This document shows, piece after piece, positions 1 to 64,000 of a stretch of DNA of 64,000 bases. Source of the DNA: Planctomycetota bacterium (GTDB lineage: Bacteria > Planctomycetota > Phycisphaerae > WQYP01). The notes below the pieces were generated by a model. The model was given only the letters and a program-made list of their open reading frames with translations, was not told the origin of the DNA and searched no databases. Both the position numbers and the translations under genes were made by a program. The stretch is from contig JAJZDN010000005.1 in NCBI GenBank assembly GCA_021805985.1, positions 1 through 64,000 on the forward strand. Direction: 5' to 3'. How positions within the stretch are numbered: position 1 is the stretch's first letter; each line of letters opens with the position of its first letter.

Positions 1-37
1 TTGGAAATTTCATCGTTTCTGTCATACTGTTACCCAT
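1..37 (-). CDS. 5' end of an unidentified gene running off the left edge
   Basis: Only the first 12 codons are visible (MGNSMTETMKFP). The start is supported by an AGGAG Shine-Dalgarno sequence at 47-51 with a 9-base spacer. The bases before it (TTTTTTAGGAGTAC) match those before the PEP-CTERM gene at 7059-7841. The gene lies downstream of a copy of the promoter that serves the prepilin gene at 8001-8936, so it may be another prepilin-like or surface gene. Too little is present to assign a function. Confidence 0.5.
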   Translation of the reverse strand, partial: MGNSMTETMKFP

Positions 38-390
38 GGTGGCGTACTCCTAAAAAAGAACATTGAAAACACCCTTTAGGTTACGCCGCCTCTTTTCTCC
101 CGTCCACAACTTTTAATAGTAGCCCTTTCAACTTCATGATAGCAATCTCCTTTTCAAAAAACCTTTGTACCGCCCCAGAACTCGAAAGACGCGGTAACTT
201 GAATTCTGTTCTTACCTCAACTGGCCATCAAGAAACAAAATATAATTGTTGCGGCTCGGATAAATGCGCGATAATCTGGTTCACTGCTAACGAATTTGCA
301 AACCCTCGATTCGCCAATCTTCCCAGCCGGTTTTGGCCTCACGCCATCATTTACTCGTCAGCGGATTCAACATGACTTTAAGAACCCGTT

Positions 391-662
391 ACGTTTGACA
401 TAATTTAGTATACCCCACAAATTTAAGATTGCAAGTTAAAAATATGATTTTTTCTAAAGTTTTAATTATCAGACCATTATTCGCGGTTTTATTGATGTAT
501 TTCGGTGTTTTTTTGAAGATGACCACCTTCATTGCCCGCCATAAAGGCAATGATCTTCACGGAAATATCTCGCATTTAAATAAATAGTTAATATATTATA
601 TTGGAAGTTAAAAATAACGCTTTGCCGTCGGAATATGCAGTATTTTCAAGGGGGATGAATGG
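391..662. repeat. Intergenic duplicate, copy 1 (partner 9073-9339)
   Basis: This segment aligns over almost its full length with 9073-9339. Shared blocks include the promoter, the AT-rich block around AATAGTTAATATATTATATT (580-600 here, 9265-9285 in the partner) and the block around AATATGCAGTATTTTCAAG near the right end. The similarity continues into the 3' end of a rhamnosidase gene in both places, intact here and a remnant in the partner. This indicates a segmental duplication. Confidence 0.8.
407..434 (-). promoter_or_regulatory. Sigma-70-like promoter, copy 1
   Basis: On the minus strand, TTGCAA (429-434) and TATACT (407-412) are separated by 16 bases. The same two hexamers with the same spacing occur at 9088-9115 upstream of the prepilin gene, in otherwise diverged sequence, which supports function. 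It would drive the gene at the left edge. Confidence 0.6.
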
Positions 663-821
663 TTATAGCAGCCGAAAGCTGTAGATCCCCATCCGGTGAT
701 AACGCGGTGGTTGATTGGTGGCATGGGATCCACCACCGGTGTGCCATCCGGTGCTATGAGGAGAAGCGACCACGGCGTACCTCCGCACGATGATACTTCC
801 AGGGGCCGTGCCCCCCAGGGC

Positions 822-3269
822 TTAGTGGCTTTGGATATTCCAAACGCCGGAGTGATCCATGCGGATATAGGAGTGCCGGTGGCCACGTTTTACGATGTTG
901 CCGGGCTTACCATTGACCGTTACCGCATGGCCGGATACGCCGATGGTGGCATGTACCCCCGTCGGCAAAGAAAGCTGTAAACTTTCGCCTTGATTCGTTT
1001 TGCGGACGCGCAGCACAATATTTCCGCGCGGGGTGGGTACGGTGCCATTTACCCGTTGCAGCGTGCCCAGGTGTGGCACGATGCTTGCCGTGGCAAAGCC
1101 GCCGCTGGTGGAATTCACGCCCAATACATATTGGGTTAACCAGTTGGTAACGCCACACGACCAGCCGTGACACAGGCTAACAAAATAGCCTTGCGTCCAG
1201 TCCGCTTGGAGATGGCGATGAAAATGAATCTTGGGCCAGGACGGATCATATCCCTCCCAAAACGTGGTGGCTCCTTCCCGGATCATTCCACCCCAATATT
1301 TTTGAACAAATTGCAAACCTTGGTAGGTTCGTCCTAAATGGCCCAGGGCGAAAAGTACGAAATTATTGTAATAAGGCGAGGAGATCTGCCGCCAGGAAGC
1401 GCAATAAGGCCCGAGAATTCTTGCTTCAATGGCACGGCGTTGTGCGGCATCGGCCACGCCGGAATCAATGGCCATGGCATTGACCTGCCGTAAATTTGTA
1501 TAGGTCCCGGCGGCATTTACCAGATGTTTCCGTGCGGCACGGATGATACGCGTGTCCCACTTTTCCCAATGGTGTGCCGCAGCGGTATCGCCCAGAGCGC
1601 GGAGTAAAAACACGGCTCTCCTTACAGCAAGGAACGTATATAGATCAGTTGCCGTATAAGACTGCGGCGTATTGCCATGTAACTTGCTGGCCCAATCGGT
1701 AAAGCACCAGTGGTTATGGCTGTTATCAAACAGGTCCTGGTTATTAAACGATTGTTGCATGTAAGCCAGCAGGGAAAGCAACAACACCCGCTGGGACCGC
1801 ACATATCCCAGTGCCCCGGTATGTTTATAGAAGTCAGCCAATCCGCATATCCAGGCGCAGGAATAACCCGGAATTCCGTTGACATCGTTGGCGGGCAATG
1901 CGGAGGGAGGATTGCCTCCCTGGGCCTGGCTGCGCAGGCGGCGCATGGTTTGTTCCATGAGAAAGCGATCTAAAAACACGTTGTTGATCACTTCACCGGA
2001 AACCTGCAGGTCGCCCATCCACATGCGGCGATCGCGCTTGGGGGCGTCCCAGATATCTTCCTGCATGCACAGGTGCGTGGTATAGGCCCCGGTATACCAG
2101 ATTTTTGTAAGCAAGGGGTTTGAACAGGAAAAGCTGCCGCGGTATACCACCGGATAATACTGAAAATTCAGACGCAGAAGATTGATATGAATGGGTCCCG
2201 GCCCTGTGAAGCTGATGGTGGCGTACCGAAAAGCGCTGTAGGGGGTTGCCGCTATTTTTCCGGCAATTAATTTCCTTTGATGATAGCCCTTCCAGGGCTG
2301 GTGCAATGCTTCGCCGCGAGATTCTCCGGTGCCAATGATCACGCTGCCGCCGGAGCCGCGCACCTGAATATCACCGGCAACTTCTTGTCCGAAGCTAAGC
2401 AGCAATTCCGGAGCAGCCCCGTTGTGCACTGCAGACACAACGAGATTAAGTTTATGAGATGGTGCCAACAAGGACATGCCCCGATAGCCCGGACGCAGCG
2501 TGGCCCTGTTCCCGGAATTCAACCGCTTAGCTACGCCGGCGAGGCCGTGAAACATATTCTGACCGTGCAGCACGGTGATTTGCTGGGGTTGAAAATACAA
2601 GTGCGAAAAATACGTAATCGGCCAGGGGACAAGCGCGTGGAACCAGGGGCTACCACCATAACGGCATTCAACGGTTGCACGGATTGCGGGCAACGCCCCC
2701 GGTATCGTTCGCCAGTTATTATTGTGCGGAGTCTGCATGAGCAACTTCCAGGTACCGTCGGTTTTGACCAACGTCTTTTTTCCGTTAACCAGCCAGAGAA
2801 TAGCCCCGGCGGGGCCGCCATCATTGGTGGCGCGCAACGCAATAATATTGGTGCCGACACGCAGGTATTTTTGTACCGGCACGCGAACAACGTTTTTCCA
2901 GTTCATAGCGCCGTGATTGCGCCGGGCGATTCTATGACCGTTGATAAACACGGAAAAATAATTGTCCGCTGTGACATACAAAACCGGATGGGATGGGACA
3001 ACCGCAAGTTTCAGATTTTTCCGAAGATAAATGCTCTGGTGAGCACTGACGGTAGAAGCCCAAATCCAATCCGGGGCCTTGGTTTGGGATTGTTTGATAT
3101 CGGCCGGCAGCGGCAAGCCGTAGGATGGATCGATGGACGGCGCGTTGGCAACACTGCTGGAACTTGCGAAAACGACGCCATGCATGGCCAGCCCCAGCAC
3201 AAGTGCCAGCATCCAATATGTGGTGCCAACTACGGGGCCGAGTGAAAGTTTTTTTCCGGCGTTTGACAT
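822..3269 (-). CDS. Secreted GH78-type alpha-L-rhamnosidase (815 aa)
   Basis: Predicted to release terminal alpha-L-rhamnose from plant polysaccharides such as rhamnogalacturonan. An N-terminal signal segment (about residues 17-37) is followed by a jelly-roll-like module (about 66-175) and an (alpha/alpha)6 catalytic barrel. D408, D413 and D420 in DAPKRDRRMWMGD keep the D-x4-[DE]-x6-D spacing known for GH78 enzymes. GATTFWE further on supplies the conserved glutamate. The start follows a GGAGA sequence. The next GH78 gene ends 110 bases upstream, so the two are probably co-transcribed. The last 35 codons have a decayed copy at 9325-9450. Family is clear; exact substrate is inferred. Confidence 0.85.
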   Translation of the reverse strand: MSNAGKKLSLGPVVGTTYWMLALVLGLAMHGVVFASSSSVANAPSIDPSYGLPLPADIKQSQTKAPDWIWASTVSAHQSIYLRKNLKLAVVPSHPVLYVTADNYFSVFINGHRIARRNHGAMNWKNVVRVPVQKYLRVGTNIIALRATNDGGPAGAILWLVNGKKTLVKTDGTWKLLMQTPHNNNWRTIPGALPAIRATVECRYGGSPWFHALVPWPITYFSHLYFQPQQITVLHGQNMFHGLAGVAKRLNSGNRATLRPGYRGMSLLAPSHKLNLVVSAVHNGAAPELLLSFGQEVAGDIQVRGSGGSVIIGTGESRGEALHQPWKGYHQRKLIAGKIAATPYSAFRYATISFTGPGPIHINLLRLNFQYYPVVYRGSFSCSNPLLTKIWYTGAYTTHLCMQEDIWDAPKRDRRMWMGDLQVSGEVINNVFLDRFLMEQTMRRLRSQAQGGNPPSALPANDVNGIPGYSCAWICGLADFYKHTGALGYVRSQRVLLLSLLAYMQQSFNNQDLFDNSHNHWCFTDWASKLHGNTPQSYTATDLYTFLAVRRAVFLLRALGDTAAAHHWEKWDTRIIRAARKHLVNAAGTYTNLRQVNAMAIDSGVADAAQRRAIEARILGPYCASWRQISSPYYNNFVLFALGHLGRTYQGLQFVQKYWGGMIREGATTFWEGYDPSWPKIHFHRHLQADWTQGYFVSLCHGWSCGVTNWLTQYVLGVNSTSGGFATASIVPHLGTLQRVNGTVPTPRGNIVLRVRKTNQGESLQLSLPTGVHATIGVSGHAVTVNGKPGNIVKRGHRHSYIRMDHSGVWNIQSH

Positions 3270-3379
3270 TGTGAAGGTTCTCCAAATAAAACTGCAATTA
3301 TCGACAGGGCATCGAAAAATACGGAACTCGGCCCAAAAACGTTCAGCTTTTCACGGGCCGGTAAATCGGGCGTGTCATT

Positions 3380-6300
3380 TTACCGCGCCAGGGATGCCGT
3401 AAAGTGATAGGCACCTGATCCAATGCGGTAAATGGCACGGCCACTGCTAAACTCCTTAAATTGAATCCATTGCCGATTAACAATTTTGTGACCGTTCAGC
3501 CGCACAGACTGAATCCCTGCGGAAGGAATTTCTACGGTGGCAAAGCTGTTGGCCGGGATTTTTACAAGCCAGTGAAACGTATGACCTGGCCCTATTTTCC
3601 AATTGCTGACAATTTTTCCGTAGGGGGAACGATGCCATACCCTGACCCAATTCAACCCATGAAGAAGCAGGGGACGCATGATGACATGATGGAATCCGGG
3701 ATTGTGCGGATCGCTTTTAATCCCGCCAACATCCTCAAAAAGCCATGCGGCCATATCGCCGATGAGCATCAGATGATCCTGGGAATTCATGGCTGGATTG
3801 GCCGTATTGCCATTCCAGAGTTCCCATATCGTAGTGGCACCATGCCGGACCATATAACCCCAACTGGGATACGTGGTCTTATTGAGCATGTTCCATGCCA
3901 CTTGGGCGTGCCCGATCTGCGTTAAGGTCCTGAAAAGCCATTGGCCGCCCACGATGCCCGAACCCACATGGCCATGCTGGACCACATTGATACGATACAA
4001 AAGCCTCCTGATAACATCCGCCCGCCGCAGAGGTGGTACAACGCCGGCGGCCAATGGCAAAATGCAGGATGTATCGGATCCATTACCATAATAATTTTTC
4101 TGCGTATTCCAGAGAGACCGGTTAATGCCGACTTTCATGTCAGCGGCTGCCTGTAACCAGCGATGTCGATCCGCAAAGTTATGTAAGAGTCCGGCATACC
4201 GCGCCATCAGCTTTAAATCCTGATATAACGTGACGCTGGCCAGGAGGGGACCGGGCGTGGACCGCTTCGGATCGCGGGAGTGAATGTGCAAAGGCGATCG
4301 GGCGGGAGAACACCAGTCACCGTAACTGTCCATGGATGTTGTGCCCTGATGGACGTATCCCAGCTCCAGCAACATCCATTTCTTTTCTGCGGGGTAATGG
4401 TCGCGGATGACAGAAAGTCCGCCAAATTGCCGGTAAAGGTTCGCCGGCAGGAAAAGAAAAGTACTGGGCCAGGTCACATCATTGTTATAAAACTGCCAAT
4501 AAGGGGGATTAACATCGGAGATAGAACCGTTTTGCTTTTGTCCATCCTGCATGTCCCACAGCCACATGTCATAGAAGCGTTCATTATTGAAAGCGAAGGT
4601 CTCCCCGAGCGACTCTTCAGATCGATCTCCCATCCATCCCTGCCGCTCATCGCGTTGCGGACAATCCGACGGAATCGAACGATAATTATTTTGCGCACTC
4701 CACCGCCAATTATGCACAATCTCATTGACCAACTTATCCGAACATGCAAAGCCGCCGGTAATCGGCAGAGCATCATGCACCTCCTGCCCTTCCAACGTGG
4801 AAAGCGCAGGTGTGCCGGGATAGCCCGTCAGTTCAACAAATCTGAACCCATGGGTTGTAAAAACAGGATGCCAGGTGATGGGTCCGCTGCCGTTAAGAAT
4901 CAGCGTGTCGGTTTGTTTGGCCGAGCGTAGATTCGCAACAAAAAGATGAATGCGTCCGTGTTTTTTCGAACTGAGATTAACTGTATATTTGCCATGGCGG
5001 GTGAGGCTCTCACCGTAGCGCAGGGTAATTTTGGTGCCGGCCGGAGCTTCGGGCGCGGTGATGCGGCACCAGCCGGCCATGTTTTGTCCCATGTCAAATA
5101 TCCATTTACCCGGTGCCACTTCCAAAAGCTTTTTGGGGTGCAGAATCTGCGTCACCTGAATCGGCTGGGAAAATTGTGCTACCAGCCGACCGCCGGGAGA
5201 TTTAAGCACGGTAGCCGGATGCCAGTTGACGGCGTTGAAGTTGGGGCGATTCCATCCGGGCATGCGCAGGCGAGCATCATAGACTTCGCCGTCATATTCG
5301 TTGTTGGCGCAAATTGGACCGCGGACCGTGGCTTTCCATCGATTGTTGCTGACCACCGATTGAATTGCACCGTTCGCAAGCCGGACATGCAATCGCAAAA
5401 TCAGCCGCGGTGCACCGAAGCTGATTGTTGGCGCGGGCACATGAAGCCTGGGGGCATAGAATCGGCCATCGCCAAGAATAACGCCAACGGTATTTTTACC
5501 CTGTTGCAGAAATTTCGTCACATTATACGCTCGGTAGTAGCAACGCCGTGGATACCAACTCAGGGCCGGGGATAATTGATCTTTGCTGATGCGGCGGCCG
5601 TTGATAAAAAGTTGACTCCATCCCAGTCCGCTAAAATACACAACCGCCCTTCTTGCCGGTTGCTTTAACGTGAAGTCCCGGCGCAGATAGCGCGCCGGCA
5701 GGCTGCGTTGATAAGCCGGCGCACTGGTGCCCCACGGGGCCATTCCATAAGTCCCAAGCACCATGGCTGGTTTCCAGGGGCCACCTGAAGTTCGGGAAGC
5801 ATTCCAGCCGGAATTGGTTTGTATATTTACCTTTCGGCCGCCCGAAAGCACAAAATGAAAATGTCCAACCAAACCGGCCGGGTTGGCGGATGTGCCGGTA
5901 TTTTCTGCGGTAACATATATCACATTACGACCCGGATGAAAAAATCCAGCGGCGTTCGCCATATAAATGTGGTTAAAATTATCTCCATGCATTGCCTGAC
6001 GGCCATTGATGCGCAGGGTGAACGCGTTATCCGCGGTCATGGCCACCGTGGCATTTTGGAGCCCAATATTGCGGGGGATATTAATGACGCGGCGAAAATA
6101 TCGTGTTCCAACAGGTGCAGATTGGGCGGGTTGACCTTCCGGGTACCATATCCATTGATCGTGCGTTAAGTTATGTGTGCTGGAATTGCGTTGCAGTGGC
6201 ACGCCGATCCACTGAGCCTGATGCCACCGACTCGTCGTTAAAAGCCCTTCCGCCCACCGGCCCATTTTACTCCATGGACTTTTTTCGCCCGTCCGGTTCC

Positions 6301-6688
6301 ATGCCCGGACCTTCCAATAGCAGCGCTGACGCGATATTAATGAGGATCCCTCATAGCGTATATTAATGCACTGGCCGTTCCTTATTTTACCTGAGTTCCA
6401 CAGGTTGCCCCTATTCTGCGACAACAGTTTGGGAGTTGAAGCCACAAGAATTTGATAGGCGCGTTGTATCTGGCCATGACCCTTCCATGGCAATTTCCAA
6501 CTGAATTGCGGGCGTCGGGAATTAATGGCCGCAGGGTCGGATCGGAGTTGTAGTTGCAGGTCAATTGGCGCAGCAACAGTCTGATTGATCGCCACGGACA
6601 GGCCTTTTGCGGAACCATCAACAAGGCCCGCAGGAATCATTGCCAACAGGGAAAAGGCAATAAACCCCAAACCGATCGTAATTTTCAT
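3380..6688 (-). CDS. Secreted multidomain GH78 alpha-L-rhamnosidase (1102 aa)
   Basis: An exo-acting alpha-L-rhamnosidase with the canonical motif SDCPQRDERQGWMGD and a downstream GATTIWE glutamate motif. It has a signal peptide (about 1-28), an N-terminal Ig-like rhamnosidase domain beginning around residue 45 (PQFSWKL, WKVRAW), and an extra jelly-roll-like insert around 165-300 (MTADNAFTLRINGR). A second beta-sandwich follows (YLRRDFTLKQ, FINGRRI, LGDGRFY), then the six-hairpin barrel and a C-terminal beta domain. It is longer than typical GH78 enzymes because of the insert. The Shine-Dalgarno sequence is weak. It lies 5' of another GH78 gene and likely works with it. Confidence 0.88.
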   Translation of the reverse strand: MKITIGLGFIAFSLLAMIPAGLVDGSAKGLSVAINQTVAAPIDLQLQLRSDPAAINSRRPQFSWKLPWKGHGQIQRAYQILVASTPKLLSQNRGNLWNSGKIRNGQCINIRYEGSSLISRQRCYWKVRAWNRTGEKSPWSKMGRWAEGLLTTSRWHQAQWIGVPLQRNSSTHNLTHDQWIWYPEGQPAQSAPVGTRYFRRVINIPRNIGLQNATVAMTADNAFTLRINGRQAMHGDNFNHIYMANAAGFFHPGRNVIYVTAENTGTSANPAGLVGHFHFVLSGGRKVNIQTNSGWNASRTSGGPWKPAMVLGTYGMAPWGTSAPAYQRSLPARYLRRDFTLKQPARRAVVYFSGLGWSQLFINGRRISKDQLSPALSWYPRRCYYRAYNVTKFLQQGKNTVGVILGDGRFYAPRLHVPAPTISFGAPRLILRLHVRLANGAIQSVVSNNRWKATVRGPICANNEYDGEVYDARLRMPGWNRPNFNAVNWHPATVLKSPGGRLVAQFSQPIQVTQILHPKKLLEVAPGKWIFDMGQNMAGWCRITAPEAPAGTKITLRYGESLTRHGKYTVNLSSKKHGRIHLFVANLRSAKQTDTLILNGSGPITWHPVFTTHGFRFVELTGYPGTPALSTLEGQEVHDALPITGGFACSDKLVNEIVHNWRWSAQNNYRSIPSDCPQRDERQGWMGDRSEESLGETFAFNNERFYDMWLWDMQDGQKQNGSISDVNPPYWQFYNNDVTWPSTFLFLPANLYRQFGGLSVIRDHYPAEKKWMLLELGYVHQGTTSMDSYGDWCSPARSPLHIHSRDPKRSTPGPLLASVTLYQDLKLMARYAGLLHNFADRHRWLQAAADMKVGINRSLWNTQKNYYGNGSDTSCILPLAAGVVPPLRRADVIRRLLYRINVVQHGHVGSGIVGGQWLFRTLTQIGHAQVAWNMLNKTTYPSWGYMVRHGATTIWELWNGNTANPAMNSQDHLMLIGDMAAWLFEDVGGIKSDPHNPGFHHVIMRPLLLHGLNWVRVWHRSPYGKIVSNWKIGPGHTFHWLVKIPANSFATVEIPSAGIQSVRLNGHKIVNRQWIQFKEFSSGRAIYRIGSGAYHFTASLAR

Positions 6689-6976
6689 GGTGGCTTTTTC
6701 CCATCAAACACTTTTAGCGCGGCCACTGGAGATCCTACGGACGAATTTGCCTGAAATTAATACGATGAATTCACCGGATAGCTCACAAATTTATTCACTT
6801 CAGAAGCCGGTCCGAGTCATCGCCGGCTTGGCTCAAAGCGTATCCCAACTCTGTCATGGCTCTCAAAAACAATAATTTTGCCGCCGGAAAAATTTGCGAA
6901 GGCCTGCAACCGCTCCGACTGTTTTGCTGAGGAATATGCGAGCATCAGCAACCACGCCATGAACAGTGAAGCAACT

Positions 6977-7017
6977 AAAAAAAGTCGATGGAGGAACACA
7001 GGTGCTCCTCCATCGAC
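6977..7017 (-). terminator. Rho-independent terminator after PEP-CTERM gene A
   Basis: Two perfect 12-base arms (GTCGATGGAGGA at 6984-6995 and its complement at 7006-7017) enclose a 10-base loop. Read on the minus strand, the second arm is followed directly by a run of seven T. It sits about 40 bases after the stop codon of the PEP-CTERM gene. The rest of 6689-7058, upstream of the GH78 gene, holds no gene that I can see. Confidence 0.85.
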
Positions 7018-7058
7018 ATATTGTTCGGCAACAGGCCAACAGGAAAATCTGTCGCTTA

Positions 7059-7841
7059 TTAAGCCCGGCGCAACCGACGCGGATTCAGCAGCAACAGGCC
7101 ACCGGCACACGCTGAAAGAAGCAACATCCAGGATGCCGGTTCAGGAACGGCAGAAGAGTTGATCGGATCAATTACGACACCGGAGATATCCACAGCCGAG
7201 TCAAAGGTAGCAGGGCTGCTATTGGTGAAGGAAAGCATTTCTGAGGTCGCGGAAGCGGTGAACCCAAAGAGCTGCAGTTTAAAAAAGTTGGGAACCATGA
7301 CCGTGCCCGGGGCGGTGTTGGTGCCGTTGCTCACTAAGGAACCATCAGTCTGTGAGCCGTTGGTGACGCTTGCAGTTAGGGCCTGTGCCGTCAGGTCGGC
7401 GGAAGTAACGGTGGAACTAGGGTCGTACCTCGAGGCGGCGAGGTAACTTACGGAATATGCCTGGCCCACGGTCAAGCCGCCAATTTGCTGGAACAATCCG
7501 GTTCCAGCCCCTTGCATGAATGCGAATACGAAATTTTGTGGCTGGAACGCGGCCGGGGAACCATTGCCACCTTGGCTAAGGAGGTTTATCCCAGTGTTAT
7601 CGGTGGTGGTGGCGTAGCCGACAGTTGTTGTCCAGTCCGTAATAGCGGACGCATTGCCCGTTCCACCGGTATACCCTGGAAAGGTTTGGAAATTGGCGGC
7701 ATTGGCTGTGAAATCACCATTGGCCACAAGATTGGTGGTGGTGGTAGCAGATGCCGAATTGACGCCCAGCATGGCTGTCAGGGCCGTGGTGGCCAGGGCC
7801 GCCACGAATGTGCCTTTACGAGAAGAAATCGACGCGTACAT
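7059..7841 (-). CDS. PEP-CTERM sorting-domain protein A (260 aa)
   Basis: A secreted surface protein processed by the exosortase pathway. It has a signal peptide ending near SASA (residues 1-32), a Thr/Ser/Asn/Gly-rich beta-sandwich-like middle (NLVANGDFTA, QQIGGLTVGQAYSVSY), and a classic C-terminal sorting signal. That signal is VPEPASW, then a hydrophobic helix, then RRLRR. The start was placed at MYASIS because AGGAGT lies just upstream. It sits 159 bases after the prepilin gene in the same direction and ends at a strong terminator. A close paralogue is at 9537-10301. The ligand or structural role is unknown. Confidence 0.88.
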   Translation of the reverse strand: MYASISSRKGTFVAALATTALTAMLGVNSASATTTTNLVANGDFTANAANFQTFPGYTGGTGNASAITDWTTTVGYATTTDNTGINLLSQGGNGSPAAFQPQNFVFAFMQGAGTGLFQQIGGLTVGQAYSVSYLAASRYDPSSTVTSADLTAQALTASVTNGSQTDGSLVSNGTNTAPGTVMVPNFFKLQLFGFTASATSEMLSFTNSSPATFDSAVDISGVVIDPINSSAVPEPASWMLLLSACAGGLLLLNPRRLRRA

Positions 7842-7975
7842 AGTTGTACTCCTAAAAAATCCCTCCGCTCGGCTCGCGGTCAAATCAACATGATTCAACA
7901 TCAGACAAGCCACGGTCGGAAACCTAGATTGTTTGCACTGACGCACCGCAATTTGCAATAGCGGATTTACCGCCA
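7842..7975 (-). repeat. Conserved leader upstream of PEP-CTERM A (partner 10302-10440)
   Basis: About 130 bases before each PEP-CTERM gene are alike, including GGTTTCCGACCG, a block with CAACAT repeated, TTTGACCGCG and the AGGAGT ribosome binding site. The open frame continues through the region in both copies, but the strong Shine-Dalgarno sequence favours the downstream start. The conservation could reflect recent duplication or a regulatory leader. Confidence 0.6.
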
Positions 7976-8000
7976 CGGTGCGCAGAGTTCACATTGCCGA

Positions 8001-8936
8001 TTACCGGTAAAAATCCGGCGCGACAAAGAGACGATAGCCTGGCGTTAAATCGCCCAGTGGCTTCCACGCCACCGAACCATCGTTATATCCAATATTCATT
8101 CCATCAGGGCCAGCGGCATTGTGAAAATGGTTGCTGTTGAAGCCCGATGCAAACAAGTTGTCATCCCACGATCCGGCCCATCCGGTGACCATATCCGTAA
8201 TCAGAATCGAATTTCCGCTATCAATCGGCGATTGGCAATATAGGCCGTCCGCGGGGTTGGCCTCGTCAAAGGCCGGAACAATCTTCCCGGTAATTGGGTC
8301 CGCCCAAGTGGCATAACGATTCCCATTCGGCGTATTGTAGTAGGGGTTTGAGCTATTATAGCCCGTCCATACCCCATTCTGCCGTTTGTACCAGTAGCAG
8401 TACGTAGAGTAAACATTGTACCAGTCGCCCTGCGTCATGGATTGCGTCTGCATTTTTTCGGGCCAGTTTGTCGCAAAACCAGGACCATTTTGCTGGATTT
8501 CATATTTATAGGTGTCAGGAAGGTATCCCGGGGGTGTTGCAGACTTAAGGCTGTTGAGCGTAGGTGCCGAATCGGGGCAATATATGAACGCGGGATTGTT
8601 CAAAATCCCATCCGTATACAGGGCGGTCACACCCCAAGCCAAGCTGACGTTCCCAGTAAGGCCTGGATACGTCCCTAAACCACCCACGGGCCAATTTAGC
8701 TGAAAATCTAATGGGTATTGTCCACGGTTGCTTTGCGCGTATTCGAAGCAGCCTTGCACCAAACTGCGGATATTGGACGCACAAACGGTCTGCAAGGCGA
8801 GGATTCTGGCTTTGGCCAAGGCCGGCAGCAAAAGAGCAATAAGCAAGGCGATGATTGAGATCACCACCAGGAGTTCAATGAGTGTAAAGCCGGAATGCTT
8901 ACCTCTCCGAGAAAAACTTTTGCAGTGCGTTTTCAT
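8001..8936 (-). CDS. Prepilin-like protein with N-terminal methylation motif (311 aa)
   Basis: A type II secretion/type IV pilin-like protein of the kind expanded in Planctomycetota. The prepilin peptidase motif is G16-FTLIELLVV with the conserved glutamate at +5, followed by a long hydrophobic helix ending in ALAKAR. The C-terminal part ([19 protein letters not shown]) resembles the H-X9-DG domain, with a wider spacing. The start at MKTHCK was chosen because GGAG lies 9 bases upstream. It is the first gene after the promoter at 9088-9115 and precedes a PEP-CTERM gene. A broken paralogue is at 10455-10700. Precise role is unknown. Confidence 0.85.
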
Positions 8937-9072
8937 TATGGTTGTCTCCTCAATTTTTCCGGCGGTGGGCAAGAGCTTCTCTTTGCCATCCGACCGTCAT
9001 GCGAAAGAGCCACCTCATACGGAGCAATTATTTTCCCTTGTCGAGCACTTAGCCTGCCGAAAGAATCCGTAT

Positions 9073-9339
9073 TCGTTGACATGATTTAGTATACTCCACA
9101 GATTTGAGATTGCAAGATAAAAATATCATTTTTCTTAAAGGTTTTGTTACAAGACCATTACTACTGTGTTTTATTGATATATTTAGCCATTTTACCGAAA
9201 GGAATCACGCAGATTTTCCCGCGAGAGCAACAGATATCAACGAGAATTTCACGTTTTAGTGAATAGTTAATATATTATATTGACGGTCGAGGATAATGCC
9301 CTGCCGACTGAATATGCAGTATTTTCAAGGCGAATGAAC
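9073..9339. repeat. Intergenic duplicate, copy 2 (partner 391-662)
   Basis: Diverged copy of 391-662, containing the minus-strand promoter and the shared AT-rich blocks. It lies between the prepilin gene and a rhamnosidase remnant. The whole stretch 8937-9536 is otherwise noncoding: leader (8937-9080), this repeat, the remnant and a terminator. Confidence 0.8.
9088..9115 (-). promoter_or_regulatory. Sigma-70-like promoter for the prepilin/PEP-CTERM operon
   Basis: On the minus strand TTGCAA (9110-9115) and TATACT (9088-9093) are separated by 16 bases. The predicted transcript would start near 9080 and leave about a 145-base leader before the prepilin start at 8936. Both hexamers and the spacing are kept in the copy at 407-434. 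Confidence 0.65.
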
Positions 9340-9450
9340 GGGTTGTACATTCCAAAATCCGATGGGATCACTGCGGAAGTAGGAGTGCCGGGGGCCGGGT
9401 TTTAGGATGTTGCCGGGCTTACCGTTGAGCGTTACCGAGGGAATAACCGT
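9325..9450 (-). pseudogene. Remnant of a GH78 rhamnosidase 3' end
   Basis: The translation TLNGKPGNILKPGPRHSYF followed by FWNVQ matches the last 35 residues of the rhamnosidase at 822-3269 (TVNGKPGNIVKRGHRHSYI, VWNIQ). Nucleotides 9346-9436 align with 836-925 at roughly 80% identity by eye. Nothing resembling the rest of the gene is present, so this is a leftover of a deleted copy. Confidence 0.8.
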
Positions 9451-9459
9451 AATGCAAAT

Positions 9460-9497
9460 AAAAAGTTGATGGGGACGCAAAGCATCCCTCATCAACT
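9460..9497 (-). terminator. Rho-independent terminator after PEP-CTERM gene B
   Basis: Read on the minus strand, AGTTGATGAGGGA pairs with TCCCCATCAACT with one mismatch, followed by a T-rich run. Its position and shape match the terminator after the paralogous gene A. Changed stem positions are compensated in both arms. Confidence 0.75.
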
Positions 9498-9536
9498 CAT
9501 GGATCGCATATATGCGGACCGAAGTCCTGTTGTTTA

Positions 9537-10301
9537 TTACGCGCGCCGCAGCCGACGCGGATTCAGCAGCAACAGGCCGCCGGCACACGCGGAAACAAAC
9601 AGCATCCAGGATGCGGGTTCGGGCACGGGAGCTGTGCTGATCGGATCAATGACCACACTGCCGACATCCACAGCTGTGTCCAGAGTCGCGGGACTGGAAT
9701 TCAGAAAGGTTAACTTTTCGGTACTGGCTGAAGCCGTGAATCCGAAAAGCTGCTCGGTAAACCAGATGTTGCTCATATTGGTGGTATCGGAGCTAACCAG
9801 AGTACCGTCCACTTGACTGCCGTTGGTAATGGATGCGGTTAATTGTTCCGGGTTATCATTCGTGCGGCCCTGGCTATTTCTGCCGGCTGCCGCATAACTG
9901 ACACTGTAAGCCTGTCCCACGGTAAGGCCGCCGACAGCTTGGGAAATACTGGTGCCCGCTCCCTGCAGAAATGCAAATACATAACTCCCCGGCCCGAAGG
10001 GTGCCGTTCCACCCGTGCTTGCGGGAGCAAAATTAACGCCCGTACCAACGGTGGGAGCGCCTGATGTGCCGTTAACAGAAGTCCAGTCTGTAATGGAAGG
10101 CGGGTTGGGTGGATCAATCCCGGTTCCCCCGACGTAGTATGGATAATTAACAAAGCCGGCGGCGTTCGCTGTGAAATCCCCGTTCGCCACGAGATTTGTC
10201 ACGGTGGCAGATGCTGAACCAACACCGAGCATGATGGGCAAGGCCGCGGTGGCTAATGCCGCCACGAATAGGCCTTTACGAGAATGAGTTAACGTGTACA
10301 T
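9537..10301 (-). CDS. PEP-CTERM sorting-domain protein B (254 aa)
   Basis: Paralogue of the protein at 7059-7841, with the same signal peptide layout (MYTLTHSRKG to SASA), the same NLVANGDFTANAA start of the mature part, GGLTVGQAYSVSY, and a nearly identical end (VPEPASW, hydrophobic helix, RRLRR). The middle is more diverged and richer in Gly/Pro. The start follows AAGGAGT. Its would-be upstream prepilin partner is a pseudogene, so the gene depends on another promoter, perhaps read-through from pheT. It is predicted to be exported and processed by exosortase; function otherwise unknown. Confidence 0.87.
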   Translation of the reverse strand: MYTLTHSRKGLFVAALATAALPIMLGVGSASATVTNLVANGDFTANAAGFVNYPYYVGGTGIDPPNPPSITDWTSVNGTSGAPTVGTGVNFAPASTGGTAPFGPGSYVFAFLQGAGTSISQAVGGLTVGQAYSVSYAAAGRNSQGRTNDNPEQLTASITNGSQVDGTLVSSDTTNMSNIWFTEQLFGFTASASTEKLTFLNSSPATLDTAVDVGSVVIDPISTAPVPEPASWMLFVSACAGGLLLLNPRRLRRA

Positions 10302-10440
10302 ATCTGTACTCCTTATAAATCCCTCCGCTTGGCCCGCGGTCAAATCAACATGATTTAACATCAAGCAAGCCGCGGTCGGAAACCTCGAATCTTTGCAATG
10401 GCGAGCCGTGATTTTCAACGGCGGACTTTCCACACTTGCG
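10302..10440 (-). repeat. Conserved leader upstream of PEP-CTERM B (partner 7842-7975)
   Basis: Second copy of the roughly 130-base leader shared by the two PEP-CTERM genes. It keeps the GGTTTCCGACCG block, TTTGACCGCG and the ribosome binding site. The 487-base gap 10302-10788 consists of this leader and the prepilin pseudogene. Confidence 0.6.
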
Positions 10441-10454
10441 CGGAGCCTCGACGA

Positions 10455-10700
10455 CTGGCCCCTGGAAAACATCCGGATGGACTAGCATTTGCGTGCCAAG
10501 CTCCATAGCAGCAAACGGCTTCCACTTTAACGAATTAACATTATAACCGATATTCATGCCAATCGAGTGCCATCCGAACCGGTTTGTCTGGGAAAGGCTT
10601 GTAGTAGCATTCATTGACCCGGTGCTGTCGGTCCATGAGGCATTTCATCCGGCTACCAAATCAGTGATAAGAATAGCCGTTCCGGCATTGCCAAGGCCGA
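10455..10700 (-). pseudogene. Broken prepilin-like gene (C-terminal remnant)
   Basis: The translation contains AILITDLVAG, then an in-frame TGA where the intact paralogue has tryptophan, then GMNIGYNVNSLKWKPF and MLVHPDVF. These match [27 protein letters not shown] and LFVAPDFY of the prepilin at 8001-8936. The 5' two-thirds, including the pilin helix, are missing and the remnant abuts pheT. Confidence 0.82.
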
Positions 10701-10788
10701 TAAAATGGGCTGCACTATGCGATACGGTGCAGTTCCGAAGTCCAATGCGTGTGCGGCGGGAACAAATTCAACATGGCTGCGGACATTT

Positions 10789-12810
10789 TCACGCCCGCAA
10801 AGCGGCATTATATTGTTGCGATAGCAGAGCCAAAACCGTGGCCACTTGCTGATCTACTTGTTCTGACCGCAGGGTGGATGCGGGATCGCGGAATAGTAAG
10901 GCCAGGGTAACACTTTTTTTGCCTGAACCAATCTGCGCGTTGCGGAAGGTGCCGACAAATTCGATATCATGCAAAAATGGCACCTTGCCGGTGTAAATAG
11001 CGGAGGAAATATCACTCCAGCGAACCGTGTTAGCTACGACAATGGATAAGTCGCGCCGCATGGCCGGGAAGCGCGGCAAGGGCAAAGCTCGGCGAATTGG
11101 ATTAAATGCGGTGATCAATTTTTCCAAATCCAATTCCGCGGCCGCAACATCATGACGGAGATCATAAAATTTCACCACGTCCGGGGCGATCATGCCGATG
11201 GACCCAATAGCACATGGCGTCTGATCCAAAGACATGACACAGCGGCCACTGACGCCGGAAGCCAGGCCGGGAGCGTTAGCCGGTTCAACACTCATTTGCG
11301 CTGCAGGATTAACTGCTTTTAAAAGTTCCCGAACCGTGCCGAGAACCAAAGGTAAATCATCGGCGATTAGCGCCAGATGTCGCTGTTCAATCGGGGCGTC
11401 CTGTTCGGAAGACGCGGGCTGAAATACACTGCAATATTCAAAGAGCCGGGCGTTGGGGGTGCCGTTATTCTGGTTGAGCGCTTTGGCCCGCAACAGACCA
11501 GGCAAGATAGATGGGCGCAAAGCATTTTCCGCTTTGCGCACCAGTTCGCTAACCTGAACCGGTGCGGCGTTCTCCGGCAAAAACTGACGGGCCTGGGTCT
11601 GGTCAACAAAGCTATGCGTAATGGCTTCGGAGAATCCGCAGGCGCGCAAGGTGTTACAAATAGCGGCAATCGCTGCGGCCCGATGGTCTGTGGGCGCAAC
11701 GCGATGCGAAATAGTGTCATGAACCGGTATTTTCGCGTAAAGCCAAAGACGCGCTACTTCCTCAATTAAATCTATTTCGCGGGTAATGTCCGACCGGAAA
11801 CTCGGCACCGAACAACTGATCACCTCCCCTTTGAGTTCCGGCGAAAATTCCAGGCGACTGAGAATATCCAGCACATCATCCAAGGGCACCTGCACACCAA
11901 GAATTCTGGCAATGCGCCCATGGCGCAACGTAACGGGCAGCGGCGCGGTATTAACTTTGCCCGCTGAAACGATGCCGGGGGCTAGCTCTCCGCCGGCAAC
12001 CTCCAGGATGAGTGCGGCCGCACGGCGCGATGCATAATCCGCCATGGCCGGGTCAATGCCACGTTCAAAGCGGAAAGAAGAATCACTCGATAGCGCCAGG
12101 GATCGGGCAGTGCTGCGAACAGACAACGGATTAAATCGGGCGGATTCCAGAACAATATCCACCGTCGCCGACGTTACTTCGCTGGACTGCCCCCCCATTA
12201 CTCCGGCGATTGCCAGCGGCCCGACGGTATCGCCAATAACCATCATGGTAGAATTAAGACTGTAGGTGCGACCGTCGATGGCAGTGATGGTTTCACCATC
12301 GGCGGGTGTATCGATGTAAATGCGCTGATCATTAATTTTTGCCGCGTCAAAGGCATGCAGGGGCTGGCCGGTTTCCATGAGGACAAAATTGGTGACATCC
12401 ACCACATTATTGACACTGCGCAGGCCGATGGATTCCAACGCATCGCGCAGCCACTGCGGCGACGGTCCGACTTTTACATTGCGAAGCAAACGGGCACAAT
12501 AATAGGAACACATATCCGGCACGAGAATTTTTACCGCCAGCGCATTGGCCGCCGGCTCGCCGGACTCAACAAGCTGGACCTCTGGAGCGGTAAATGTGAG
12601 TTTGAACAGGGCGGCCAATTCGCGCGCCAGGCCCATATGGCTTAAACAGTCGGTGCGGTTGCTGGTAACTTCCACATCCAGCACATCGGATCCGTGGCTG
12701 TGATACACATTTTCCACGACCAATCCGGCGTGAATCAGAGCTTCCTGCGCGGCGGCGGCGGAGGGCACGGAATTGAGATACCGGGAAATCCAGTTCAGAG
12801 CAATTTTCAT
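10789..12810 (-). CDS. pheT: Phenylalanyl-tRNA synthetase beta subunit, short form (673 aa)
   Basis: Non-catalytic beta chain of the alpha2beta2 PheRS that charges tRNA-Phe. The N-terminus MKIALNWISRYL runs almost straight into DVEVTSNRTDCLSHMGLARELA, so the roughly 110-residue EMAP-type tRNA-binding domain found in most bacterial PheT proteins is absent. The B3/B4 region (LRSVNNVVDVTNFVLMETG, QPLHAFDA), B5, and a C-terminal FDX-ACB anticodon-binding domain starting near LPRFPAMRRDLSIVV are present. It lies 18 bases after nuoC. No pheS is in the window. Confidence 0.92.
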   Translation of the reverse strand: MKIALNWISRYLNSVPSAAAAQEALIHAGLVVENVYHSHGSDVLDVEVTSNRTDCLSHMGLARELAALFKLTFTAPEVQLVESGEPAANALAVKILVPDMCSYYCARLLRNVKVGPSPQWLRDALESIGLRSVNNVVDVTNFVLMETGQPLHAFDAAKINDQRIYIDTPADGETITAIDGRTYSLNSTMMVIGDTVGPLAIAGVMGGQSSEVTSATVDIVLESARFNPLSVRSTARSLALSSDSSFRFERGIDPAMADYASRRAAALILEVAGGELAPGIVSAGKVNTAPLPVTLRHGRIARILGVQVPLDDVLDILSRLEFSPELKGEVISCSVPSFRSDITREIDLIEEVARLWLYAKIPVHDTISHRVAPTDHRAAAIAAICNTLRACGFSEAITHSFVDQTQARQFLPENAAPVQVSELVRKAENALRPSILPGLLRAKALNQNNGTPNARLFEYCSVFQPASSEQDAPIEQRHLALIADDLPLVLGTVRELLKAVNPAAQMSVEPANAPGLASGVSGRCVMSLDQTPCAIGSIGMIAPDVVKFYDLRHDVAAAELDLEKLITAFNPIRRALPLPRFPAMRRDLSIVVANTVRWSDISSAIYTGKVPFLHDIEFVGTFRNAQIGSGKKSVTLALLFRDPASTLRSEQVDQQVATVLALLSQQYNAALRA

Positions 12811-12828
12811 GAGGCATCCCAGGCGCGG

Positions 12829-13347
12829 TTAAGAAGACTGACGGGAAATCACCGGATAGTTGGAGCGTTCGCCCAAGCCGGTCACGGGGTAATCCTTACG
12901 TAATGGATTGGATTGAAAGCTGTCCCAGGTCAGAATACGGCGCAGGTCCGGATGACCGGTAAAGGTGATTCCAAACATATCAAAGGCCTCCCGCTCCAAC
13001 CATTCGGCACCGGCATACAAGGGTACCAGAGACGCAATGACCAATTCATTTTCATCAACGAAGACGCGAATGATCAGGCGGGGCGTGCATTTTTCCACGC
13101 TGTTAAACACATAGACCAGGCCGAAGCGGGGTTTGTCCCAGCCTGGGTAATTGAGGTAATCCACGCAGGTAATATCCGCCAGCATGTCATAGCGCAGAGC
13201 CGGATCGTCGCGTAAAAAAGTGACCACAGCGATGAGCTGATCGCGCGGAACGGAAATCTGTACCTGGCCGTGAAAGCTTGCGCCTTTCAGGCCCAGAGCG
13301 GGGAATTTTTCCTTCAACCGGACCGCTGCCGGATGATCAACTGCCAT
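12829..13347 (-). CDS. nuoC: NADH-quinone oxidoreductase subunit C (172 aa)
   Basis: Belongs to the 30-kDa subunit family of respiratory complex I, a peripheral subunit next to the iron-sulfur chain. The signature LEREAFDMFGITFTGHPDLR is present, preceded by the usual ADITCVDY region. The start at MAVDHPA was chosen because CGGAG lies 9 bases upstream; an earlier in-frame ATG has no ribosome binding site. No other nuo gene is nearby. Its neighbours are pheT downstream and a noncoding gap upstream, so it is a stand-alone member of a complex normally encoded by one operon. Confidence 0.9.
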   Translation of the reverse strand: MAVDHPAAVRLKEKFPALGLKGASFHGQVQISVPRDQLIAVVTFLRDDPALRYDMLADITCVDYLNYPGWDKPRFGLVYVFNSVEKCTPRLIIRVFVDENELVIASLVPLYAGAEWLEREAFDMFGITFTGHPDLRRILTWDSFQSNPLRKDYPVTGLGERSNYPVISRQSS

Positions 13348-13545
13348 AATATTTAACTCCGAGAGTTCATACCAACACCTATAAACCATGGAGTATAGCG
13401 GCGGCTGGGCGGTTTATCCAACCAGTGAAATCCGGCGGGAAGCGCGAAGGGAACGATGCGGCACTTCTCTGGCCTGTCTATGTGACCAACCGGCGGCGGA
13501 TTTGTTGTAACGCACGCGTCTTGCCTGCATCAGGAACGCGACAAA

Positions 13546-13562
13546 GCAGGCGGAACGCCTGC
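13546..13562. other. Small perfect hairpin in the gap before nuoC
   Basis: GCAGGCG-GAA-CGCCTGC forms a perfect 7-bp stem. It lies 48 bases beyond the amidohydrolase stop codon and is followed on the minus strand by only three T, so it is at best a weak terminator. Nothing else is seen in 13348-13609. Confidence 0.35.
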
Positions 13563-13609
13563 GGTACCTTGCCGTCCATGGCGGTGCAACCCGGTATCGG
13601 TGGCGGCGG

Positions 13610-14437
13610 TTAAAGCTGGTACACTTTCGCGGCGGTATTTCCTAAGATTTGATCCTGCTCGGCCACTGAAAGCGGTGCGACAAAATCATGAATTGTCCGG
13701 ACCCACTGGGCGTATGAAACCGCCAGAAGGCAAACCGGCCAATCTGATCCGAACATCAGCCGCGCAGGGCTAAAGGCGTTGAGCACCGTTTCCAGATAGG
13801 GCTGAATATCGGCCGGCGTCCAACGACGATGATCCGCCTCTGTGATCACCCCGGAAAGCTTGCAAAACACATTGGGACGTTTAGCTAACTCTGTGATGAG
13901 TCTATCCCATGGCTCTATTACACGGTCTTTGATGCGCGGTTTAGCAATGTGATCCAGAACAAATAGTTGATTGGGATGCTGATCGACAAACCGGATAGTT
14001 TGCGGAAGATGCTTCTCAAAAATCAGAATGTCATAAACCAGATTGAACTTCTGTAAAAGCTGTATGCCACAGTTAAACTCCGTGCCCAGCATGTAAGCGT
14101 CATCCGGTTCATCCTGCAAAACATGCCGCACGGCCTTGAGCTTGGGTTGCGCGCTCCAGCGTTCAAGTTCTGGCTGGATATTATTGGCACTCAGGGGCAG
14201 CCAGCCGACAACGCCCTTTATAAATTCATGCTGGTTCGCCAATTCCAAAAGCCAGCGGGTTTCTTCGACGGTTTGTCGGGCTTGCACGGCCAGAGCACCC
14301 TGAATTCCGGCACCGCGCATCTCCTGCTGCAGATCTTCCGGCAGAAAATCCCGCCGCAGGACGGCCATATCCGCATTAATCCATGCGTATTGGTCGGGGC
14401 TATAGCGCCAGAAGTGATGGTGAGCATCAACTTTCAA
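13610..14437 (-). CDS. Amidohydrolase of the L-fuconolactonase-like family (275 aa)
   Basis: A TIM-barrel metal-dependent hydrolase related to L-fuconolactonase (COG3618), which opens sugar lactones. The metal-binding start motif VDAHHHFW, the mid-protein FVLDHIAKP, VFCKLSGV and the late MFGSDWPVC aspartate are all visible. I placed the start at a TTG codon (LKVDAHH) because GGAG lies 6 bases before it and the length then fits the family. An upstream in-frame ATG would add 12 unlikely residues. In a genome region rich in rhamnosidases a role in deoxy-sugar lactone hydrolysis is plausible, but inferred. The secreted-protein gene upstream (14476-15666) ends 38 bases before the start. Confidence 0.8.
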   Translation of the reverse strand: MKVDAHHHFWRYSPDQYAWINADMAVLRRDFLPEDLQQEMRGAGIQGALAVQARQTVEETRWLLELANQHEFIKGVVGWLPLSANNIQPELERWSAQPKLKAVRHVLQDEPDDAYMLGTEFNCGIQLLQKFNLVYDILIFEKHLPQTIRFVDQHPNQLFVLDHIAKPRIKDRVIEPWDRLITELAKRPNVFCKLSGVITEADHRRWTPADIQPYLETVLNAFSPARLMFGSDWPVCLLAVSYAQWVRTIHDFVAPLSVAEQDQILGNTAAKVYQL

Positions 14438-14475
14438 AGTTATTCTCCGCAGGAGCATTCGATATTTTTGCATAT

Positions 14476-15666
14476 TCAGGATTTGTGCGGTTTCGCCGGC
14501 CCGAGAAACGGTGTCAGCGGTGCCATATCGGGGTGCGGGCGGGCACCTTGTTCAATAAGATGTTCGACGGCTATTTTTGCCAGGGTGCGCGAAATACGAT
14601 CCCATTTTGTTTTTGGATTATTTAGAAATCGGTGGTAATGCCGCAGGGAGTCATAAAGCGTGCGGTCGCGCAGAATTCCCCAGGGCAACGCCGAGCCAGC
14701 GTCGTGGAGTAATTTGGCTACCGCAAAATCCGCGTGGGGATTTTGCGGTGCCGCAGCCAAAAGGCTTTGAATTTGCGCTGGCACGCTTTTGGGCCAGCGA
14801 TGAACAATCTGTTGGCGTACCAACGGCTCGTTTTGAATTACTAACGCATAAAGATATATAGGTGTTGCTGCGGCGATATGGCCTTGAAGCAATCGATGAT
14901 ACTGCTGATCCAGATAATCCATCATGGTAACGCTTTGACTGGTCAATGCCCGTGTATTGCTGATCTGCCCCATGAGTACCGGATTTCGCCGCACCGGCAG
15001 TGTTTCTTCAATAACCAACAGGCGGACCGTGCGGGCGGCGGCGGCCACCTGGGCATCCCGCAGGAGTTGCAAGGTTAACTGCACATCGGCACGCTCCGCC
15101 AGCGCGGCAAAATGTTCGCGATCCTGTGGGGGCGTAGCGCCCAGATATGCCAGAAGCTGGCTCATCGTCCAAATGGGGCCGAGTTCGACGATATTATCTG
15201 GGGCAACACGCGTCATATAATCGGCCAGCGCCTGCTGAGCCACAGGTGATCCCAGGCGGGATTGATAAGTTAAGGCAAAGGCTTTTATATCCAGCAGGCG
15301 GCCCAGACCGGGATGGCGTGTCTTTTTTGCTGCACTTAATAAGGTATGGGCGGCCGCAATCTTATCCAGCACCCGATGACGCATCGCCGAGAGTATCTGC
15401 GGAGCATAGTTTTTTTCATACCGCCGCCAGTCACTGGCGGAATAAAGCGGTTTGAAACGCCCCGGCGCGATGGATGGTACAGTCTCATTAAGCGTTAAAT
15501 CCGGCCACAGGTCTGGCACGGCAATAGCTGGTGGCAGCAATGGGTTATCCGCAAGGGAATCACCGGAACCAGTCGCTGGCGCCGGTGCCGCAAAAGCAGA
15601 AATGGTCCCGGCCCAGCCGAAGCAGGCCAGTATCATGAAAACGCTCACGCGATGACAATATCTCAT
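14476..15666 (-). CDS. Secreted protein of unknown function (396 aa)
   Basis: I do not recognise a family. A signal peptide (VSVFMILACFGWAGTISAFA) is followed by a Pro/Ala/Ser-rich linker and a largely alpha-helical body without cysteines after the signal. The start MRYCHR was preferred over an earlier one because AGGA is just upstream and it places the signal peptide at the N-terminus. It precedes the amidohydrolase in the same direction and diverges from the toxin-antitoxin pair. Helical content suggests a periplasmic repeat or scaffold protein, but this is a guess. Confidence 0.65.
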   Translation of the reverse strand: MRYCHRVSVFMILACFGWAGTISAFAAPAPATGSGDSLADNPLLPPAIAVPDLWPDLTLNETVPSIAPGRFKPLYSASDWRRYEKNYAPQILSAMRHRVLDKIAAAHTLLSAAKKTRHPGLGRLLDIKAFALTYQSRLGSPVAQQALADYMTRVAPDNIVELGPIWTMSQLLAYLGATPPQDREHFAALAERADVQLTLQLLRDAQVAAAARTVRLLVIEETLPVRRNPVLMGQISNTRALTSQSVTMMDYLDQQYHRLLQGHIAAATPIYLYALVIQNEPLVRQQIVHRWPKSVPAQIQSLLAAAPQNPHADFAVAKLLHDAGSALPWGILRDRTLYDSLRHYHRFLNNPKTKWDRISRTLAKIAVEHLIEQGARPHPDMAPLTPFLGPAKPHKS

Positions 15667-15855
15667 AGAGTCCTGATATTCGCACCAGCCAGACAATCCA
15701 CTGTTATTATGCGACTGCCGACACGGATAGCAAGGGAACATAAAAATCAGTCTGTTCAGTATGGCCAGCAAGTTCAGTATTGGGCAGTAAATTCAATACC
15801 GTAAGGCGCGTCCCGGGGCACCGAGGTATTAGGCGATGGTGTCAGCAGAATGTGT

Positions 15856-15886
15856 TTGGTGCCCCGGGTCCGACATTGTACAATGT
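15856..15886 (+). promoter_or_regulatory. Promoter with overlapping palindromic operator for the ART-like TA pair
   Basis: TTGGTG (15856-15861) and TACAAT (15879-15884) are 17 bases apart. The -10 box lies inside a perfect 14-base palindrome ACATTGTACAATGT (15873-15886), as expected for an autorepressed toxin-antitoxin operon. AGGA at 15904-15907 serves the first gene. A separate 11-base inverted repeat, CCCGGGGCACC (15812-15822) and its complement (15858-15868), lies just upstream. Confidence 0.6.
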
Positions 15887-15915
15887 ATTCGAGAGTTGTT
15901 TTTCAGGAAAAGACT

Positions 15916-16068
15916 ATGACGGTTGATGAAATTGTTAAGCAGCACGTGGAGGCATCGCAGAAGTTTCGGAAGTCGATCAAACGATCGCCGGAGAAAGCCC
16001 GAAAATTTCTGATAAGCGCGGGTATTCTGAACAAGAAAGGCACACGGCTGGCCAAGGTTTATCGCTGA
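15916..16068 (+). CDS. Small basic antitoxin-like protein (50 aa)
   Basis: A 50-residue Lys/Arg-rich protein starting MTVDEIVKQHVEASQ and ending LISAGILNKKGTRLAKVYR. Its C-terminal pattern (AGI-nK-G-LAk-YR) is one I associate with small genes that precede YHG-type ADP-ribosyltransferase-like genes; this is recalled, not searched. The start is fixed by AGGA 8 bases upstream; an earlier in-frame ATG lies upstream of the promoter's likely start site. Only 3 bases separate it from the next gene. It is probably the antitoxin and may bind the palindrome over its own promoter, though no DNA-binding motif can be read with certainty. Confidence 0.7.
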   Translation: MTVDEIVKQHVEASQKFRKSIKRSPEKARKFLISAGILNKKGTRLAKVYR

Positions 16069-16071
16069 ATT

Positions 16072-16677
16072 ATGTCGTCAACGCTCCCCTCATTTGTTCT
16101 CGGTTACCACGGATGCGATAGATCCGTGGCCGAGGCCATATTTTCTGGTTCATCTGCACACCTACTTTCAAGCCAAAATGAATACGACTGGCTGGGCCAT
16201 GGGATATATTTCTGGGAGAACAGCCCGCAGCGGGCACTGAATTACGTTCGACAGCAAATTTCCCGAAGAGCGCGGAAGTCACAAATCCATGAGCCTGCTA
16301 TCGTTGGGGCAGTAATCGATTTGGGGAATTGCCTTAATCTGCTTGACGCGCATTACAGCCGGGTCGTTCGAGCCGGCTTCACGGATTTACAGGATTCAAT
16401 TCGAAGTTCTGGCGGGTCCATGCCCGTCAATCGGACGCCTCCGGGTGGCAATGAAGTCTTGATTCGGGCCTTGGATTGTGCGGTCGTTAACATCATTCAT
16501 GCAAGGCGTAAGGAAGACAACCTCCAACCGTTTGATTCCGTTCGCGCGGCGTTTATCGAGGGAGAGCCGATCTACGAAGGCGGGGGCTTTTATGAAAAAA
16601 CGCACATCCAAGTATGCGTACGCGAAACAGGAAAAATCAAGGGCTACTTCCGGCCAATTGTCGATGCTTCCAGTTGA
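16072..16677 (+). CDS. ADP-ribosyltransferase-like toxin candidate (201 aa)
   Basis: Contains LGYHGCDRSVAEAIFSG near the N-terminus, YDWLGHGIYFWENSPQRAL around residues 39-57, and EKTHIQVCVRETGKIKGYF near the C-terminus. This order (H-containing strand, Gly-Ile-Tyr-Phe plus Ala-rich helix, then a late acidic/Gln strand) fits a DUF3990-like or H-Y-E-type ADP-ribosyltransferase fold. I infer that fold from motif memory, not from a search. It is encoded 3 bases after a small basic protein under an autoregulatory-looking promoter, the usual layout of a type II toxin-antitoxin operon. Target unknown. Confidence 0.65.
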   Translation: MSSTLPSFVLGYHGCDRSVAEAIFSGSSAHLLSSQNEYDWLGHGIYFWENSPQRALNYVRQQISRRARKSQIHEPAIVGAVIDLGNCLNLLDAHYSRVVRAGFTDLQDSIRSSGGSMPVNRTPPGGNEVLIRALDCAVVNIIHARRKEDNLQPFDSVRAAFIEGEPIYEGGGFYEKTHIQVCVRETGKIKGYFRPIVDASS

Positions 16678-16796
16678 GCGCGGAGGAACAAGAGGAAGTC
16701 GTCGCTTCTGCGGGAGCGCTTCCACGCGGCGGCCAGCGACAGCAGATCCTGCGGGGCATCCGTGACGTGGCTGCGCCGCGAACGGTGGCCTCGGGG

Positions 16797-19700
16797 TCAA
16801 GTGAATTTTGCCCATCGGGCGGCCAGGGTGGGCAGGACAATGAGATTCAGGAGCGTCGAGGTAAACAGGCCGCCGACGATTACCTGCGCCAGCGGCCCCT
16901 CAATTTCACGGCCCGGTGCACCGGAACCCAGGGCCAGAGGCAATAGCCCCAGGGCTGCGACCAGAGCTGTCATCAATATTGCGGGCAGTCGATCGACGGC
17001 TCCTTCCATGGCGGTTTCCACATTCCACGTTCTACCCTCACGGGCCACGAGATGCTGGTAATGTGACATGAGCATAATGGAGTTCCGCAGGGTAATGCCA
17101 AAAAGGGTGATAAACCCGACCAGCGCTCCCAGGGATAATACGCCCCCACCGATCCAGGCCGCCACAACTCCCCCCACCAGTGCCATGGGAAGATTCATTA
17201 ACAGCAGCAGCACGTTCTGCACATTTCTAAGCACCACAAAAAGCAGCAGCAAAATACCCACCAATGCTATGGCGGAATGCACCAGTAAATCATGCTGCGC
17301 CTGCGCCGCCGCCTCGGCTGAACCCGTGAAGTTTACCACCACGCCCGCAGGCAGATGAAGCTTGCTGACCGCCTGTCGGGCCGACTTAACATAGCTTCCG
17401 GCGGTCACACTTTTGAGATGGACGTTGATGGTCTGGGCTCTCTGGCCATTAATATGGGAAACGCTGTAAAAACCGCGACCTTCATAAACATGTGCAAGCT
17501 CTGACAGGGGAATCCATGTGCCGCCCGGCGTGCGAATCGGAAGTTGACGGATCGTGGAAATACGCTTGGCCGATTGCGGCGTCATGGTGACAACCACGGG
17601 CCAGGCTCGCGTACCATGATAAATGTGCCCCACCGTGCGGCCACGCATCAGCATGTGAACGCGGGCCAGAACGGCCAGGGGCGATAACCCCCACCGCTGG
17701 AGTTGCCTGCGGCGCAGACGCAACTGAACTTCCGGCGCGTTCAATGCAGTCTGCGGAGCCACGCTGCGGGTGCCGGGAATCTTCTTAAGACGCGCGGTAA
17801 TCAGGGCAGAGGCTTTTTCAAGTGCGGCAAAGTTATTACCAATTACCTGCACAGCGACCGGTGCGCCTGAACCGGAGATGGTTTCGTTGATGCGTTCGGA
17901 CAAGACTGTATTGTAATACAGCAATACGCCGGGAAATTTCTTTATGAGCTGCGCCATGTCCGCACGAAATTTTTGGGCCTGCCCTGCGGTAAGGGACTTC
18001 AAGCGAATAAAATATGCACTGTACTGCGGTCCGCGCACGTCCCCGGCAAGCGCAGGCTTGCCGGCCCGCTGCTCAACCTCCAAAATATAGGGAATCTTAC
18101 GCAGATCCGCGGTAACACGGTTTCCAACGGCAATGGATTGGGCCAGCGAAGATCCCGACACCAACACCAGATGCACCACGTAATTGCGCTCGTTGAGGCG
18201 CGGAAGAAATTCTGTCTTAAATAGCGGCACCAATGCCAATCCCGCCAGCGTAACCACTGCCGCCAGCACAATGACCGCGATCCGCCAACTTTCCACAAAA
18301 GCCAGAAACCGCCGATAGGCCGCTTTAATATGGCTGGTCAGCCAAGCGTCATGGCGGCTTACCGCCACCTGTGGCAGCAAGGTCATACAAAGTGCCGGCG
18401 TAAGCGTCAGAGCCAGTATCAGCGAGGATATCACAGCCACGATATACGCCACGGCCAGCGGTGCAAAGAACCGCCCCGCCAGGCCGCCCAGACCAAAAAT
18501 TGGCAAAAATACAAGGATAACCGCAAATGTGGCAAACACGACCGCACTGCGCACTTCCAGAGATGCATGCAGCACTACGCCCAGCGCCCTGCGCGGCGTC
18601 CCCGCCAGAGCGTTGATGCGAAGGCGGCGCGTGATATTTTCCACGTCAATAACGGCATCATCCACCACTTCACCAATAGCCACCGCCAAGCCGCCCATGG
18701 TCATGGTGTTGATCGTATCACCAAGATGAATGAGAACCGCAATGGCCGCCAGGAGGGACAACGGTATCGCCAGGCATGAAATAACGCTGGTGCGCCAATC
18801 GCCCAGAAACAGCACCAGCACCAGAATGACCAGCCCCGCACCAATCAGTAATGAATCGATGAGATTATGCAAGGCTACAGTGATGATGTCCGAAGACTGA
18901 AGTATTTTTCCATGCAATACAATTCCCTGTTGTGCCAGCACGGGCTTCAGCGATATCAAGGCTTTCTTTATACCGGCGGTGACCTGTAGAAGATTTGATC
19001 CATACGCCTGCGCTATATTCAGCAATACGCCCGGCTTTCCCATAATGGAACACGCCCCTACCTGCGGCAAATGACTCAGGCGGATATGGGCCACATCGGC
19101 CAGCGTGATCACATGACTGCCGTGTACAGCAACCGCTGTTTCACCCAGTTGTTTTATGGATTTGATTTGTCCATGGGCGCGCAAGGTCATGGCCTGATTG
19201 GGCGTGATAATAAATCCGGCACCCACCAATCCCGTGGCCCCGCGGGCCGCGGCAAGTACTTGCTGAACCGTTAAATGATATTGAATCAGTCGTCCAGGGA
19301 TTAATTCAATGCGGTAGTCCTTTTGCAGGCCCCCATATATGGCTATCTCGGATACACCATTTACCGACAATAGTCGCGGTTGCATAACCCAGTCAGCAAC
19401 GGTGCGCAACCGGCGGATGTCATTGGTTTTACTGGTGATTCCCACCACCATAACCCACCGGATAGAACTGCTTAAGGGCATGAGTACGGGCGTATGCACA
19501 GCAGGCGGCAAGGCACCGGCCACCTGCGAAAGGCGCTGGGAAACGGCTTGTTCATCGCGGTAGATATTCGAAGCATTGGGAAAGATCAGTTTTATAATGG
19601 ATATTCCCTGCAGCGAATTGGAAAATGTTTTTTTCGCTCCCACGCCGCCTGCCAGTGCCTGTTCAATAGGCGTGGTGACAAGTTTTTCCACCTGACGGGG

Positions 19701-19874
19701 GCTGAAGCCCGGAGCCAGGGTCTTAATTTTTAATTGCGGCCGAATGAAATTGGGATAAACATCATAGCGCGCCCGGGTAATGGAATAGACGCCATACGCC
19801 ATGAGTATGCACGCCAGCGCGATGATGATGCCGCGAAAGTGCAGCGCAAAATTTACAATTCGTTTAAGCATCAC
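16797..19874 (-). CDS. RND efflux permease, HME/CzcA-like (1025 aa)
   Basis: Inner-membrane proton-driven pump of a tripartite efflux system. Features: N-terminal helix, YDVYPNFIRPQ, porter domains, central helices with GEVVDDAVIDVENITRR (the paired aspartates of TM4), a second cytoplasmic half, and C-terminal helices with GFITLFGITLRNSIMLMSHY. Length fits RND permeases. It lacks the Met-relay motifs seen in the CusA protein at 27375-31019, so copper or silver is less likely; divalent cations or organic solutes remain possible. It is the last gene of an outer-membrane factor, adaptor, pump operon. Confidence 0.87.
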   Translation of the reverse strand: MMLKRIVNFALHFRGIIIALACILMAYGVYSITRARYDVYPNFIRPQLKIKTLAPGFSPRQVEKLVTTPIEQALAGGVGAKKTFSNSLQGISIIKLIFPNASNIYRDEQAVSQRLSQVAGALPPAVHTPVLMPLSSSIRWVMVVGITSKTNDIRRLRTVADWVMQPRLLSVNGVSEIAIYGGLQKDYRIELIPGRLIQYHLTVQQVLAAARGATGLVGAGFIITPNQAMTLRAHGQIKSIKQLGETAVAVHGSHVITLADVAHIRLSHLPQVGACSIMGKPGVLLNIAQAYGSNLLQVTAGIKKALISLKPVLAQQGIVLHGKILQSSDIITVALHNLIDSLLIGAGLVILVLVLFLGDWRTSVISCLAIPLSLLAAIAVLIHLGDTINTMTMGGLAVAIGEVVDDAVIDVENITRRLRINALAGTPRRALGVVLHASLEVRSAVVFATFAVILVFLPIFGLGGLAGRFFAPLAVAYIVAVISSLILALTLTPALCMTLLPQVAVSRHDAWLTSHIKAAYRRFLAFVESWRIAVIVLAAVVTLAGLALVPLFKTEFLPRLNERNYVVHLVLVSGSSLAQSIAVGNRVTADLRKIPYILEVEQRAGKPALAGDVRGPQYSAYFIRLKSLTAGQAQKFRADMAQLIKKFPGVLLYYNTVLSERINETISGSGAPVAVQVIGNNFAALEKASALITARLKKIPGTRSVAPQTALNAPEVQLRLRRRQLQRWGLSPLAVLARVHMLMRGRTVGHIYHGTRAWPVVVTMTPQSAKRISTIRQLPIRTPGGTWIPLSELAHVYEGRGFYSVSHINGQRAQTINVHLKSVTAGSYVKSARQAVSKLHLPAGVVVNFTGSAEAAAQAQHDLLVHSAIALVGILLLLFVVLRNVQNVLLLLMNLPMALVGGVVAAWIGGGVLSLGALVGFITLFGITLRNSIMLMSHYQHLVAREGRTWNVETAMEGAVDRLPAILMTALVAALGLLPLALGSGAPGREIEGPLAQVIVGGLFTSTLLNLIVLPTLAARWAKFT

Positions 19875-19903
19875 AATTCCATCAATGAAGCGTTATGCCG
19901 CCA

Positions 19904-21166
19904 TTAACCCGCTTTTTTGAGCATAGAACTTAGTTGCATCGACAGCAGCAACTGAGCACCTTGAGAAACAACACGCGCTGCACGCAGGGATAGATCGTTA
20001 ATTGCGTAGCCGTCCGGGACAGCCTGCGGGTCCATCAATTCTCGCATTGCAAATACCCCCCCGCCGCGGGCAATATACATCCAGCGTTCTCCCTGCCACC
20101 AGATTACCGCGGAGCGCGGAATGACGACCATGGCAACCGCTTTGGCCTTTTTTGGAACCTTCGCGGTAATGGCCATGCCGGGCCGCAACGCACCGGCATT
20201 ATTGATGAGGTACAGCAGGGAAAGTCCGCGGGTCTGCCGGTCCGCTTTGGGACCGAGAGTCACAGGCTTGGCCGCAAGCCAATGGGTGTGGCCTAACGCC
20301 TGCACATGCACGGCCGCGCCCAGCGCCACAGTTCCCGAATCGGTTGCGGGCAACGCTACAGCGGCTAACAGCATGTGAAAATCTTCAATTTTCAGCAGCG
20401 GTTGATCAGCCGCCACCGCTTGGCCGGGATGCGCAAGAATATCCGTTACAGTTCCATTATGGAGAAACGGAAGCGGCAGGAACCCACCGGATTTGGTTTT
20501 CAACTGCTTAGATATGGCAGCGATACTTTGCACATCCGCCCGCACGCGCGCATCCGCCGCTGCCATCGCGGCCTGTGCTGTCTGCACCTGTTCCAGGGAG
20601 ACTGCGTTGTTCTGACCGTATAAGGTTTTTGCTCGGCTGAAGGCGGCTGTGGCAGTTGACTGTGTCACCTTGGCCGCGGTTAAATCTGCCTTTACTTTGG
20701 TCAACTCCAGCGCCAGGGTGATTTGCAGCGACGTGGAAACCATAGGTTGAATTCGGGCCATGCTGCTGCCCCGGACAACCGCGGTTCCCAACTGCGGCCA
20801 CCGCTTTCTGGGCATATTCAGTACGACGCCGGCTAAGGGGGATGAAACGGTCCATACACTGTCCGGGTTTTTACGCAGTTCTCCGTAAAGGGTTAACATG
20901 GGGTGAATCTTTTGCGTCTTGAGGGCCACGCTTTGAATATTAAGCGCCCTTTCCTGTGCGACCGTGAGGTGGATGATATTGGAACGCGACGGTGCCGCAG
21001 CGACGGTGCCGGCAGTGGCCGCCACGATGCTTCCTGCAAGTAAAATTGCCCCGGCCAGTATGGTTCCGCAGGGTGGCCCGTACCGACCACAATCAGGTGC
21101 GGCGGTTCTGCGACTCCATTGGATATTCCACCACCGGCAAGGCCCGTGGCTAATTATTGCGATCAT
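19904..21166 (-). CDS. Periplasmic adaptor (membrane fusion) protein (420 aa)
   Basis: Links the RND pump to its outer-membrane channel. A hydrophobic N-terminal anchor (about residues 35-58) is followed by a beta-barrel/lipoyl half (VSSPLAGVVLNMP), an alpha-helical hairpin (about 145-225, ALELTKVKADLTAAK and following), the second lipoyl half (GTVTDILAHPGQAVAADQPL) and beta domains (LRPGMAITAKVP). The start overlaps the stop of the upstream outer-membrane gene by 4 bases and the pump begins 29 bases downstream, so the three are translationally linked. Confidence 0.85.
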   Translation of the reverse strand: MIAIISHGPCRWWNIQWSRRTAAPDCGRYGPPCGTILAGAILLAGSIVAATAGTVAAAPSRSNIIHLTVAQERALNIQSVALKTQKIHPMLTLYGELRKNPDSVWTVSSPLAGVVLNMPRKRWPQLGTAVVRGSSMARIQPMVSTSLQITLALELTKVKADLTAAKVTQSTATAAFSRAKTLYGQNNAVSLEQVQTAQAAMAAADARVRADVQSIAAISKQLKTKSGGFLPLPFLHNGTVTDILAHPGQAVAADQPLLKIEDFHMLLAAVALPATDSGTVALGAAVHVQALGHTHWLAAKPVTLGPKADRQTRGLSLLYLINNAGALRPGMAITAKVPKKAKAVAMVVIPRSAVIWWQGERWMYIARGGGVFAMRELMDPQAVPDGYAINDLSLRAARVVSQGAQLLLSMQLSSMLKKAG

Positions 21167-22587
21167 GGGTAAATTCCTTTCGGCATTTTTGGCGTATCTC
21201 CCAGCGGTGCTTCGAGAAGGTCTTCCAGATTTCCCAGTGCAACAACTGCGGAAATGCGCGACTGGAGCGCCGCCTGCGCGAAGGTGTTCAAGGCTAACTG
21301 CGATTCCGCAAGTCCCAGGCGACTTTGTGCACCGGCTTTAAAGGCGCTGCGCGTGGCACGCAACTGCGTGCGGGCCTGAATTTCAATGGCATGGGCCGCA
21401 CGCAATTGTCGCAACGCAGATCGGTATTGTGATAAGGCCGCGCGAATCTGTGTGATAACCGTCGTCTGTTTTTGTTCCAGTTCGGCAGCGATCACCAGGC
21501 GATGGGCATTGGCGGCGGCAATGGCACCCTGATTCTGATTGAAGATCGGCAAGGCCATGGCAAAGCCCAGGGTAAATTTATTGGCGCCCTGATCGAACCT
21601 GTACCCCGGCCCAAGGTCAATATTCGGATATTGCCGAGCCACTTGCAATTTTAACGCCGCCTCGGCCGCCTGATATTGCGCCAGCAAAGATTGAATATCC
21701 ATCCGATTTATCAGCGCCGCTCGGCTTAATTGTTTCATGTTCAACGTATGCACCGGCGGAGTTTTTGTTAGTTTGGCGTACGCGAAGCGTATATGGGTTA
21801 AGGCCGCCACCGGCACGGATAGCGCGGCCGCCAGTTGCATTCGCCGCTGTCGGGCCTGCCCCTGCGCCGCCACCAGAGCTAATTCCGACTCATGTGCCTG
21901 AATTTCCACCGTGGTATACACGGGCCGCGAAATGCCACCGGCTTGAAAACGGGATTGAATTAATCGCAGAATCATCGCGGTGGTGCGGACCTCTTGCCGC
22001 AGCAATTGCAGCCGCTTATTTGCAAAGGCATCCTGGATCAGCGCCCGCCGGATTGTCTGTCGCACGTTCCAGGCAATTTGCCCCAGATCATATCTGCCGG
22101 CCTGGGTTAAGGCCTTTGCCTGAGCCATACGGTCTTCGCGCCGCCCAGCGGTTTCAATAGGAATATTAAAATTAAATCCCAGTATCCAGGGGTTTATGCC
22201 CGGCCCGGCTTTGGCCGCATAAGTTGGTGAGAATGCCACAGTCGGATTCGGCGATTGAGACGCGGTAATCATATTGGCCGTATCAACTTTAAGTTGCGCC
22301 AATTGCACCCGCAGCGCCGGGCTGTAATACCATCCTGCAGCCACCAACGTGCTTAAATTTTGCACCTGCGGAAAGCCTGGATGAGGTTTGATAGGTTGCC
22401 GGGCGATGAAAGTTTTTAATTTTTCATTCGTCAGGGTGCGTGCGTGAAACTGCGTTTCAAAAGCCGCCGGCTTTAATGGCTTGGCCTGATAGGTTGCGCA
22501 TCCGGCGGGAATCAGCCCCATCATGCCAAGAGCCAGGAACGCCCTGGCCATGGGGAATACAGCTAACATTGTCCGAGATCTCATCAC
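21163..22587 (-). CDS. Outer-membrane efflux lipoprotein, TolC/CusC-like (474 aa)
   Basis: Outer-membrane channel of the RND system. A lipoprotein signal ends at IPAGCATY. The protein then shows the two alpha-helical repeats of the outer-membrane-efflux family with long Ala/Gln/Leu-rich coiled coils (LALVAAQGQARQRRMQLAA; LRAARATRS-type region near the end) and short beta segments (ALPIFNQNQGA). First gene of the operon, overlapping the adaptor gene by 4 bases. No regulator adjoins it; the gene across the gap is a MNT toxin-antitoxin remnant. Confidence 0.83.
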   Translation of the reverse strand: MMRSRTMLAVFPMARAFLALGMMGLIPAGCATYQAKPLKPAAFETQFHARTLTNEKLKTFIARQPIKPHPGFPQVQNLSTLVAAGWYYSPALRVQLAQLKVDTANMITASQSPNPTVAFSPTYAAKAGPGINPWILGFNFNIPIETAGRREDRMAQAKALTQAGRYDLGQIAWNVRQTIRRALIQDAFANKRLQLLRQEVRTTAMILRLIQSRFQAGGISRPVYTTVEIQAHESELALVAAQGQARQRRMQLAAALSVPVAALTHIRFAYAKLTKTPPVHTLNMKQLSRAALINRMDIQSLLAQYQAAEAALKLQVARQYPNIDLGPGYRFDQGANKFTLGFAMALPIFNQNQGAIAAANAHRLVIAAELEQKQTTVITQIRAALSQYRSALRQLRAAHAIEIQARTQLRATRSAFKAGAQSRLGLAESQLALNTFAQAALQSRISAVVALGNLEDLLEAPLGDTPKMPKGIYP

Positions 22588-22749
22588 CAGCGGAATTTAG
22601 TGATAATCTATTGCCCTGTCAAACGCCGCACGATTGTTGGTTTGGCGTTTGGGCCCGGTTTGGCCTTTGGCCGCGGTTCGGCCCCGGTTCTTGAAATTCT
22701 ATTCTCAATGACTTGCCATCTAAGCGTGTTTAGATAAGGAAGGATGCCC

Positions 22750-23031
22750 ATGCGACCGGCCGTGGTGCTCGACAGTAAGCGACTCGCCGTGCGCGAACCC
22801 GTTAGTCGGTTTCACACGGCGAACCCGCGCGTCTTCGGATCAGTGCTGCACGGCACGGATAGCGACTTGGATCTTCTGGTGGATGCGCAGCCGGGTGCCA
22901 CGTTACTGGACCTGGGCGGTTTGCTGAATGAGTTGGAATCGCTGCTGGGCATCCATGTTGATTTGTTGGCACCGGGCGGTTTGCCGCCAAAGTTCCGAGC
23001 CACAGTGTTTTCCGAGGCACAACCGGTATGA
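22750..23031 (+). CDS. MNT-type nucleotidyltransferase (93 aa)
   Basis: A minimal nucleotidyltransferase of the MntA type, which in HEPN/MNT systems neutralises its HEPN RNase partner by AMPylation. The signature is FGSVLHGTDSDLDLLV (G-S-x9-D-x-D) with a further acidic strand LLGIHVDLLAPGGL. I chose the second ATG because AAGGAAGG lies 6 bases before it but touches the first ATG. The partner gene begins in a 4-base ATGA overlap but is truncated, so the system is probably no longer a working pair. Confidence 0.82.
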   Translation: MRPAVVLDSKRLAVREPVSRFHTANPRVFGSVLHGTDSDLDLLVDAQPGATLLDLGGLLNELESLLGIHVDLLAPGGLPPKFRATVFSEAQPV

Positions 23032-23120
23032 ACGTGAACCGCCCGATGGACTGCATCGACCACATCCGCCAAGCTGCAACCAATGCACGCATTTTTTTTC
23101 AGTTTCTTTTCTGGCACTGA
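23028..23120 (+). pseudogene. Truncated HEPN partner gene (30 aa)
   Basis: The frame starts in the ATGA overlap with the MNT gene and reads MDCIDHIRQAATNARIF after six residues. This resembles the first helix of HEPN proteins. It then runs into the 3' end of mutM and stops after 30 codons instead of about 110-140. The Rx4-6H active-site part is absent. It overlaps the last 22 bases of mutM on the other strand. Confidence 0.6.
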
Positions 23121-23917
23121 GCGCAGTAAACCGTAGTGCGGCCGGCGATTACTTTGGACGTCAGTTTGACTCCGCAGTGCAGACAAGGCAGGCCCCCGCG
23201 GCCGTAGACGCACAGGCTCTGGGCAAAGCGGCCGCGCTGTTGGGCGACGTTGCGATAATCGCGCAAGGTTGTGCCCCCCATGCTGATGGATTTGTCTAAT
23301 ACCGCATGGATGGCCTCCGCCAGGGCCGCGTGATGCCGGAGTCTGATTTTGGATAATACCTGCAGCGGATGAAGCTGCGCCAGCCACAGGGACTCATCAA
23401 CATATATATTTCCCAAGCCTGCGACCGTGCGCTGGGATAATAGATGGGCTTTTAAGCGGCTGTGCATGGTGCGCCACGAGGCAAAATGCGATGCAGAAAC
23501 CTCCAAAGCATCGACGCCCATTTTTCCGGTAATTTCGGCTTTTTCCGCAGCCGCCCAGTCGGGATAATGCCACAGGCCCCCGAAGCGGCGCGGGTCCTGC
23601 ATTCGAAATTCCATGCCTGTGGCCAGGAGCATGGAAAAATGAGTGTGCGGCGCAAGCGGCGTTTCGGGTTGACAGCAGTCAATGCGACCGCTCATTCCCA
23701 GATGAATCAGCAGTACCTGACCGTCATCAAAAATGCAGAAAAGCTTTTTTCCATGCCGAGCAGTATGGTGAACATGGTGGCCGATCAGCCCACCGAGTGA
23801 TGTGGCACCAGAGCGGATATAGCTTTTTCGACTGATTTTTACATCAGCAATTTTCACGTTGAGCACAAATGGCTCAAGCGTGCGACGCACTTCCTGAACT
23901 TCCGGAAGCTCGGGCAT
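23099..23917 (-). CDS. mutM: Formamidopyrimidine-DNA glycosylase (272 aa)
   Basis: Base-excision repair glycosylase/AP lyase that removes oxidised purines such as 8-oxoguanine. The N-terminal MPELPEVQEVRR supplies the catalytic proline, with the E3 and following helix intact. GNIYVDESLW marks the H2TH region. The C-terminal zinc finger has four cysteines (LPCLHCGVKLTSK and YCAQCQ). Length is standard for Fpg. The call could in principle be the related Nei, but the zinc-finger context VYGRGGLPC favours MutM. Convergent with the MNT/HEPN remnant. Confidence 0.93.
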   Translation of the reverse strand: MPELPEVQEVRRTLEPFVLNVKIADVKISRKSYIRSGATSLGGLIGHHVHHTARHGKKLFCIFDDGQVLLIHLGMSGRIDCCQPETPLAPHTHFSMLLATGMEFRMQDPRRFGGLWHYPDWAAAEKAEITGKMGVDALEVSASHFASWRTMHSRLKAHLLSQRTVAGLGNIYVDESLWLAQLHPLQVLSKIRLRHHAALAEAIHAVLDKSISMGGTTLRDYRNVAQQRGRFAQSLCVYGRGGLPCLHCGVKLTSKVIAGRTTVYCAQCQKRN

Positions 23918-23953
23918 GTAGCATATCCAGTTGCGGCGCGGAAGACGGCGTGA

Positions 23954-24355
23954 TTACTGTGCCGCCGGGGCCGGGTTAAGTAGTTTATCCATGGATGTAA
24001 TGAGCCGATCAATGCGGAACGGCTTGTTGATGTAATCATCAACACCGAGGGTTTCCGCATAGGTTTTATGGCGTGTACCCATGTTGCCGGTAATCATGAT
24101 AACAAAGGGTTTACTGCCCTTGGGTTTACGGGCTTTAATGCGTTCCACCACCAGAAAGCCGCTGCGCTTGGGCAACATCATGTCCAGAACAATAAGATCC
24201 GGTTGATCTTTTTCCGCCATTTCCACAGCGGTGTTACCGTCGCCTGCGGAAATAACTTTGGCTCCGGTGGTTGATAAGGCGGCCGTGATGGTTGCCAGTA
24301 CATCTGCATCATCATCCACAACCAGAACCGTTTTATCTTTGAATTGTTCGCTCAT
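23954..24355 (-). CDS. Stand-alone response-regulator receiver protein (133 aa)
   Basis: A CheY-like single receiver domain with no output domain. The acidic pocket VVDDDAD, the phosphoacceptor aspartate in LIVLDMMLPKRSG, the switch threonine in MITGN and the lysine in NKPF are all present. The start MSEQFK follows AAGGA; an upstream in-frame ATG lacks a binding site. No histidine kinase is nearby, so its partner is elsewhere. It lies between icd and mutM, all on the minus strand, with a 206-base gap after icd. Confidence 0.88.
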   Translation of the reverse strand: MSEQFKDKTVLVVDDDADVLATITAALSTTGAKVISAGDGNTAVEMAEKDQPDLIVLDMMLPKRSGFLVVERIKARKPKGSKPFVIMITGNMGTRHKTYAETLGVDDYINKPFRIDRLITSMDKLLNPAPAAQ

Positions 24356-24561
24356 AATCAATCCTTTTGCCGCAACGCGGGCACGTAGGGTCACATTCAT
24401 CTGTTCCAACTGATTTTGCACCAGCGGAATCCGCCATCAACTTCCGGAGCTTACTATTTGTAAGCCCATGGTTGAACTATATACCTTATAGCCAGCACGC
24501 CATGACTGCAAGCAATTTTTCGGTGCTTTTCAACATCTTAATTATAGGCAGCTTCCTGGCA

Positions 24562-25848
24562 TCAGGCCAGATTGTGAATCAGGGCATCGGCAAACTCACT
24601 GCATTTAACTTCTTTGGCACCGCTCATCAGCCGGGCAAAGTCGTAGGTTACCACCTTATCACCGATGGTACGTTCAAGACTCTTGACAATGGAATCGGCG
24701 GCTTCCTGCCAACCGAGATGTTCCAGCATCATCACGCCGGAAAGTATCACGCTGCCGGGATTCACCTTATCCTGATTCGCATATTTCGGAGCCGTGCCAT
24801 GGGTGGCTTCAAACACCGCATGGCCGGAATGATAATTAATATTTCCGCCCGGCGCGATACCGATCCCGCCGACTTGTGCCGCCAGCGCGTCACTTAAATA
24901 ATCGCCATTCAAATTCAGTGTGGCAATAACATCAAATTCTTCAGGGCGCGTGAGCACCTGCTGGAGTGTAATGTCCGCAATGGAGTCTTTAATAACAATT
25001 CCATTGGGCAACTTACACCAAGGGCCTCCATCGATTTCAACAGCACCATATTTCTCTTTGGCGAGTTGATATCCCCAGTCACGGAACGCCCCTTCCGTGT
25101 ACTTCATAATGTTGCCTTTATGAACCAGCGTGACGCTTTTACGCTTATGGGCAATGGCATAATCTATCGCCGCCCCGATCAGCCGCTGGGAACCTTCTTT
25201 GCTGACGGGTTTGATACCTACGCCGGACGTGGCCGGGAAACGGACTTTCTTAAATGCTTGGGGAAATTCAGTTTCAATGAATTTCAAAACCTTCTGCGCT
25301 TCCGGTGAGCCGGCGGCCCATTCGATCCCGGCATAAATATCTTCAGTGTTTTCGCGGTAAATTACCATATTAACCGCTTCCGGGCGCTTCACCGGACTGG
25401 GCACCCCGGTAAAATACCGCACGGGTCGCACGCATACGTATAAGTCCAACTGTTGCCGCAATGCGACATTGAGAGACCGTATTCCACCGCCCACCGGCGT
25501 GGTCAACGGCCCCTTAATGCCAACCAGAAATTTGCGAAACGCATTGACTGTATCATCCGGCAGCCAGGCTTTGGCGTCACCGACCGGTTCGCCGGTTTTG
25601 AATTTGAGGAACGATTTTTCCCCGGCGTACACTTCCATCCAGGCAATTTTACGCTTTCCCTTGTAGGATTTTTCCACCGCCGCATCAAAGACCCGCACCG
25701 ATGCCCGCCAGATGTCCGGGCCGGTACCGTCGCCCTCAATAAACGGCAGAATCGGGTGATCGGGGACATGGAGCGTTTTGTCCGATCCCATGGTGATAGG
25801 TTGGCCGTGTGCGGGAACCTGAACGCTGGTAAATTCATTGCTGCTCAT
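24562..25848 (-). CDS. icd: Isocitrate dehydrogenase, NADP-dependent type (428 aa)
   Basis: TCA-cycle enzyme converting isocitrate to 2-oxoglutarate. The sequence shows the family fold: [14 protein letters not shown] at the start, [20 protein letters not shown] for substrate binding (S and R residues), [36 protein letters not shown] for the metal-binding aspartates, and HGTAPKYA for the coenzyme. The start MSSNEF was chosen for the AAGG 10 bases upstream. Length and motifs match the E. coli-like dimeric enzyme. Confidence 0.94.
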
Positions 25849-26031
25849 GATTAGAAAAACCTTCCAAAAAATAGAAGCCATCATACTTCCGGGCGGTAGC
25901 TTAAAATACCAAGCCGGACTTAACAAGTCCTGTAAAGAATAACCGATTCGCGCCTGGCATTAAAGCTGTTGCCAAGCCCCTTGTTCAGAGGCGTTCGCCC
26001 CATGTGTTGGCTTGAGCAAGCTGGAGCGGGA

Positions 26032-27378
26032 TTACAACGGTGCGGCGATGATGGCATCTAGATCGGCAAGACGGGTGTCCAGATCGGCTCGCAAATTTAC
26101 GACGGTTTGCTGGATTGAAAGCAACTCATCTTGTGCTCTAATCTGGCGGTCTATACCGCCGTTACCCTGCTGAAAATTAGCGCGAGCCAGAGAGACTATG
26201 ATCTTCAGGCGCGGCAGGATGGTATTTTGAAAAATGTTGATCTGGCGACCATCATTGTGCATTGCAATGAGATCCACGAGCAGTTGCGCTGCCAGAGAAA
26301 CGTGGGTGCTGCGCCAGGCGGCCTGCGTGGCTCGGAGCTGATCGCCGGCCTGTGCGATCGCAGCGTTGATAGCCTTATAACGCAACACAGGAATAATAAG
26401 GGCGCCGGAAAAACTCTGCGCTGTGCCATCCAGACTGCTGGAAAGGCCGATATCAAAATTGGGAATGTATTGCTGCTTAGCTCGGCGGATGTCAAAACGG
26501 TTCGCGGAGGCATCACGTGCCAGACCGCGTAATTGTGGATTGCGCTGGGCGGCCAAGAGCCAGAGCTGTTGCGCGTTCAAATGCGGCGCCGATAGAACCG
26601 CAATGGCTCGCGGCGGAGAGAGCGGCTGCGCCGGAGGACGTCCAAGAACGGCATTGAGCTTCGCCAAGTCACGGGGCAGTTGATGTTGAAGGTTGATGAT
26701 TTGCGCATCCATTTCATCCACAGCATTCTGGCCCGCCAGCCACTGACCGGCACGCTTGCTGCCGAGGCTAATGCCAGAGCGGCTTAGTGCGGCGCTAGTG
26801 GCCAGAAGCTGCCGCTGGCGTTCATTCAGGCGCAGCACCGCGGCGGTTCTGGCATAGCGATACCAAGCAGCCAGCACAGCACGGCGCACCGCAAAGATCG
26901 CCGTCCGATACTGCCAGCCCGCAGCACGCGCTGATTCCAGGGCCGCCCGAGCTTGTGTCGTAAGTTTAGAAGGCCAGCGCATATCGCTGCTGGTCATATT
27001 GCCGGCACCCAGAATTGTATTGGCCAGCGATGCCTGGCCATTTTGCAGACTCGTACCGGCATTGAGCATCAAGGTCGTGGCCTGGGTACCAGCTTGGGAA
27101 ATCTGTTCAATGGCAGCGCGCCACTTCCAATAAGCCTTTTCCACGTCCGGATTGTTCAGTATCGCGTAGCGGACCAACTGCGGGGATCTGGCGTTCAGCG
27201 GCAGCGGAGGAATATGGCGCTGGGCGTAGGGTTTCTCGTAGGGTTTACCTGCTTTGACTGCCGCCCGGCGCAAAGCATTTTCACCTTTCGGCGTAACAGT
27301 ACAACCGGTCAATAATACGGCGGCTCCCAGCATCAGTACAAACCCGAGCTTTGACCGTAATGGGCGGTTTGATTTCAT
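26032..27378 (-). CDS. cusC: Outer-membrane factor of the Cus-type efflux system (448 aa)
   Basis: TolC-family outer-membrane lipoprotein (signal VLLTGCTVTP) with two helical outer-membrane-efflux repeats rich in Ala, Gln and Leu. It is the third gene of the cusB-cusA-cusC order and its ATG overlaps the cusA stop by 4 bases. It would form the exit duct for metal captured by CusB and pumped by CusA. Symbol assigned by operon position, since TolC-family channels are hard to tell apart by sequence. Confidence 0.78.
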   Translation of the reverse strand: MKSNRPLRSKLGFVLMLGAAVLLTGCTVTPKGENALRRAAVKAGKPYEKPYAQRHIPPLPLNARSPQLVRYAILNNPDVEKAYWKWRAAIEQISQAGTQATTLMLNAGTSLQNGQASLANTILGAGNMTSSDMRWPSKLTTQARAALESARAAGWQYRTAIFAVRRAVLAAWYRYARTAAVLRLNERQRQLLATSAALSRSGISLGSKRAGQWLAGQNAVDEMDAQIINLQHQLPRDLAKLNAVLGRPPAQPLSPPRAIAVLSAPHLNAQQLWLLAAQRNPQLRGLARDASANRFDIRRAKQQYIPNFDIGLSSSLDGTAQSFSGALIIPVLRYKAINAAIAQAGDQLRATQAAWRSTHVSLAAQLLVDLIAMHNDGRQINIFQNTILPRLKIIVSLARANFQQGNGGIDRQIRAQDELLSIQQTVVNLRADLDTRLADLDAIIAAPL

Positions 27379-30300
27379 GCGGCATCTCCTTCGTCAGGGG
27401 TATGGCTGCCGACCTTGGGCTGTTGGCTGGCAAAATGCCCCCGCAGGTTCCATGCCATCACGATGTAATACAGCGCGGGCAGCACCAGGAGTTCCAGAAC
27501 AAATGCGCTGCCTAACCCGCCAATCATGGGTGCAGCCAGCCGTCGCATGACCGTAGCCCCGGCACCATGCACCCACAACAGCGGTGTAAGACCGATCAGG
27601 GCGGCACATACGGTCATAGTCTGGGGCCGAATGCGGCGAACCGCGCCGGTGTGCACCGCATTAAAAAGATCACGCTTGTTGCGCAATAGTCCAGAAGCTT
27701 TCGCCTGCGCAAAACTGACATCCAGATAAAGCAACAGCACCAGACCCATTTCCGCACAAAGCCCGGACAATGCAATAATACCGACCCACACCGCTACGGA
27801 CATTTGGTAATGCAGGAAATACAAAGCCCAGATGGCCCCCACCAGGCCGAAGGGCACTGACAACAGCACGCCCAGCACCCGGCCTACACTTCCGGTGGCT
27901 ACAAACAGCAGAATAAATATTGTCAGCAGTACCATCGGCACGGCGAGTTTCAACCGGGCGTTGGCCTGCTGAATCTGTTTATATAGGCCGATCCACTGAT
28001 ACGTATAACCCGCCGGCAGCGTTACGTGCGAACGAATTGCCGCGTTGGCCCCGCGCACATAACCCACCGTGTTACTGCCCGTGGTGGTGATGTTGATATA
28101 ATTGACGGTCATAGCGTTCTGCGTATCAATTTCCGGCGGACCTGAACTGTAATGGATATCAGCCAGCATACCCAGCGTCATAAATGTGCCATTCGGGGCG
28201 GCGATGGGCAATTGTTTAAGCTCGGAAATACTGCCGCGAAGATTGCGGAAATAGCGGACATTGATGGGCAGGCGCTGCAGTCCCCGCACCATCGTACTAA
28301 TTGGCTCACCGCCGATGGCCAAGGTAATAATGCGTTGTACTGCCGCTTGCGTAAGACCATATCGGGCGGCAACCAAGCGATGGACATGAATATCCAAGTA
28401 GTACCCGCCTAGGGTCTGATTGGCAATGGCACTGCCGGTGCCGTGAACATGTTGCAGCGTTTGCGTAATGGAGTTTGACACTTTCCCCAGCACGCCCAGG
28501 TCCGAACCGAACACGCGGATTCCCAGCAGCGTTTTGCTGCCGGTGTTGGCCATGTTGACTCGATTGGCAATGGGCATGGTCCAATAGGCGGCGAATCCCG
28601 GTACCTTCAGCGCCTGATTCATCCCTTCATGATACTTACCGGCGGGATCCGCCCAGCCATGCATAACCTGGCTTAGCGTCACCGGCGCCCGGTTGGGCCA
28701 AAATGTATGCTTGCACGGCCATTGCAACCAATGCGGCCAGGAATGATAGAAGCGGGGAATATCTATTTCCGGCCAACGTGCGCGGCGCTTCAGGCGGACA
28801 ATCGTATCAATCATATTCAGCGGTGCAGAATCGGTGGCGGTATCCGCGCGGCCGATCTGGCCCCAAACACTTTTGACTTCCGGAAAACTTTTGATGATTT
28901 TGTCACTCTGTTGTAACACCATTTTGGCAGCCCCGACACCGATGCCGGGATAGGTTGTGGGCATATATTCCAGGTCGCCTTCATATAGCGGTGGGGTAAA
29001 TTCGGTCCCCAACCGGCCAAACGGCCAGATCACCGACACGCACAAAACAACGGCGACGAGGATCAGCGGCCACCGCAAAAACATGGCTGCCCGAAAAATG
29101 GGATCAAAAATGTTCTGCAGCAACGTGGCGATAAAATTGTGTTCCTCATGAATGATTTTTTGCGGCAATACCAGCAACGCCGCAAGGATCATCCACCCGC
29201 CGCAAATCCACCAGCGGTAACGTGCCAGCAAGCCGCCATCGTGGCCCATGGCCCAATACAACCCGATTGCCGGGCCGAAAATAATCACCGCGGCCAGCGG
29301 CAACCAGATCCACCATGCCCAGGTTTTGGGGAAGAATCGGGGCGTAATGAAATAGATCATCAGTACCGGCACAAGGGTAATCGACAGCAGCGACGCCGAG
29401 GCAATGGCAAAGGTTTTTGTCATAGCCAACGGGCTGAACATCTTGCCGCTTTCGCCGGGCAGGACAAAAATCGGCAGAAAGCTGACCGTAATAATCAGCA
29501 GGCTAAAAAACAGACTGGGACCGACTTCCGACGCGGCGGTCAGAATCAGCTCTGTACGAGGCGTGGGCGGATGGCCGGCCTGCACGCGAATCTCATCGCG
29601 GTTGAGATGCTGATGGGCATTTTCAACCATCACAATGGCCGAATCCACCACCACACCGATAGCAATGGCGATGCCGCTTAAACTCATAATATTGGCACTG
29701 ATCTTAAGCCAGTACAAAATCGCCAGACTGATCATCATGCTGGATGGAATGACTGTAATGGCCACCAGGGCACTGCGGCCATGCAGTAGAAATAAAAGGC
29801 AGATCAAGGCCACGACAATCATTTCCTCGGTCAGCGTATCGGACAGTGTATTGATGGACCGGTTGATCAGATTGACACGATCATAGCCGGTTTTGAACAT
29901 CACGCCGGGAGGTAAACTGGCGGCCAGAGCGGCGATCTTCTTTTTGACCGCTGTGACGACACGGAATGTATCGGCTCCGTAACGGACCACCACAATGCCC
30001 CCGACCGTTTCCCCCTGGCCATTCCAATCCAGAATTCCCTGGCGTTGCGCACCGGCTTTCTGGATCGTTGCCACATCGCTTAGCAGAACGGGTGTGCCGT
30101 CGGTGGCCCGCCCCACCGGCACGGATCGCAACTGCGCAAGATTCTTGAGGTATCCGCGGCTGCGGACAATATATTCAAATTCACTGCGATCAATGACTGC
30201 TCCGCCGACCTCATTATTAGATTGTTGCACATCGCGGATGACCTGATTAACGCCCAGATGGTAGGCCACCAACTGGTTGGGATTCAATACGATCTGGTAC

Positions 30301-31019
30301 TCCGTGGTAAAGCCGCCGAGTCCGGCAACTTCTGAAACCCCGGGCACCGCTTCCAACTGATAACGCACGAACCAATCCTGCAATGAGCGCAGTTTCCCCA
30401 GATTCATATCGCTGGAAAGCAGCGGCTGATGCGACAAAGGCGATGTGCCAGGCTTGTCAAACGCACGGACCCGCACCAGACGGGCTCGCACTGCAGCCGG
30501 TGCCGCACTGCGATGCGCGTACCATGTGTTCGCGGAGAGATCATGCCAAATTCCACCTGGATGATTCTTGCAATACCACCCCGGAAACAAAATATATTGA
30601 TAAGCCCAGCCGGCGCCGGTGGCGTCCGGGCCAAGCTGCGGATTCACGCCCGCGGGCAGCAGCGCTTTGGCGTAGCTAAGATATTCCAGAACGCGGCTGC
30701 GCGCCCAGTACAAATTCGTGCCATTTTTGAACACGACTGTAATCAGGGAATATTCAAACATACTCTGACCGCGCACGGCTTTCACGTCCGGCACATGGAT
30801 TAACTGCGTTTCCAGCGGATAGGTTACCTGCTTTTCCACCACGCCGGGCGATTGGCCGGGATAGTTTGTCAGCACCAGCACCTGCACATCGGACAGATCT
30901 GGCACGGCGTCAAGCTTACTGTGAAACGCCGCCCACGTGGCCACCGCCATAGCCATGGCGAAAAGCAGCAGCACCAGCACGCGGTTCTTAATGGATAGTT
31001 CGATTATTTTTCGGATCAT
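27375..31019 (-). CDS. cusA: CusA/CzcA-family heavy-metal RND pump (1214 aa)
   Basis: Proton-driven heavy-metal exporter. Motifs: N-terminal DAVPDLSDVQV, TM4 GVVVDSAIVMVENAH, and Met-containing segments EGDLEYMPTTYPG, APLNMIDT and RVNMANTG, which line up with the three methionines of the CusA metal relay as I recall it. These favour Cu(I)/Ag(I). The protein is about 160 residues longer than E. coli CusA. One insert occupies roughly residues 145-208, between WAYQYIL and LRSLQDW; further extra sequence follows TM6 and precedes YWTMPI. It is flanked by cusB 26 bases upstream and cusC overlapping downstream. Confidence 0.88.
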   Translation of the reverse strand: MIRKIIELSIKNRVLVLLLFAMAMAVATWAAFHSKLDAVPDLSDVQVLVLTNYPGQSPGVVEKQVTYPLETQLIHVPDVKAVRGQSMFEYSLITVVFKNGTNLYWARSRVLEYLSYAKALLPAGVNPQLGPDATGAGWAYQYILFPGWYCKNHPGGIWHDLSANTWYAHRSAAPAAVRARLVRVRAFDKPGTSPLSHQPLLSSDMNLGKLRSLQDWFVRYQLEAVPGVSEVAGLGGFTTEYQIVLNPNQLVAYHLGVNQVIRDVQQSNNEVGGAVIDRSEFEYIVRSRGYLKNLAQLRSVPVGRATDGTPVLLSDVATIQKAGAQRQGILDWNGQGETVGGIVVVRYGADTFRVVTAVKKKIAALAASLPPGVMFKTGYDRVNLINRSINTLSDTLTEEMIVVALICLLFLLHGRSALVAITVIPSSMMISLAILYWLKISANIMSLSGIAIAIGVVVDSAIVMVENAHQHLNRDEIRVQAGHPPTPRTELILTAASEVGPSLFFSLLIITVSFLPIFVLPGESGKMFSPLAMTKTFAIASASLLSITLVPVLMIYFITPRFFPKTWAWWIWLPLAAVIIFGPAIGLYWAMGHDGGLLARYRWWICGGWMILAALLVLPQKIIHEEHNFIATLLQNIFDPIFRAAMFLRWPLILVAVVLCVSVIWPFGRLGTEFTPPLYEGDLEYMPTTYPGIGVGAAKMVLQQSDKIIKSFPEVKSVWGQIGRADTATDSAPLNMIDTIVRLKRRARWPEIDIPRFYHSWPHWLQWPCKHTFWPNRAPVTLSQVMHGWADPAGKYHEGMNQALKVPGFAAYWTMPIANRVNMANTGSKTLLGIRVFGSDLGVLGKVSNSITQTLQHVHGTGSAIANQTLGGYYLDIHVHRLVAARYGLTQAAVQRIITLAIGGEPISTMVRGLQRLPINVRYFRNLRGSISELKQLPIAAPNGTFMTLGMLADIHYSSGPPEIDTQNAMTVNYINITTTGSNTVGYVRGANAAIRSHVTLPAGYTYQWIGLYKQIQQANARLKLAVPMVLLTIFILLFVATGSVGRVLGVLLSVPFGLVGAIWALYFLHYQMSVAVWVGIIALSGLCAEMGLVLLLYLDVSFAQAKASGLLRNKRDLFNAVHTGAVRRIRPQTMTVCAALIGLTPLLWVHGAGATVMRRLAAPMIGGLGSAFVLELLVLPALYYIVMAWNLRGHFASQQPKVGSHTPDEGDAA

Positions 31020-31045
31020 GGATGGGTCCAGTCTCTTTTATTAGG

Positions 31046-32524
31046 CTAGTGCTTTTTCGCCGGCATTTTCATTCCCTTGGGCATGGCGGCAGGTTTTATC
31101 GCACGGCCAGATGGACCGCCAGGCGAATTTTTCTGCGCGTCCGATGGTGCCGGCATAGCATTCTTGGGCGAGGGCGCGTTCGCAATTGTTGGCATCTTGG
31201 GCATAAAACGGGATTTAATTTCATTGAGTTGCGATTCGACATCAATCATGAATTGCCCGCTGGTGACTACTTTTTGCCCCGGCCCCACGCCAGAAAGAAC
31301 TTGCAGAACATGCCTCATACCTATGCCGCCGGACAGCCCCGTGCGCACCGCCACCGGGTCGAAGTGACCATGAGATATCTCCACAAACGTGACTTCACCG
31401 GTACCGGAGTTAATGACCGCTCGCCGTGGTATCAGGATCGCGTGTTTGAACGGCGTCGTATGTATATCGGCCAAGGCATACATTCCCGGCCGTAATTCTT
31501 TTCGGGTGTTGGGCAGTTCAATGCGAACGGATGTAGTGTGATTCTGCGGGTTCTCAAACGCATCAATAAAAATAATTTTTCCATCAAACGTATGACCTGG
31601 GAATGCGGCGATCCGGGCCGCGACGTGCTGCCCCGCGCGAATCCATGGCAACTGATTTTCATACACATATGCATCAAGCCATAGGGTGGAGAGTGTGTCA
31701 ATGCGCATGGCGGTTGTGCCTGCGGTGATCTGTGATTTCTGATGAACCTTGATATCCGTGAGAACCCCGTCCGTCGGGCTGTAGAACGTTATATATTCCA
31801 CGGGCTTTAACGTGCGTTCAATTTTTTTTATCTGCGGCCAACCGACCGCCAGATAATACAACCGCAATTCCACGGACCGCACCAGTTCACGCGTGTCGCG
31901 AACGGCAGAGCTGTCCGCGATTTTCCGCGCTGCCAACAGCGATTTTTGGGCCGCGATCAATTCCTCTTCCGCCGCCAAAATCGCCGGGCTGTAAAGCGTG
32001 AAGAGTTTAGCCCCTTTTTTCACACTTGTGCCGTTGGTCGTGGCAAACAACTTGCCAATCCAGCCGCTGGCGCGAATGGTGATGCTGTAGCGGCCTAGTG
32101 CAGGCGTACGCAAGTAACCCACCACGCGCACGGGATGAATCAGCGGCCCGAGCGTAACCAGCCCGGTCTGAATACCCATGTTTTGAACCATGGCGGGATC
32201 GACCCGTACCTCTCCGGCAGTGGTAGTGCGGGACTGCGTGGCATAAACAGGAATAAGCGCCATGCCCATGGAGCTGATGCCCGGTTTGGGAGAAATTGAT
32301 GATGGCCCCACCATCGGGTCCCAGTAATAGAGAATTTTTCGCTTGGGCGCATCCTTAACCGCCATTGCGTTTTCCGGCGATACCGAGGGCGCCCCGGAAG
32401 TAGATCGTATGCCAGCCGATCCTGCGGACTTGTTCGCGGACCCCGATGCCAACATGAGTCCGGCCACCAATCCGGCGACTGCCGCCACGATGACCAGCCC
32501 TGAAATAAAGATGATGCGTCTCAT
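31046..32524 (-). CDS. cusB: Cus-type periplasmic adaptor protein (492 aa)
   Basis: Membrane fusion protein of the copper/silver efflux complex. After an N-terminal anchor (IIFISGLVIVAAVAGLVAGL) comes YYWDPMVGPSS and GISSMGMALIPVY. This corresponds to the heavy-metal-binding module of CusB in its cysteine-free, Met-bearing form. Beta-barrel and lipoyl segments and a helical hairpin (LAAEEELIAAQKSLLAARK) follow. The tail is Met/His/Lys-rich (MPKGMKMPAKKH) and could bind metal. First gene of the operon; ribosome binding site AGGA. It diverges from the ECF sigma gene. Confidence 0.87.
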   Translation of the reverse strand: MRRIIFISGLVIVAAVAGLVAGLMLASGSANKSAGSAGIRSTSGAPSVSPENAMAVKDAPKRKILYYWDPMVGPSSISPKPGISSMGMALIPVYATQSRTTTAGEVRVDPAMVQNMGIQTGLVTLGPLIHPVRVVGYLRTPALGRYSITIRASGWIGKLFATTNGTSVKKGAKLFTLYSPAILAAEEELIAAQKSLLAARKIADSSAVRDTRELVRSVELRLYYLAVGWPQIKKIERTLKPVEYITFYSPTDGVLTDIKVHQKSQITAGTTAMRIDTLSTLWLDAYVYENQLPWIRAGQHVAARIAAFPGHTFDGKIIFIDAFENPQNHTTSVRIELPNTRKELRPGMYALADIHTTPFKHAILIPRRAVINSGTGEVTFVEISHGHFDPVAVRTGLSGGIGMRHVLQVLSGVGPGQKVVTSGQFMIDVESQLNEIKSRFMPKMPTIANAPSPKNAMPAPSDAQKNSPGGPSGRAIKPAAMPKGMKMPAKKH

Positions 32525-33034
32525 AAAATTTTATCCTGACAACCCTTAAGCCTGCCTCAACGGCTCTTCCGTTGACAGACAACATAACAGGGGACTCGCC
32601 TGCCGCCAGCCCAAACCCGGGCCAATAGGGCGCAAACGTCGTCAACGTTACGTCGCTGCACAATCAACGCGAACGGGGCGTCAAAAAGTTCCCAGAAGCG
32701 AATCATGGATGTATACAACATAAAGTCACCTCAGACTAAAGGTTCTTCCCGGACGTACGTCAGCCAACCCCTGGTCGGCGTTGCCGGGGATTCACCATAG
32801 CTAACGCGGGTGCGGCGGTAGAAGTTCCAGCGGGGTATTAAGGAAGAGATTCTGTATAAGTCTGTTCATTATATTCTTTACGTTGTGCGGAAAAGTTCAG
32901 ATGGCCTTTACATGGCCGATCGCAGGCCGATCGCCGAATATTGGGAATATGAGACATGCTGGTATAATCCCGCACAAGCTGCGCTGGTGCGCCGCTGTCG
33001 GCAGCTTGCAGAATATTTGGAAGAAATTGCCGCC
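32525..33034. other. Divergent regulatory region between cusB and the sigma factor
   Basis: No credible gene. On the minus strand GGAAC followed by TTTTTGACG (GGAAC at 32688-32692) resembles an ECF -35 element for cusBAC, about 165 bases before the cusB start, though no -10 can be fixed. On the plus strand a housekeeping promoter lies at 32941-32968. Open frames in the region have no ribosome binding site. Confidence 0.45.
32941..32968 (+). promoter_or_regulatory. Extended -10 promoter for the ECF sigma operon
   Basis: TTGGGA, a 16-base spacer ending in TGG, and a perfect TATAAT. The TG dinucleotide before the -10 box makes it an extended -10 promoter. Transcription would begin near 32975, which rules out the two earlier in-frame start codons of the sigma gene and supports a start at 33035. 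Confidence 0.65.
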
Positions 33035-33697
33035 ATGATCGTATGGATTGCCTTCGACGCAGCACCTTCACCGCCAGGAGCAGCTTTGAATTCGAATACG
33101 GACCAGGACACCCTGGCGAAAAGCCTGACGGAAAGTGAACTGGCGGAAAAATTCCATCAACTGATCTGGCCCGAACGGGCCAATATCCTCCGATTTGCCT
33201 TGTTTCTTACGCACCGTACGACCGACGCGGAAGATCTGACACAGGAGACGCTGCTGAAAGCCTGGCGGGCGCTGGACCGCTTCCAGACGCAGAATCAGAA
33301 CACCAAAGCCTGGCTTCTGACCATTTTGCGAAACTGCTGGACGGATTCCTTCAGACGCACGCGCCATGAGCACAATCATGTGGCCTTGGAAACCCTTCCC
33401 CAAGAGCCTCCAGAACCTCAACACGAGGTGCAGCCGGAGGAAGACCAACGGCGCGACGTGGAGGCGATTCTGAATTCATTTTCCGACCAGAGAATTATTG
33501 AGGCCCTGCGGGCGCTGGGGGAGGATTATCGCTGGGCTATTTTGCTGGTGGATGTTTCGTCCTTGAGTTACGAGGAGGCGGCTGCTGCCATGGGAGTGCC
33601 GGTCGGCACGGTTCGCTCCCGGCTGTTCAGGGGCAGGCGGATGGTGCGGGATTTTCTGATCAGCGGGAACTTTTCCCCAGCCAAAGGCGTTCAGTAA
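33035..33697 (+). CDS. ECF RNA polymerase sigma factor (220 aa)
   Basis: Group IV sigma factor. Region 2 reads ILRFALFLTHRTTDAEDLTQETLLKAW with the -10-recognition helix following (TKAWLLTILRNCWTDSFRR). Region 4 reads LSYEEAAAAMGVPVGTVRSRLFRGRR with a helix-turn-helix. A longer acidic linker (EPQHEVQPEEDQRRD) separates them. The start at MIVWIAF was chosen because the promoter's TATAAT lies only about 70 bases upstream, leaving earlier start codons untranscribed. It is followed by a membrane protein of anti-sigma type and diverges from cusBAC. Confidence 0.88.
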   Translation: MIVWIAFDAAPSPPGAALNSNTDQDTLAKSLTESELAEKFHQLIWPERANILRFALFLTHRTTDAEDLTQETLLKAWRALDRFQTQNQNTKAWLLTILRNCWTDSFRRTRHEHNHVALETLPQEPPEPQHEVQPEEDQRRDVEAILNSFSDQRIIEALRALGEDYRWAILLVDVSSLSYEEAAAAMGVPVGTVRSRLFRGRRMVRDFLISGNFSPAKGVQ

Positions 33698-33777
33698 TTG
33701 AACGGAGCTTTACCGTTGTACGCCATGAGTCCGAGAACAGCGTTCGGACAGGCAAAAATGGACAGGAGATGCCGATT

Positions 33778-34446
33778 ATGGATAACGATACGACCCAACA
33801 CGATGAATCCGACGCGGTACAGCAGGCGATCTCCACGCGCGTGGCACGTTTGAATACGCTCCCCGTAGATACCACTCGGCTGAATCAACTGTTGCGCGAT
33901 CAGATTCCCCTGCCTCGCAAACACCGGCCGTTCCTGGTATTCGGCTGGCTGGCCGGCGCCGGGGCAGCGGCTTGCGCAGCACTTATTATTGCCGCAGCGC
34001 TACTGTTTACCGGAACACCGCGACTATCGGCTGCGGAACTCGCGGGCGTGTACCGGAACCTTGCCACGCAGTCCAGCGTCATGCTGCCCGGCGCGCAGGC
34101 CACTACTCCCGTCCGGATGGCACCGGGGATGATGTGCACGATGAAAGCCGGGGAGATGGTCTCCTGTTGCCGGCAGATGGTGGGAAAATATCGTCTGACC
34201 TGTGTAGCGGTGAAATCGCCGTCCCATGCCCGCGTGGTGATGGTGGCTGGGAACAGTGGCACAGTAAATTGTCCGCAGGGGCAAGCAGTCATCATCGCGG
34301 GCAGGTCATATTCGCTGGTTGTTTCAGGTCATATCAACATGCTCATGCGACGCGTCGGCAAACGCTGGTATTGTGCCATGGGTTCTGAAAAACCCAGTTC
34401 ATTGGCGCAGTATCTGCGGCAGCTTGCGCCGAATACGAGGAAGTAA
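33778..34446 (+). CDS. Putative membrane anti-sigma factor with Met/Cys-rich sensor domain (222 aa)
   Basis: About 50 cytoplasmic residues (including ISTRVARLNTLPVDTTRL) precede one transmembrane helix (LAGAGAAACAALIIAAALLF). A periplasmic domain follows, rich in Met and Cys: GMMCTMKAGEMVSCCRQM, LTCVAV, VNCPQGQ, YCAMG. This layout, directly after an ECF sigma gene, fits an anti-sigma factor whose outer domain senses metal or redox state. The start was set at the second ATG because GGAG lies 9 bases before it and touches the first. I recognise no named anti-sigma family. It ends 2 bases from the convergent DUF71 gene. Confidence 0.7.
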   Translation: MDNDTTQHDESDAVQQAISTRVARLNTLPVDTTRLNQLLRDQIPLPRKHRPFLVFGWLAGAGAAACAALIIAAALLFTGTPRLSAAELAGVYRNLATQSSVMLPGAQATTPVRMAPGMMCTMKAGEMVSCCRQMVGKYRLTCVAVKSPSHARVVMVAGNSGTVNCPQGQAVIIAGRSYSLVVSGHINMLMRRVGKRWYCAMGSEKPSSLAQYLRQLAPNTRK

Positions 34447-34448
34447 AC

Positions 34449-35174
34449 TTACCGGACAGGCGGAATTGCGGCCTCCGTCAAAACGCTCGTGTCTGAGGTA
34501 TGGCCCGGCAACAAATCGGCATAGTATCGGCCATCGCGAATAACCACCTGCCCAAGTTTCACATCCAAGGGCTGGGAAAAAATCGGACCGGCGTAAACAA
34601 AGGTATGGAACTCTCCATTTTCCCCGCAGGGGTCAATGGCGGCGGACAGATCAGAGAGTAATTGATGATCAAAGCTGCGCCCCGCAAACCCCGGCCCAAC
34701 TTTGCCTTCAACACAGGAGAGATAACCCCTGAAACCCAGAGCGATTATCTCCTGAGCCAAAACCGAGGTAGGACGTTTCCAGAGCGGAAATACGGCCTTC
34801 ATACCGACGGTGGCCAGATTTTTCTCCCGCCAGGCCCGCAGATCTTCCAGAAATAAATCACCAAAGCCCACGGTTTCAACGCCCTGGCGTTTATAACGTT
34901 GCATGGCATCACCCATGATCTGTTCATAAACCGCGTTCGTGCATGGACCGGAATTATGAGACGGCAAATAGATTTTATCCAGCGGAATGCCGATCGCCTT
35001 GGCCTGCTGCTCCAGCAGTTCCTCGCGCACGCCATGGTGGCTGATACGCTTGAATTCTTCAGAGACCGTGGTCAGCAACGCCGCCACCTCGTAATCCGCC
35101 CGGCGTGATAGCTCATAAAGCGCCATAGCACAATCTTTTCCCCCGCTCCAAGATAAAACCACCGGTATTTTCAT
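34449..35174 (-). CDS. DUF71-type ATP-pyrophosphatase, diphthine-ammonia ligase-like (241 aa)
   Basis: Member of the adenine-nucleotide alpha-hydrolase superfamily related to Dph6. The PP-loop LSWSGGKDCAMAL lies at the N-terminus, followed by the family motif EELLEQQAKAIGIPL and GFGDLFLEDLRAWRE, then GFRGYLSCVEGKVGPGFAG. Bacteria lack diphthamide, so the substrate here is unknown; an ATP-dependent amidation of some metabolite is likely. Single gene, divergent from thiL. Confidence 0.82.
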   Translation of the reverse strand: MKIPVVLSWSGGKDCAMALYELSRRADYEVAALLTTVSEEFKRISHHGVREELLEQQAKAIGIPLDKIYLPSHNSGPCTNAVYEQIMGDAMQRYKRQGVETVGFGDLFLEDLRAWREKNLATVGMKAVFPLWKRPTSVLAQEIIALGFRGYLSCVEGKVGPGFAGRSFDHQLLSDLSAAIDPCGENGEFHTFVYAGPIFSQPLDVKLGQVVIRDGRYYADLLPGHTSDTSVLTEAAIPPVR

Positions 35175-35339
35175 TCCACCAACTCCGTAAAGTCCGCAGG
35201 TTAGCCGGCAAGAATTTATGCACTTCGCCGCAAGTTTGCCGGAATTATACGCGCAGACGGAGCTAATCAGTGAACTGGCGATCGGACTCCAGCGTGATGC
35301 GATAATGATTTTCGGGGCACCGACGTTATAATTCCGGCC

Positions 35340-36275
35340 ATGAAAGAAAATGACGTACTTGAATGGATCGCCCGTAATGCTAAATCATATCCATGGGTTC
35401 ATATTGGAGTGGGCGATGACATGGCGGCGGTTACTCTGCCGGGTGGAGAATTTTCAAACCTGGCTTTACTGAAAATTGATCAGGCACTGGATCAGGTGCA
35501 TTTTGATTTGCGCTGCCACCGCCCCGCCGCTGCCGGAAAAAAGGCGGTTAATCGGTGCCTGTCGGATTGTGCGGCCATGGCCTGTGTGCCTATGGCGATA
35601 CTTATTTCCGTGGCGCTGCCACAAACGGCGGATACCGCGATGATGCAGGAACTATTTGACGGCTGCCAGGCTGCGGCGGCGGCATTTAATTGCCCGATTG
35701 TCGGCGGCGATACGGCGATATGGGATCAACGCCTGGCGGTCACCGTGGCGGCGCTGGGGGTTACAGCTCACGTGCCGATTCGGCGATCGGGTGCAAAGGT
35801 GGGCGATGCACTGTGTGTCACGGGAAAGCTTGGTGGAAGCATTTTGGGGCGACATCTGGATTTTATTCCACGCATTGATCTGGCCCAGCGGCTGGCCGCG
35901 GCGATGAATATCCACGCCATGATGGATTTATCCGATGGCCTGGCGATGGACTTGCCCCGTATGATGACTGCATCCGGTACTGGGGCGTGCGTTAATACGG
36001 CATGGTTACCCATTCATCCGGACGCACTGCAACTGCACCAGCGTGACGGCAAACCGGCGCTGCATCACGCGCTGTGTGATGGGGAAGATTATGAACTTTT
36101 ATTTGCGGTTGATTCCGATGACGCCCGGCAACTGGCGAATGTTGACCCGGAAATTCCCGTTACCATTATTGGCCGGGTAACGGCGGCCCCAGACGAATGC
36201 GTGCTGACGGATGATCACGGGCAGGCGCAGGCGTGGCCAAAAGGCGGTTGGGAATATACCGGTGGTGGAACATGA
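35340..36275 (+). CDS. thiL: Thiamine-monophosphate kinase (311 aa)
   Basis: Phosphorylates thiamine monophosphate to the diphosphate cofactor. AIR-synthase-like fold with VGDDMAAV (metal-binding aspartates), NRCLSDCAAMACVP, GGDTA, and MDLSDGLAMDLPRM plus CDGEDYELLF near the C-terminus. Length is normal. No Shine-Dalgarno sequence precedes the ATG, while TATAAT ends only 7 bases before it, so the transcript may be leaderless. The stop overlaps the tsaE start in ATGA. Confidence 0.92.
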   Translation: MKENDVLEWIARNAKSYPWVHIGVGDDMAAVTLPGGEFSNLALLKIDQALDQVHFDLRCHRPAAAGKKAVNRCLSDCAAMACVPMAILISVALPQTADTAMMQELFDGCQAAAAAFNCPIVGGDTAIWDQRLAVTVAALGVTAHVPIRRSGAKVGDALCVTGKLGGSILGRHLDFIPRIDLAQRLAAAMNIHAMMDLSDGLAMDLPRMMTASGTGACVNTAWLPIHPDALQLHQRDGKPALHHALCDGEDYELLFAVDSDDARQLANVDPEIPVTIIGRVTAAPDECVLTDDHGQAQAWPKGGWEYTGGGT

Positions 36276-36778
36276 CGGCTAGTCAAGAAGGCCTGGAGAT
36301 TGTCACCCGATCAACCGATGAAACTGTGGCCCTTGGCCGACGAATTGGAAAATTTGCCAAAGCAGGGCAATGTATTGCCTTGGAAGGAATGCTGGGAACC
36401 GGTAAAACCCAAGTGGTTCGGGGCATAGGCTTGGGGGCGGCAGTTGCGGATATTGGATTGGTCAATAGCCCGTCGTATGTGCTTTTGAATATCTATGAAG
36501 CCGTGCCGGGGAATCCGCAAAGCAAAACCGTCTATCATCTGGATGCCTATCGCGTTAAAAATTCCGACGCCTTCGCCGCGGTTGGTTTCTCGGAACTTCT
36601 GGAGCAGGAAGGGATTGTAGCTATCGAATGGGCATCGCGAGTCAGCGATCTCCTACCGGAGGACCTCCTGCTGGTACAGGGTAATGCTCTTGACGACACG
36701 ACGCGCCGCTGGCGGCTAATCGCGTACGGCCCCCAATCCCAGGCACTGGCGGTAGCGGTAATGGAAAATTCCACATGA
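36272..36778 (+). CDS. tsaE: tRNA t6A synthesis ATPase TsaE (168 aa)
   Basis: Small P-loop ATPase needed with TsaB, TsaC and TsaD for the t6A37 modification of tRNA. Walker A is EGMLGTGKTQVVRG, the switch region NSPSYVLLNIYE follows, and HLDAYRV and AIEWASRV are the family signatures. The start is the ATG overlapping the thiL stop; an earlier in-frame start lies inside thiL. Co-transcribed with thiL. Confidence 0.91.
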   Translation: MTASQEGLEIVTRSTDETVALGRRIGKFAKAGQCIALEGMLGTGKTQVVRGIGLGAAVADIGLVNSPSYVLLNIYEAVPGNPQSKTVYHLDAYRVKNSDAFAAVGFSELLEQEGIVAIEWASRVSDLLPEDLLLVQGNALDDTTRRWRLIAYGPQSQALAVAVMENST

Positions 36779-36875
36779 GCTTTTGCGGGAAGTTTCTTTA
36801 ATCAGTAAGTCCACTATAATATATAATTCGCGCGGGTGCCCGCGGCATAATGGCGTACTAATGGAGATCCAGGCG

Positions 36876-38282
36876 ATGGCTGGAATGACAATAACAGAAA
36901 AGATCATGGCCAAACATTCAGGTCGTAAGCATGTTCAACCCGGGGATAATATCTGGGTGGATGTGGATATTCTTATGACGCACGACGTTTGCGGACCGGG
37001 CACGATTGGAATATTTCATGAAAAATTTGGCCCCAATGCCAAAGTCTGGGACCCCCAGCGTGTGGTGATTATTCCGGACCATTACATATTTACAGCGGAT
37101 CAGAAGTGCCACCGCAACGTGCAGATTCTGCGTGATTTTGTCCGCGAACAGGGCCTGCCGTTTTACTATGACCCGGAATTTGTCAAAAATGAACTGGGCA
37201 TGCCCAATCCGTATCTGGATCCCAATAAGACCACGTACAAAGGCGTATGTCACAAAGCCTTACCGGAAGAGGGGCACGTGCGCCCGGGCGAAATTCTGCT
37301 GGGCACGGACAGCCACACCTGTACCGCCGGGGCGTTTGGGCAGTTCGCCACCGGCGTCGGAAATACGGACGCCGCGTTTACGCTGGGCACCGGGAAAACC
37401 TGGCTGAAAGTACCACCGACCATGAAATTCAAATTCCATGGAGAAATTCCGCCGTATCTCACCGCCAAAGATTTAATTCTTCTGGTGATCGGCGATATCG
37501 GCGTGGCCGGAGCGACGTACAAAACGATGTATTTTGCCGGGGATGGCATTAGCAGCTTAACGCTGGAAGATCGCATGACCTTGACCAATATGGCCATTGA
37601 AGCCGGCGGCAAAAATGGCGTGTGCGATGTGGACGAAAAAACCCTGGAATATGTGCGTCACCGCAGCCGGATTAAAACCTGGGACGTGTTCACCGATGAT
37701 GCCGACGCCCAGTACTGCTATGAAAAACAATGGGATCTGGCAACGATTGAACCCATGGTGGCCAAGCCGCATTCGCCGGACAACCGGGATACCGCGCGGA
37801 ATTGCCGGGATGTGAAAGTTGATCAGGCGTATATCGGCAGTTGCACGGGCGGCAAAATCACAGATATGATTTTCGCGGCCAGTATCCTGAAGGGCGGACA
37901 AGTGAAGGTGCCCACGTATGTGGTCCCTGGTTCCACTGAAGTTCATTCAGATATGAAACGCCTGAATCTGGTGGGTGCTGAAAAAGGCCCAAATGAAAAG
38001 AGCGTGGAAGACATTCTCTTGGACGCCGGCTGCAAAGTCGGCCCCAGCGGCTGCAGCGCCTGTCTGGGCGGTCCGCCAGACACATTCGGTCGCCTGGGCG
38101 GGACGGAAGTATGTATCAGTACGACCAATCGGAATTTTCCCGGCCGCATGGGGTCCATGCAAGCTGCGGTTTATCTGGCTAGTCCGTTGACCGTGGCGGC
38201 GAGTGCCTTAACCGGCTACATAACTGATCCGCGGGAATACGTGGTAAAACCCATCCAAACCGGGATGGCCGGCGTGCGGTAA
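36876..38282 (+). CDS. leuC: 3-isopropylmalate dehydratase large subunit / homoaconitase-type (468 aa)
   Basis: Aconitase-superfamily large subunit for leucine biosynthesis. Cysteine ligands of the [4Fe-4S] cluster are seen in IGSCTGGK and in GCSACLGG; GTDSHTCTAGAFGQFATG and the C-terminal STTNRNFPGRMG motif are also family hallmarks. The start MAGMTITEK was chosen because GGAG lies 9 bases before it. TATAAT-like boxes at 36814-36828 suggest its own promoter. No leuD is in the window, so the small subunit is elsewhere. A methanogen-like homoaconitase role cannot be excluded. The stop abuts the convergent prepilin gene. Confidence 0.88.
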   Translation: MAGMTITEKIMAKHSGRKHVQPGDNIWVDVDILMTHDVCGPGTIGIFHEKFGPNAKVWDPQRVVIIPDHYIFTADQKCHRNVQILRDFVREQGLPFYYDPEFVKNELGMPNPYLDPNKTTYKGVCHKALPEEGHVRPGEILLGTDSHTCTAGAFGQFATGVGNTDAAFTLGTGKTWLKVPPTMKFKFHGEIPPYLTAKDLILLVIGDIGVAGATYKTMYFAGDGISSLTLEDRMTLTNMAIEAGGKNGVCDVDEKTLEYVRHRSRIKTWDVFTDDADAQYCYEKQWDLATIEPMVAKPHSPDNRDTARNCRDVKVDQAYIGSCTGGKITDMIFAASILKGGQVKVPTYVVPGSTEVHSDMKRLNLVGAEKGPNEKSVEDILLDAGCKVGPSGCSACLGGPPDTFGRLGGTEVCISTTNRNFPGRMGSMQAAVYLASPLTVAASALTGYITDPREYVVKPIQTGMAGVR

Positions 38283-39626
38283 TTACCACGACATCGGCAC
38301 GACCACATTATGCGGTGTAAAAGCGGAGGACCACTGTAATTGCCATAATTGCGACAGCGGAACAGTATGCGCCGATCCGTCGGTGAACGATACATTAACT
38401 TCGCCAATATGCCGATTAATGCAGAATCTTCCCATTTCATCAGAGGAACTTAAGTTAGAGGCACCCAGTTGAATATTTGCCGGCACTGGATCCTGCGGCT
38501 GCGGAGTTCCATCCACCCAGATTGAATCCAGAAACAACGGCTGATTCGACACTAACTGGCCACCGCGAACGCGCGGATCCCAGGGCGGAACCGGGCCTTG
38601 TACTATCACTGCTTTTCCCCGACTGGTATAGGTGCCACCGGTAACAATCTCACCCTGGATGGTGTCACCGCCGTGAACTGACAGGTTACCGCCGGCGTAA
38701 ATGCTGCCGGATATGTGAGTTTGACCGGCGAAGCTGACATTGCCCAATACAACGAGGTTCAGGCAGGCTGTTCCTGAGCCATTCGACGGAAAGTGTCCGG
38801 ATATATCCACGTTGCCAGCTACCAAAAGTGTGCCGCTGCCAATAATCTGAATTTGGCCACTAGGGTCAAAATTTCCACTGATAATCTGATAGGGATTCTG
38901 CGAAAAATCGATAACTTTGGAGCTGGTTACCGCAGTTGGGTTGTACGTCTGTTGAATGTATTGAAACGTATCTGTTACACTTGGCGGTTGCACGTCGGGA
39001 ATATTGGGAATCGTGGAACCTGATACGTAACACCCGCCGGTCAAATTTATTGAACCGCCGGATTTGAGACTGCCGTAGATGCTGACATTTCCGTTTCCGC
39101 CGATTCCCGTCGCTGATGCTATGTCGCCTCGATAGGTTTGATTACCGCCGATAGTGATGGCACCAAAAGACGCGATAAGAGGAACATAATCGCCAGGGTT
39201 CACGTAGGTATTCATGCCATAACTGGAACTCACTCCTTCGGCCCAGGGGTATCCCGCCGAATAAGGTGGCCCGGATGCACTTATTTTACCCCAAGCCAGC
39301 GTCGCGGTACCGATTCCCGATGATGGTGCAGCTGCGTCCGGACAAAGTGCATTGGCCGCAAGTCCAGTGTCATACCGTGAAATCTGCGGGTACCAGTAGT
39401 TTCCCGGTGTCTGACAATCTGAGGGGAAAGCGCCTCGGTCATTAACCGAATAGGCAATCGCTGCGAGCGAAAGTTGATGAAGATTCGACAGGCATTCGGT
39501 TACGCGGGAATACTCCTGCGCGCGACCCAGCGAAGCTAAGGTGATCCCGGTCAGGATCATAATGCTCACTAATACAACCAGCAGCTCAATAAGAGAAAAA
39601 CCATAGTATTTCAGTGTGTTTCGCAT
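38283..39626 (-). CDS. Prepilin-like protein with internal beta-helix-like insert (447 aa)
   Basis: N-terminal prepilin motif YYG9-FSLIELLVVLV with glutamate at +5 and a hydrophobic helix, then the usual Planctomycete pseudopilin body up to SSYGMNTYVN (about 140). Residues about 151-355 are a Gly/Asn/Ser-rich repeat region (IYGSLKSGGSINLTGG, GTLLVAGNVDISG, GSIYAGGNLSVHGG) resembling a solenoid of the polymer-forming or DUF7305 kind. The C-terminus returns to an exact H-X9-DG motif (RHIGEVNVSFTDGS). A strong AGGAGG sequence sets the start. The function is unknown; the insert would project from a pilus-like fibre. Confidence 0.8.
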   Translation of the reverse strand: MRNTLKYYGFSLIELLVVLVSIMILTGITLASLGRAQEYSRVTECLSNLHQLSLAAIAYSVNDRGAFPSDCQTPGNYWYPQISRYDTGLAANALCPDAAAPSSGIGTATLAWGKISASGPPYSAGYPWAEGVSSSYGMNTYVNPGDYVPLIASFGAITIGGNQTYRGDIASATGIGGNGNVSIYGSLKSGGSINLTGGCYVSGSTIPNIPDVQPPSVTDTFQYIQQTYNPTAVTSSKVIDFSQNPYQIISGNFDPSGQIQIIGSGTLLVAGNVDISGHFPSNGSGTACLNLVVLGNVSFAGQTHISGSIYAGGNLSVHGGDTIQGEIVTGGTYTSRGKAVIVQGPVPPWDPRVRGGQLVSNQPLFLDSIWVDGTPQPQDPVPANIQLGASNLSSSDEMGRFCINRHIGEVNVSFTDGSAHTVPLSQLWQLQWSSAFTPHNVVVPMSW

Positions 39627-39765
39627 GTTAAACGCCTCCTAACAACTGCTGCCTCCCTTTCCTTAATCTCCGTGTTCACAACATATTCTTATATGTACTA
39701 ATATATATTATTTTATACATACAGCCTTCTATCCTCTCCGGCAGGCAACGCCCCCCGGCCAGCGA
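39627..39765. other. AT-rich upstream region of the prepilin-like gene
   Basis: Contains the AGGAGGC ribosome binding site of the minus-strand prepilin-like gene and a strongly AT-rich block at about 39684-39722 that probably holds its promoter. The exact hexamers cannot be chosen with confidence. Confidence 0.4.
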
Positions 39766-39966
39766 TTATTCCGCGCAGTTGCGATGACTGTTGTATTTGG
39801 TGTGCGTCAGGGGTTGATCCGAACATTGAATCATAAAATCGGTAAATGCGGGATGCCGCCCCGGCTCTGAATTTCGGAACACCACGGTTTGACTGGGTAA
39901 ACTCGCTTGGGAATTTTCCCGGGTAGAGGGATTTCCGGACAAGACAATTTTAATACAGGCCGCCAT
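39766..39966 (-). CDS. Small hypothetical protein (66 aa)
   Basis: The frame starting MAACIKIVLSGNP has a near-perfect GGAGGA binding site 7 bases before the ATG, which argues for translation. It ends in YNSHRNCAE. Composition is ordinary, with FRNSEPGRHPAFTDFMI as its most distinctive stretch. I recognise no family. It sits alone in the gap between the prepilin-like gene and a divergent membrane protein. The rest of the gap (39967-40215) shows nothing definite. Confidence 0.45.
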   Translation of the reverse strand: MAACIKIVLSGNPSTRENSQASLPSQTVVFRNSEPGRHPAFTDFMIQCSDQPLTHTKYNSHRNCAE

Positions 39967-40215
39967 GAGTGATCCTCCGCTTAAAACATCCAACGGATTA
40001 CATCAGCGACCTCCTTGTCACGTCAACATATATCTATTCGGTTACACGTTAGCTCACGGATAACTTAAAACGGATGAAAATGTGTTAATTTTGCGGCAAG
40101 TACGCCAGGATTTATCGCCGGCGAGTCCTATATTATCGCAGGCTCATAGACAAAGTCCGTTAAAAGTGCCTCAGCAAATTGCCACCCGCATGGAAATCCG
40201 CTATACCCCCTCTCT

Positions 40216-41196
40216 ATGACTCCACTACCGCCATCACCGTCTGATAATCAAAAGTGCCGCACAGAACACCCCGGGGCAGCTTTGCTCTGGACCGGCGCGG
40301 TCGTCATGGCGCTATTGGAATTGCTGCTTTGGCTGTGCGTGCAGCATATTCTCCCCAGTCGTTGGGCCGATTTTGGAAGATTTATCCGGGTGAATTTTAC
40401 GCCGCTGATTTGGTCTGGCTTTTTGCCCTTTCTTCTCGGTGCGTTAAGCCAATGGGATCATTTCAATTGGCTCAAAGCGTATCGCTTTCGTCTGGCTATC
40501 TTATGGCTCTGGTCGATACCGGCCTGGTGTTTTTTTGATTGGATCAATTTCTATTTTATGGTGGATCCCGCCAACGGGCTGCATGCGTGGAACTACCAGG
40601 GGATTCCAGCCAATCCCCTGAATCGCTTTGCCGGTTATGTGCTGGCTTTCGCCGCTATCGCGCCTGCAATGCTATTGACCGCTGAATTATGGATGCGACT
40701 GGGCCTGCAAAAATGGAATTCCCGCCGGGGCGTGCGCATCAAACCAACTGTGCAGATTGTTTGCTTTCTCCTGGGAATGGTGTTTTTCGTTGGCCCGTTT
40801 ATTGAACGAAGCCCTATCGCCGATCTGATGCTATGGGTGAGTTGGATTTTTCTTCTGGACCCGGTTAATTGTTGGGCTGGCCGTCCCAGTATTATCGGCG
40901 ATTGGATCGCCGGTCGGTGGGGACGCACGTTCGCCCTGATGTTCGGCGGTTTAACCTGTGGCTTTCTCTGGGAATTCTGGAATTACTGGGCCTTGGCTAA
41001 GTGGACGTACCATCTTCCATTTCTGGGCTGGTGGCAACACATTCGATATTTTGAAATGCCCTTGCCGGGGCTGCTTGGATTTCTATCCTTTGGCGTGGAA
41101 ATCTGGGTTATGTGGCAGTTCAGTCTGCTGCTGTTGAATCGGTTTGTAGAAGGCGAACATCAATCCGAACATCTGAATAGATACCGTTGCATTTAA
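40216..41196 (+). CDS. Polytopic membrane protein of unknown function (326 aa)
   Basis: About eight hydrophobic helices with many aromatic residues (WLWSIPAWCFFDWINFYF, GFLWEFWNYWALAKW). Conserved-looking polar residues lie in or near the helices (D in CFFDW, E in LWEFWNYW), which suggests an enzyme or transporter rather than a simple anchor. No known family can be named. No strong Shine-Dalgarno sequence precedes the ATG. It lies 125 bases upstream of the GH127 gene on the same strand, but an independent promoter for that gene is likely. Confidence 0.65.
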   Translation: MTPLPPSPSDNQKCRTEHPGAALLWTGAVVMALLELLLWLCVQHILPSRWADFGRFIRVNFTPLIWSGFLPFLLGALSQWDHFNWLKAYRFRLAILWLWSIPAWCFFDWINFYFMVDPANGLHAWNYQGIPANPLNRFAGYVLAFAAIAPAMLLTAELWMRLGLQKWNSRRGVRIKPTVQIVCFLLGMVFFVGPFIERSPIADLMLWVSWIFLLDPVNCWAGRPSIIGDWIAGRWGRTFALMFGGLTCGFLWEFWNYWALAKWTYHLPFLGWWQHIRYFEMPLPGLLGFLSFGVEIWVMWQFSLLLLNRFVEGEHQSEHLNRYRCI

Positions 41197-41321
41197 AGTC
41201 TGGAATGGAAAATTTTAAGCATAGGGCTATCGCAATTGGATTTGAGCGTGGACAGTTCGGCGGATATGATTTTTGATATAATGAAGCACTCTTAACTTTC
41301 CGGCTTTCAGGAGAAACGACG

Positions 41322-43784
41322 ATGAAAGGTTTGTCTCGCAGAAAACTTATTACGGGTGCGGCGGCGGGTTCCGCAATTTTGCTTTCGCGCCGGGCAACGC
41401 GGGCGACGATTCCCCAGGGGCGGCAAAGCGGATACGCTGCGCCAGGTACAGGCGCGATGAAAGCGTATGATTTTGATCTGGCTGACGTGAAAATTCTGCC
41501 CGGGCCTTTTCATGAGAACATGACCCGCGATTTGAATTATCTGTTGGCCTATGATTGCAACCGCCTGCTGGCCTCATTTCAAAAGGTTGCCGGAATTCCT
41601 ACCAAAGCTCCAAATTTAGGTGGATGGGACAGCGCCGGACAGGCTGGCACTATTTGCGGACATTACCTTTCGGCATGTGCGATGATGTATTCCCATACCC
41701 GAGATCATCGCCTGCTGGAAAAAATTGATTACCTGTTGCCGCGATTGGCCAAATGTCAGGAAGCCAATGGACGTAAGGACCCGCAATTTAAGGGCTATTG
41801 CGCGGGGCTGCCGGCCAGCGTAGCGGCTTTCAAAAAGGCTTTGGCGGGTGATATCAATGTGGGCGATCCCAAGGCGTTGTTTACCTTTTCGCTTAATGGA
41901 ATGTGGTCGCCCTGGTATTCCATTCATAAGATCATGGCCGGCCTGCGCGACGCGTGGCTCTATACGGGGCGGCCGCAGGCAAAAGAAATTCTTATCGGTC
42001 TGGCGGATTGGAGCGCTCAATTTCCACGCAAGCTCACTGAAGCGCAAATGCAGATCATGCTGATCAGTGAACAGGGCGGAATGAATGAAGTTCTGGCGGA
42101 TGTTTACAGCATTACCGGAAATCGCAAATATCTGAAAATAGCGGAGGCTTTTAATGAAAAATCCCAGCTTGATCCGCTGATGCACAGCAGAGATATTCTC
42201 ACCGGCTGCCATTCCAATCAGTATATTCCGCGCGTCATCGGCATTGCCCGGCAGTATGAGTTAACCGGTCAGCAGCGCTATCGTACGGGTGCAGAATTCT
42301 TCTGGGAAACGGTCGTCCGCCACCGCAGCTATGTGTTTGGCGGCAACAGCAATCACGAATACTTTTTCCCGCTGGGCGATGCCTGGCAGCAGCTAAGTGT
42401 GGGCACCGCTGAAACCTGCTGCACGTATAACATGCTAAAACTTACGGGCCATTATTTCTGCTGGAACGCCACCATGGAAGCTGCGAACTTTTTTGAGCGC
42501 GCTTTGGTGAACCATATTCTGGGTTCGCAGGACCCGGACACCGGCATGATGACGTATTACATTTCAATGCGTCCGGGCCATTTTAAAACATTCAACACCC
42601 CCTGGGATTCCTGCTGGTGCTGCATGAGTACCGGCATGGAAAATCACGCGAAATATGCACGGGGCATTTATTACCACAATGATAAAACCTTATGGATCAA
42701 TTTGTTTCTGGCCTCGGAACTCAAGTGGAAGGCCGCTGGCATGACAATACGCCAAAGCACGCGCTTTCCTGATGATGGCAAGGTACGCATTGATTTTACC
42801 TGCAAAAAGCCAACAGAGGCCATGATTAAAATCCGTCACCCCTATTGGTCCACACCGGCGATGGTGATTAAACTTAATGGGCAGGAAATTGGGGCGGGCG
42901 CTCCGGGAGAATATTTGGATCTTAACCGGACGTGGAATAATGGGGACACCCTGGACATTGAGCTTAAAATGCCGCTGCGCATTGAACGCATGGCGCACCA
43001 TCCGTCCACATTTTCCATTCTGGCCGGCCCGACCGTTCTGGCCGCTACCTTAGGCAATGATCTGATGTTACCCCCGGTGCCGTATGCCAACGGAAATCAA
43101 TATGAATGGGCCAATGTGCCTGATCCCGAGACCATTCCGCAATTGCTTGTGGACCAAGCCTCGGTGGACCAATGGGTAAAGCCTGATCCGCACAAACCGC
43201 TGGTCTGGCATACCCATGGCGTGGGCCGGCCACATGATGTAAAACTTGTGCCATTTTATAAAGTGGCCCATGAACGCTATGTGGTATATTTTAATCCGGT
43301 AACGCAAAAGCAATGGCTTCAGGAAAGGCAACTCGAGGCGCAACGCAAAAAAACACAACAACTGATTCAACACGCCAGCATTGATCGGCTTATTATCGGT
43401 AATGCTGCCTCGCTTGCAGATCATCAACTCCGCGACCAGATAAATGTGGATCAGGGACATGCACCGGAAGGCCCCTGGATGGATGCCCATGATGGTGGAG
43501 GTTTCACTTTTAACCTGAAAGTGTTACCGGATTCACCTATGGCTTTGGCCTGCACATGGTGGGGAAGTGATAACGGAGCACGAAAATTTAAAATCATGGT
43601 TAATGGCCGCCCCATCGCCACGCAGGTGCTGGAAAACATCGCCCCGGGCCGCTTGGATACCCTGCTATACGATATTCCGCGCGCATTAACCCGCGGCAAA
43701 ACAACCATAGCCGTTCGCCTGCAAGCCGATCCCGGCAACTTCGCCGGCGGCCTATTCGACTGCCGCAGCATAAAGCTGCCTTAA
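41322..43784 (+). CDS. Tat-exported GH127-like beta-L-arabinofuranosidase (820 aa)
   Basis: Member of the DUF1680/GH127 family, which removes beta-L-arabinofuranose from arabinan or extensin-type side chains. The N-terminus LSRRKLITGAAAGSAILL is a twin-arginine signal. The catalytic (alpha/alpha)6 part shows GGMNE (glutamate), AETCCTYNMLKL and CWCCMSTGMENHAKY; in characterised GH127 a zinc-bound cysteine acts as nucleophile. The long C-terminal beta region (from about 640) resembles domains added in DUF1680 proteins. AGGAG sets the start. Predicted periplasmic. Confidence 0.87.
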   Translation: MKGLSRRKLITGAAAGSAILLSRRATRATIPQGRQSGYAAPGTGAMKAYDFDLADVKILPGPFHENMTRDLNYLLAYDCNRLLASFQKVAGIPTKAPNLGGWDSAGQAGTICGHYLSACAMMYSHTRDHRLLEKIDYLLPRLAKCQEANGRKDPQFKGYCAGLPASVAAFKKALAGDINVGDPKALFTFSLNGMWSPWYSIHKIMAGLRDAWLYTGRPQAKEILIGLADWSAQFPRKLTEAQMQIMLISEQGGMNEVLADVYSITGNRKYLKIAEAFNEKSQLDPLMHSRDILTGCHSNQYIPRVIGIARQYELTGQQRYRTGAEFFWETVVRHRSYVFGGNSNHEYFFPLGDAWQQLSVGTAETCCTYNMLKLTGHYFCWNATMEAANFFERALVNHILGSQDPDTGMMTYYISMRPGHFKTFNTPWDSCWCCMSTGMENHAKYARGIYYHNDKTLWINLFLASELKWKAAGMTIRQSTRFPDDGKVRIDFTCKKPTEAMIKIRHPYWSTPAMVIKLNGQEIGAGAPGEYLDLNRTWNNGDTLDIELKMPLRIERMAHHPSTFSILAGPTVLAATLGNDLMLPPVPYANGNQYEWANVPDPETIPQLLVDQASVDQWVKPDPHKPLVWHTHGVGRPHDVKLVPFYKVAHERYVVYFNPVTQKQWLQERQLEAQRKKTQQLIQHASIDRLIIGNAASLADHQLRDQINVDQGHAPEGPWMDAHDGGGFTFNLKVLPDSPMALACTWWGSDNGARKFKIMVNGRPIATQVLENIAPGRLDTLLYDIPRALTRGKTTIAVRLQADPGNFAGGLFDCRSIKLP

Positions 43785-44080
43785 CGCACGTTTAGTGGCA
43801 GATTAAGGCAAGTGTCAGTGAACTGCGTAACGTGATTACGTGTTGCCCGGAGGTCCCGACGTTGGAAACGCTGGTTTCAAGCTGCTGGGACCAAAGTGGG
43901 CGGCCCTGAATTGACGTGGCCCTGATGTTTTGTTGATGATGGCGATTAACAGGCCCCATTGTTCAGAGCGGCTAATTGCAACTCTGCACTTTGATGTTGG
44001 AATTCCCCGCAGCACCGCTTGACGCATACCTAACATACTACTAACATCCTGGGGTATGAAACTCAGGGAGGCGCAGCAGC
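43785..44080. other. Intergenic region upstream of imuA
   Basis: No gene seen. It contains the imuA promoter at 44019-44047 near its right end. No clear terminator follows the GH127 gene. Confidence 0.5.
44019..44047 (+). promoter_or_regulatory. Promoter of imuA
   Basis: TTGACG (44019-44024), a 17-base spacer and TAACAT (44042-44047). The spacer and -10 box contain a direct repeat CTAACATACTA/CTAACAT that could be a regulator site. I could not identify a known LexA box. Confidence 0.5.
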
Positions 44081-44860
44081 ATGGCAGCCAAACTTACTTT
44101 TGCGGATGTGGTGCAAAACTCCGCCCGTATTATCCAGAAGCTTGAACCACATGCGTCAGGCGAAGCTGCGCCATACGTGCCGGGCGAGGAAAACCCCTCC
44201 ACCGACCTGCCTGAATTATGCGTGGGTATTCACGAATGGTTTTATGGAGATGCATCAGATCCAAAAACCTCTGCTTTGCATACCCCCCCGCCCCAAGCCC
44301 GGGAGCGGTCATGGTGGCCGGCAGCGCTTACCCTGATGGCTTGGACGGCAGGCCGAATATTGCGGCAGTCGGAACACACCTATCTTTTCTGGATCGGCGG
44401 CACAGAATTTCTGCCCACCCTGCAACTCCTGGCTGCCATTTTACCGGGCCACCGTCTGATTGAACGTTGCATTTTTATTGATCCACCAAGCCAGTCCGAC
44501 CGCATCTGGGCTATCGATCAGACGCTGCGGTGCAGTGCCGCAGCGGTGGTGATCGCGAATGGTGCCGGGGCGGATATGGCTGCAAGTCGCAGATGGCAAC
44601 TGGCGGCGGCCGTCGGCGGGGTATGCGGCCTCTTGGCCCGTCCCCCCTGGGAAATAAATGCCCCATGCCTGGCCATCACCCGCTGGCAGGTTCAACCCGC
44701 TCCCACCAGCACCAACCATCCCCAGTGGAATGTGCGATTGCTGCGCTGCAAGCCCCCCATGCCACCCATCGCCCCAGATAACCAATGGATCGCGCAATGG
44801 TGTTATGATTCCAATAATGGCCAAGGCGAAATGAAAATCCAGACCGTCCAATGGAACTGA
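44081..44860 (+). CDS. imuA: ImuA-like translesion mutagenesis protein (259 aa)
   Basis: RecA/SulA-like accessory of the ImuA-ImuB-DnaE2 mutasome. The family layout is visible: LPELCVGIHEWF near the N-terminus, WPAALTLMAWTAGRIL, LFWIGGTEFLPTLQLLA, RCIFIDPPSQSDRIWAIDQTLRC, AAVVIANGAG and RRWQLAA, then WNVRLLRCKP. A GGAGG sequence 9 bases before the ATG fixes the start. Unlike most such loci no imuB or dnaE2 follows; instead a short membrane-protein frame overlaps the 3' end. The assignment rests on motif memory. Confidence 0.75.
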   Translation: MAAKLTFADVVQNSARIIQKLEPHASGEAAPYVPGEENPSTDLPELCVGIHEWFYGDASDPKTSALHTPPPQARERSWWPAALTLMAWTAGRILRQSEHTYLFWIGGTEFLPTLQLLAAILPGHRLIERCIFIDPPSQSDRIWAIDQTLRCSAAAVVIANGAGADMAASRRWQLAAAVGGVCGLLARPPWEINAPCLAITRWQVQPAPTSTNHPQWNVRLLRCKPPMPPIAPDNQWIAQWCYDSNNGQGEMKIQTVQWN

Positions 44861-45042
44861 TTATTCCCTATTTGGACTGGATTGCCATGACCTGTTTCAT
44901 ACTGGGAAGGCCCGCCATGCTTCTGGCGATGATCACCGCGCTCCTGGAATTTCGCCTGAACCTCAAACCTGTATCGCTTGAGCAGGATTTTTTGAGAGGC
45001 ATACAACGCCACCGGCCGAACAACTATTCGACTCTGACTTAA
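44851..45042 (+). CDS. Small hydrophobic protein overlapping imuA (63 aa)
   Basis: Begins 10 bases inside the imuA 3' end, an overlap typical of translational coupling. The sequence has one likely transmembrane stretch (TCFILGRPAMLLAMITAL) and a basic C-terminal tail (LRGIQRHRPNN). It does not resemble the start of an ImuB Y-family polymerase. No known family; may be a real coupled peptide or chance. Confidence 0.4.
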   Translation: MELIIPYLDWIAMTCFILGRPAMLLAMITALLEFRLNLKPVSLEQDFLRGIQRHRPNNYSTLT

Positions 45043-45105
45043 ACAGCCCCCCCTTCATAAGCGAGGTGGGAATACACCATTGATCTACTGCCACCCAATA
45101 GACCC

Positions 45106-46248
45106 CTATTTATAAAATGCCAGGAGCGTATCGGCTACGTGTTGGATTTGGGCGTCCGTGAGTTCTGGAAATACGGGCAGCGCCAAGACTTCGCGGCAGG
45201 CTTGTTCAGAAACTGGAAACGCCCCTTCACGGTATCCCAAGTCTTGAAAGCATTCCTGAAGGTGCAGCGGCCGGGGATAATATATCGCGCTTCCAATGCC
45301 CTGTTTTTGCAGATATTCTTTCGCGGAATCCCGGCGGGGAACGCGGACGACATATTGGTGATACACGTGATGGGTTCCGGGAATTTCTACCGGTGCAATT
45401 ACATCGGTATTCTTAAAACGCTGGGAATAATACGCTGCGATCTGGCGGCGGCGATTATTCCACTTATCGAGATATTTCAATTTGACATTTAACACCGCGC
45501 ACTGGATGCCGTCCAGGCGAAAATTTCCGCCAACAAAAGCGTGATGGTAGCGGCTGGTTTCACCGTGCTGCCGGGTCTGCTCCAGGCGGCCGGCAAGTTT
45601 CGTGTCTCGGACGATCACCGCCCCGGCATCGCCGGCGGCCCCGAGATTCTTCGTAGGATAAAATGAAAGACACGCAGTGCTGCCAAGTTCACCCGGGATT
45701 TTCCCCTGACTATCTTTAGCGCCGATACACTGTGCGGCATCTTCCACAATTTTCAGGTTGTGCTTGCCGCACAATTCCGCCAGAGGACTCATTTCGCACA
45801 TTTGGCCAAATAGATGAACAGGAATTACCGCCTTGCACTGGGCATCAGCCACTGAGTCAATGGCATCGGTGCGCATGAGAAATGTTGCGGGATCAATATC
45901 CACAAATATCGGCTTTGCGCCAGCGCGGGTAATGCAACCGGCGGTGGCGAAAAAAGTGAAGGGCGTGGTGATGACTTTATCCCCCCTGCCGATGCCCAAA
46001 GCCATCAAAGATGCCAATATCGCGTCCGTGCCGCTGGATACTGCCACGGCCCGTGCATTAAATAACTGTCCAAGATTGCTCTCAAAGTCTTTCAAGGCCT
46101 TGCCGCCGATGTATTCGGTTGAATCCAGAACGCCGCGCACAGCAGCTTCAATTTCAGAGCGCAGAATTTGATATTGTGTTAAAATTTCAAACATGGGAAC
46201 CGAGGTGGTATGCGCGGCCGCAGATTTTATGACAAGATTATCCGACAT
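45106..46248 (-). CDS. DegT/DnrJ/EryC1-family sugar aminotransferase (380 aa)
   Basis: PLP-dependent aminotransferase acting on nucleotide-linked keto sugars for surface glycans. Visible motifs: AVSSGTDAILASLMALGIG, VITTPFTFFATAGCI, IVEDAAQCIGA and SFYPTKNLGAAGDAGAVI, in which the lysine forms the Schiff base; HHVYHQYVVR and IYYPRPLHLQECF close the active site. Length is normal. It stands alone, divergent from the GH53 gene; its partners in sugar synthesis are not in the window. The exact sugar cannot be read. Confidence 0.88.
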   Translation of the reverse strand: MSDNLVIKSAAAHTTSVPMFEILTQYQILRSEIEAAVRGVLDSTEYIGGKALKDFESNLGQLFNARAVAVSSGTDAILASLMALGIGRGDKVITTPFTFFATAGCITRAGAKPIFVDIDPATFLMRTDAIDSVADAQCKAVIPVHLFGQMCEMSPLAELCGKHNLKIVEDAAQCIGAKDSQGKIPGELGSTACLSFYPTKNLGAAGDAGAVIVRDTKLAGRLEQTRQHGETSRYHHAFVGGNFRLDGIQCAVLNVKLKYLDKWNNRRRQIAAYYSQRFKNTDVIAPVEIPGTHHVYHQYVVRVPRRDSAKEYLQKQGIGSAIYYPRPLHLQECFQDLGYREGAFPVSEQACREVLALPVFPELTDAQIQHVADTLLAFYK

Positions 46249-46416
46249 TTACTTCTCCAAATCAGACTCCTGGCGTCTGTCCCGAAATGCTATGCCAATG
46301 CACAGAAATTGTCCACGCTGCGTCCTGGTTCGGTCCTGGTTCGGACGGGCGGCCAAGAGATTGTGTTCACCGCCGAAAAGCCAGATAAAGAGATTTATAT
46401 TTAAGGAAGATAAAAT

Positions 46417-47595
46417 ATGATTGACACTGTTACGCTGGATCGGGCCGCCTCCATAATTGGGGTAAGGATAAAAAGGCACCATTGGGTTGTGCTTATTTTA
46501 ATCATGGCCGCCCTGCCGAATGTGTTGCGCGCGGCATCAGCGAAAACTGATTTTCTGGCTGGTGCAGATGTTTCGTATTTTGGCTACATTGAGGCGCATG
46601 GTGGTATATATCGTTATGATCGAAAGCCGATGGGGCTAATCCAAGCCTTTAAGCAGTCGGGCTGTAATTGCCTGCGATTGCGGTTGTGGCATCGGGCGAC
46701 AAGGATGGAGCAATCGCGATTGGGCAAACTCGCGACGCTTAATGATTTGGCGTATACACTGCCACTGGCCCAGAAAATTAAGAAAGCCGGACTTTATTTT
46801 ATTCTGGACATGCATTTTTCGGATACCTGGGCGGACCCCGGCCATCAATTTGCTCCTGCCGCCTGGCGGAAATTAACGCTATCTCAACTGCGTGTGCGAC
46901 TGCGTGCTTATTGCCGGCGCGTGATTGCAACACTGCGGAAAGCCCACGCCATGCCTGATATGGTCTTGGTGGGCAATGAGATTAATAGCGGGATGCTTTG
47001 GCCGCAGGGGAAATTGTGGGTAAATCATAAAGCACGATGGAATCGCTTGGCGTCGCTGTTGAAGGCCGCGATCGCCGGTGTTTACGCAGGCAGCGGAACG
47101 CATACGCCCAAGATCATGATCCAGTTAGCCGATACCTCGTATGCCCCGGAATTCTATCATCAGCTCATGGCCCATGGTGTGCATTTTGATGTGATCGGAT
47201 ATGACTTTTATCCCTATTGGGGCGGCGCGTTAAAACATTTGAAATCGCACCTTGAGAAACTTGCTAATTCCGTGCACAAACCGATTATCGTTGCGGAAAC
47301 AGCGTATCCGTGGATTAACGACGCGCACAATGCCAGATGGAAATCCAAACCCGGAATGCAATTTCCGTTCACACCCGCAGGACAAGCGCGGTACGCACGG
47401 GCAGTAATAAAAATAGTTAAAACTCTGCCCGACCATCTCGGGCGGGGCGTATGGTGGTGGGGAGCGGAGTATAATCCGGATCAGAAGGACTTTGCACGTA
47501 ATTCATGGTCGTATCGTTCTCTATTCGATAAGCACGGCAATGCGCTGCCAGCGATGCGGGTTTTGGGAGAGGCGGCGCGGGGCGGCGAAAAGTAA
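46417..47595 (+). CDS. GH53 arabinogalactan endo-beta-1,4-galactanase (392 aa)
   Basis: Cleaves the beta-1,4-galactan side chains of pectin. A signal peptide (VVLILIMAALPNVLRA) follows a 22-residue basic N-region. The GH53 barrel shows GADVSYFGYIEAHG, NCLRLRLW, YFILDMHFSDTWADPGHQ, the acid/base glutamate in LVGNEINSGMLWP, the DVIGYDFYPYWGG strand and the nucleophile in IVAETAYPW. AAGGAAG sets the start. The GH35 gene follows 48 bases downstream of the stop and they likely form an operon: this enzyme makes galacto-oligosaccharides that GH35 finishes. Confidence 0.93.
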   Translation: MIDTVTLDRAASIIGVRIKRHHWVVLILIMAALPNVLRAASAKTDFLAGADVSYFGYIEAHGGIYRYDRKPMGLIQAFKQSGCNCLRLRLWHRATRMEQSRLGKLATLNDLAYTLPLAQKIKKAGLYFILDMHFSDTWADPGHQFAPAAWRKLTLSQLRVRLRAYCRRVIATLRKAHAMPDMVLVGNEINSGMLWPQGKLWVNHKARWNRLASLLKAAIAGVYAGSGTHTPKIMIQLADTSYAPEFYHQLMAHGVHFDVIGYDFYPYWGGALKHLKSHLEKLANSVHKPIIVAETAYPWINDAHNARWKSKPGMQFPFTPAGQARYARAVIKIVKTLPDHLGRGVWWWGAEYNPDQKDFARNSWSYRSLFDKHGNALPAMRVLGEAARGGEK

Positions 47596-47643
47596 AAATG
47601 GCGAAGTGGTTGTTTGAACGAGTGTTTCAGAAGGCTTTTTTGC

Positions 47644-50088
47644 ATGTATAAATGGTTTCGTACACTGGCCGCAGGTTTTGCCGTGATGGTGGCAGCTCGC
47701 GGTTTATCCCACGGCCTGCATGCCGCTGTTTTAAGCGTGACGATTCCTCAGGCTGCAGCGCCTCGGAAATGTCCTCTGGTTATGGGTACAGCACGTAATC
47801 CGGATGGCGATGTTTTGTCGATTAATCGACAGTGCATTGAACTCAATGGCAAACCCTGGATTCCGGTAGCGGGCGAATTTCATTATGTGCGATATCCGCG
47901 CCGGGATTGGCTGACGGAATTGCGGAAAATGAAAGCCGGCGGGATCAATGTGGTGTCCACGTATGTTTTCTGGATTTATCAGGAGGAGCAAAGGGGAGTT
48001 TGGGACTGGCGGGGCCGACGGGATTTGCGGGCCTTTCTAAAAGATTGCAAAAAAGTTGGCTTGTTGGCCGTGGTGCGGATAGGCCCCTGGGATCATGGTG
48101 AAGTGCGTAACGGCGGATTCCCAAATTGGGTGGAGCATTCCGGCGTGCATCTGCGAAGTAATGATCCGCGCTTTATTGCCATGGTAAAGCCCATGTATCG
48201 GCAGATCGCTGGGCAAATGCGGGGTCTGTTGTGGAAGAATGGCGGCCCGGTTATTGATGTCCAGGTGGATAACGAATGTGGTGATTTGCCTTACCTGTAT
48301 CACCTTAAGCAGATCGCCCGGCGCGACGGTATTGATGTGCCATTTTATAACATGACGGGGTGGAATAATGTTGCCGCTCCTAACTGGCAATTACTGCCCA
48401 TGTTCGGCAACTATCCTGATGGATTTTGGACCAATGCCCCGCATGGCTTTCCGTATGCTTATGATTTTACACCCGTGCGTTCGCCGCGCGACACCAATCA
48501 GTTCGCCAAATTCCCCTTTGTATGCTGCGAAATCGGCGGCGGCATGGCATCCAGTTACGCTCATCGCATTTGGATCAACAGCAATGATATTGGGGCGTTA
48601 TCGCTGGCGGAACTGGCGGATGGGGCCGTCTGGCAGGGATATTACATGTATCAGGGCGGTTGGGATTTGCGGGGAAAATTAAGCTATTTTAATGAGACAT
48701 TGGCCACGCAACATTACAACGACTTGCCCTATATTAATTATGACTTCCAGGCTCCGTTGGGCGCATGCGGGCAGGAGCGACCGCAATACAATCTGCTGCG
48801 GCAGCAGGCGATGTTTCTGCATGATTTCGGCAACAAGCTGGGGTTGATGCCGGCCATTATACCAGAGGGCACCAAGGGAAAACGCAGCGGCACCCCGCTG
48901 CAATGGGATGTGCGATCCAATGGCCGCAATGGCTTTTTGTTTTTTAATAATTATCAATATGAACATGCGTTGCCCGCAAAGCACAACGTGCAATTCTCGC
49001 TGCAACAGAATGGCGACACAATTTTGATTCCCGCCAAGCCCATAACCATTCCGGCCGGAAGTTATGGCTGGTGGCCGGTGAATCTGAATTGCAATGGGGT
49101 GATGATTCAGTACGCAACGGTCGAACCCATTTGCCACGTCCAAAGCGGCAAGACCCGGTTTTATTTTTTTGGAGCCATCAAGGGCATTGCGCCGCAAATG
49201 ACCCTGGCACCCGGTGCCGGCGTACAATTGCACGTGAAAACCGGCACCGTCACTGATATGCCACATGCGATAAATATTTCTAACATTACCGCAGGCTTAA
49301 ACACGGCCATCAGTGCTGTGACGCCCGCGAGAAAACGTGTGAAGTTTATTATTCTCAGTGCTCCCGAAGCGAGACATTTATGGAAAATCCGGATCGGATC
49401 AATTAGTCGGGCTGTTATCAGCGCCGATGCACTTGTTCCCATGGGACACACGCTGGAATTGCAGCGGGAAAACGCGAAAGCCTTTTCATTGGCGATCCTA
49501 CCGGCACCGATGCACTTGGCCATGGATGGTAAAAACGTCCCGGGCCGCGCGGACGGCAATTTTATTCGTTATTCCGATGCTGCTGCGGCGCAGGTCCCAG
49601 CGGGCATTACATGCACGCTGCTGAAACATGCCAATCTGACCTTGGCAGAAAAAATGTATCCGATGATTCGCAAAAACTGGAACACCGCCGCCGTAACGCG
49701 CTGGCATATCAATATTCCGTTGCAGGATAGATCGCTGCCGTTGCTGCTGCGAATCCATTACGTCGGCAATGTGCTGCGCGTTTACGCGGGCGGAAAACTG
49801 ATTGTGGATGATTTTTATAATGGCAAGCCGCTGGATTTTCCGCTAGACCGAATTCCGCTGAAGTTGTGTGGTGACATTGAATTGCGCATGCTGCCACTGT
49901 TTGCTCATTCTCCGGTAACGCTGCCACCGCAGGCAAAACCGAATTTTCGGTTACACAAGGCGTACGCGGTTATAAAAAGCATTCAGCCCCTTCTGGAAAG
50001 CCACGTAATGTGTGCTGTATCCGGCACGCAGAACGGCGCTGCTGCTACACTGCGGCAAGGCGAAGTTGCGGAAAAGCCTAAGCCGTAA
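47644..50088 (+). CDS. GH35 beta-galactosidase (814 aa)
   Basis: Exo-beta-galactosidase predicted to act after the GH53 galactanase. A signal peptide is followed by the GH35 barrel: VAGEFHYVRYPRRDW, INVVSTYVFWIYQEE, VVRIGPWDHGE, the acid/base glutamate in VQVDNECGD (usually ENEYG) and the nucleophile in VCCEIGGGMAS. C-terminal jelly-roll domains follow. Start: the ATG of MYKWFRT with AAGG upstream was preferred over a TTG start 30 bases earlier. A long palindrome lies after the stop, between it and recA. Confidence 0.88.
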   Translation: MYKWFRTLAAGFAVMVAARGLSHGLHAAVLSVTIPQAAAPRKCPLVMGTARNPDGDVLSINRQCIELNGKPWIPVAGEFHYVRYPRRDWLTELRKMKAGGINVVSTYVFWIYQEEQRGVWDWRGRRDLRAFLKDCKKVGLLAVVRIGPWDHGEVRNGGFPNWVEHSGVHLRSNDPRFIAMVKPMYRQIAGQMRGLLWKNGGPVIDVQVDNECGDLPYLYHLKQIARRDGIDVPFYNMTGWNNVAAPNWQLLPMFGNYPDGFWTNAPHGFPYAYDFTPVRSPRDTNQFAKFPFVCCEIGGGMASSYAHRIWINSNDIGALSLAELADGAVWQGYYMYQGGWDLRGKLSYFNETLATQHYNDLPYINYDFQAPLGACGQERPQYNLLRQQAMFLHDFGNKLGLMPAIIPEGTKGKRSGTPLQWDVRSNGRNGFLFFNNYQYEHALPAKHNVQFSLQQNGDTILIPAKPITIPAGSYGWWPVNLNCNGVMIQYATVEPICHVQSGKTRFYFFGAIKGIAPQMTLAPGAGVQLHVKTGTVTDMPHAINISNITAGLNTAISAVTPARKRVKFIILSAPEARHLWKIRIGSISRAVISADALVPMGHTLELQRENAKAFSLAILPAPMHLAMDGKNVPGRADGNFIRYSDAAAAQVPAGITCTLLKHANLTLAEKMYPMIRKNWNTAAVTRWHINIPLQDRSLPLLLRIHYVGNVLRVYAGGKLIVDDFYNGKPLDFPLDRIPLKLCGDIELRMLPLFAHSPVTLPPQAKPNFRLHKAYAVIKSIQPLLESHVMCAVSGTQNGAAATLRQGEVAEKPKP

Positions 50089-50121
50089 ATGGGGACCATA
50101 AGCCAGCGCAGCCCACACCTT

Positions 50122-50153
50122 GGCTCATACACAGCTTGTGCTGTGTATGAGCC
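50122..50153. terminator. Perfect 14-bp stem-loop between convergent GH35 and recA
   Basis: GGCTCATACACAGC, loop TTGT, and the exact complement. It lies 34 bases after the GH35 stop and 36 bases beyond the recA stop, so it could end transcription from both sides. Neither side has a T-run, so it may instead be a stabilising 3' hairpin or a regulatory palindrome. Confidence 0.6.
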
Positions 50154-50188
50154 TGTCCGGGCGTCACTTCGCAATGCTTGTGTTTTTT

Positions 50189-51313
50189 TTACCGCCCCGC
50201 CGCCGCCTTGGCTACGGGACGCTCCGGCGTCGCCTCCGGCTTGGGTGCTGCGGGTTTGGTCTCAGGCTTTACCGCTGCCACGGGTACTGCGGGCTTCTCG
50301 GGTATGGGAACAACCAGCCGCTTGGCGAGGATTTTTTCCCGAATTTCCTTGGTGGCATCCGGATTATCCTTGAGAAACTGCCGGGCCTGCTCTCTACCCT
50401 GGCCCATACGGGCTGGACCATAACTGAACCACGCACCGCTTTTATCGACAATGTTGTCAGCCACGGCAATATCCAACAGGTCGCCTTCATAGCTGATGCC
50501 GCTGTCAAACAAAATATCAAATTCCGCTTCGCGGAATGGCGGGGCAATTTTGTTTTTTACAACCTTGGCCCGTACATGATTACCAATGGCCACTTCACCT
50601 TCTTTAATGGTGTTGATACGCCGAATATCAATACGAACCGAGCTATAAAATTTCAGTGCCCTTCCACCCGTGGTGGTTTCGGGATTGCCAAACATCACAC
50701 CAATTTTTTCGCGTATCTGGTTGATGAAGATCACCAGAGTTTTGCTCTTGGAGACCGCACCGGTAAGTTTTCGCATGGCCTGACTCATCAGCCGCGCCTG
50801 CATACCCATGGAGGCATCCCCCATATCCCCTTCAATTTCTGCCTTGGGAATTAACGCTGCCACAGAATCTACGACAATGACATCCACGGCGTTGGATCGT
50901 ACCAGCAGTTCCACAATTTCCAGAGCCTGCTCGCCCGTATCCGGCTGGCTGACCAGCAAGTCTCTCAGGCTTACCCCCAGCCGTTTGGCCCAAGTGGGGT
51001 CCAAGGCATGTTCCGCATCGACGAATGCGGCCACGCCCGCGAGTTTTTGTGCTTCCGCAATGATATGCAGACATAAAGTAGTTTTACCGGAAGATTCCGG
51101 CCCGAATACTTCCACAATTCTGCCCCGGGGAATGCCTTTGCCTCCCAAGGCGATATCCAAGCCCAATGAGCCTGTTGGGATGCCTTCAATAGCCAGCGGA
51201 TTTACGCCGTCCATTTTCATGATGGCACCCTTGCCGAAGTTTTTTTCAATTTGCGACAATGCCCGGTCAAGAGCCTGATCGCGTGCCGTTGAGCTTACTG
51301 CATCTTTAGACAT
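50189..51313 (-). CDS. recA: Recombinase RecA (374 aa)
   Basis: Central strand-exchange protein and SOS co-protease. Walker [11 protein letters not shown], Walker [16 protein letters not shown], loop L1 [18 protein letters not shown] and loop L2 [19 protein letters not shown] are intact. The C-terminal tail is unusually rich in Ala, Pro, Lys and Glu ([19 protein letters not shown]). Its own promoter lies at 51373-51400. clpB is upstream in the same direction, separated by 119 bases. Confidence 0.97.
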
Positions 51314-51372
51314 GATAATCTCGCAATAAAAAAGTAATTCTGCGCCCCACCACGATGGGGAAGCTATAGGTA

Positions 51373-51400
51373 ATTATACCTAACGAATTACGAACGTCAA
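51373..51400 (-). promoter_or_regulatory. recA promoter
   Basis: On the minus strand TTGACG (51395-51400), a 16-base spacer and a perfect TATAAT (51373-51378). Between it and the start codon is a small GC hairpin (CCCCA/TGGGG, 51335-51350). No LexA box of the E. coli or Gram-positive type is evident. Confidence 0.7.
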
Positions 51401-51432
51401 GCAGTATTTTAAGTTCTATTTTACCGGCTTTT

Positions 51433-54051
51433 CTACTCCACTTCTCCTTCCACAATTGGCCCTCCGGCTGCAAAGGTGAAGCGTCCATGGCGATCGGCAT
51501 CAATGCGGATGGAACTGCCCTCCGGGAAGTCGCCGCTTAGCAGCTTTTCTGCTAAAGGATTTTCAATCTGCTGCTGGATCAGCCGCTTAAGCGGACGTGC
51601 ACCATATGTGACATCATACCCCTGTTCGCCAAGTTCACGACGGGCTTTGTCGCTGATGATCAGGCTGTGGCCACGCTCGGCTAACCGCTGTTCCAGATGC
51701 TGGAGTTGAATTGTCACAATGGCAGCAAGTTGCGCTTTTTGCAATGTATGAAAAATCACAACTTCATCTACGCGATTAAGAAATTCCGGACGGAAGTGTT
51801 GCTTTAAAACATCCCGCACGCCGGCTTCAATTTCCCAATCGGCACCCTTTTTAGCCGTGAGGTCCTGAATCATCTGGGAGCCGAGGTTGCTGGTCATGAC
51901 AATGAGTGTGTTTTTAAAATCTACCGTGCGCCCCTGCCCGTCGGTGAGGCGTCCATCGTCGAGCACCTGCAAAAGCACATTGAATACATCACGGTGGGCC
52001 TTTTCAATTTCATCAAATAGAATAACACAGTACGGTCGGCGACGAACCGATTCCGTCAGTACACCGCCTTCTTCATAGCCCACATATCCCGGCGGTGCCC
52101 CGATAAGCCGGGCCACGCTGTGCTGCTCCATAAACTCAGACATATCAATGCGTATCATGGATTCTTCGGTATCGAACAGAAATTCCGCCAGGGCCTTGCA
52201 GAGTTCCGTTTTGCCCACGCCGGTGGGACCCAAAAACATAAAACTTCCGATAGGCCGGTGTGGATCCCCCAGCCCTGCCCGATTGCGCCGCACCGCATTA
52301 CTTACGGCTTTTACCGCTTCATCCTGCCCGATGACCCGGCGGCGCAGGAATTCTTCCATGCGCTTGAGGCGTTCCTTGTCCCCTTCCAGCATTTTGGTAA
52401 CGGGGATGCCCGTCCATTTTGCAACAACATGGGCGATCTCCTCCGGCGTGACCTCTTCACGCACCATCGACTGACCGGATTTGAGAATTTCTTCCAGTTG
52501 TTTCTGCCGGGCCTGCAAATCTGCATCAAGTTGCCGCATGTCCCCGTAGCGCAACCGGGCGGCTTCTTCCAATTTTCCCTGCCGCTGTGCTTCTTCCAGA
52601 TGGGTCTGAGTCTGCTGGATTTTTTCCCGGATTTCCTTGATGCCGCGCAATACGCCGGATTCACGTTCCCATTTGGCGGTGAGTTCGGCGTTACGCTCAT
52701 TAAGATCCGCCAGGAGTTTCTGATCTTTCTCCAATTGCTGGCGTGAAGCGTCGTCTTTTTCTTTTTTCAATGCTTCGCGTTGCACTTCCAACTGCATAAT
52801 TCTGCGCCGCAGATCATCCAGTGCAGCGGGCATCGTGTCATTTTCAATTCGCAATCGACTGGCGGCCTCATCAATAAGGTCGATGGCCTTATCGGGCAGA
52901 AAACGCTCGGTAATATAGCGGTTACTTAACGTGGCGGCCGCTACGAGGGCAGCATCCACAATGCGCACGCCATGGTGGGTTTCATAACGTTCTTTGAGTC
53001 CGCGCAAGATAGAAATCGTATCCTCAACCGAGGGCTGGGGTACCATCACCGGCTGAAAACGCCGCTCCAAAGCCGGGTCTTTTTCAATGTATTTGCGGTA
53101 TTCGTCTAAGGTGGTAGCACCGATGCAACGCAATTCCCCGCGCGCCAGGGCAGGTTTAAGCAAATTAGATGCGTCCATGCTTCCTTCCGCCCGGCCGGCA
53201 CCTACCACATTATGCAGTTCATCTATAAACAGAATAACGCCGCCCGCCGCCTGTTCCACATCCTTCAGAACCGCTTTCAGGCGGTCTTCAAATTCCCCGC
53301 GGTATTTGGCCCCGGCCACCAGAGCGCCCATGTCCAGTGCGATCAGCTTTTTATTTTTAAGCCCCTCCGGCACATCCCCGGCTAAAATGCGCTGCGCTAA
53401 GCCTTCCACAATGGCCGTCTTACCAACGCCTGGCTCTCCGATAAGCACAGGATTGTTTTTGCTGCGACGGCTTAGAACCTGCATACAGCGGCGAATTTCT
53501 TCATCACGACCTATGACCGGATCCAGTTTTCCCTGCCGGGCGGATTCCACCAGATCGCGGCCATATTTTTGCAGGGTCTGGTATTTATCTTCCGGATTCT
53601 GGTCCGTCACACGGGAAGTGCCGCGAATATCTTTTAAAGCGGCGAGAACGGCATTTTTATTTATACCCGAGGAGGTCAGGGCATTTTTTGCCGCTGATTG
53701 GGAAGCGATTAATCCCAGCAGTAAATGCTCCGTGGAAAGGTATTCGTCCTTCAAACGATCCGCTTCCTTCTGCGCAGCAGCGAGCACCTCGCTGACATCC
53801 CGAGCCATGCCCAGCTGCGCCCCACCGGATACACTGGGCAGGCGATCCAGTTGTGTTTCAACGGCGGAATCCAACTGGGCCCCATCTACTCCCAATTTGG
53901 CCAGCAGGGGACGGATGATTCCCTCTTTATCCGCCAGCAACGCGGATAACACATGCAGAGCAGTCACCTCGCCATGCTGTTTTTCCGCAGCCAAACTTTG
54001 AGCATTGGCCAGAGCCTCTTGAGCTTTCACTGTAAATTTGTCGAAGCGCAT
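51433..54051 (-). CDS. clpB: Disaggregase chaperone ClpB (872 aa)
   Basis: Hexameric AAA+ disaggregase working with DnaK. Clp-N domain ([17 protein letters not shown], about 1-145), first AAA with [18 protein letters not shown], coiled middle domain (about 400-520, [19 protein letters not shown]), second AAA with [14 protein letters not shown] and [11 protein letters not shown], and a D2-small domain. The start MRFDKF was chosen because GGAAAGGA lies just upstream; the longer frame has no binding site. A TTGAAA box about 40 bases before the start could be a heat-shock-type -35, without a convincing -10. Confidence 0.96.
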
Positions 54052-54905
54052 AGAACTTCCTTTCCAGGAGCCATAAATTAATCCATCCCTTTCAAGCACA
54101 TTACAAATGCCATACCAGAAAAAAATAGCGAAAAGATGGCGTTTTTCAGGGGTCAGTTGCCGCCGGGGCAGTCATGAAACTGCCGATATGGCAGAAAGGA
54201 ATTTTGAGACGAGCCTACCTTGCAATCTCAGTAGCCGGGGATGCAATCCACAACGGACCGCAAAAAGACCGCTGATTACGCCGATCACGCGGATAAACAC
54301 CGGGCTTCCGTGCTTTGAGACTTCCCTACGCATGACGCACAGCACTGTCTGAGAATCGCCACGGCAATCGCGGATAGTAACCCCACCGGTGAAAATGCCG
54401 GTCCCTGAAATAGCGCCCAATTTCCGACCGCAACACCGCTATTCACTTGCGCGCGTATACCAACCCCAATCCCCGCTGTAACCCGTAACCCCGTATAGCA
54501 TCTCGCATCCCGCAGTTAGCATTCCCGGCGGCTCCAAAGCATTCTAAGTCCTAACTCCCAACTCCTGAATACTCGTCCCGCCCCTGTCCCCTGTAACCTC
54601 GGTGGTGGGTCGTTGTGGTGAAATTGTTCATTCAGTGCAACCATTATCCGCCTGAAAAAAGGCCGAAGTTGTTTTCACTCATGAATTCTACATTTTCCGC
54701 CGCAGTGGGCCAAGCGGACCCAAAACGAACCCACGCCGGTCAGCACTCATGCGTCAATTCACTTCACCCTATTTCCGCGCCCATCCGTCGAATCGGTGGA
54801 TGTTCCCTTTTTGTGTGCCTTAAGCTTCCCCGTTTCTCTTCCTCTTGGGAAAGCCCGGGAATATTACATATCTGTTGCTGTGGATTAATTCGTGATCTTC
54901 TATAT
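54052..54905. other. Gene-poor gap with low-complexity tract before the Rhs island
   Basis: No credible gene in 850 bases. Around 54430-54605 there is a repetitive C/A/T-rich tract (CCGTAACCCCGTA, CCTAACTCCCAACTCCTGAA) of a kind often dispersed in intergenic DNA of such genomes. The open frames at 54107-54352 and 54615-54926 lack binding sites and familiar motifs. It marks one border of the Rhs island. Confidence 0.5.
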
Positions 54906-55430
54906 TTATCCTTTGGAACTTCGTGAACAGCTCACGATTCCCAGGAGGCGCTTAATCTCTTCGATTGCCGATGTGCCGCCTTCGGCCACTTCGATGAAAC
55001 CTCCAACAACAACACACGCTCTGTTCAGCCACATTTCTGCGGAGATCACTGGCATATTATTTTTTGGCGCAAGCGTCAAAGAAAACGGGGGTATCATCTT
55101 GAGCACGATATTTTCAACCTCGGTTACCACTATCTTTTTTGTGAATGGCTCGAGTACTTCCGATGTTAGTTCCAATCCTCCTTGCCTCGCAAGCCGCGCG
55201 AGTTGTCCCGCGCTAAATAAGTTTCCGGCATCACGAATTGCCCGTAGCTCCTTTGCGACTGTTACGGCCGAAGCATTTCGGAAAAGGGTTTTATGGCTGA
55301 TATGGTAGGGCTGACGGTACTTTCCGGAGAGCAGTTGCAAATGCCGTAACTTAGTTAAGACATGCCTTCGTGTATCTGCCCCTTTGTAGCAAAAGCTTGA
55401 AACACGCTGTTTCGGGTTATTATTCTTCAT
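54906..55430 (-). CDS. Putative immunity protein of Rhs cassette 1 (174 aa)
   Basis: I know no named family. The ATG lies 11 bases inside the end of the Rhs cassette 1 gene and 7 bases after a strong GGAGGAGGG sequence, so it is translated with it. The protein is a paralogue of the one at 56963-57490. Both share DTRR, ELRAIRDAGNLF/EMLTAIRDMEAVF, a Q-AR/A-L run, an SAEMWL/GASIWL strand, VVGGFIEV/FVGGSISV, and a final EEIKRLLG/EAKRLLG helix. The position after a polymorphic-toxin tip suggests immunity. No signal peptide, so it should act in the cytoplasm. Confidence 0.7.
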   Translation of the reverse strand: MKNNNPKQRVSSFCYKGADTRRHVLTKLRHLQLLSGKYRQPYHISHKTLFRNASAVTVAKELRAIRDAGNLFSAGQLARLARQGGLELTSEVLEPFTKKIVVTEVENIVLKMIPPFSLTLAPKNNMPVISAEMWLNRACVVVGGFIEVAEGGTSAIEEIKRLLGIVSCSRSSKG

Positions 55431-57015
55431 CGCCGGGCCCTCCTCCATAACAACCACATTGTCTGACCCCCTTCTGAAGGCCAGTTATGATAACGGCCCA
55501 TTGGCAGCTCCTGCCACTCCCTTCCACACCGCAGGGGCGGCCGCGGTCGCAATCCCCCAATTCGCAGCCGCTTTCCCGCTTTCGCGGGATGCACTTCTCC
55601 TTCGCCGCCTGGCGGGCCAGATATAGCAGATATACTGTTAGTATGGCTGCCAAGATCGCCTCCGCCACCGCTTCTGGGATGGACTTTGGGAGCGGAACCG
55701 CGATTTTCCCCCACGGATCCACCGCGTTCACCGGGTTGCTTTCAACATATTCATACAAATTCACGCCGCCGACGTAGCCGATCGGATCTCTCTGAATCCA
55801 GCGGCCAAGAGTGGGGCGGTAGGTGCGATTGCGGACGTAATACAATTCCGTTTCGGGGTCATAACGGTAGCCGCAATAAATAATTTCATTCGCACCGTAG
55901 CCGGATTGCACGTCATCGTTGGCAAACCAAATACCATCCGCACCGGGGCCGGTGAAGATCAACGTATTACCGTAGGCGTCCGTGTCGTACGCCTCAACAA
56001 TGCCGCCGGTGGAATTCGTTAAGGCCACCGCTCTGAACAGTAAATCCTGCAGCAGATAATACGCGCCGGCGGCCAACGATTGTGTGCCGAGAATGGTGTA
56101 GGTGGTAAGCTGTATACATTCATCGATGTATGATCCCCAGATGTACTGCTTAATGGAGGTGTCGGTGGAGCCCGTTCCGCCAAAGGGGTCGCGTTCCTCC
56201 ACCGTTTGCCAGCCTTGCCACAGATTGTCGGTGGTTTCGTTGGGGATGTTGCCAGCCAGGCCGCCGTTAGAGATTGTTTTCCGCACCCTGCTATTCATGG
56301 CATCATATAGATATGTTGCGATAACCAAACCATCGCTGACGCGGTTAATCTGGATTGGCCGGTTCAGCGGATCATACGCGTAAATTAGTGTGCCGTCATT
56401 CTTAAGATTGCCGTTGGACGCCCCCGTTGCACCGTCATATACGAAGGTTACAGGGGACAGGCTAGAGGTTACAGACTGCGTGATTTCGTTGAGGTAATTA
56501 TGGTTTCTCTGATCGATCGTCTGGCTGCCGCCGACGGACATAATGCCCGTGGCTCGCCAGTTGCCCAAGCCGTCGAGATTCCAGTTTTCCTGGGTGTTGC
56601 TGCCAGGTAGGGCATTGGCTGCGGTTATGCCGCCACCACCGTTGTTTTGATAGCCCCCGGTGCTGTTCAATATCCCACGCTGATATTGCAACAGTCTGTT
56701 GATGGAATCGGCATTGTTGCCATTGGCGGTATCACGGGCAAGCGTGGTCTGGCCTAAGCCGTTGTACTGGAAGCTTTGGGCGGTGGTGCCGCCGATGCCT
56801 GCTGCCGGTGCGATGGTTGTATTTGTCCTTCGGCTCATAGGATCCCAAGTGTTGGAGAACACCGAACCATTTTCATCGGTGTATGTTACCACATCATTGG
56901 CCAAATCATACCCTCCGCCGAAAGCCCGCTTTTCCGATTCACATTGGGGCAAGAGGCCGTAGCTATTCGAGCCCGAGCAACCGCTTGGCCTCCAGGGCTG
57001 CGGCGCGATAGCCAT
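55420..57015 (-). CDS. Rhs cassette 1: truncated Rhs core with seven-cysteine tip (531 aa)
   Basis: C-terminal part of an Rhs/YD-repeat protein. YD-type repeats lead into the core signature LGRWIQRDPIGYVGGVNLYEY and DPWG. The tip after DPWG (about 95 aa) has a hydrophobic helix and a domain with cysteines spaced C-x8-C-x4-C-x5-C-x8-C-x15-C-x-C. There is no signal peptide or N-terminal shell. The open frame starts inside the previous partner gene, and a TTG after GGAGGG (VVTYTDENG region) is an alternative start. Relative to cassette 2, about 150 residues are deleted after DTANGNNAD. Confidence 0.75.
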   Translation of the reverse strand: MAIAPQPWRPSGCSGSNSYGLLPQCESEKRAFGGGYDLANDVVTYTDENGSVFSNTWDPMSRRTNTTIAPAAGIGGTTAQSFQYNGLGQTTLARDTANGNNADSINRLLQYQRGILNSTGGYQNNGGGGITAANALPGSNTQENWNLDGLGNWRATGIMSVGGSQTIDQRNHNYLNEITQSVTSSLSPVTFVYDGATGASNGNLKNDGTLIYAYDPLNRPIQINRVSDGLVIATYLYDAMNSRVRKTISNGGLAGNIPNETTDNLWQGWQTVEERDPFGGTGSTDTSIKQYIWGSYIDECIQLTTYTILGTQSLAAGAYYLLQDLLFRAVALTNSTGGIVEAYDTDAYGNTLIFTGPGADGIWFANDDVQSGYGANEIIYCGYRYDPETELYYVRNRTYRPTLGRWIQRDPIGYVGGVNLYEYVESNPVNAVDPWGKIAVPLPKSIPEAVAEAILAAILTVYLLYLARQAAKEKCIPRKRESGCELGDCDRGRPCGVEGSGRSCQWAVIITGLQKGVRQCGCYGGGPGDEE

Positions 57016-57490
57016 TTCCGCCCGGCCGCGTCACGGAGATAGATCCGCCCACGAAACTTACATCGCCTTCCAGCCAAATGCTCGCACCGAATTCGGGGAA
57101 ACAGTTCGACGAAGCCATCTCAATATCAAACCTCCCGATTTCCGTCCCCTCAAGGCGTCGGAGATTGACGACGCCCACCTCACGGGAGAATTTTTCGATG
57201 ACCGCTTTGCTTAGGTCGCCGCGCCCTGAGGATATTAACGCCGCACGTTGAGCCTCGTTGAAGACGGCCTCCATGTCTCTAATTGCCGTGAGCATCTCCG
57301 CGGTACTGCTGGCCGTGCACCCCCTGAAAAAGACTTTCTTCGATCGAACAGCACGGCTCATGTTGAGATCGCCCAGCGCCGCCAGCCGCCGCAATCTGCC
57401 CAGGAGATTTCGCCGCGTGTCGCCGTTGCGATAGCGAAATGCGACGATATACGGTATGGCGTCGGGTGTATGGGGCCTAGGATTCCTCAT
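56963..57490 (-). CDS. Putative immunity protein of Rhs cassette 2 (175 aa)
   Basis: Paralogue of the protein at 54906-55430. The start MRNPRPHTPD lies 14 bases inside the end of Rhs cassette 2, with GGAG 6 bases before it, giving the same coupled layout. A longer open frame extends upstream, but that part is a shadow of the Rhs gene. Motifs: YRNGDTRRNLLGRLRRL, EMLTAIRDMEAVF, FGASIWLEGDVSFVGGSI and EAKRLLGLE at the end. Soluble, with no signal. Function inferred only from position and duplication with its Rhs gene. Confidence 0.7.
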   Translation of the reverse strand: MRNPRPHTPDAIPYIVAFRYRNGDTRRNLLGRLRRLAALGDLNMSRAVRSKKVFFRGCTASSTAEMLTAIRDMEAVFNEAQRAALISSGRGDLSKAVIEKFSREVGVVNLRRLEGTEIGRFDIEMASSNCFPEFGASIWLEGDVSFVGGSISVTRPGGNGYRAAALEAKRLLGLE

Positions 57491-59462
57491 GGGCCGCTCC
57501 GGCGTAACATCCACAAATTTCAACGCCTTTGTGCGGCCCTGTGATGATTTTTTTCTTCTGGCAACTCCGCCCGCTGCCCACCGCCCCACAGGGACGCAGC
57601 AGGTCGCAGTCGTCAAATGAGCAAGGCTCATCACGACGATCCTTCGGCGGGCAGTAGGTATCGCCGGGGATCGAATTGAACACCAGAAACAGCCAAATCC
57701 AGTATGGAAGAAAATCAGGCGGAAGTTCATCCGGCGGCCCGACCGGCGCCGGTGCCGGTGCCGGCTTGAGAATTGGCGGAGGGGGCGCAATCGCCGTCGC
57801 TCCCTCGGGATCGGTTCGCACCACCGCCCTTCCACCGACATACTCATACAAATTAATTCCACCGGCGTAGCCGATCGGATCGCGTTGCAGCCAGCGGCCA
57901 AGGGTGGGGCTGTAGCTGCGGTTGCGCACGTAATACAATTCCGTTTCCGGATCGTATCTGTAGCCGCAATAAATAATTTCGTTGGCACCGTAGGAAGATT
58001 GCACATCGTCATCCGTGAACCAGATGCCGTCGGTGCCGGGGCCGATGAAAATGATTGTATTTCCATACGCGTCGCAATCATACGCCTCAACAACCGCGCC
58101 GCTGGAATTGGTGAGTGCCACCGCGCGGTACAGCAAATCCTGCAGCAGGTAATACGCCCCGGCAGGCAGCGATTGCGGCCCAAGCGTCGCCAGTGTCGTC
58201 AGCTGGATGCACTCATCAATGTACGTTCCCCAGACATATTGCCTTATGGGCGTATCGGTGGAACCACTGCCGCCGGCGGGGTTGCGTTCCTCAACACATT
58301 GGTTGCCCAGATACAGGTAATCAGTGGGGACGAGGCCTGAAATTACTACCTTTTGCATCCTGCGGCCAAAGGCGTCATACGCAAACTGCAAAATTGGCGT
58401 GACCAATGGACCGGGGGTGCCCACCTGAATGAGCCGATTTAACGCGTCACAGTGGTAGGAGTAAGTGCCGTCATTGGCCAGATTACCGTTACTTGCCCCG
58501 GCTACACCATCATATTGGAACGTCACCGCCGGGCCTGTTCCCACCGTCCGCTGGATAATTTCATTGAGCTTGTTGTGATTCCTCTGATCGGTTATCGCAC
58601 TGCCCGTGCCTTCGGGTGTGTATACACTGCTGGTCCAGTTACCCAGAGCATCGAGATTATAACTTCGGCTCTGATCCGTATTGGGTAACGCAATGGGCGT
58701 AGTAACGCTGCCACCGCCGGTGGCTAATACGCCACGCTGATAATCCAGGAGCCGATTCATGGAATCGTAGGAATCATACAGACTGCTGCGTTCTTCAGCG
58801 TGCAGGGGACGTTCAAAGAGTTTGTTGGAACTCTTATCATAAGCACTCGTGAAGCCCACCAGGACATTGGTGCCATTGATGAAGCGCTTGCCGATCATGC
58901 GGCCTGCACCGTCATACCCCAGTTGGTCTGTAGCAATACTTCCCCAGGCGGGTGTGGGCAGGCCGGATTGGGTCGCCGATCTGGTCTGGGCATCGTTCAT
59001 ATTGGAACACACCAAGCCATTACCCAGCGTTACTGTAGCTATTCGGTTGGCTCCAAAGTATTGCCAACTGGCGATCACGGCACTCGTCGCCGCCTCAACA
59101 ATCAGTTGGCGACGATAGAGCTTATCGAAGCTATTGTTAATCTGCCTGCTGTTGGGATATGTAAATTGGCTTACCGGCAATGACGTGAACGCATCATTGG
59201 TGACATAGCGTGTGTTGCCACCGTAGGTTTGTACTTCTTCCACAGTTCTTCCGATGGAATCATACACCATTGCTGCATCAGCGTTGCAGCCATTGGCGGT
59301 ATCACGGGCAAAGGTGGTTTGGCTTAAGCCGTTATATTGGAAGCTCTGGGCAGTCGTGCCGCCGATGCCTGATGCGGGAGCAATGGTTGTATTTGTCTTT
59401 CGGCTCATAGGATCCCAAGTGTTAGTAAACTTCGATCCATTGCAATCAGTGAATTGTACCAC
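57477..59462 (-). CDS. Rhs cassette 2: truncated Rhs core with seven-cysteine tip (661 aa)
   Basis: Several YD repeats (VYDSIGRTVEEVQTYGG, YDSYDSMNRLLDYQ) are followed by the core signature LGRWLQRDPIGYAGGINLYEY and a Pro-rich linker. A hydrophobic stretch (FLPYWIWLFLVF) comes next, then the same cysteine-rich tip as cassette 1: C-x9-C-x4-C-x5-C-x8-C-x15-C-x-C. The frame begins at a GTG without a Shine-Dalgarno sequence and lacks a signal and N-terminal domains, so it is an orphan C-terminal cassette. DNA around 59280-59430 is nearly identical to 56700-56850 of cassette 1. Confidence 0.75.
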   Translation of the reverse strand: MVQFTDCNGSKFTNTWDPMSRKTNTTIAPASGIGGTTAQSFQYNGLSQTTFARDTANGCNADAAMVYDSIGRTVEEVQTYGGNTRYVTNDAFTSLPVSQFTYPNSRQINNSFDKLYRRQLIVEAATSAVIASWQYFGANRIATVTLGNGLVCSNMNDAQTRSATQSGLPTPAWGSIATDQLGYDGAGRMIGKRFINGTNVLVGFTSAYDKSSNKLFERPLHAEERSSLYDSYDSMNRLLDYQRGVLATGGGSVTTPIALPNTDQSRSYNLDALGNWTSSVYTPEGTGSAITDQRNHNKLNEIIQRTVGTGPAVTFQYDGVAGASNGNLANDGTYSYHCDALNRLIQVGTPGPLVTPILQFAYDAFGRRMQKVVISGLVPTDYLYLGNQCVEERNPAGGSGSTDTPIRQYVWGTYIDECIQLTTLATLGPQSLPAGAYYLLQDLLYRAVALTNSSGAVVEAYDCDAYGNTIIFIGPGTDGIWFTDDDVQSSYGANEIIYCGYRYDPETELYYVRNRSYSPTLGRWLQRDPIGYAGGINLYEYVGGRAVVRTDPEGATAIAPPPPILKPAPAPAPVGPPDELPPDFLPYWIWLFLVFNSIPGDTYCPPKDRRDEPCSFDDCDLLRPCGAVGSGRSCQKKKIITGPHKGVEICGCYAGAAHEES

Positions 59463-59547
59463 ATTGATTGCGGTGATGTAAGTAAACCGTTCTGGCGTAA
59501 ATGCTGGCGGGTTTCCAGCGTTTTTAGAATTTTGAAACTTCCAATAA

Positions 59548-59650
59548 TTTATTCATTACTCATTATTCACTGAGCGAAGCGTCGTCGTTCGTTAATCCGT
59601 GTCCATCGGTGTAATCTGTGGTTCCTCCGCCTCTGTGGCCTTGGCGAATG
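59548..59650. repeat. Dispersed-type intergenic repeat at the Rhs island border
   Basis: A tract with TCATTACTCATTATTCAC followed by TCCGTGTCCATCGGTGTAAT and CCTCTGTGG, which I associate with repeats scattered through intergenic DNA of Planctomycetota and Verrucomicrobiota. It forms the 3' end of the deacetylase gene, adding a non-family tail that includes GGGTTDYTDGHG. Copy number elsewhere cannot be seen here. Confidence 0.45.
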
Positions 59651-60375
59651 GACAAAAATGAGGTTAATTGGATTCTCAAGTCTCCGATGACTCGGCGGAC
59701 CAGTGGGTCACAGAGCGTCTGAACTTCCAGGATCCGAGGCTCGCGATAATTTGAATCTAATTGATCATCAAGCCCAGGATGGCAGCTTAATTCGGTAATT
59801 CCAGGTTCGAGGTTGTTTAACAGCGTGATGAGATTCGCGATGGAAACATTTTCCGGCCTGGGACAGAGATGTTCATCCTGTCCGAAAAAAGCGCCCCAAA
59901 AGCGAACCTGGGCACTTGTGCCCCGCAGCACAATTCCCATTTGCGCAGCCAATTCCATCATGGCAGTTTTTATAAATGGCCGCTGATGCGTATGCTGATG
60001 AGAATCCAGATGCGTGGGATTACGCTGTGTTAAATCTCTAAACGTCTCAAGCTGATAAGCAATTTCATCACGCACGGCGGAGGGCGTATCCAGCGGCACC
60101 ACAAATCGCGTCTGCACCCATTGATGATCACGCAGATCCCATTCGCCCAGATCAACATGTAGCCCCAGGCTCAGCGTGGGATCCTCAAGGGCGTATTGTA
60201 TCGCGTGGTGTGCTGCGGGGGCATGCACCATCAGACTGGCGCTGGTCAAAACACCGTGCTGACGACATTGAATAATGCCACGGTTGGTTTCAGTGCTTAA
60301 GCCGAAATCATCCGCATTAATAATTAACTGCTTTTGTTTTTCCTGAGGCCTTACAGTGCCAGTAGAATTCAGCAT
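59563..60375 (-). CDS. ChbG/YdjC-family carbohydrate deacetylase (270 aa)
   Basis: Predicted metal-dependent deacetylase of N-acetylated sugars or chito-oligosaccharides. LIINADDFGLSTETNRGI gives the catalytic/metal aspartates, LGLHVDLGEW and HLDSHQHTH the histidine ligands, and ITELSCHPG the late motif. The start MLNSTGT overlaps the upstream gene by 7 bases; a longer frame has no support. About the last 27 residues (from QGHRGGGTTDYTDGHG) come from an intergenic repeat and are not part of the family. Last gene of the glycan operon. Confidence 0.87.
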   Translation of the reverse strand: MLNSTGTVRPQEKQKQLIINADDFGLSTETNRGIIQCRQHGVLTSASLMVHAPAAHHAIQYALEDPTLSLGLHVDLGEWDLRDHQWVQTRFVVPLDTPSAVRDEIAYQLETFRDLTQRNPTHLDSHQHTHQRPFIKTAMMELAAQMGIVLRGTSAQVRFWGAFFGQDEHLCPRPENVSIANLITLLNNLEPGITELSCHPGLDDQLDSNYREPRILEVQTLCDPLVRRVIGDLRIQLTSFLSIRQGHRGGGTTDYTDGHGLTNDDASLSE

Positions 60376-61538
60376 CCAATTTGATCCAAGACATTCTTCA
60401 AAACTATTTCCGCAGAAAAGTACTGCTGGGCAATTTCCCGTGCGGCCCGGCAATGACCGGGATAATCGGCATTAATTGCATCAGCGGCCGTAAGGATATC
60501 ATCCATGGTCTGAAAAGAAAACAGTCCGCGTCCGGTAGGTAAATGATTACTGAAACCGGTTTCCTGATTAATCACCGGCCGCCCCGCCGCCAGATAACAG
60601 GCGCTACGATCACTGAACCAGCCGCTTCGAAGGCGGATGTTCTGATCTTTGGCCACGGTAAATTCTCCGCGGGATTGCCGGATGTAATTTCGATAGCGTT
60701 CCATATCCCGTGAAACCGTCACGGGGTCGGCAACGCGCCATTGATTTGCTTCCAGAAGGGTTCGCGTTGGGGCATCGGCACCGGTTGCCAGTTCAAATGG
60801 CGCGGAGCAGCGCTTCGGCAAATCAATAAATTTGAGGAATTCACGATCCTTGGACCAGTGATATGTTTCGCCGTTAAATACGATATCCTTTCCCTTGTTT
60901 TTCCAGGTTGCGATCGTATTGTACGCCGCGCCGGCAATCACCGGCAGCGGCTCCCATAAATCCAGGAGCACTGGCTGGCGCGTGGGCCGCCAGTGGTAGC
61001 GCCCTGCGGGAAGTTTGCAATCCGGATGGCCTAGATTTTCACCATAGGTAAAGTGATGCGTATACTGATCCAGCGTGGCCAGCGTTCTGGGATCATTCTG
61101 GGAAATGCGAATTTGCGATTCGACTGGATCAGTCTCCAGATAGACGCGTACAGGACAACGCAGATGTTCTTCCCGCAGTTCCTGCGCTCCGGTAACGTTG
61201 ATCATCACATCCGCAGTTCGGTATAGTTCTGTGATTTGTGAGTCGGTCATGCCATAGCATTTCCCGCCTTCATAATTCCCGCGAAATACCCAGCGGTCCA
61301 CCAGACCGTGCTGGCTTAGAATGGGAGCCACCGCATTAATATTTGCTGAAGCGTCAGGCGAGCAATCGCCTAAATCAGGGTCGTATACCCACCGTGCGGA
61401 ATCTTCCACATAATAGGGGTCATACCCCAGCTTCCGCAGGCCCAGCATAAAGTGCAGAAATTGATAGCTTACCCCGGCCAGCGGATACCAGAACAGGATT
61501 CCGAAAACAATTATTTTAGGTTGGGTTGTTTTGCCCAC
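60369..61538 (-). CDS. Glycosyltransferase-like protein (389 aa)
   Basis: Resembles GT-B glycosyltransferases: an N-terminal strand and loop ([19 protein letters not shown]), [13 protein letters not shown], a central [11 protein letters not shown], and the C-terminal region [26 protein letters not shown], typical of sugar-nucleotide binding domains. The start is a GTG placed 6 bases after AAGGAGG; the upstream open frame lies inside the acyltransferase gene. It overlaps that gene by 23 bases and the deacetylase by 7, so it is translated with them. Donor and acceptor unknown. Confidence 0.78.
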
Positions 61539-62124
61539 GGTCGTCCTCCTTTTCCTGCAGGAAGCGAATGATTCGCGCCGGGTTGCCGGCGGCAATACAA
61601 TACGGAGGTATATCGCAGTCCACGACAGATCGCGCGCCAATGATGCTGCCGTCACCGATCCGCACGCCCGGTAATATGCAGCAATCAAAACCAATCCATA
61701 CGTTATTGCCAATGACTATCGGGCGCGGTTTTATGGCGGCCGGTAGTCGGCGGTCGCGCCCGGCGGCAAGGGCCTCCAGCATGCGCCGGCGCGATGGAAT
61801 ATCTTCCGGGGCACGGAAATTGTCCATCATGACCACATTCCAGGACACCAGACAGTGTGTGCCGATGGTCACGCTCTGATCACAGATCAGCCATAAGCCA
61901 TTAAGCAGGCTGTACGCGCCCACATCCAGTACCGCGTCGGGACCCATGTCAAACATGCAGCCCATATAAATCGAGCTGTTTTCTCCCAGCATGAGCGCCT
62001 GATCGCGCCTGCTGCGGAATAGTTGAAAACTCCAGGACGTTTCTACATAGGCACCGTCGCCCACTGCGGCATTGTCTGGAAGGTATCCGTTATGCCAGTC
62101 GCCTGGTATCGCGCGGCGCATCAT
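61516..62124 (-). CDS. Hexapeptide-repeat acyltransferase 1 (202 aa)
   Basis: Left-handed beta-helix acetyltransferase (WbbJ/maa-like). Hexapeptide turns are seen in [33 protein letters not shown] and [11 protein letters not shown]; the family end [19 protein letters not shown] and [25 protein letters not shown] is intact. The start is the ATG in a 4-base overlap with the previous gene's stop, with GGAGG close before it. A second acetyltransferase precedes it. Likely O-acetylates a surface glycan. Confidence 0.85.
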
Positions 62125-62690
62125 AAAGCCTCCACCGGGCGGGCCGGATTGCCCGCCACCCGTGTGCCCGCCGCAACATGGCGCGTTACCACGCTGCCCG
62201 GCCCGATCCACGCCCCCCGGCCGATATGCACACCCTTAAAAATTGTGGCGTTAGGCCCAATCCACACATCATCCTCAATGACTACCGCCGCCGTCAGCAC
62301 GTTCGGCCGTGGCCCACGGGCAGCCGGCGAGCAGGCCACAGCATCCAGAATTCTTTCTGCGGGGGCAATGGGATGAAAATCACTGTCCGCGATAACCGCA
62401 TTCCATCCAATAAGGACGTAACTGCCAATGGCTATGGATAATTCACACATCAGCACAGCGCCGGTGAAACAGCAGAAACTGCCGATGCTGATCCGGCCCG
62501 CCGGCCCCACAGAAAATTGCACCCCATCCATGGTCGCGTGAGCACCGATCGCCAGCGCATCGGATAGCTGCCCGCGAAATCGGCGAAACGCCGCTTTACC
62601 GATGATGCTGGTATTTTCACCGACGTGAACTCCCCCCGGCAATGTTCCGCCGTCCCACGGGCTCATCCAATCAGTCGATGGCGTGCTCAT
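62121..62690 (-). CDS. Hexapeptide-repeat acyltransferase 2 (189 aa)
   Basis: Second beta-helix acyltransferase with [48 protein letters not shown] (catalytic histidine region), and [42 protein letters not shown] at the C-terminus. It overlaps its neighbours by 4 bases on each side. Similar to its neighbour in fold but with different N-terminus, so the two probably modify different positions or sugars. Confidence 0.85.
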
Positions 62691-64000
62691 GGTACCTCCG
62701 CCGCTTGCATCTCCGGGTGAAACTGCAAATTATACAAATGCCGGTATAGACCATCCTGTTGCAGCAATTGATCGTGCGTTCCAGTTTCAATTAAGGCTCC
62801 GCCCTGCAGAACGATAATCTGATCCACATACCGCACGGTATGCAGGTGATGCGCGATAATAATGGTGGTGCGGCCCGCCATAAGCCGCCGCAGTGCCGAT
62901 AAAACATCTGCTTCGGTTTGGGCATCCAGGCCGGTGGTGGGTTCATCCAGCACAACAATACGCGCATCTTTCAGAAATGCCCGCGCCAGCGACAACCGTT
63001 GCCGTTGCCCACCGGAAAGCATCACACCGCGCTCTCCGATGACCGTATCAAAACCCGCCGGCAACGCCTGAATAAAATCCCACGCGCCGGCAGCGCGGGC
63101 GGCGGCATGGACATCTTCGAGTGTGGCTTCCGGTCGGGAATAGGCGATATTTTCATGAATGCTGACATCAAAAAGCACAGGCTCCTGCGGCACAATGGCA
63201 ATTTGCCGTCGCAGAGACGCCAGCGTAATATCACGCAGGTCGCAGCCATCCAGCAAGATCCGCCCGTGAACCGGATCATAAAAACGTAAAATCAGCGCCG
63301 CCAGCGTCGTTTTGCCCGCACCGGACGGCCCTACCACCGCCACCGAAGTACCAGCCGGAATTGTCAGGTCAATACTGCGTAGCACCTTTTGGTCCGGTTG
63401 GTATCCGAAGGTGACATGCTCAAATTCGATTTTACCGAGCACCGGCGTTTTTATCGCCTTGGCATGCGGAGAATCGCTGATCAGCGGTTTTTTATCCAAA
63501 ATTTCAAAAACCCGATGCGCCCCGGCCACCGATCCTTGAATTGACGATGCGGTATAAGAAAGTGTTTCCAGCGGCTTAAACAACAGGGCGGTGTAGCCGA
63601 CCATCAGAACGATATCGCCAGGGGACAACTGCCCGGCGAGCACCCGGCGAGCCGTCATCCAAATGATCGCAGCGGTTCCGCACGCGAACAAAACTGCTAC
63701 GCCGCTTTGACTGGCGGTTTGCAAAAGTGTCAGGCGTAAATTGGCCTTCAGGCTTTCATTGGCCTGCTTGGCAAAGCGCGTTGACTCAAGAGCCTCGCGG
63801 CCAAAAGCTTGCACCGCGCGAATACCGCCCAGGGTTTGCTCCACGCGCGTGCTGACCCGGCTTTCGTACTCATGCACACGCGTAGATAGCTCGGTCGTGG
63901 GCTTTTCCAGCCCCCGCACCAGCACCAGCAGCACGCAGCCGATGATAAGAGCCACCACCGCAATCTCCCAATCCTGTCCCACCATCACGACGGCAATACC
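62687..64000 (-). CDS. ABC exporter, MsbA-like, 5' end beyond the window
   Basis: Half-transporter with fused membrane and ATPase parts; only the last about 438 residues are present and the frame runs off the right edge. The membrane part ends near residue 175 of the visible portion. The ATPase shows Walker A VGPSGAGKTTLAAL, Q-loop IVPQEPVLFD, signature MLSGGQRQRLSLARA, Walker B ARIVVLDEPTTGLD and the H-loop IIAHHL. It begins the run of overlapping glycan genes and probably exports a lipid-linked glycan or lipid. Confidence 0.9.
   Translation of the reverse strand, partial: GIAVVMVGQDWEIAVVALIIGCVLLVLVRGLEKPTTELSTRVHEYESRVSTRVEQTLGGIRAVQAFGREALESTRFAKQANESLKANLRLTLLQTASQSGVAVLFACGTAAIIWMTARRVLAGQLSPGDIVLMVGYTALLFKPLETLSYTASSIQGSVAGAHRVFEILDKKPLISDSPHAKAIKTPVLGKIEFEHVTFGYQPDQKVLRSIDLTIPAGTSVAVVGPSGAGKTTLAALILRFYDPVHGRILLDGCDLRDITLASLRRQIAIVPQEPVLFDVSIHENIAYSRPEATLEDVHAAARAAGAWDFIQALPAGFDTVIGERGVMLSGGQRQRLSLARAFLKDARIVVLDEPTTGLDAQTEADVLSALRRLMAGRTTIIIAHHLHTVRYVDQIIVLQGGALIETGTHDQLLQQDGLYRHLYNLQFHPEMQAAEVP

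Follow-up and report, generated by a model that had tools for sequence, protein, structure and literature searches.

The locus lies in a window of 64,000 nucleotides (the whole stretch of DNA that was analysed) from a planctomycete genome of 4.68 Mb in 197 contigs. Three genes, cusB, cusA, and cusC, are transcribed leftward from 32524, and a gene encoding an ECF sigma factor, followed by one encoding a membrane protein, is transcribed rightward from 33086. The first-pass annotation had singled out 31046–34446, an interval that does contain cusB together with the genes for the sigma factor and the membrane protein, and had described the pair as facing cusBAC; the pair adjoins cusBAC, but the orientation is divergent, back to back. 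The features are as follows.

26032..27378, minus strand: cusC, outer-membrane factor (OEP PF02321, 53.8 bits against a cut-off of 22)
27375..31019, minus strand: cusA, RND pump (TIGR00914, 969.8 bits against a cut-off of 701; solved CusA, E 1.9e-259; three Met kept)
31046..32524, minus strand: cusB, membrane-fusion protein (HlyD_D23; solved CusB, E 1.2e-34)
32666..32693, minus strand: predicted ECF-type promoter of cusBAC, GGGAACTTTT-N14-CGTT (congener alignment, motif search)
32941..32968, plus strand: predicted housekeeping-type promoter of the ECF gene, TTGGGA-N16-TATAAT with TG before the -10 (GCTGGTATAAT block, consensus scan)
33086..33697, plus strand: ECF sigma factor, 203 aa, TTG start behind AGGAG (Sigma70_r2 and Sigma70_r4_2 above Pfam cut-offs; start from congener alignment)
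33665..33691, plus strand: predicted ECF-type promoter of the anti-sigma gene, GGGAACTTTT-N13-CGTT, within the 3'-terminal part of the ECF gene (motif search)
33778..34446, plus strand: single-pass membrane anti-sigma candidate, 222 aa (homologs match an NCBIfam anti-sigma factor below cut-off)
33778..33933, plus strand: its inner domain, RL..L..PVDT..L..L, presumed to bind sigma (conservation)
34015..34443, plus strand: its outer domain, presumed periplasmic and metal-binding, with core C133-C134, C145, N190-M191, W200-x-C202-x-M204-G205

CusA passes the CusA/CzcA model TIGR00914 and has methionine at each of the positions equivalent to Met 580, 630, and 679 (chain positions of solved CusA), a combination that assigns it to the CusA type. 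We take these three residues of solved CusA to be the Cu/Ag metal site and, given that all three are kept, the signal is likely to be Cu(I)/Ag(I). The best match of CusB among solved structures is likewise CusB. No second CusA match at E ≤ 1e-100 is found in the genome, and no RNA families in 26000–36000.

The sigma factor contains regions 2 (Sigma70_r2, 62.2 bits; cut-off 24) and 4 (Sigma70_r4_2, 58.4 bits; cut-off 25.7) and lacks regions 1 and 3, the composition of an ECF sigma factor. The 270-aa open reading frame that begins at 32885 is over-extended; congeners have the TTG start at 33086 in common, and this start lies downstream of the housekeeping-type promoter, whose GCTGGTATAAT block is kept in five congeners. 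Given that this conserved promoter is of the housekeeping type, feedback here probably runs via the anti-sigma factor only. The 18 residues that follow the region 4 match are free of cysteine, so that a CorE-type Cys-rich C-terminal extension is absent.

The membrane protein and its family

The start of the membrane protein is most likely ATG 33778, which is preceded by the Shine–Dalgarno sequence AGGAG, because ATG 33769 is missing in three of four close congeners; residue numbers are nevertheless counted from 33769. Residues 1–55 form two short predicted helices around the PVDT loop in a low-confidence model, and R24, P32, and V33 of this inner domain are invariant in all 17 own-family members. 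Basic residues follow, and then one hydrophobic helix (about residues 57–80) that was read from the sequence and is also a helix in the low-confidence model. Two AlphaFold models built from only eight sequences, one of the whole protein and one of the outer domain alone, have mean pLDDT values of 45.7 and 48.9, respectively, and the outer domain is poorly modeled in both. Profile searches against solved structures returned chance-level matches only. The membrane protein itself matches nothing in Pfam or PHROG and has no significant match in NCBIfam.

The first-pass annotation had proposed a short inner domain, one helix, and an outer domain with several Met and about seven Cys residues. The inner domain, the single helix, the seven cysteines, and the presence of Met in the outer domain (11 from residue 83 on) all stand, but one cysteine, C69, lies within the membrane helix, which leaves six in the outer domain (123, 133, 134, 145, 168, and 202). 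A 57-row alignment has C133 in all 17 own-family members and 38 of 40 distant rows, C202 in 17/17 and 36/40, and G205 in 17/17 and 37/40. M191 is kept in 14 of 17 own-family and 34 of 40 distant rows; C134 is kept in 12/17 and 37/40, with tyrosine in the other five own-family members; and C145, kept in 17/17, is lost in 20 of the 40 distant rows and retained in the other 20. Because C123, C168, and most Met residues of the outer domain are unconserved in this alignment, the Met/Cys-rich domain first described reduces to a smaller conserved core, CC...C...NM...WxCxMG.

Homologs were found in 19 of 61 genomes (the own genome and its relatives), including all eight of the genus, and a profile search of 397 genomes of the class recovered the family in 64. 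These homologs, together with the retention of C133, C202, and G205, place the predicted Met/Cys membrane protein beyond chance. The closest named relatives belong to Planctomycetota MAGs, one filed as Phycisphaerales, at 82–84% identity, which makes Phycisphaerae the most probable class, and no relatives were found in viral contigs or in plasmids. A phylum sample contains the family in 11 of 392 genomes, two of which lie outside the class and have weak E-values; one of these (G604) encodes an anti-sigma-like protein before CusC/B/A-like genes, and the other (G695) has no pump gene nearby. The four weakest places from the class profile (G243, G383, G294:C56, and G209:C450) were left out of the loci, and a fragment (L140) was dropped.

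Several observations suggest that the membrane protein is an anti-sigma factor. At 12 of 16 own-family and 41 of 44 distant loci, an ECF gene is found no more than 500 bp away on the same strand; four own-family loci lack one within that distance. Two further loci (L035 and L083), at which the anti-sigma gene was found by tblastn and has no open reading frame from the gene caller, stand outside these counts. Across 28 genomes, orthologs of the ECF sigma factor (E ≤ 1e-38) and the membrane protein are both present in 16 and both absent in 8, while 2 have only the anti-sigma candidate and 2 only the ECF factor. In both anti-sigma-only genomes the gene is at a contig edge, and one of them, G016, has an adjacent partial ECF gene. 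Fisher p values for this co-occurrence (0.0005, or 0.003 by genus with G016 counted as both) are only a guide because the genomes are related.

The inner domain points the same way. In 12 of 40 distant homologs the PVDT-type inner domain is replaced by an Hx3Cx2C domain of the zinc anti-sigma type in front of the same outer domain; the membrane protein of this locus, with no Cys in residues 1–56, is not itself of the class I zinc anti-sigma (ZAS) type. With E ≤ 0.01, 14 of 50 homologs match the NCBIfam anti-sigma factor model NF052375 (best 2.6e-10), although the three matches examined do not reach its curated cut-off; the membrane protein of this locus has no match to it. The 50 homologs are those of the 57 alignment rows that remain when near-duplicates (L032, L033, L094, and L095) and rows with uncertain starts (L105, L110, and L116) are left out. 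Among the same 50, weak Pfam matches to MucB_RseB_C (one homolog, E 0.0005) and DUF3379 (five homologs, best 2.6e-5) were below cut-off where shown and were not used. Taken at the level of sequence, these observations indicate that the membrane protein probably holds the ECF sigma factor in check, with the inner domain as its presumed sigma-binding part.

Promoter motif and linkage to cusBAC

Upstream of cusB, the alignment of congeners has two conserved blocks, GGGAACTTTTT and then CGTTGA, separated by a spacer that varies. A search with GGGAACTTTT alone revealed a second site before the anti-sigma gene, with CGTT at nearly equal spacing. The whole 4.68-Mb genome contains exactly two matches to GGAACTTTT-N12..15-CGTT, one upstream of cusB and the other upstream of the anti-sigma gene (reversed control, one match). 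The cusB site is not independent because this locus and its relatives supplied the pattern; the site at the anti-sigma gene and the rarity of the motif elsewhere are independent of how the pattern was derived. Allowing one mismatch yielded seven further sites in the genome, with control matches of 0 and 4; most lie inside long open frames, and we rejected a wider regulon built on them, taking them as chance. One of the seven is located 49 nt upstream of a start internal to the frame of an HtrA-like protease.

The motif recurs in relatives. The 20 own-family loci (269,668 bases) contain 22 matches, each of them before cusB, the anti-sigma gene, or a small accessory gene, and the reversed control contains none; the count includes a site in L042, where the accessory frame is uncalled and the site matches that of L039. 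At least one motif is present in 15 of these loci, and none in L036, L037, L040, L044, or L045. A stricter pattern gave 22 matches in the whole genomes of 27 relatives, 12 of them at Cus/ECF/anti-sigma loci, with 15 anywhere for the reversed control; the frames downstream of the other 10 have no common theme. The motif is absent at the Cus loci of two genomes (G010 and G012) that are without ECF and anti-sigma homologs, and in a third (G017), in which the anti-sigma gene is on a separate contig from ECF-cusBAC, it is found before both cusB and the anti-sigma gene. More distant families have GGAAC-N15..18-CGT[TC] close to the start of 19 of 40 such ECF genes (reversed control, 0) and at 24 of 314 other ORF starts, a distribution that fits predicted autoregulated ECF operons.

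CusA/CusB-like genes occur in the same stretch at 12 of 16 own-family and 29 of 44 distant loci; the other 15 distant loci have none in the stretch read. Gene orders vary, with ECF>anti-sigma divergent from cusBAC, anti-sigma>ECF>cusBAC, and ECF>anti-sigma>cusB all represented, and by gene content and position the link of the ECF gene and the candidate anti-sigma gene to cusBAC persists through rearrangement. The initial claim that the pair controls cusBAC is therefore supported computationally by the near-unique motif at cusB and the anti-sigma gene, the conserved linkage in shuffled gene orders, the co-occurrence, and the zinc-type homologs.

Proposed mechanism, alternatives, and known systems

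We propose that the ECF sigma factor is made at a basal level from its housekeeping promoter and that the single-pass membrane protein, whose gene lies downstream, would hold it. A rise in Cu(I)/Ag(I) in the periplasm, where the outer domain is presumed to reside, would lead to occupation of its core (C133-C134, C145, M191, C202, and M204) and to release of sigma. Free sigma would then drive the GGGAACTTTT-N13/14-CGTT promoters, which we infer to be its targets, at cusBAC for export and at the anti-sigma gene for negative feedback. Direct sensing of Cu/Ag by the outer domain is plausible given the predicted Cys/Met core and the Cu/Ag-type pump, and Cu/Ag is favored as the signal by the pump type and by Met-rich neighbors in relatives; that the metal acts on the membrane protein directly is our inference. 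We judge the proposal as a whole, from sensing by a membrane anti-sigma factor through release of the ECF factor to expression of cusBAC, to be fairly likely.

The alternative that survives best keeps control of cusBAC by the pair and changes the signal: the outer-domain cysteines would respond to disulfide or thiol damage within the envelope, of which copper stress is one cause, and no metal ion would be bound as the signal. The best conserved part of the core is dominated by Cys (C133, C134, and C202), the compartment is presumably oxidizing, and Met residues beyond M191 are weakly conserved, all of which suit such a redox sensor. However, CC pairs together with conserved NM and WxCxMG beside Cu/Ag-type pumps suit the binding of a soft metal, and M191 is kept in 14/17 own-family and 34/40 distant rows, so that we consider redox sensing unlikely. 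Less probable still, to the point of being a minor alternative, is that the pair responds to a soft or transition metal other than Cu/Ag, or to a metal that varies among lineages, with distant members lying by CzcA-like pumps. Pumps at distant loci are mostly less than 50% identical to this CusA, and the metal may therefore differ there, but the CusA of this locus is a Cu/Ag-type pump that retains all three Met, CusB matches solved CusB best, and Met-rich proteins adjoin the ECF gene in two relatives (G014 and G021). Finally, a chance neighborhood, in which the membrane protein has nothing to do with the sigma factor or the pump, might be entertained from proximity in a single genome but is contradicted by the linkage across several gene orders, the common promoter, and the co-occurrence, and we regard it as highly improbable.

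The proposed Cu(I)/Ag(I) sensing by the pair invites comparison with known ECF systems. In SigF/NrsF of Caulobacter crescentus, the ECF gene precedes that of a negative regulator in the membrane, whose conserved, probably periplasmic cysteines are needed for proper control; the system responds to chromium, cadmium, and copper stress, and its regulon comprises sulfur and unknown genes and no Cus pump (PMC3511200; copper induction, PMC8224329). The pair studied here resembles that description in having an ECF gene and then a membrane protein with conserved outer Cys. It differs in that NrsF belongs to DUF1109 and has six predicted membrane segments (PMC3511200), whereas the present membrane protein is without DUF1109, having no Pfam match, and has one hydrophobic stretch.

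CnrYXH of Cupriavidus metallidurans (pMOL28 annotation) is alike in the ECF/anti-sigma control of a neighboring heavy-metal RND pump. The CnrY class is described as short two-helix anti-sigma factors that lack a zinc motif (PMC7406223, PMC8103513), and the inner domain here, with two predicted helices and no such motif, would resemble that description. Unlike the present pair, CnrYXH is a Ni/Co system with a separate sensor protein, CnrX; no separate CnrX-like gene lies between the ECF gene, the anti-sigma gene, and cusB, and the family has no significant similarity to CnrX (hhalign probability 0.1). The comparison with CnrY, a test of low power with one sequence and a short domain, gave no significant similarity (hhalign probability 3.6, E 0.012, 23 columns), and CnrH is 27% identical to the ECF sigma factor of this locus. 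The pair would work like NrsF/SigF and CnrYXH yet falls under the definition of neither.

Two further systems were compared by their descriptions. SigAb/AabA-AabB of Acinetobacter is similar in that one operon encodes both an ECF factor, stimulated by copper, and membrane anti-sigma proteins; metal genes form its indirect regulon, AabB is a second partner, and the mechanism of copper input is stated to be unknown (PMC12153292). In Myxococcus xanthus, ECF factors mediate responses to copper (CorE) and to Cd/Zn (CorE2), and CorE, which has no anti-sigma factor, senses through a Cys-rich C-terminal extension of its own (PMC10141476, PMC8999054); by contrast, the ECF factor here lacks such an extension and is paired with an anti-sigma candidate. 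The pair had been suggested to be a perhaps undescribed variant, and the open literature searched describes no planctomycete Cus pump under the control of a sigma/anti-sigma pair; this holds for that literature only, and an earlier computational listing is possible.

Extending the argument beyond this locus, we tentatively put forward, as a proposition whose prospects are close to even, that a one-pass anti-sigma family found across Phycisphaerae carries its outer domain as a Cu(I)/Ag(I) sensor on two kinds of inner anti-sigma domain and wires heavy-metal RND export to RNA polymerase in the role of CusRS. Cus-type copper/silver efflux is known to be under the control of the two-component system CusRS; across a good part of a class, that job appears to fall instead to a sigma/anti-sigma pair that includes a fused sensor-like domain. 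The predicted promoter, regulon, and candidate sensor residues are testable, the analysis suggests a function for a family without a Pfam entry, and the pair may offer a compact metal-responsive switch.

Inner domains of the candidate anti-sigma family

Two inner domains, the zinc anti-sigma type with an Hx3Cx2C motif (loci L101, L104 and L106-L113) versus the PVDT type of the candidate anti-sigma factor in the window (33778-34446), are paired with one outer domain. By sequence comparison, the anti-sigma domain appears to be swapped beneath a common sensor-like outer domain. A site nearly identical to the promoter of the anti-sigma gene in genome G004 runs up to the contig edge in genome G024 (locus L173, end of contig C48). 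No anti-sigma protein was found in G024, and its gene may be absent from the assembly.

Genes beside the ECF orthologs

In some relatives, the ECF and anti-sigma genes are adjoined by a frame for a Peptidase M48-like lipoprotein:

L038:7377-8072, Peptidase M48-like lipoprotein (Pfam E 1.3e-8)
L034:5753-6064, similar by eye
L032, between ECF and cusB, similar by eye

Three loci encode a small exported protein (138-152 aa) between ECF and cusB:

L038:6577-6993
L039:7197-7655
L041:8296-8751

This protein has conserved Cys, Met and His residues and no Pfam match, and in all three loci the ECF motif lies immediately upstream of its gene.

In two further genomes, the protein encoded beside the ECF ortholog (MMHHGMMDHMMRGGMM...) is extremely rich in Met and is probably exported:

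L200:194-745 (G014)
L201:1256-1762 (G021)

A copy of the motif is located ~200 nt upstream of a 589-aa frame in L200. The Met-rich protein and this frame are possibly additional copper/silver genes of the same regulon.

Follow-up and report, generated by a model that had tools for sequence, protein, structure and literature searches.

A seven-cysteine Rhs tip and its coupled partner gene in two tandem orphan cassettes of a planctomycete: a putative new toxin-tip and immunity family

Functional toxins and immunity genes are known from orphan rhs-CT/rhsI modules (Poole et al. 2011, PMC3150448), and DPXGX18DPXG has been described as the aspartyl-protease motif of Rhs (PMC10684867). The window analysed here (a stretch of 64,000 nucleotides; contig C54 of a planctomycete MAG of 4.68 Mb, 95.5% complete) contains two adjacent Rhs cassettes, each followed by a small gene. 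Their arrangement is that of the orphan rhs-CT/rhsI modules (PMC3150448), and judging from the sequence they are probably two tandem orphan Rhs-CT/immunity modules with a putative new toxin-tip and immunity family. On the minus strand, from 59462 to 54906, the order is Rhs1, partner 1, Rhs2 and partner 2, with the following features:

57477 to 59462, minus strand: Rhs1, a 5'-truncated core with C-terminal tip (TIGR03696, core comparison)
57654 to 57794, minus strand: linker and short hydrophobic stretch of Rhs1, Pro-rich, behind a DPxG-x19-DPxG autocleavage-type motif
57480 to 57653, minus strand: seven-cysteine tip 1 (CPPKDRRDEPC...CGCYAGAAHEES)
56963 to 57490, minus strand: partner 1, a putative immunity gene, 175 aa, ATG at 57490
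55420 to 56910 (start approximate), minus strand: Rhs2, a truncated core with C-terminal tip (TIGR03696, core comparison)
55594 to 55704, minus strand: hydrophobic helix of Rhs2, IAVPLPKSIPEAVAEAILAAILTVYLLYLARQAAKEK
55423 to 55593, minus strand: seven-cysteine tip 2 (CIPRKRESGC...CGCYGGGPGDEE)
54906 to 55430, minus strand: partner 2, a putative immunity gene, 174 aa, ATG at 55430

Both Rhs proteins matched the Rhs-associated core TIGR03696 above its curated cut-off (E 1.3e-18 for Rhs1, E 2.6e-21 for Rhs2). Compared with the other Rhs loci of the genome, the core homology of Rhs1 runs from approximately 59490; it is preceded by a 39-base piece whose counterpart in a longer Rhs gene (L029) sits about 215 bases farther upstream, and beyond this piece the Rhs homology ends. 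The start of Rhs1 is a mechanical GTG at 59462 with no Shine-Dalgarno sequence before it, and a clear ribosome site is absent at the mechanical starts of both Rhs1 and Rhs2. The listed start of Rhs2 (57015) falls within partner 1, and its core homology begins only at approximately 56910, about 50 bases past the partner 1 stop; thus, both Rhs ORFs are truncated cores. The same comparison indicated an internal deletion in Rhs2 near 56707. As in an orphan module, each cassette is therefore an Rhs-CT fragment without the full core and with a homologous, overlapping small gene directly behind it. Scanned for promoters and terminators, the locus gave nothing above its shuffled versions. A 46-base intergenic stretch upstream of Rhs1 (window 59592-59637) has a copy of 93% identity beside another Rhs locus (C119), and the intergenic DNA behind partner 2 (54472-54803) is repeated at about 80-88% identity near the Rhs loci C33, C160, C1 and C163, with a further copy in a related MAG.

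The reading frames, cysteines and spacings of the two homologous tips were found as an earlier note on this DNA had described them: C-x9-C-x4-C-x5-C-x8-C-x15-C-x-C in tip 1, and C-x8-C followed by the same spacings in tip 2. Searching with the tip gave three further copies, one in the same genome (C98), one in a MAG of the same genus and one in a MAG of the same family, the two MAGs being recorded as Planctomycetota bacterium and Phycisphaerales bacterium. Weaker matches in the class search (E 0.0006-0.1) were discarded as short and often running across stop codons. The motif CD-x2-RPCG, also pointed out earlier, holds for the tips of the window and is not invariant, being replaced by DCY-x2-RPCG in two of the three further relatives. 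The seven cysteines, and 16 further residues of the tip, do not vary across the five loci. Synonymous sites between the loci are near saturation (pS 0.61-0.82), and among the four closer loci tip dN is 0.09-0.25, with dN/dS of 0.06-0.17 (dS 1.3-2.7) in the computable pairs; comparisons that involve Rhs1 of the window span a greater distance (tip dN approximately 0.65), and the single computable dN/dS among them is 0.27. The tips are under strong purifying selection. Their conservation is far beyond chance, with invariant residues despite near-saturated synonymous sites and with the overlapping partner at all five loci, and the tip is a real, constrained domain.

Searches of Pfam, NCBIfam, PADLOC and the PDB agreed with the earlier statement that no named toxin domain is known with this cysteine pattern. 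Neither tip nor partner was matched by a Pfam, NCBIfam or PADLOC model above its cut-off, and sequence-profile searches of the PDB gave nothing for the tip and chance matches only for the partner. No relatives of the tip were found in viral contigs and plasmids, and none of the partner among phages and plasmids. The tip has no conserved histidine; with Asp, Arg, Gln, Lys, Tyr and Glu residues conserved, an enzymatic head is possible.

The partner follows the tip closely. At all three further copies a homologous partner lies directly behind the tip, and profile searches, run for the partner in 28 genomes of the order and for both tip and partner in about 400 of the class, returned the same five loci, with no other strong match, for the tip (E 1e-30 or better) and for the partner (E 1e-68 or better), so that tip and partner are co-inherited one to one (5/5 loci). 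The small gene had been reported to overlap each Rhs end by 11 or 14 bases, and checking the frames bore this out: partner 1 overlaps tip 1 by 14 bases, with GGAG 6 bases 5' of its ATG, and partner 2 overlaps tip 2 by 11 bases, with GGAGG about 11 bases 5' of its ATG. Across the loci the overlap is 11 bases at four and 14 at one, and GGAG or GGAGG stands just 5' of the partner ATG at every one of them, within the codons of the C-terminal CY(G/A)G region of the tip. Because the partner has its own ribosome site inside the tip gene, it is translatable even if the orphan Rhs is not, and the conservation of the last glycines of the tip may in part reflect this site and not protein function. Partner dN is 0.27-1.0 and exceeds tip dN in every pair, as is expected if the partner tracks its tip. 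The strict co-occurrence, the conserved overlap with its embedded ribosome site and the purifying selection on the tip support the layout of a toxin with immunity, which had been proposed before.

In the class search the partner had two distant relatives, at L053 919-1779 (plus strand) and at L052 1474-2040 (reverse strand of the locus). One follows a glyoxalase domain in a fused protein, the other stands alone, and neither lies beside an Rhs gene. Both keep the core motif A-x2-N-x2-P-x-I/F-x3-W...GG. Weak matches in three genomes (G062, G325 and G159) were judged to be chance, that of G062 lying inside a TPR-like repeat protein. The best model of the partner, of good confidence, is an alpha/beta protein (pLDDT 83.5, pTM 0.78; the other four of five models were poorer), the structure search of this model against the PDB gave no fold match, and no membrane segment is apparent in sequence or model.

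The truncated or deleted cores, with no clear start signal, could also suggest that the cassettes are in decay and no longer have a function, and a like cassette elsewhere in the genome (C33, see below) has a stop codon within its tip. However, all tip and partner frames of the window are open, dN/dS is low at near-saturated synonymous sites and the ribosome site of the partner is conserved, and we regard decay as quite improbable. The Rhs part may still have been lost recently, since dN/dS and conservation average over long histories.

A hydrophobic segment had been described before each tip. In Rhs2 it is present as a helix, whereas Rhs1 has only a short and weaker stretch, FLPYWIWLFLVF, dissimilar to the helix of the other four loci; Kyte-Doolittle values over 19 residues reach 2.1 in three scanned loci and 1.1 in Rhs1. 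The tip model (mean pLDDT 69.5, moderate confidence) is built of a 29-residue helix, a second, short helix and a hairpin of two strands. Its structure matches, mostly methyl-CpG-binding domains and ribosomal proteins, were non-significant (E > 1) and were set aside. At C33 (L023 4555-5150, plus strand) almost the same helix, EAILAAILAAYLLHLARQAAKEKC, adjoins an Rhs fragment and is followed by a different, Cys/His tip (CNPCIPPVGT...QSPSPICKCF) that carries an in-frame stop codon. This Cys/His tip, which no Pfam or NCBIfam model matched, has relatives in several other families of the class and a small partner gene of its own, and at least one of the relatives has a partner gene resembling that of C33, as judged by eye. 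A common origin of the two kinds of tip was unsupported by profile comparison. Since an unrelated tip of this genome is also preceded by the helix, the helix constitutes a module of its own, and tip-partner specificity is not defined by it.

This bears on a variant of the toxin/immunity reading, in which the helix alone would be toxic as a pore former like Tse5 and the head would only recruit the immunity protein or stabilise the peptide. The predicted 29-residue helix, with its hydropathy of up to 2.1, is consistent with such a role, and pore-forming Rhs C-termini are known (PMC10684867). On the other hand, this helix also stands before another tip with another partner, which places specificity outside the helix, Rhs1 keeps head and partner despite its weaker and dissimilar stretch, and the partner has no apparent membrane segment; we thus consider this variant unlikely.

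The genome has approximately 20 Rhs ends. Those scanned share DPxG-x19-DPxG, with both Asp present in every one and a spacing of 19 versus the published 18, and after it they carry unrelated tips, many with a same-strand ORF close behind. C98 (L042 3705-10010, minus strand) has the homologous tip and partner on a near-full-length Rhs ORF of 2,101 aa, so the same tip is found on a full-length Rhs elsewhere, and behind this Rhs lies a further orphan cassette, whose tip is different. Its N-terminus is Pro/Cys-rich, with no recognised trafficking domain and no recognised domain except the RHS repeat. The models of the T6SS sheath (PF05943) and the VgrG-type spike (PF04717), both expected in the genome of a T6SS Rhs effector, had no match in this 95.5% complete genome, and both matched E. 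coli among the control genomes. Arrays of orphan cassettes, which are known for CDI/Rhs loci, and the 20 or so differently tipped Rhs ends strengthen the toxin/immunity reading further.

The earlier note also considered a surface or metal-binding role for the tip, which could then be an adhesion or surface head or a cap that binds metal on a planctomycete YD-repeat protein. It could be argued that the partner would in that case be a chaperone or maturation factor for, e.g., cysteine or metal chemistry. Seven conserved cysteines would suit such a cap and the hydrophobic helix could anchor the protein; that no toxin family was matched and no known delivery system was found also points in this direction. 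However, the tips are polymorphic behind a conserved core genome-wide, tip and partner stay intact in truncated cassettes, and the partner evolves faster than the tip and has a fold not recognisable as that of an enzyme or chaperone. Nor would a chaperone serving a single cysteine tip need to travel with each orphan cassette, and a surface or metal-binding role leaves the obligate partner unexplained, which makes this explanation very improbable.

Under the toxin/immunity reading, we infer toxicity, immunity, autocleavage, delivery and the role of the cysteines as follows. In a full-length Rhs of the C98 type the C-terminus would sit inside the YD-repeat core, which would cleave it off at the DPxG-x19-DPxG aspartyl-protease-type motif and so free a peptide of about 95 residues that consists of the hydrophobic helix and the 57-residue seven-cysteine head. 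The freed peptide would enter a target cell, the helix most likely serving membrane insertion or passage and the head, held by bound metal or disulfides, being the putative toxic part. In the producer, the partner, translated from the ribosome site within the tip gene, would be soluble in the cytoplasm and confer immunity by binding its own tip, and the truncated cassettes of the window could be a store of immunity and of spare tips for recombination. Against this reading count the lack of a match of tip or partner to any known toxin or immunity family, the two distant partner relatives away from Rhs genes (one glyoxalase-fused), the failure to detect in the genome a T6SS sheath or VgrG-type spike that would explain delivery, a tip-partner pair known from five loci only, and a protease motif spacing of 19 where 18 is published. 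More tentatively, the head may represent a new and very small class of Rhs toxin with a cysteine-bound (metal or disulfide) fold and no conserved histidine, unlike the known nuclease, protease and pore-forming tips; its immunity protein would have a new fold, and Rhs delivery in this planctomycete lineage would be independent of a T6SS. We hold this fuller proposal at somewhat less than an even chance.

The system itself is of a known kind, and what is new is the tip with its putative immunity family, an unusually small Rhs head among the polymorphic toxins. That a planctomycete of this lineage retains about 20 Rhs ends whose tips are exchangeable, although no T6SS was found, raises the question of Rhs delivery in the phylum, and the helix shared by unrelated tips sets a possible membrane or translocation module apart from the putative toxic head. 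With the orphan rhs-CT/rhsI and cdiA-CT/cdiI modules (PMC3150448) the locus shares tandem truncated toxin C-termini with an adjoining small gene, the absence of clear start signals and homologous tips on full-length proteins elsewhere. In contrast to those modules, tip and partner here match no family in the searched libraries, the homology extends far into the Rhs core, and the host is an uncultured planctomycete with no detected T6SS. The Rhs toxins with an aspartyl-protease plug (Tse5, PMC10684867; Tse15, PMC11461821) have the same YD-repeat core (TIGR03696) and DPxG...DPxG directly before the variable C-terminus, and Tse5 also has a hydrophobic C-terminal segment (PMC10684867), but the motif spacing here is 19 and not 18, the partner looks soluble, and the C98 Rhs has a Pro/Cys-rich N-terminus in which only an RHS repeat is recognised. 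As in the catalogue of polymorphic toxins of Zhang et al. 2012 (PMC3482391), whose passages on cysteine, zinc and CxC contain no family with the seven-cysteine pattern, the tips appear exchangeable, with one putative immunity gene each. There is also a likeness in layout to the Cys/His Rhs tip CLPCIPPVGT...H...QSPP..C.CFW of this class (C33, L084-L088): although it has no profile-detectable homology to the seven-cysteine tip and a partner of another family, it is of similar size, with cysteines at both ends and a C-x-C-aromatic end, and it has a small partner gene behind and, at C33, the same helix in front.
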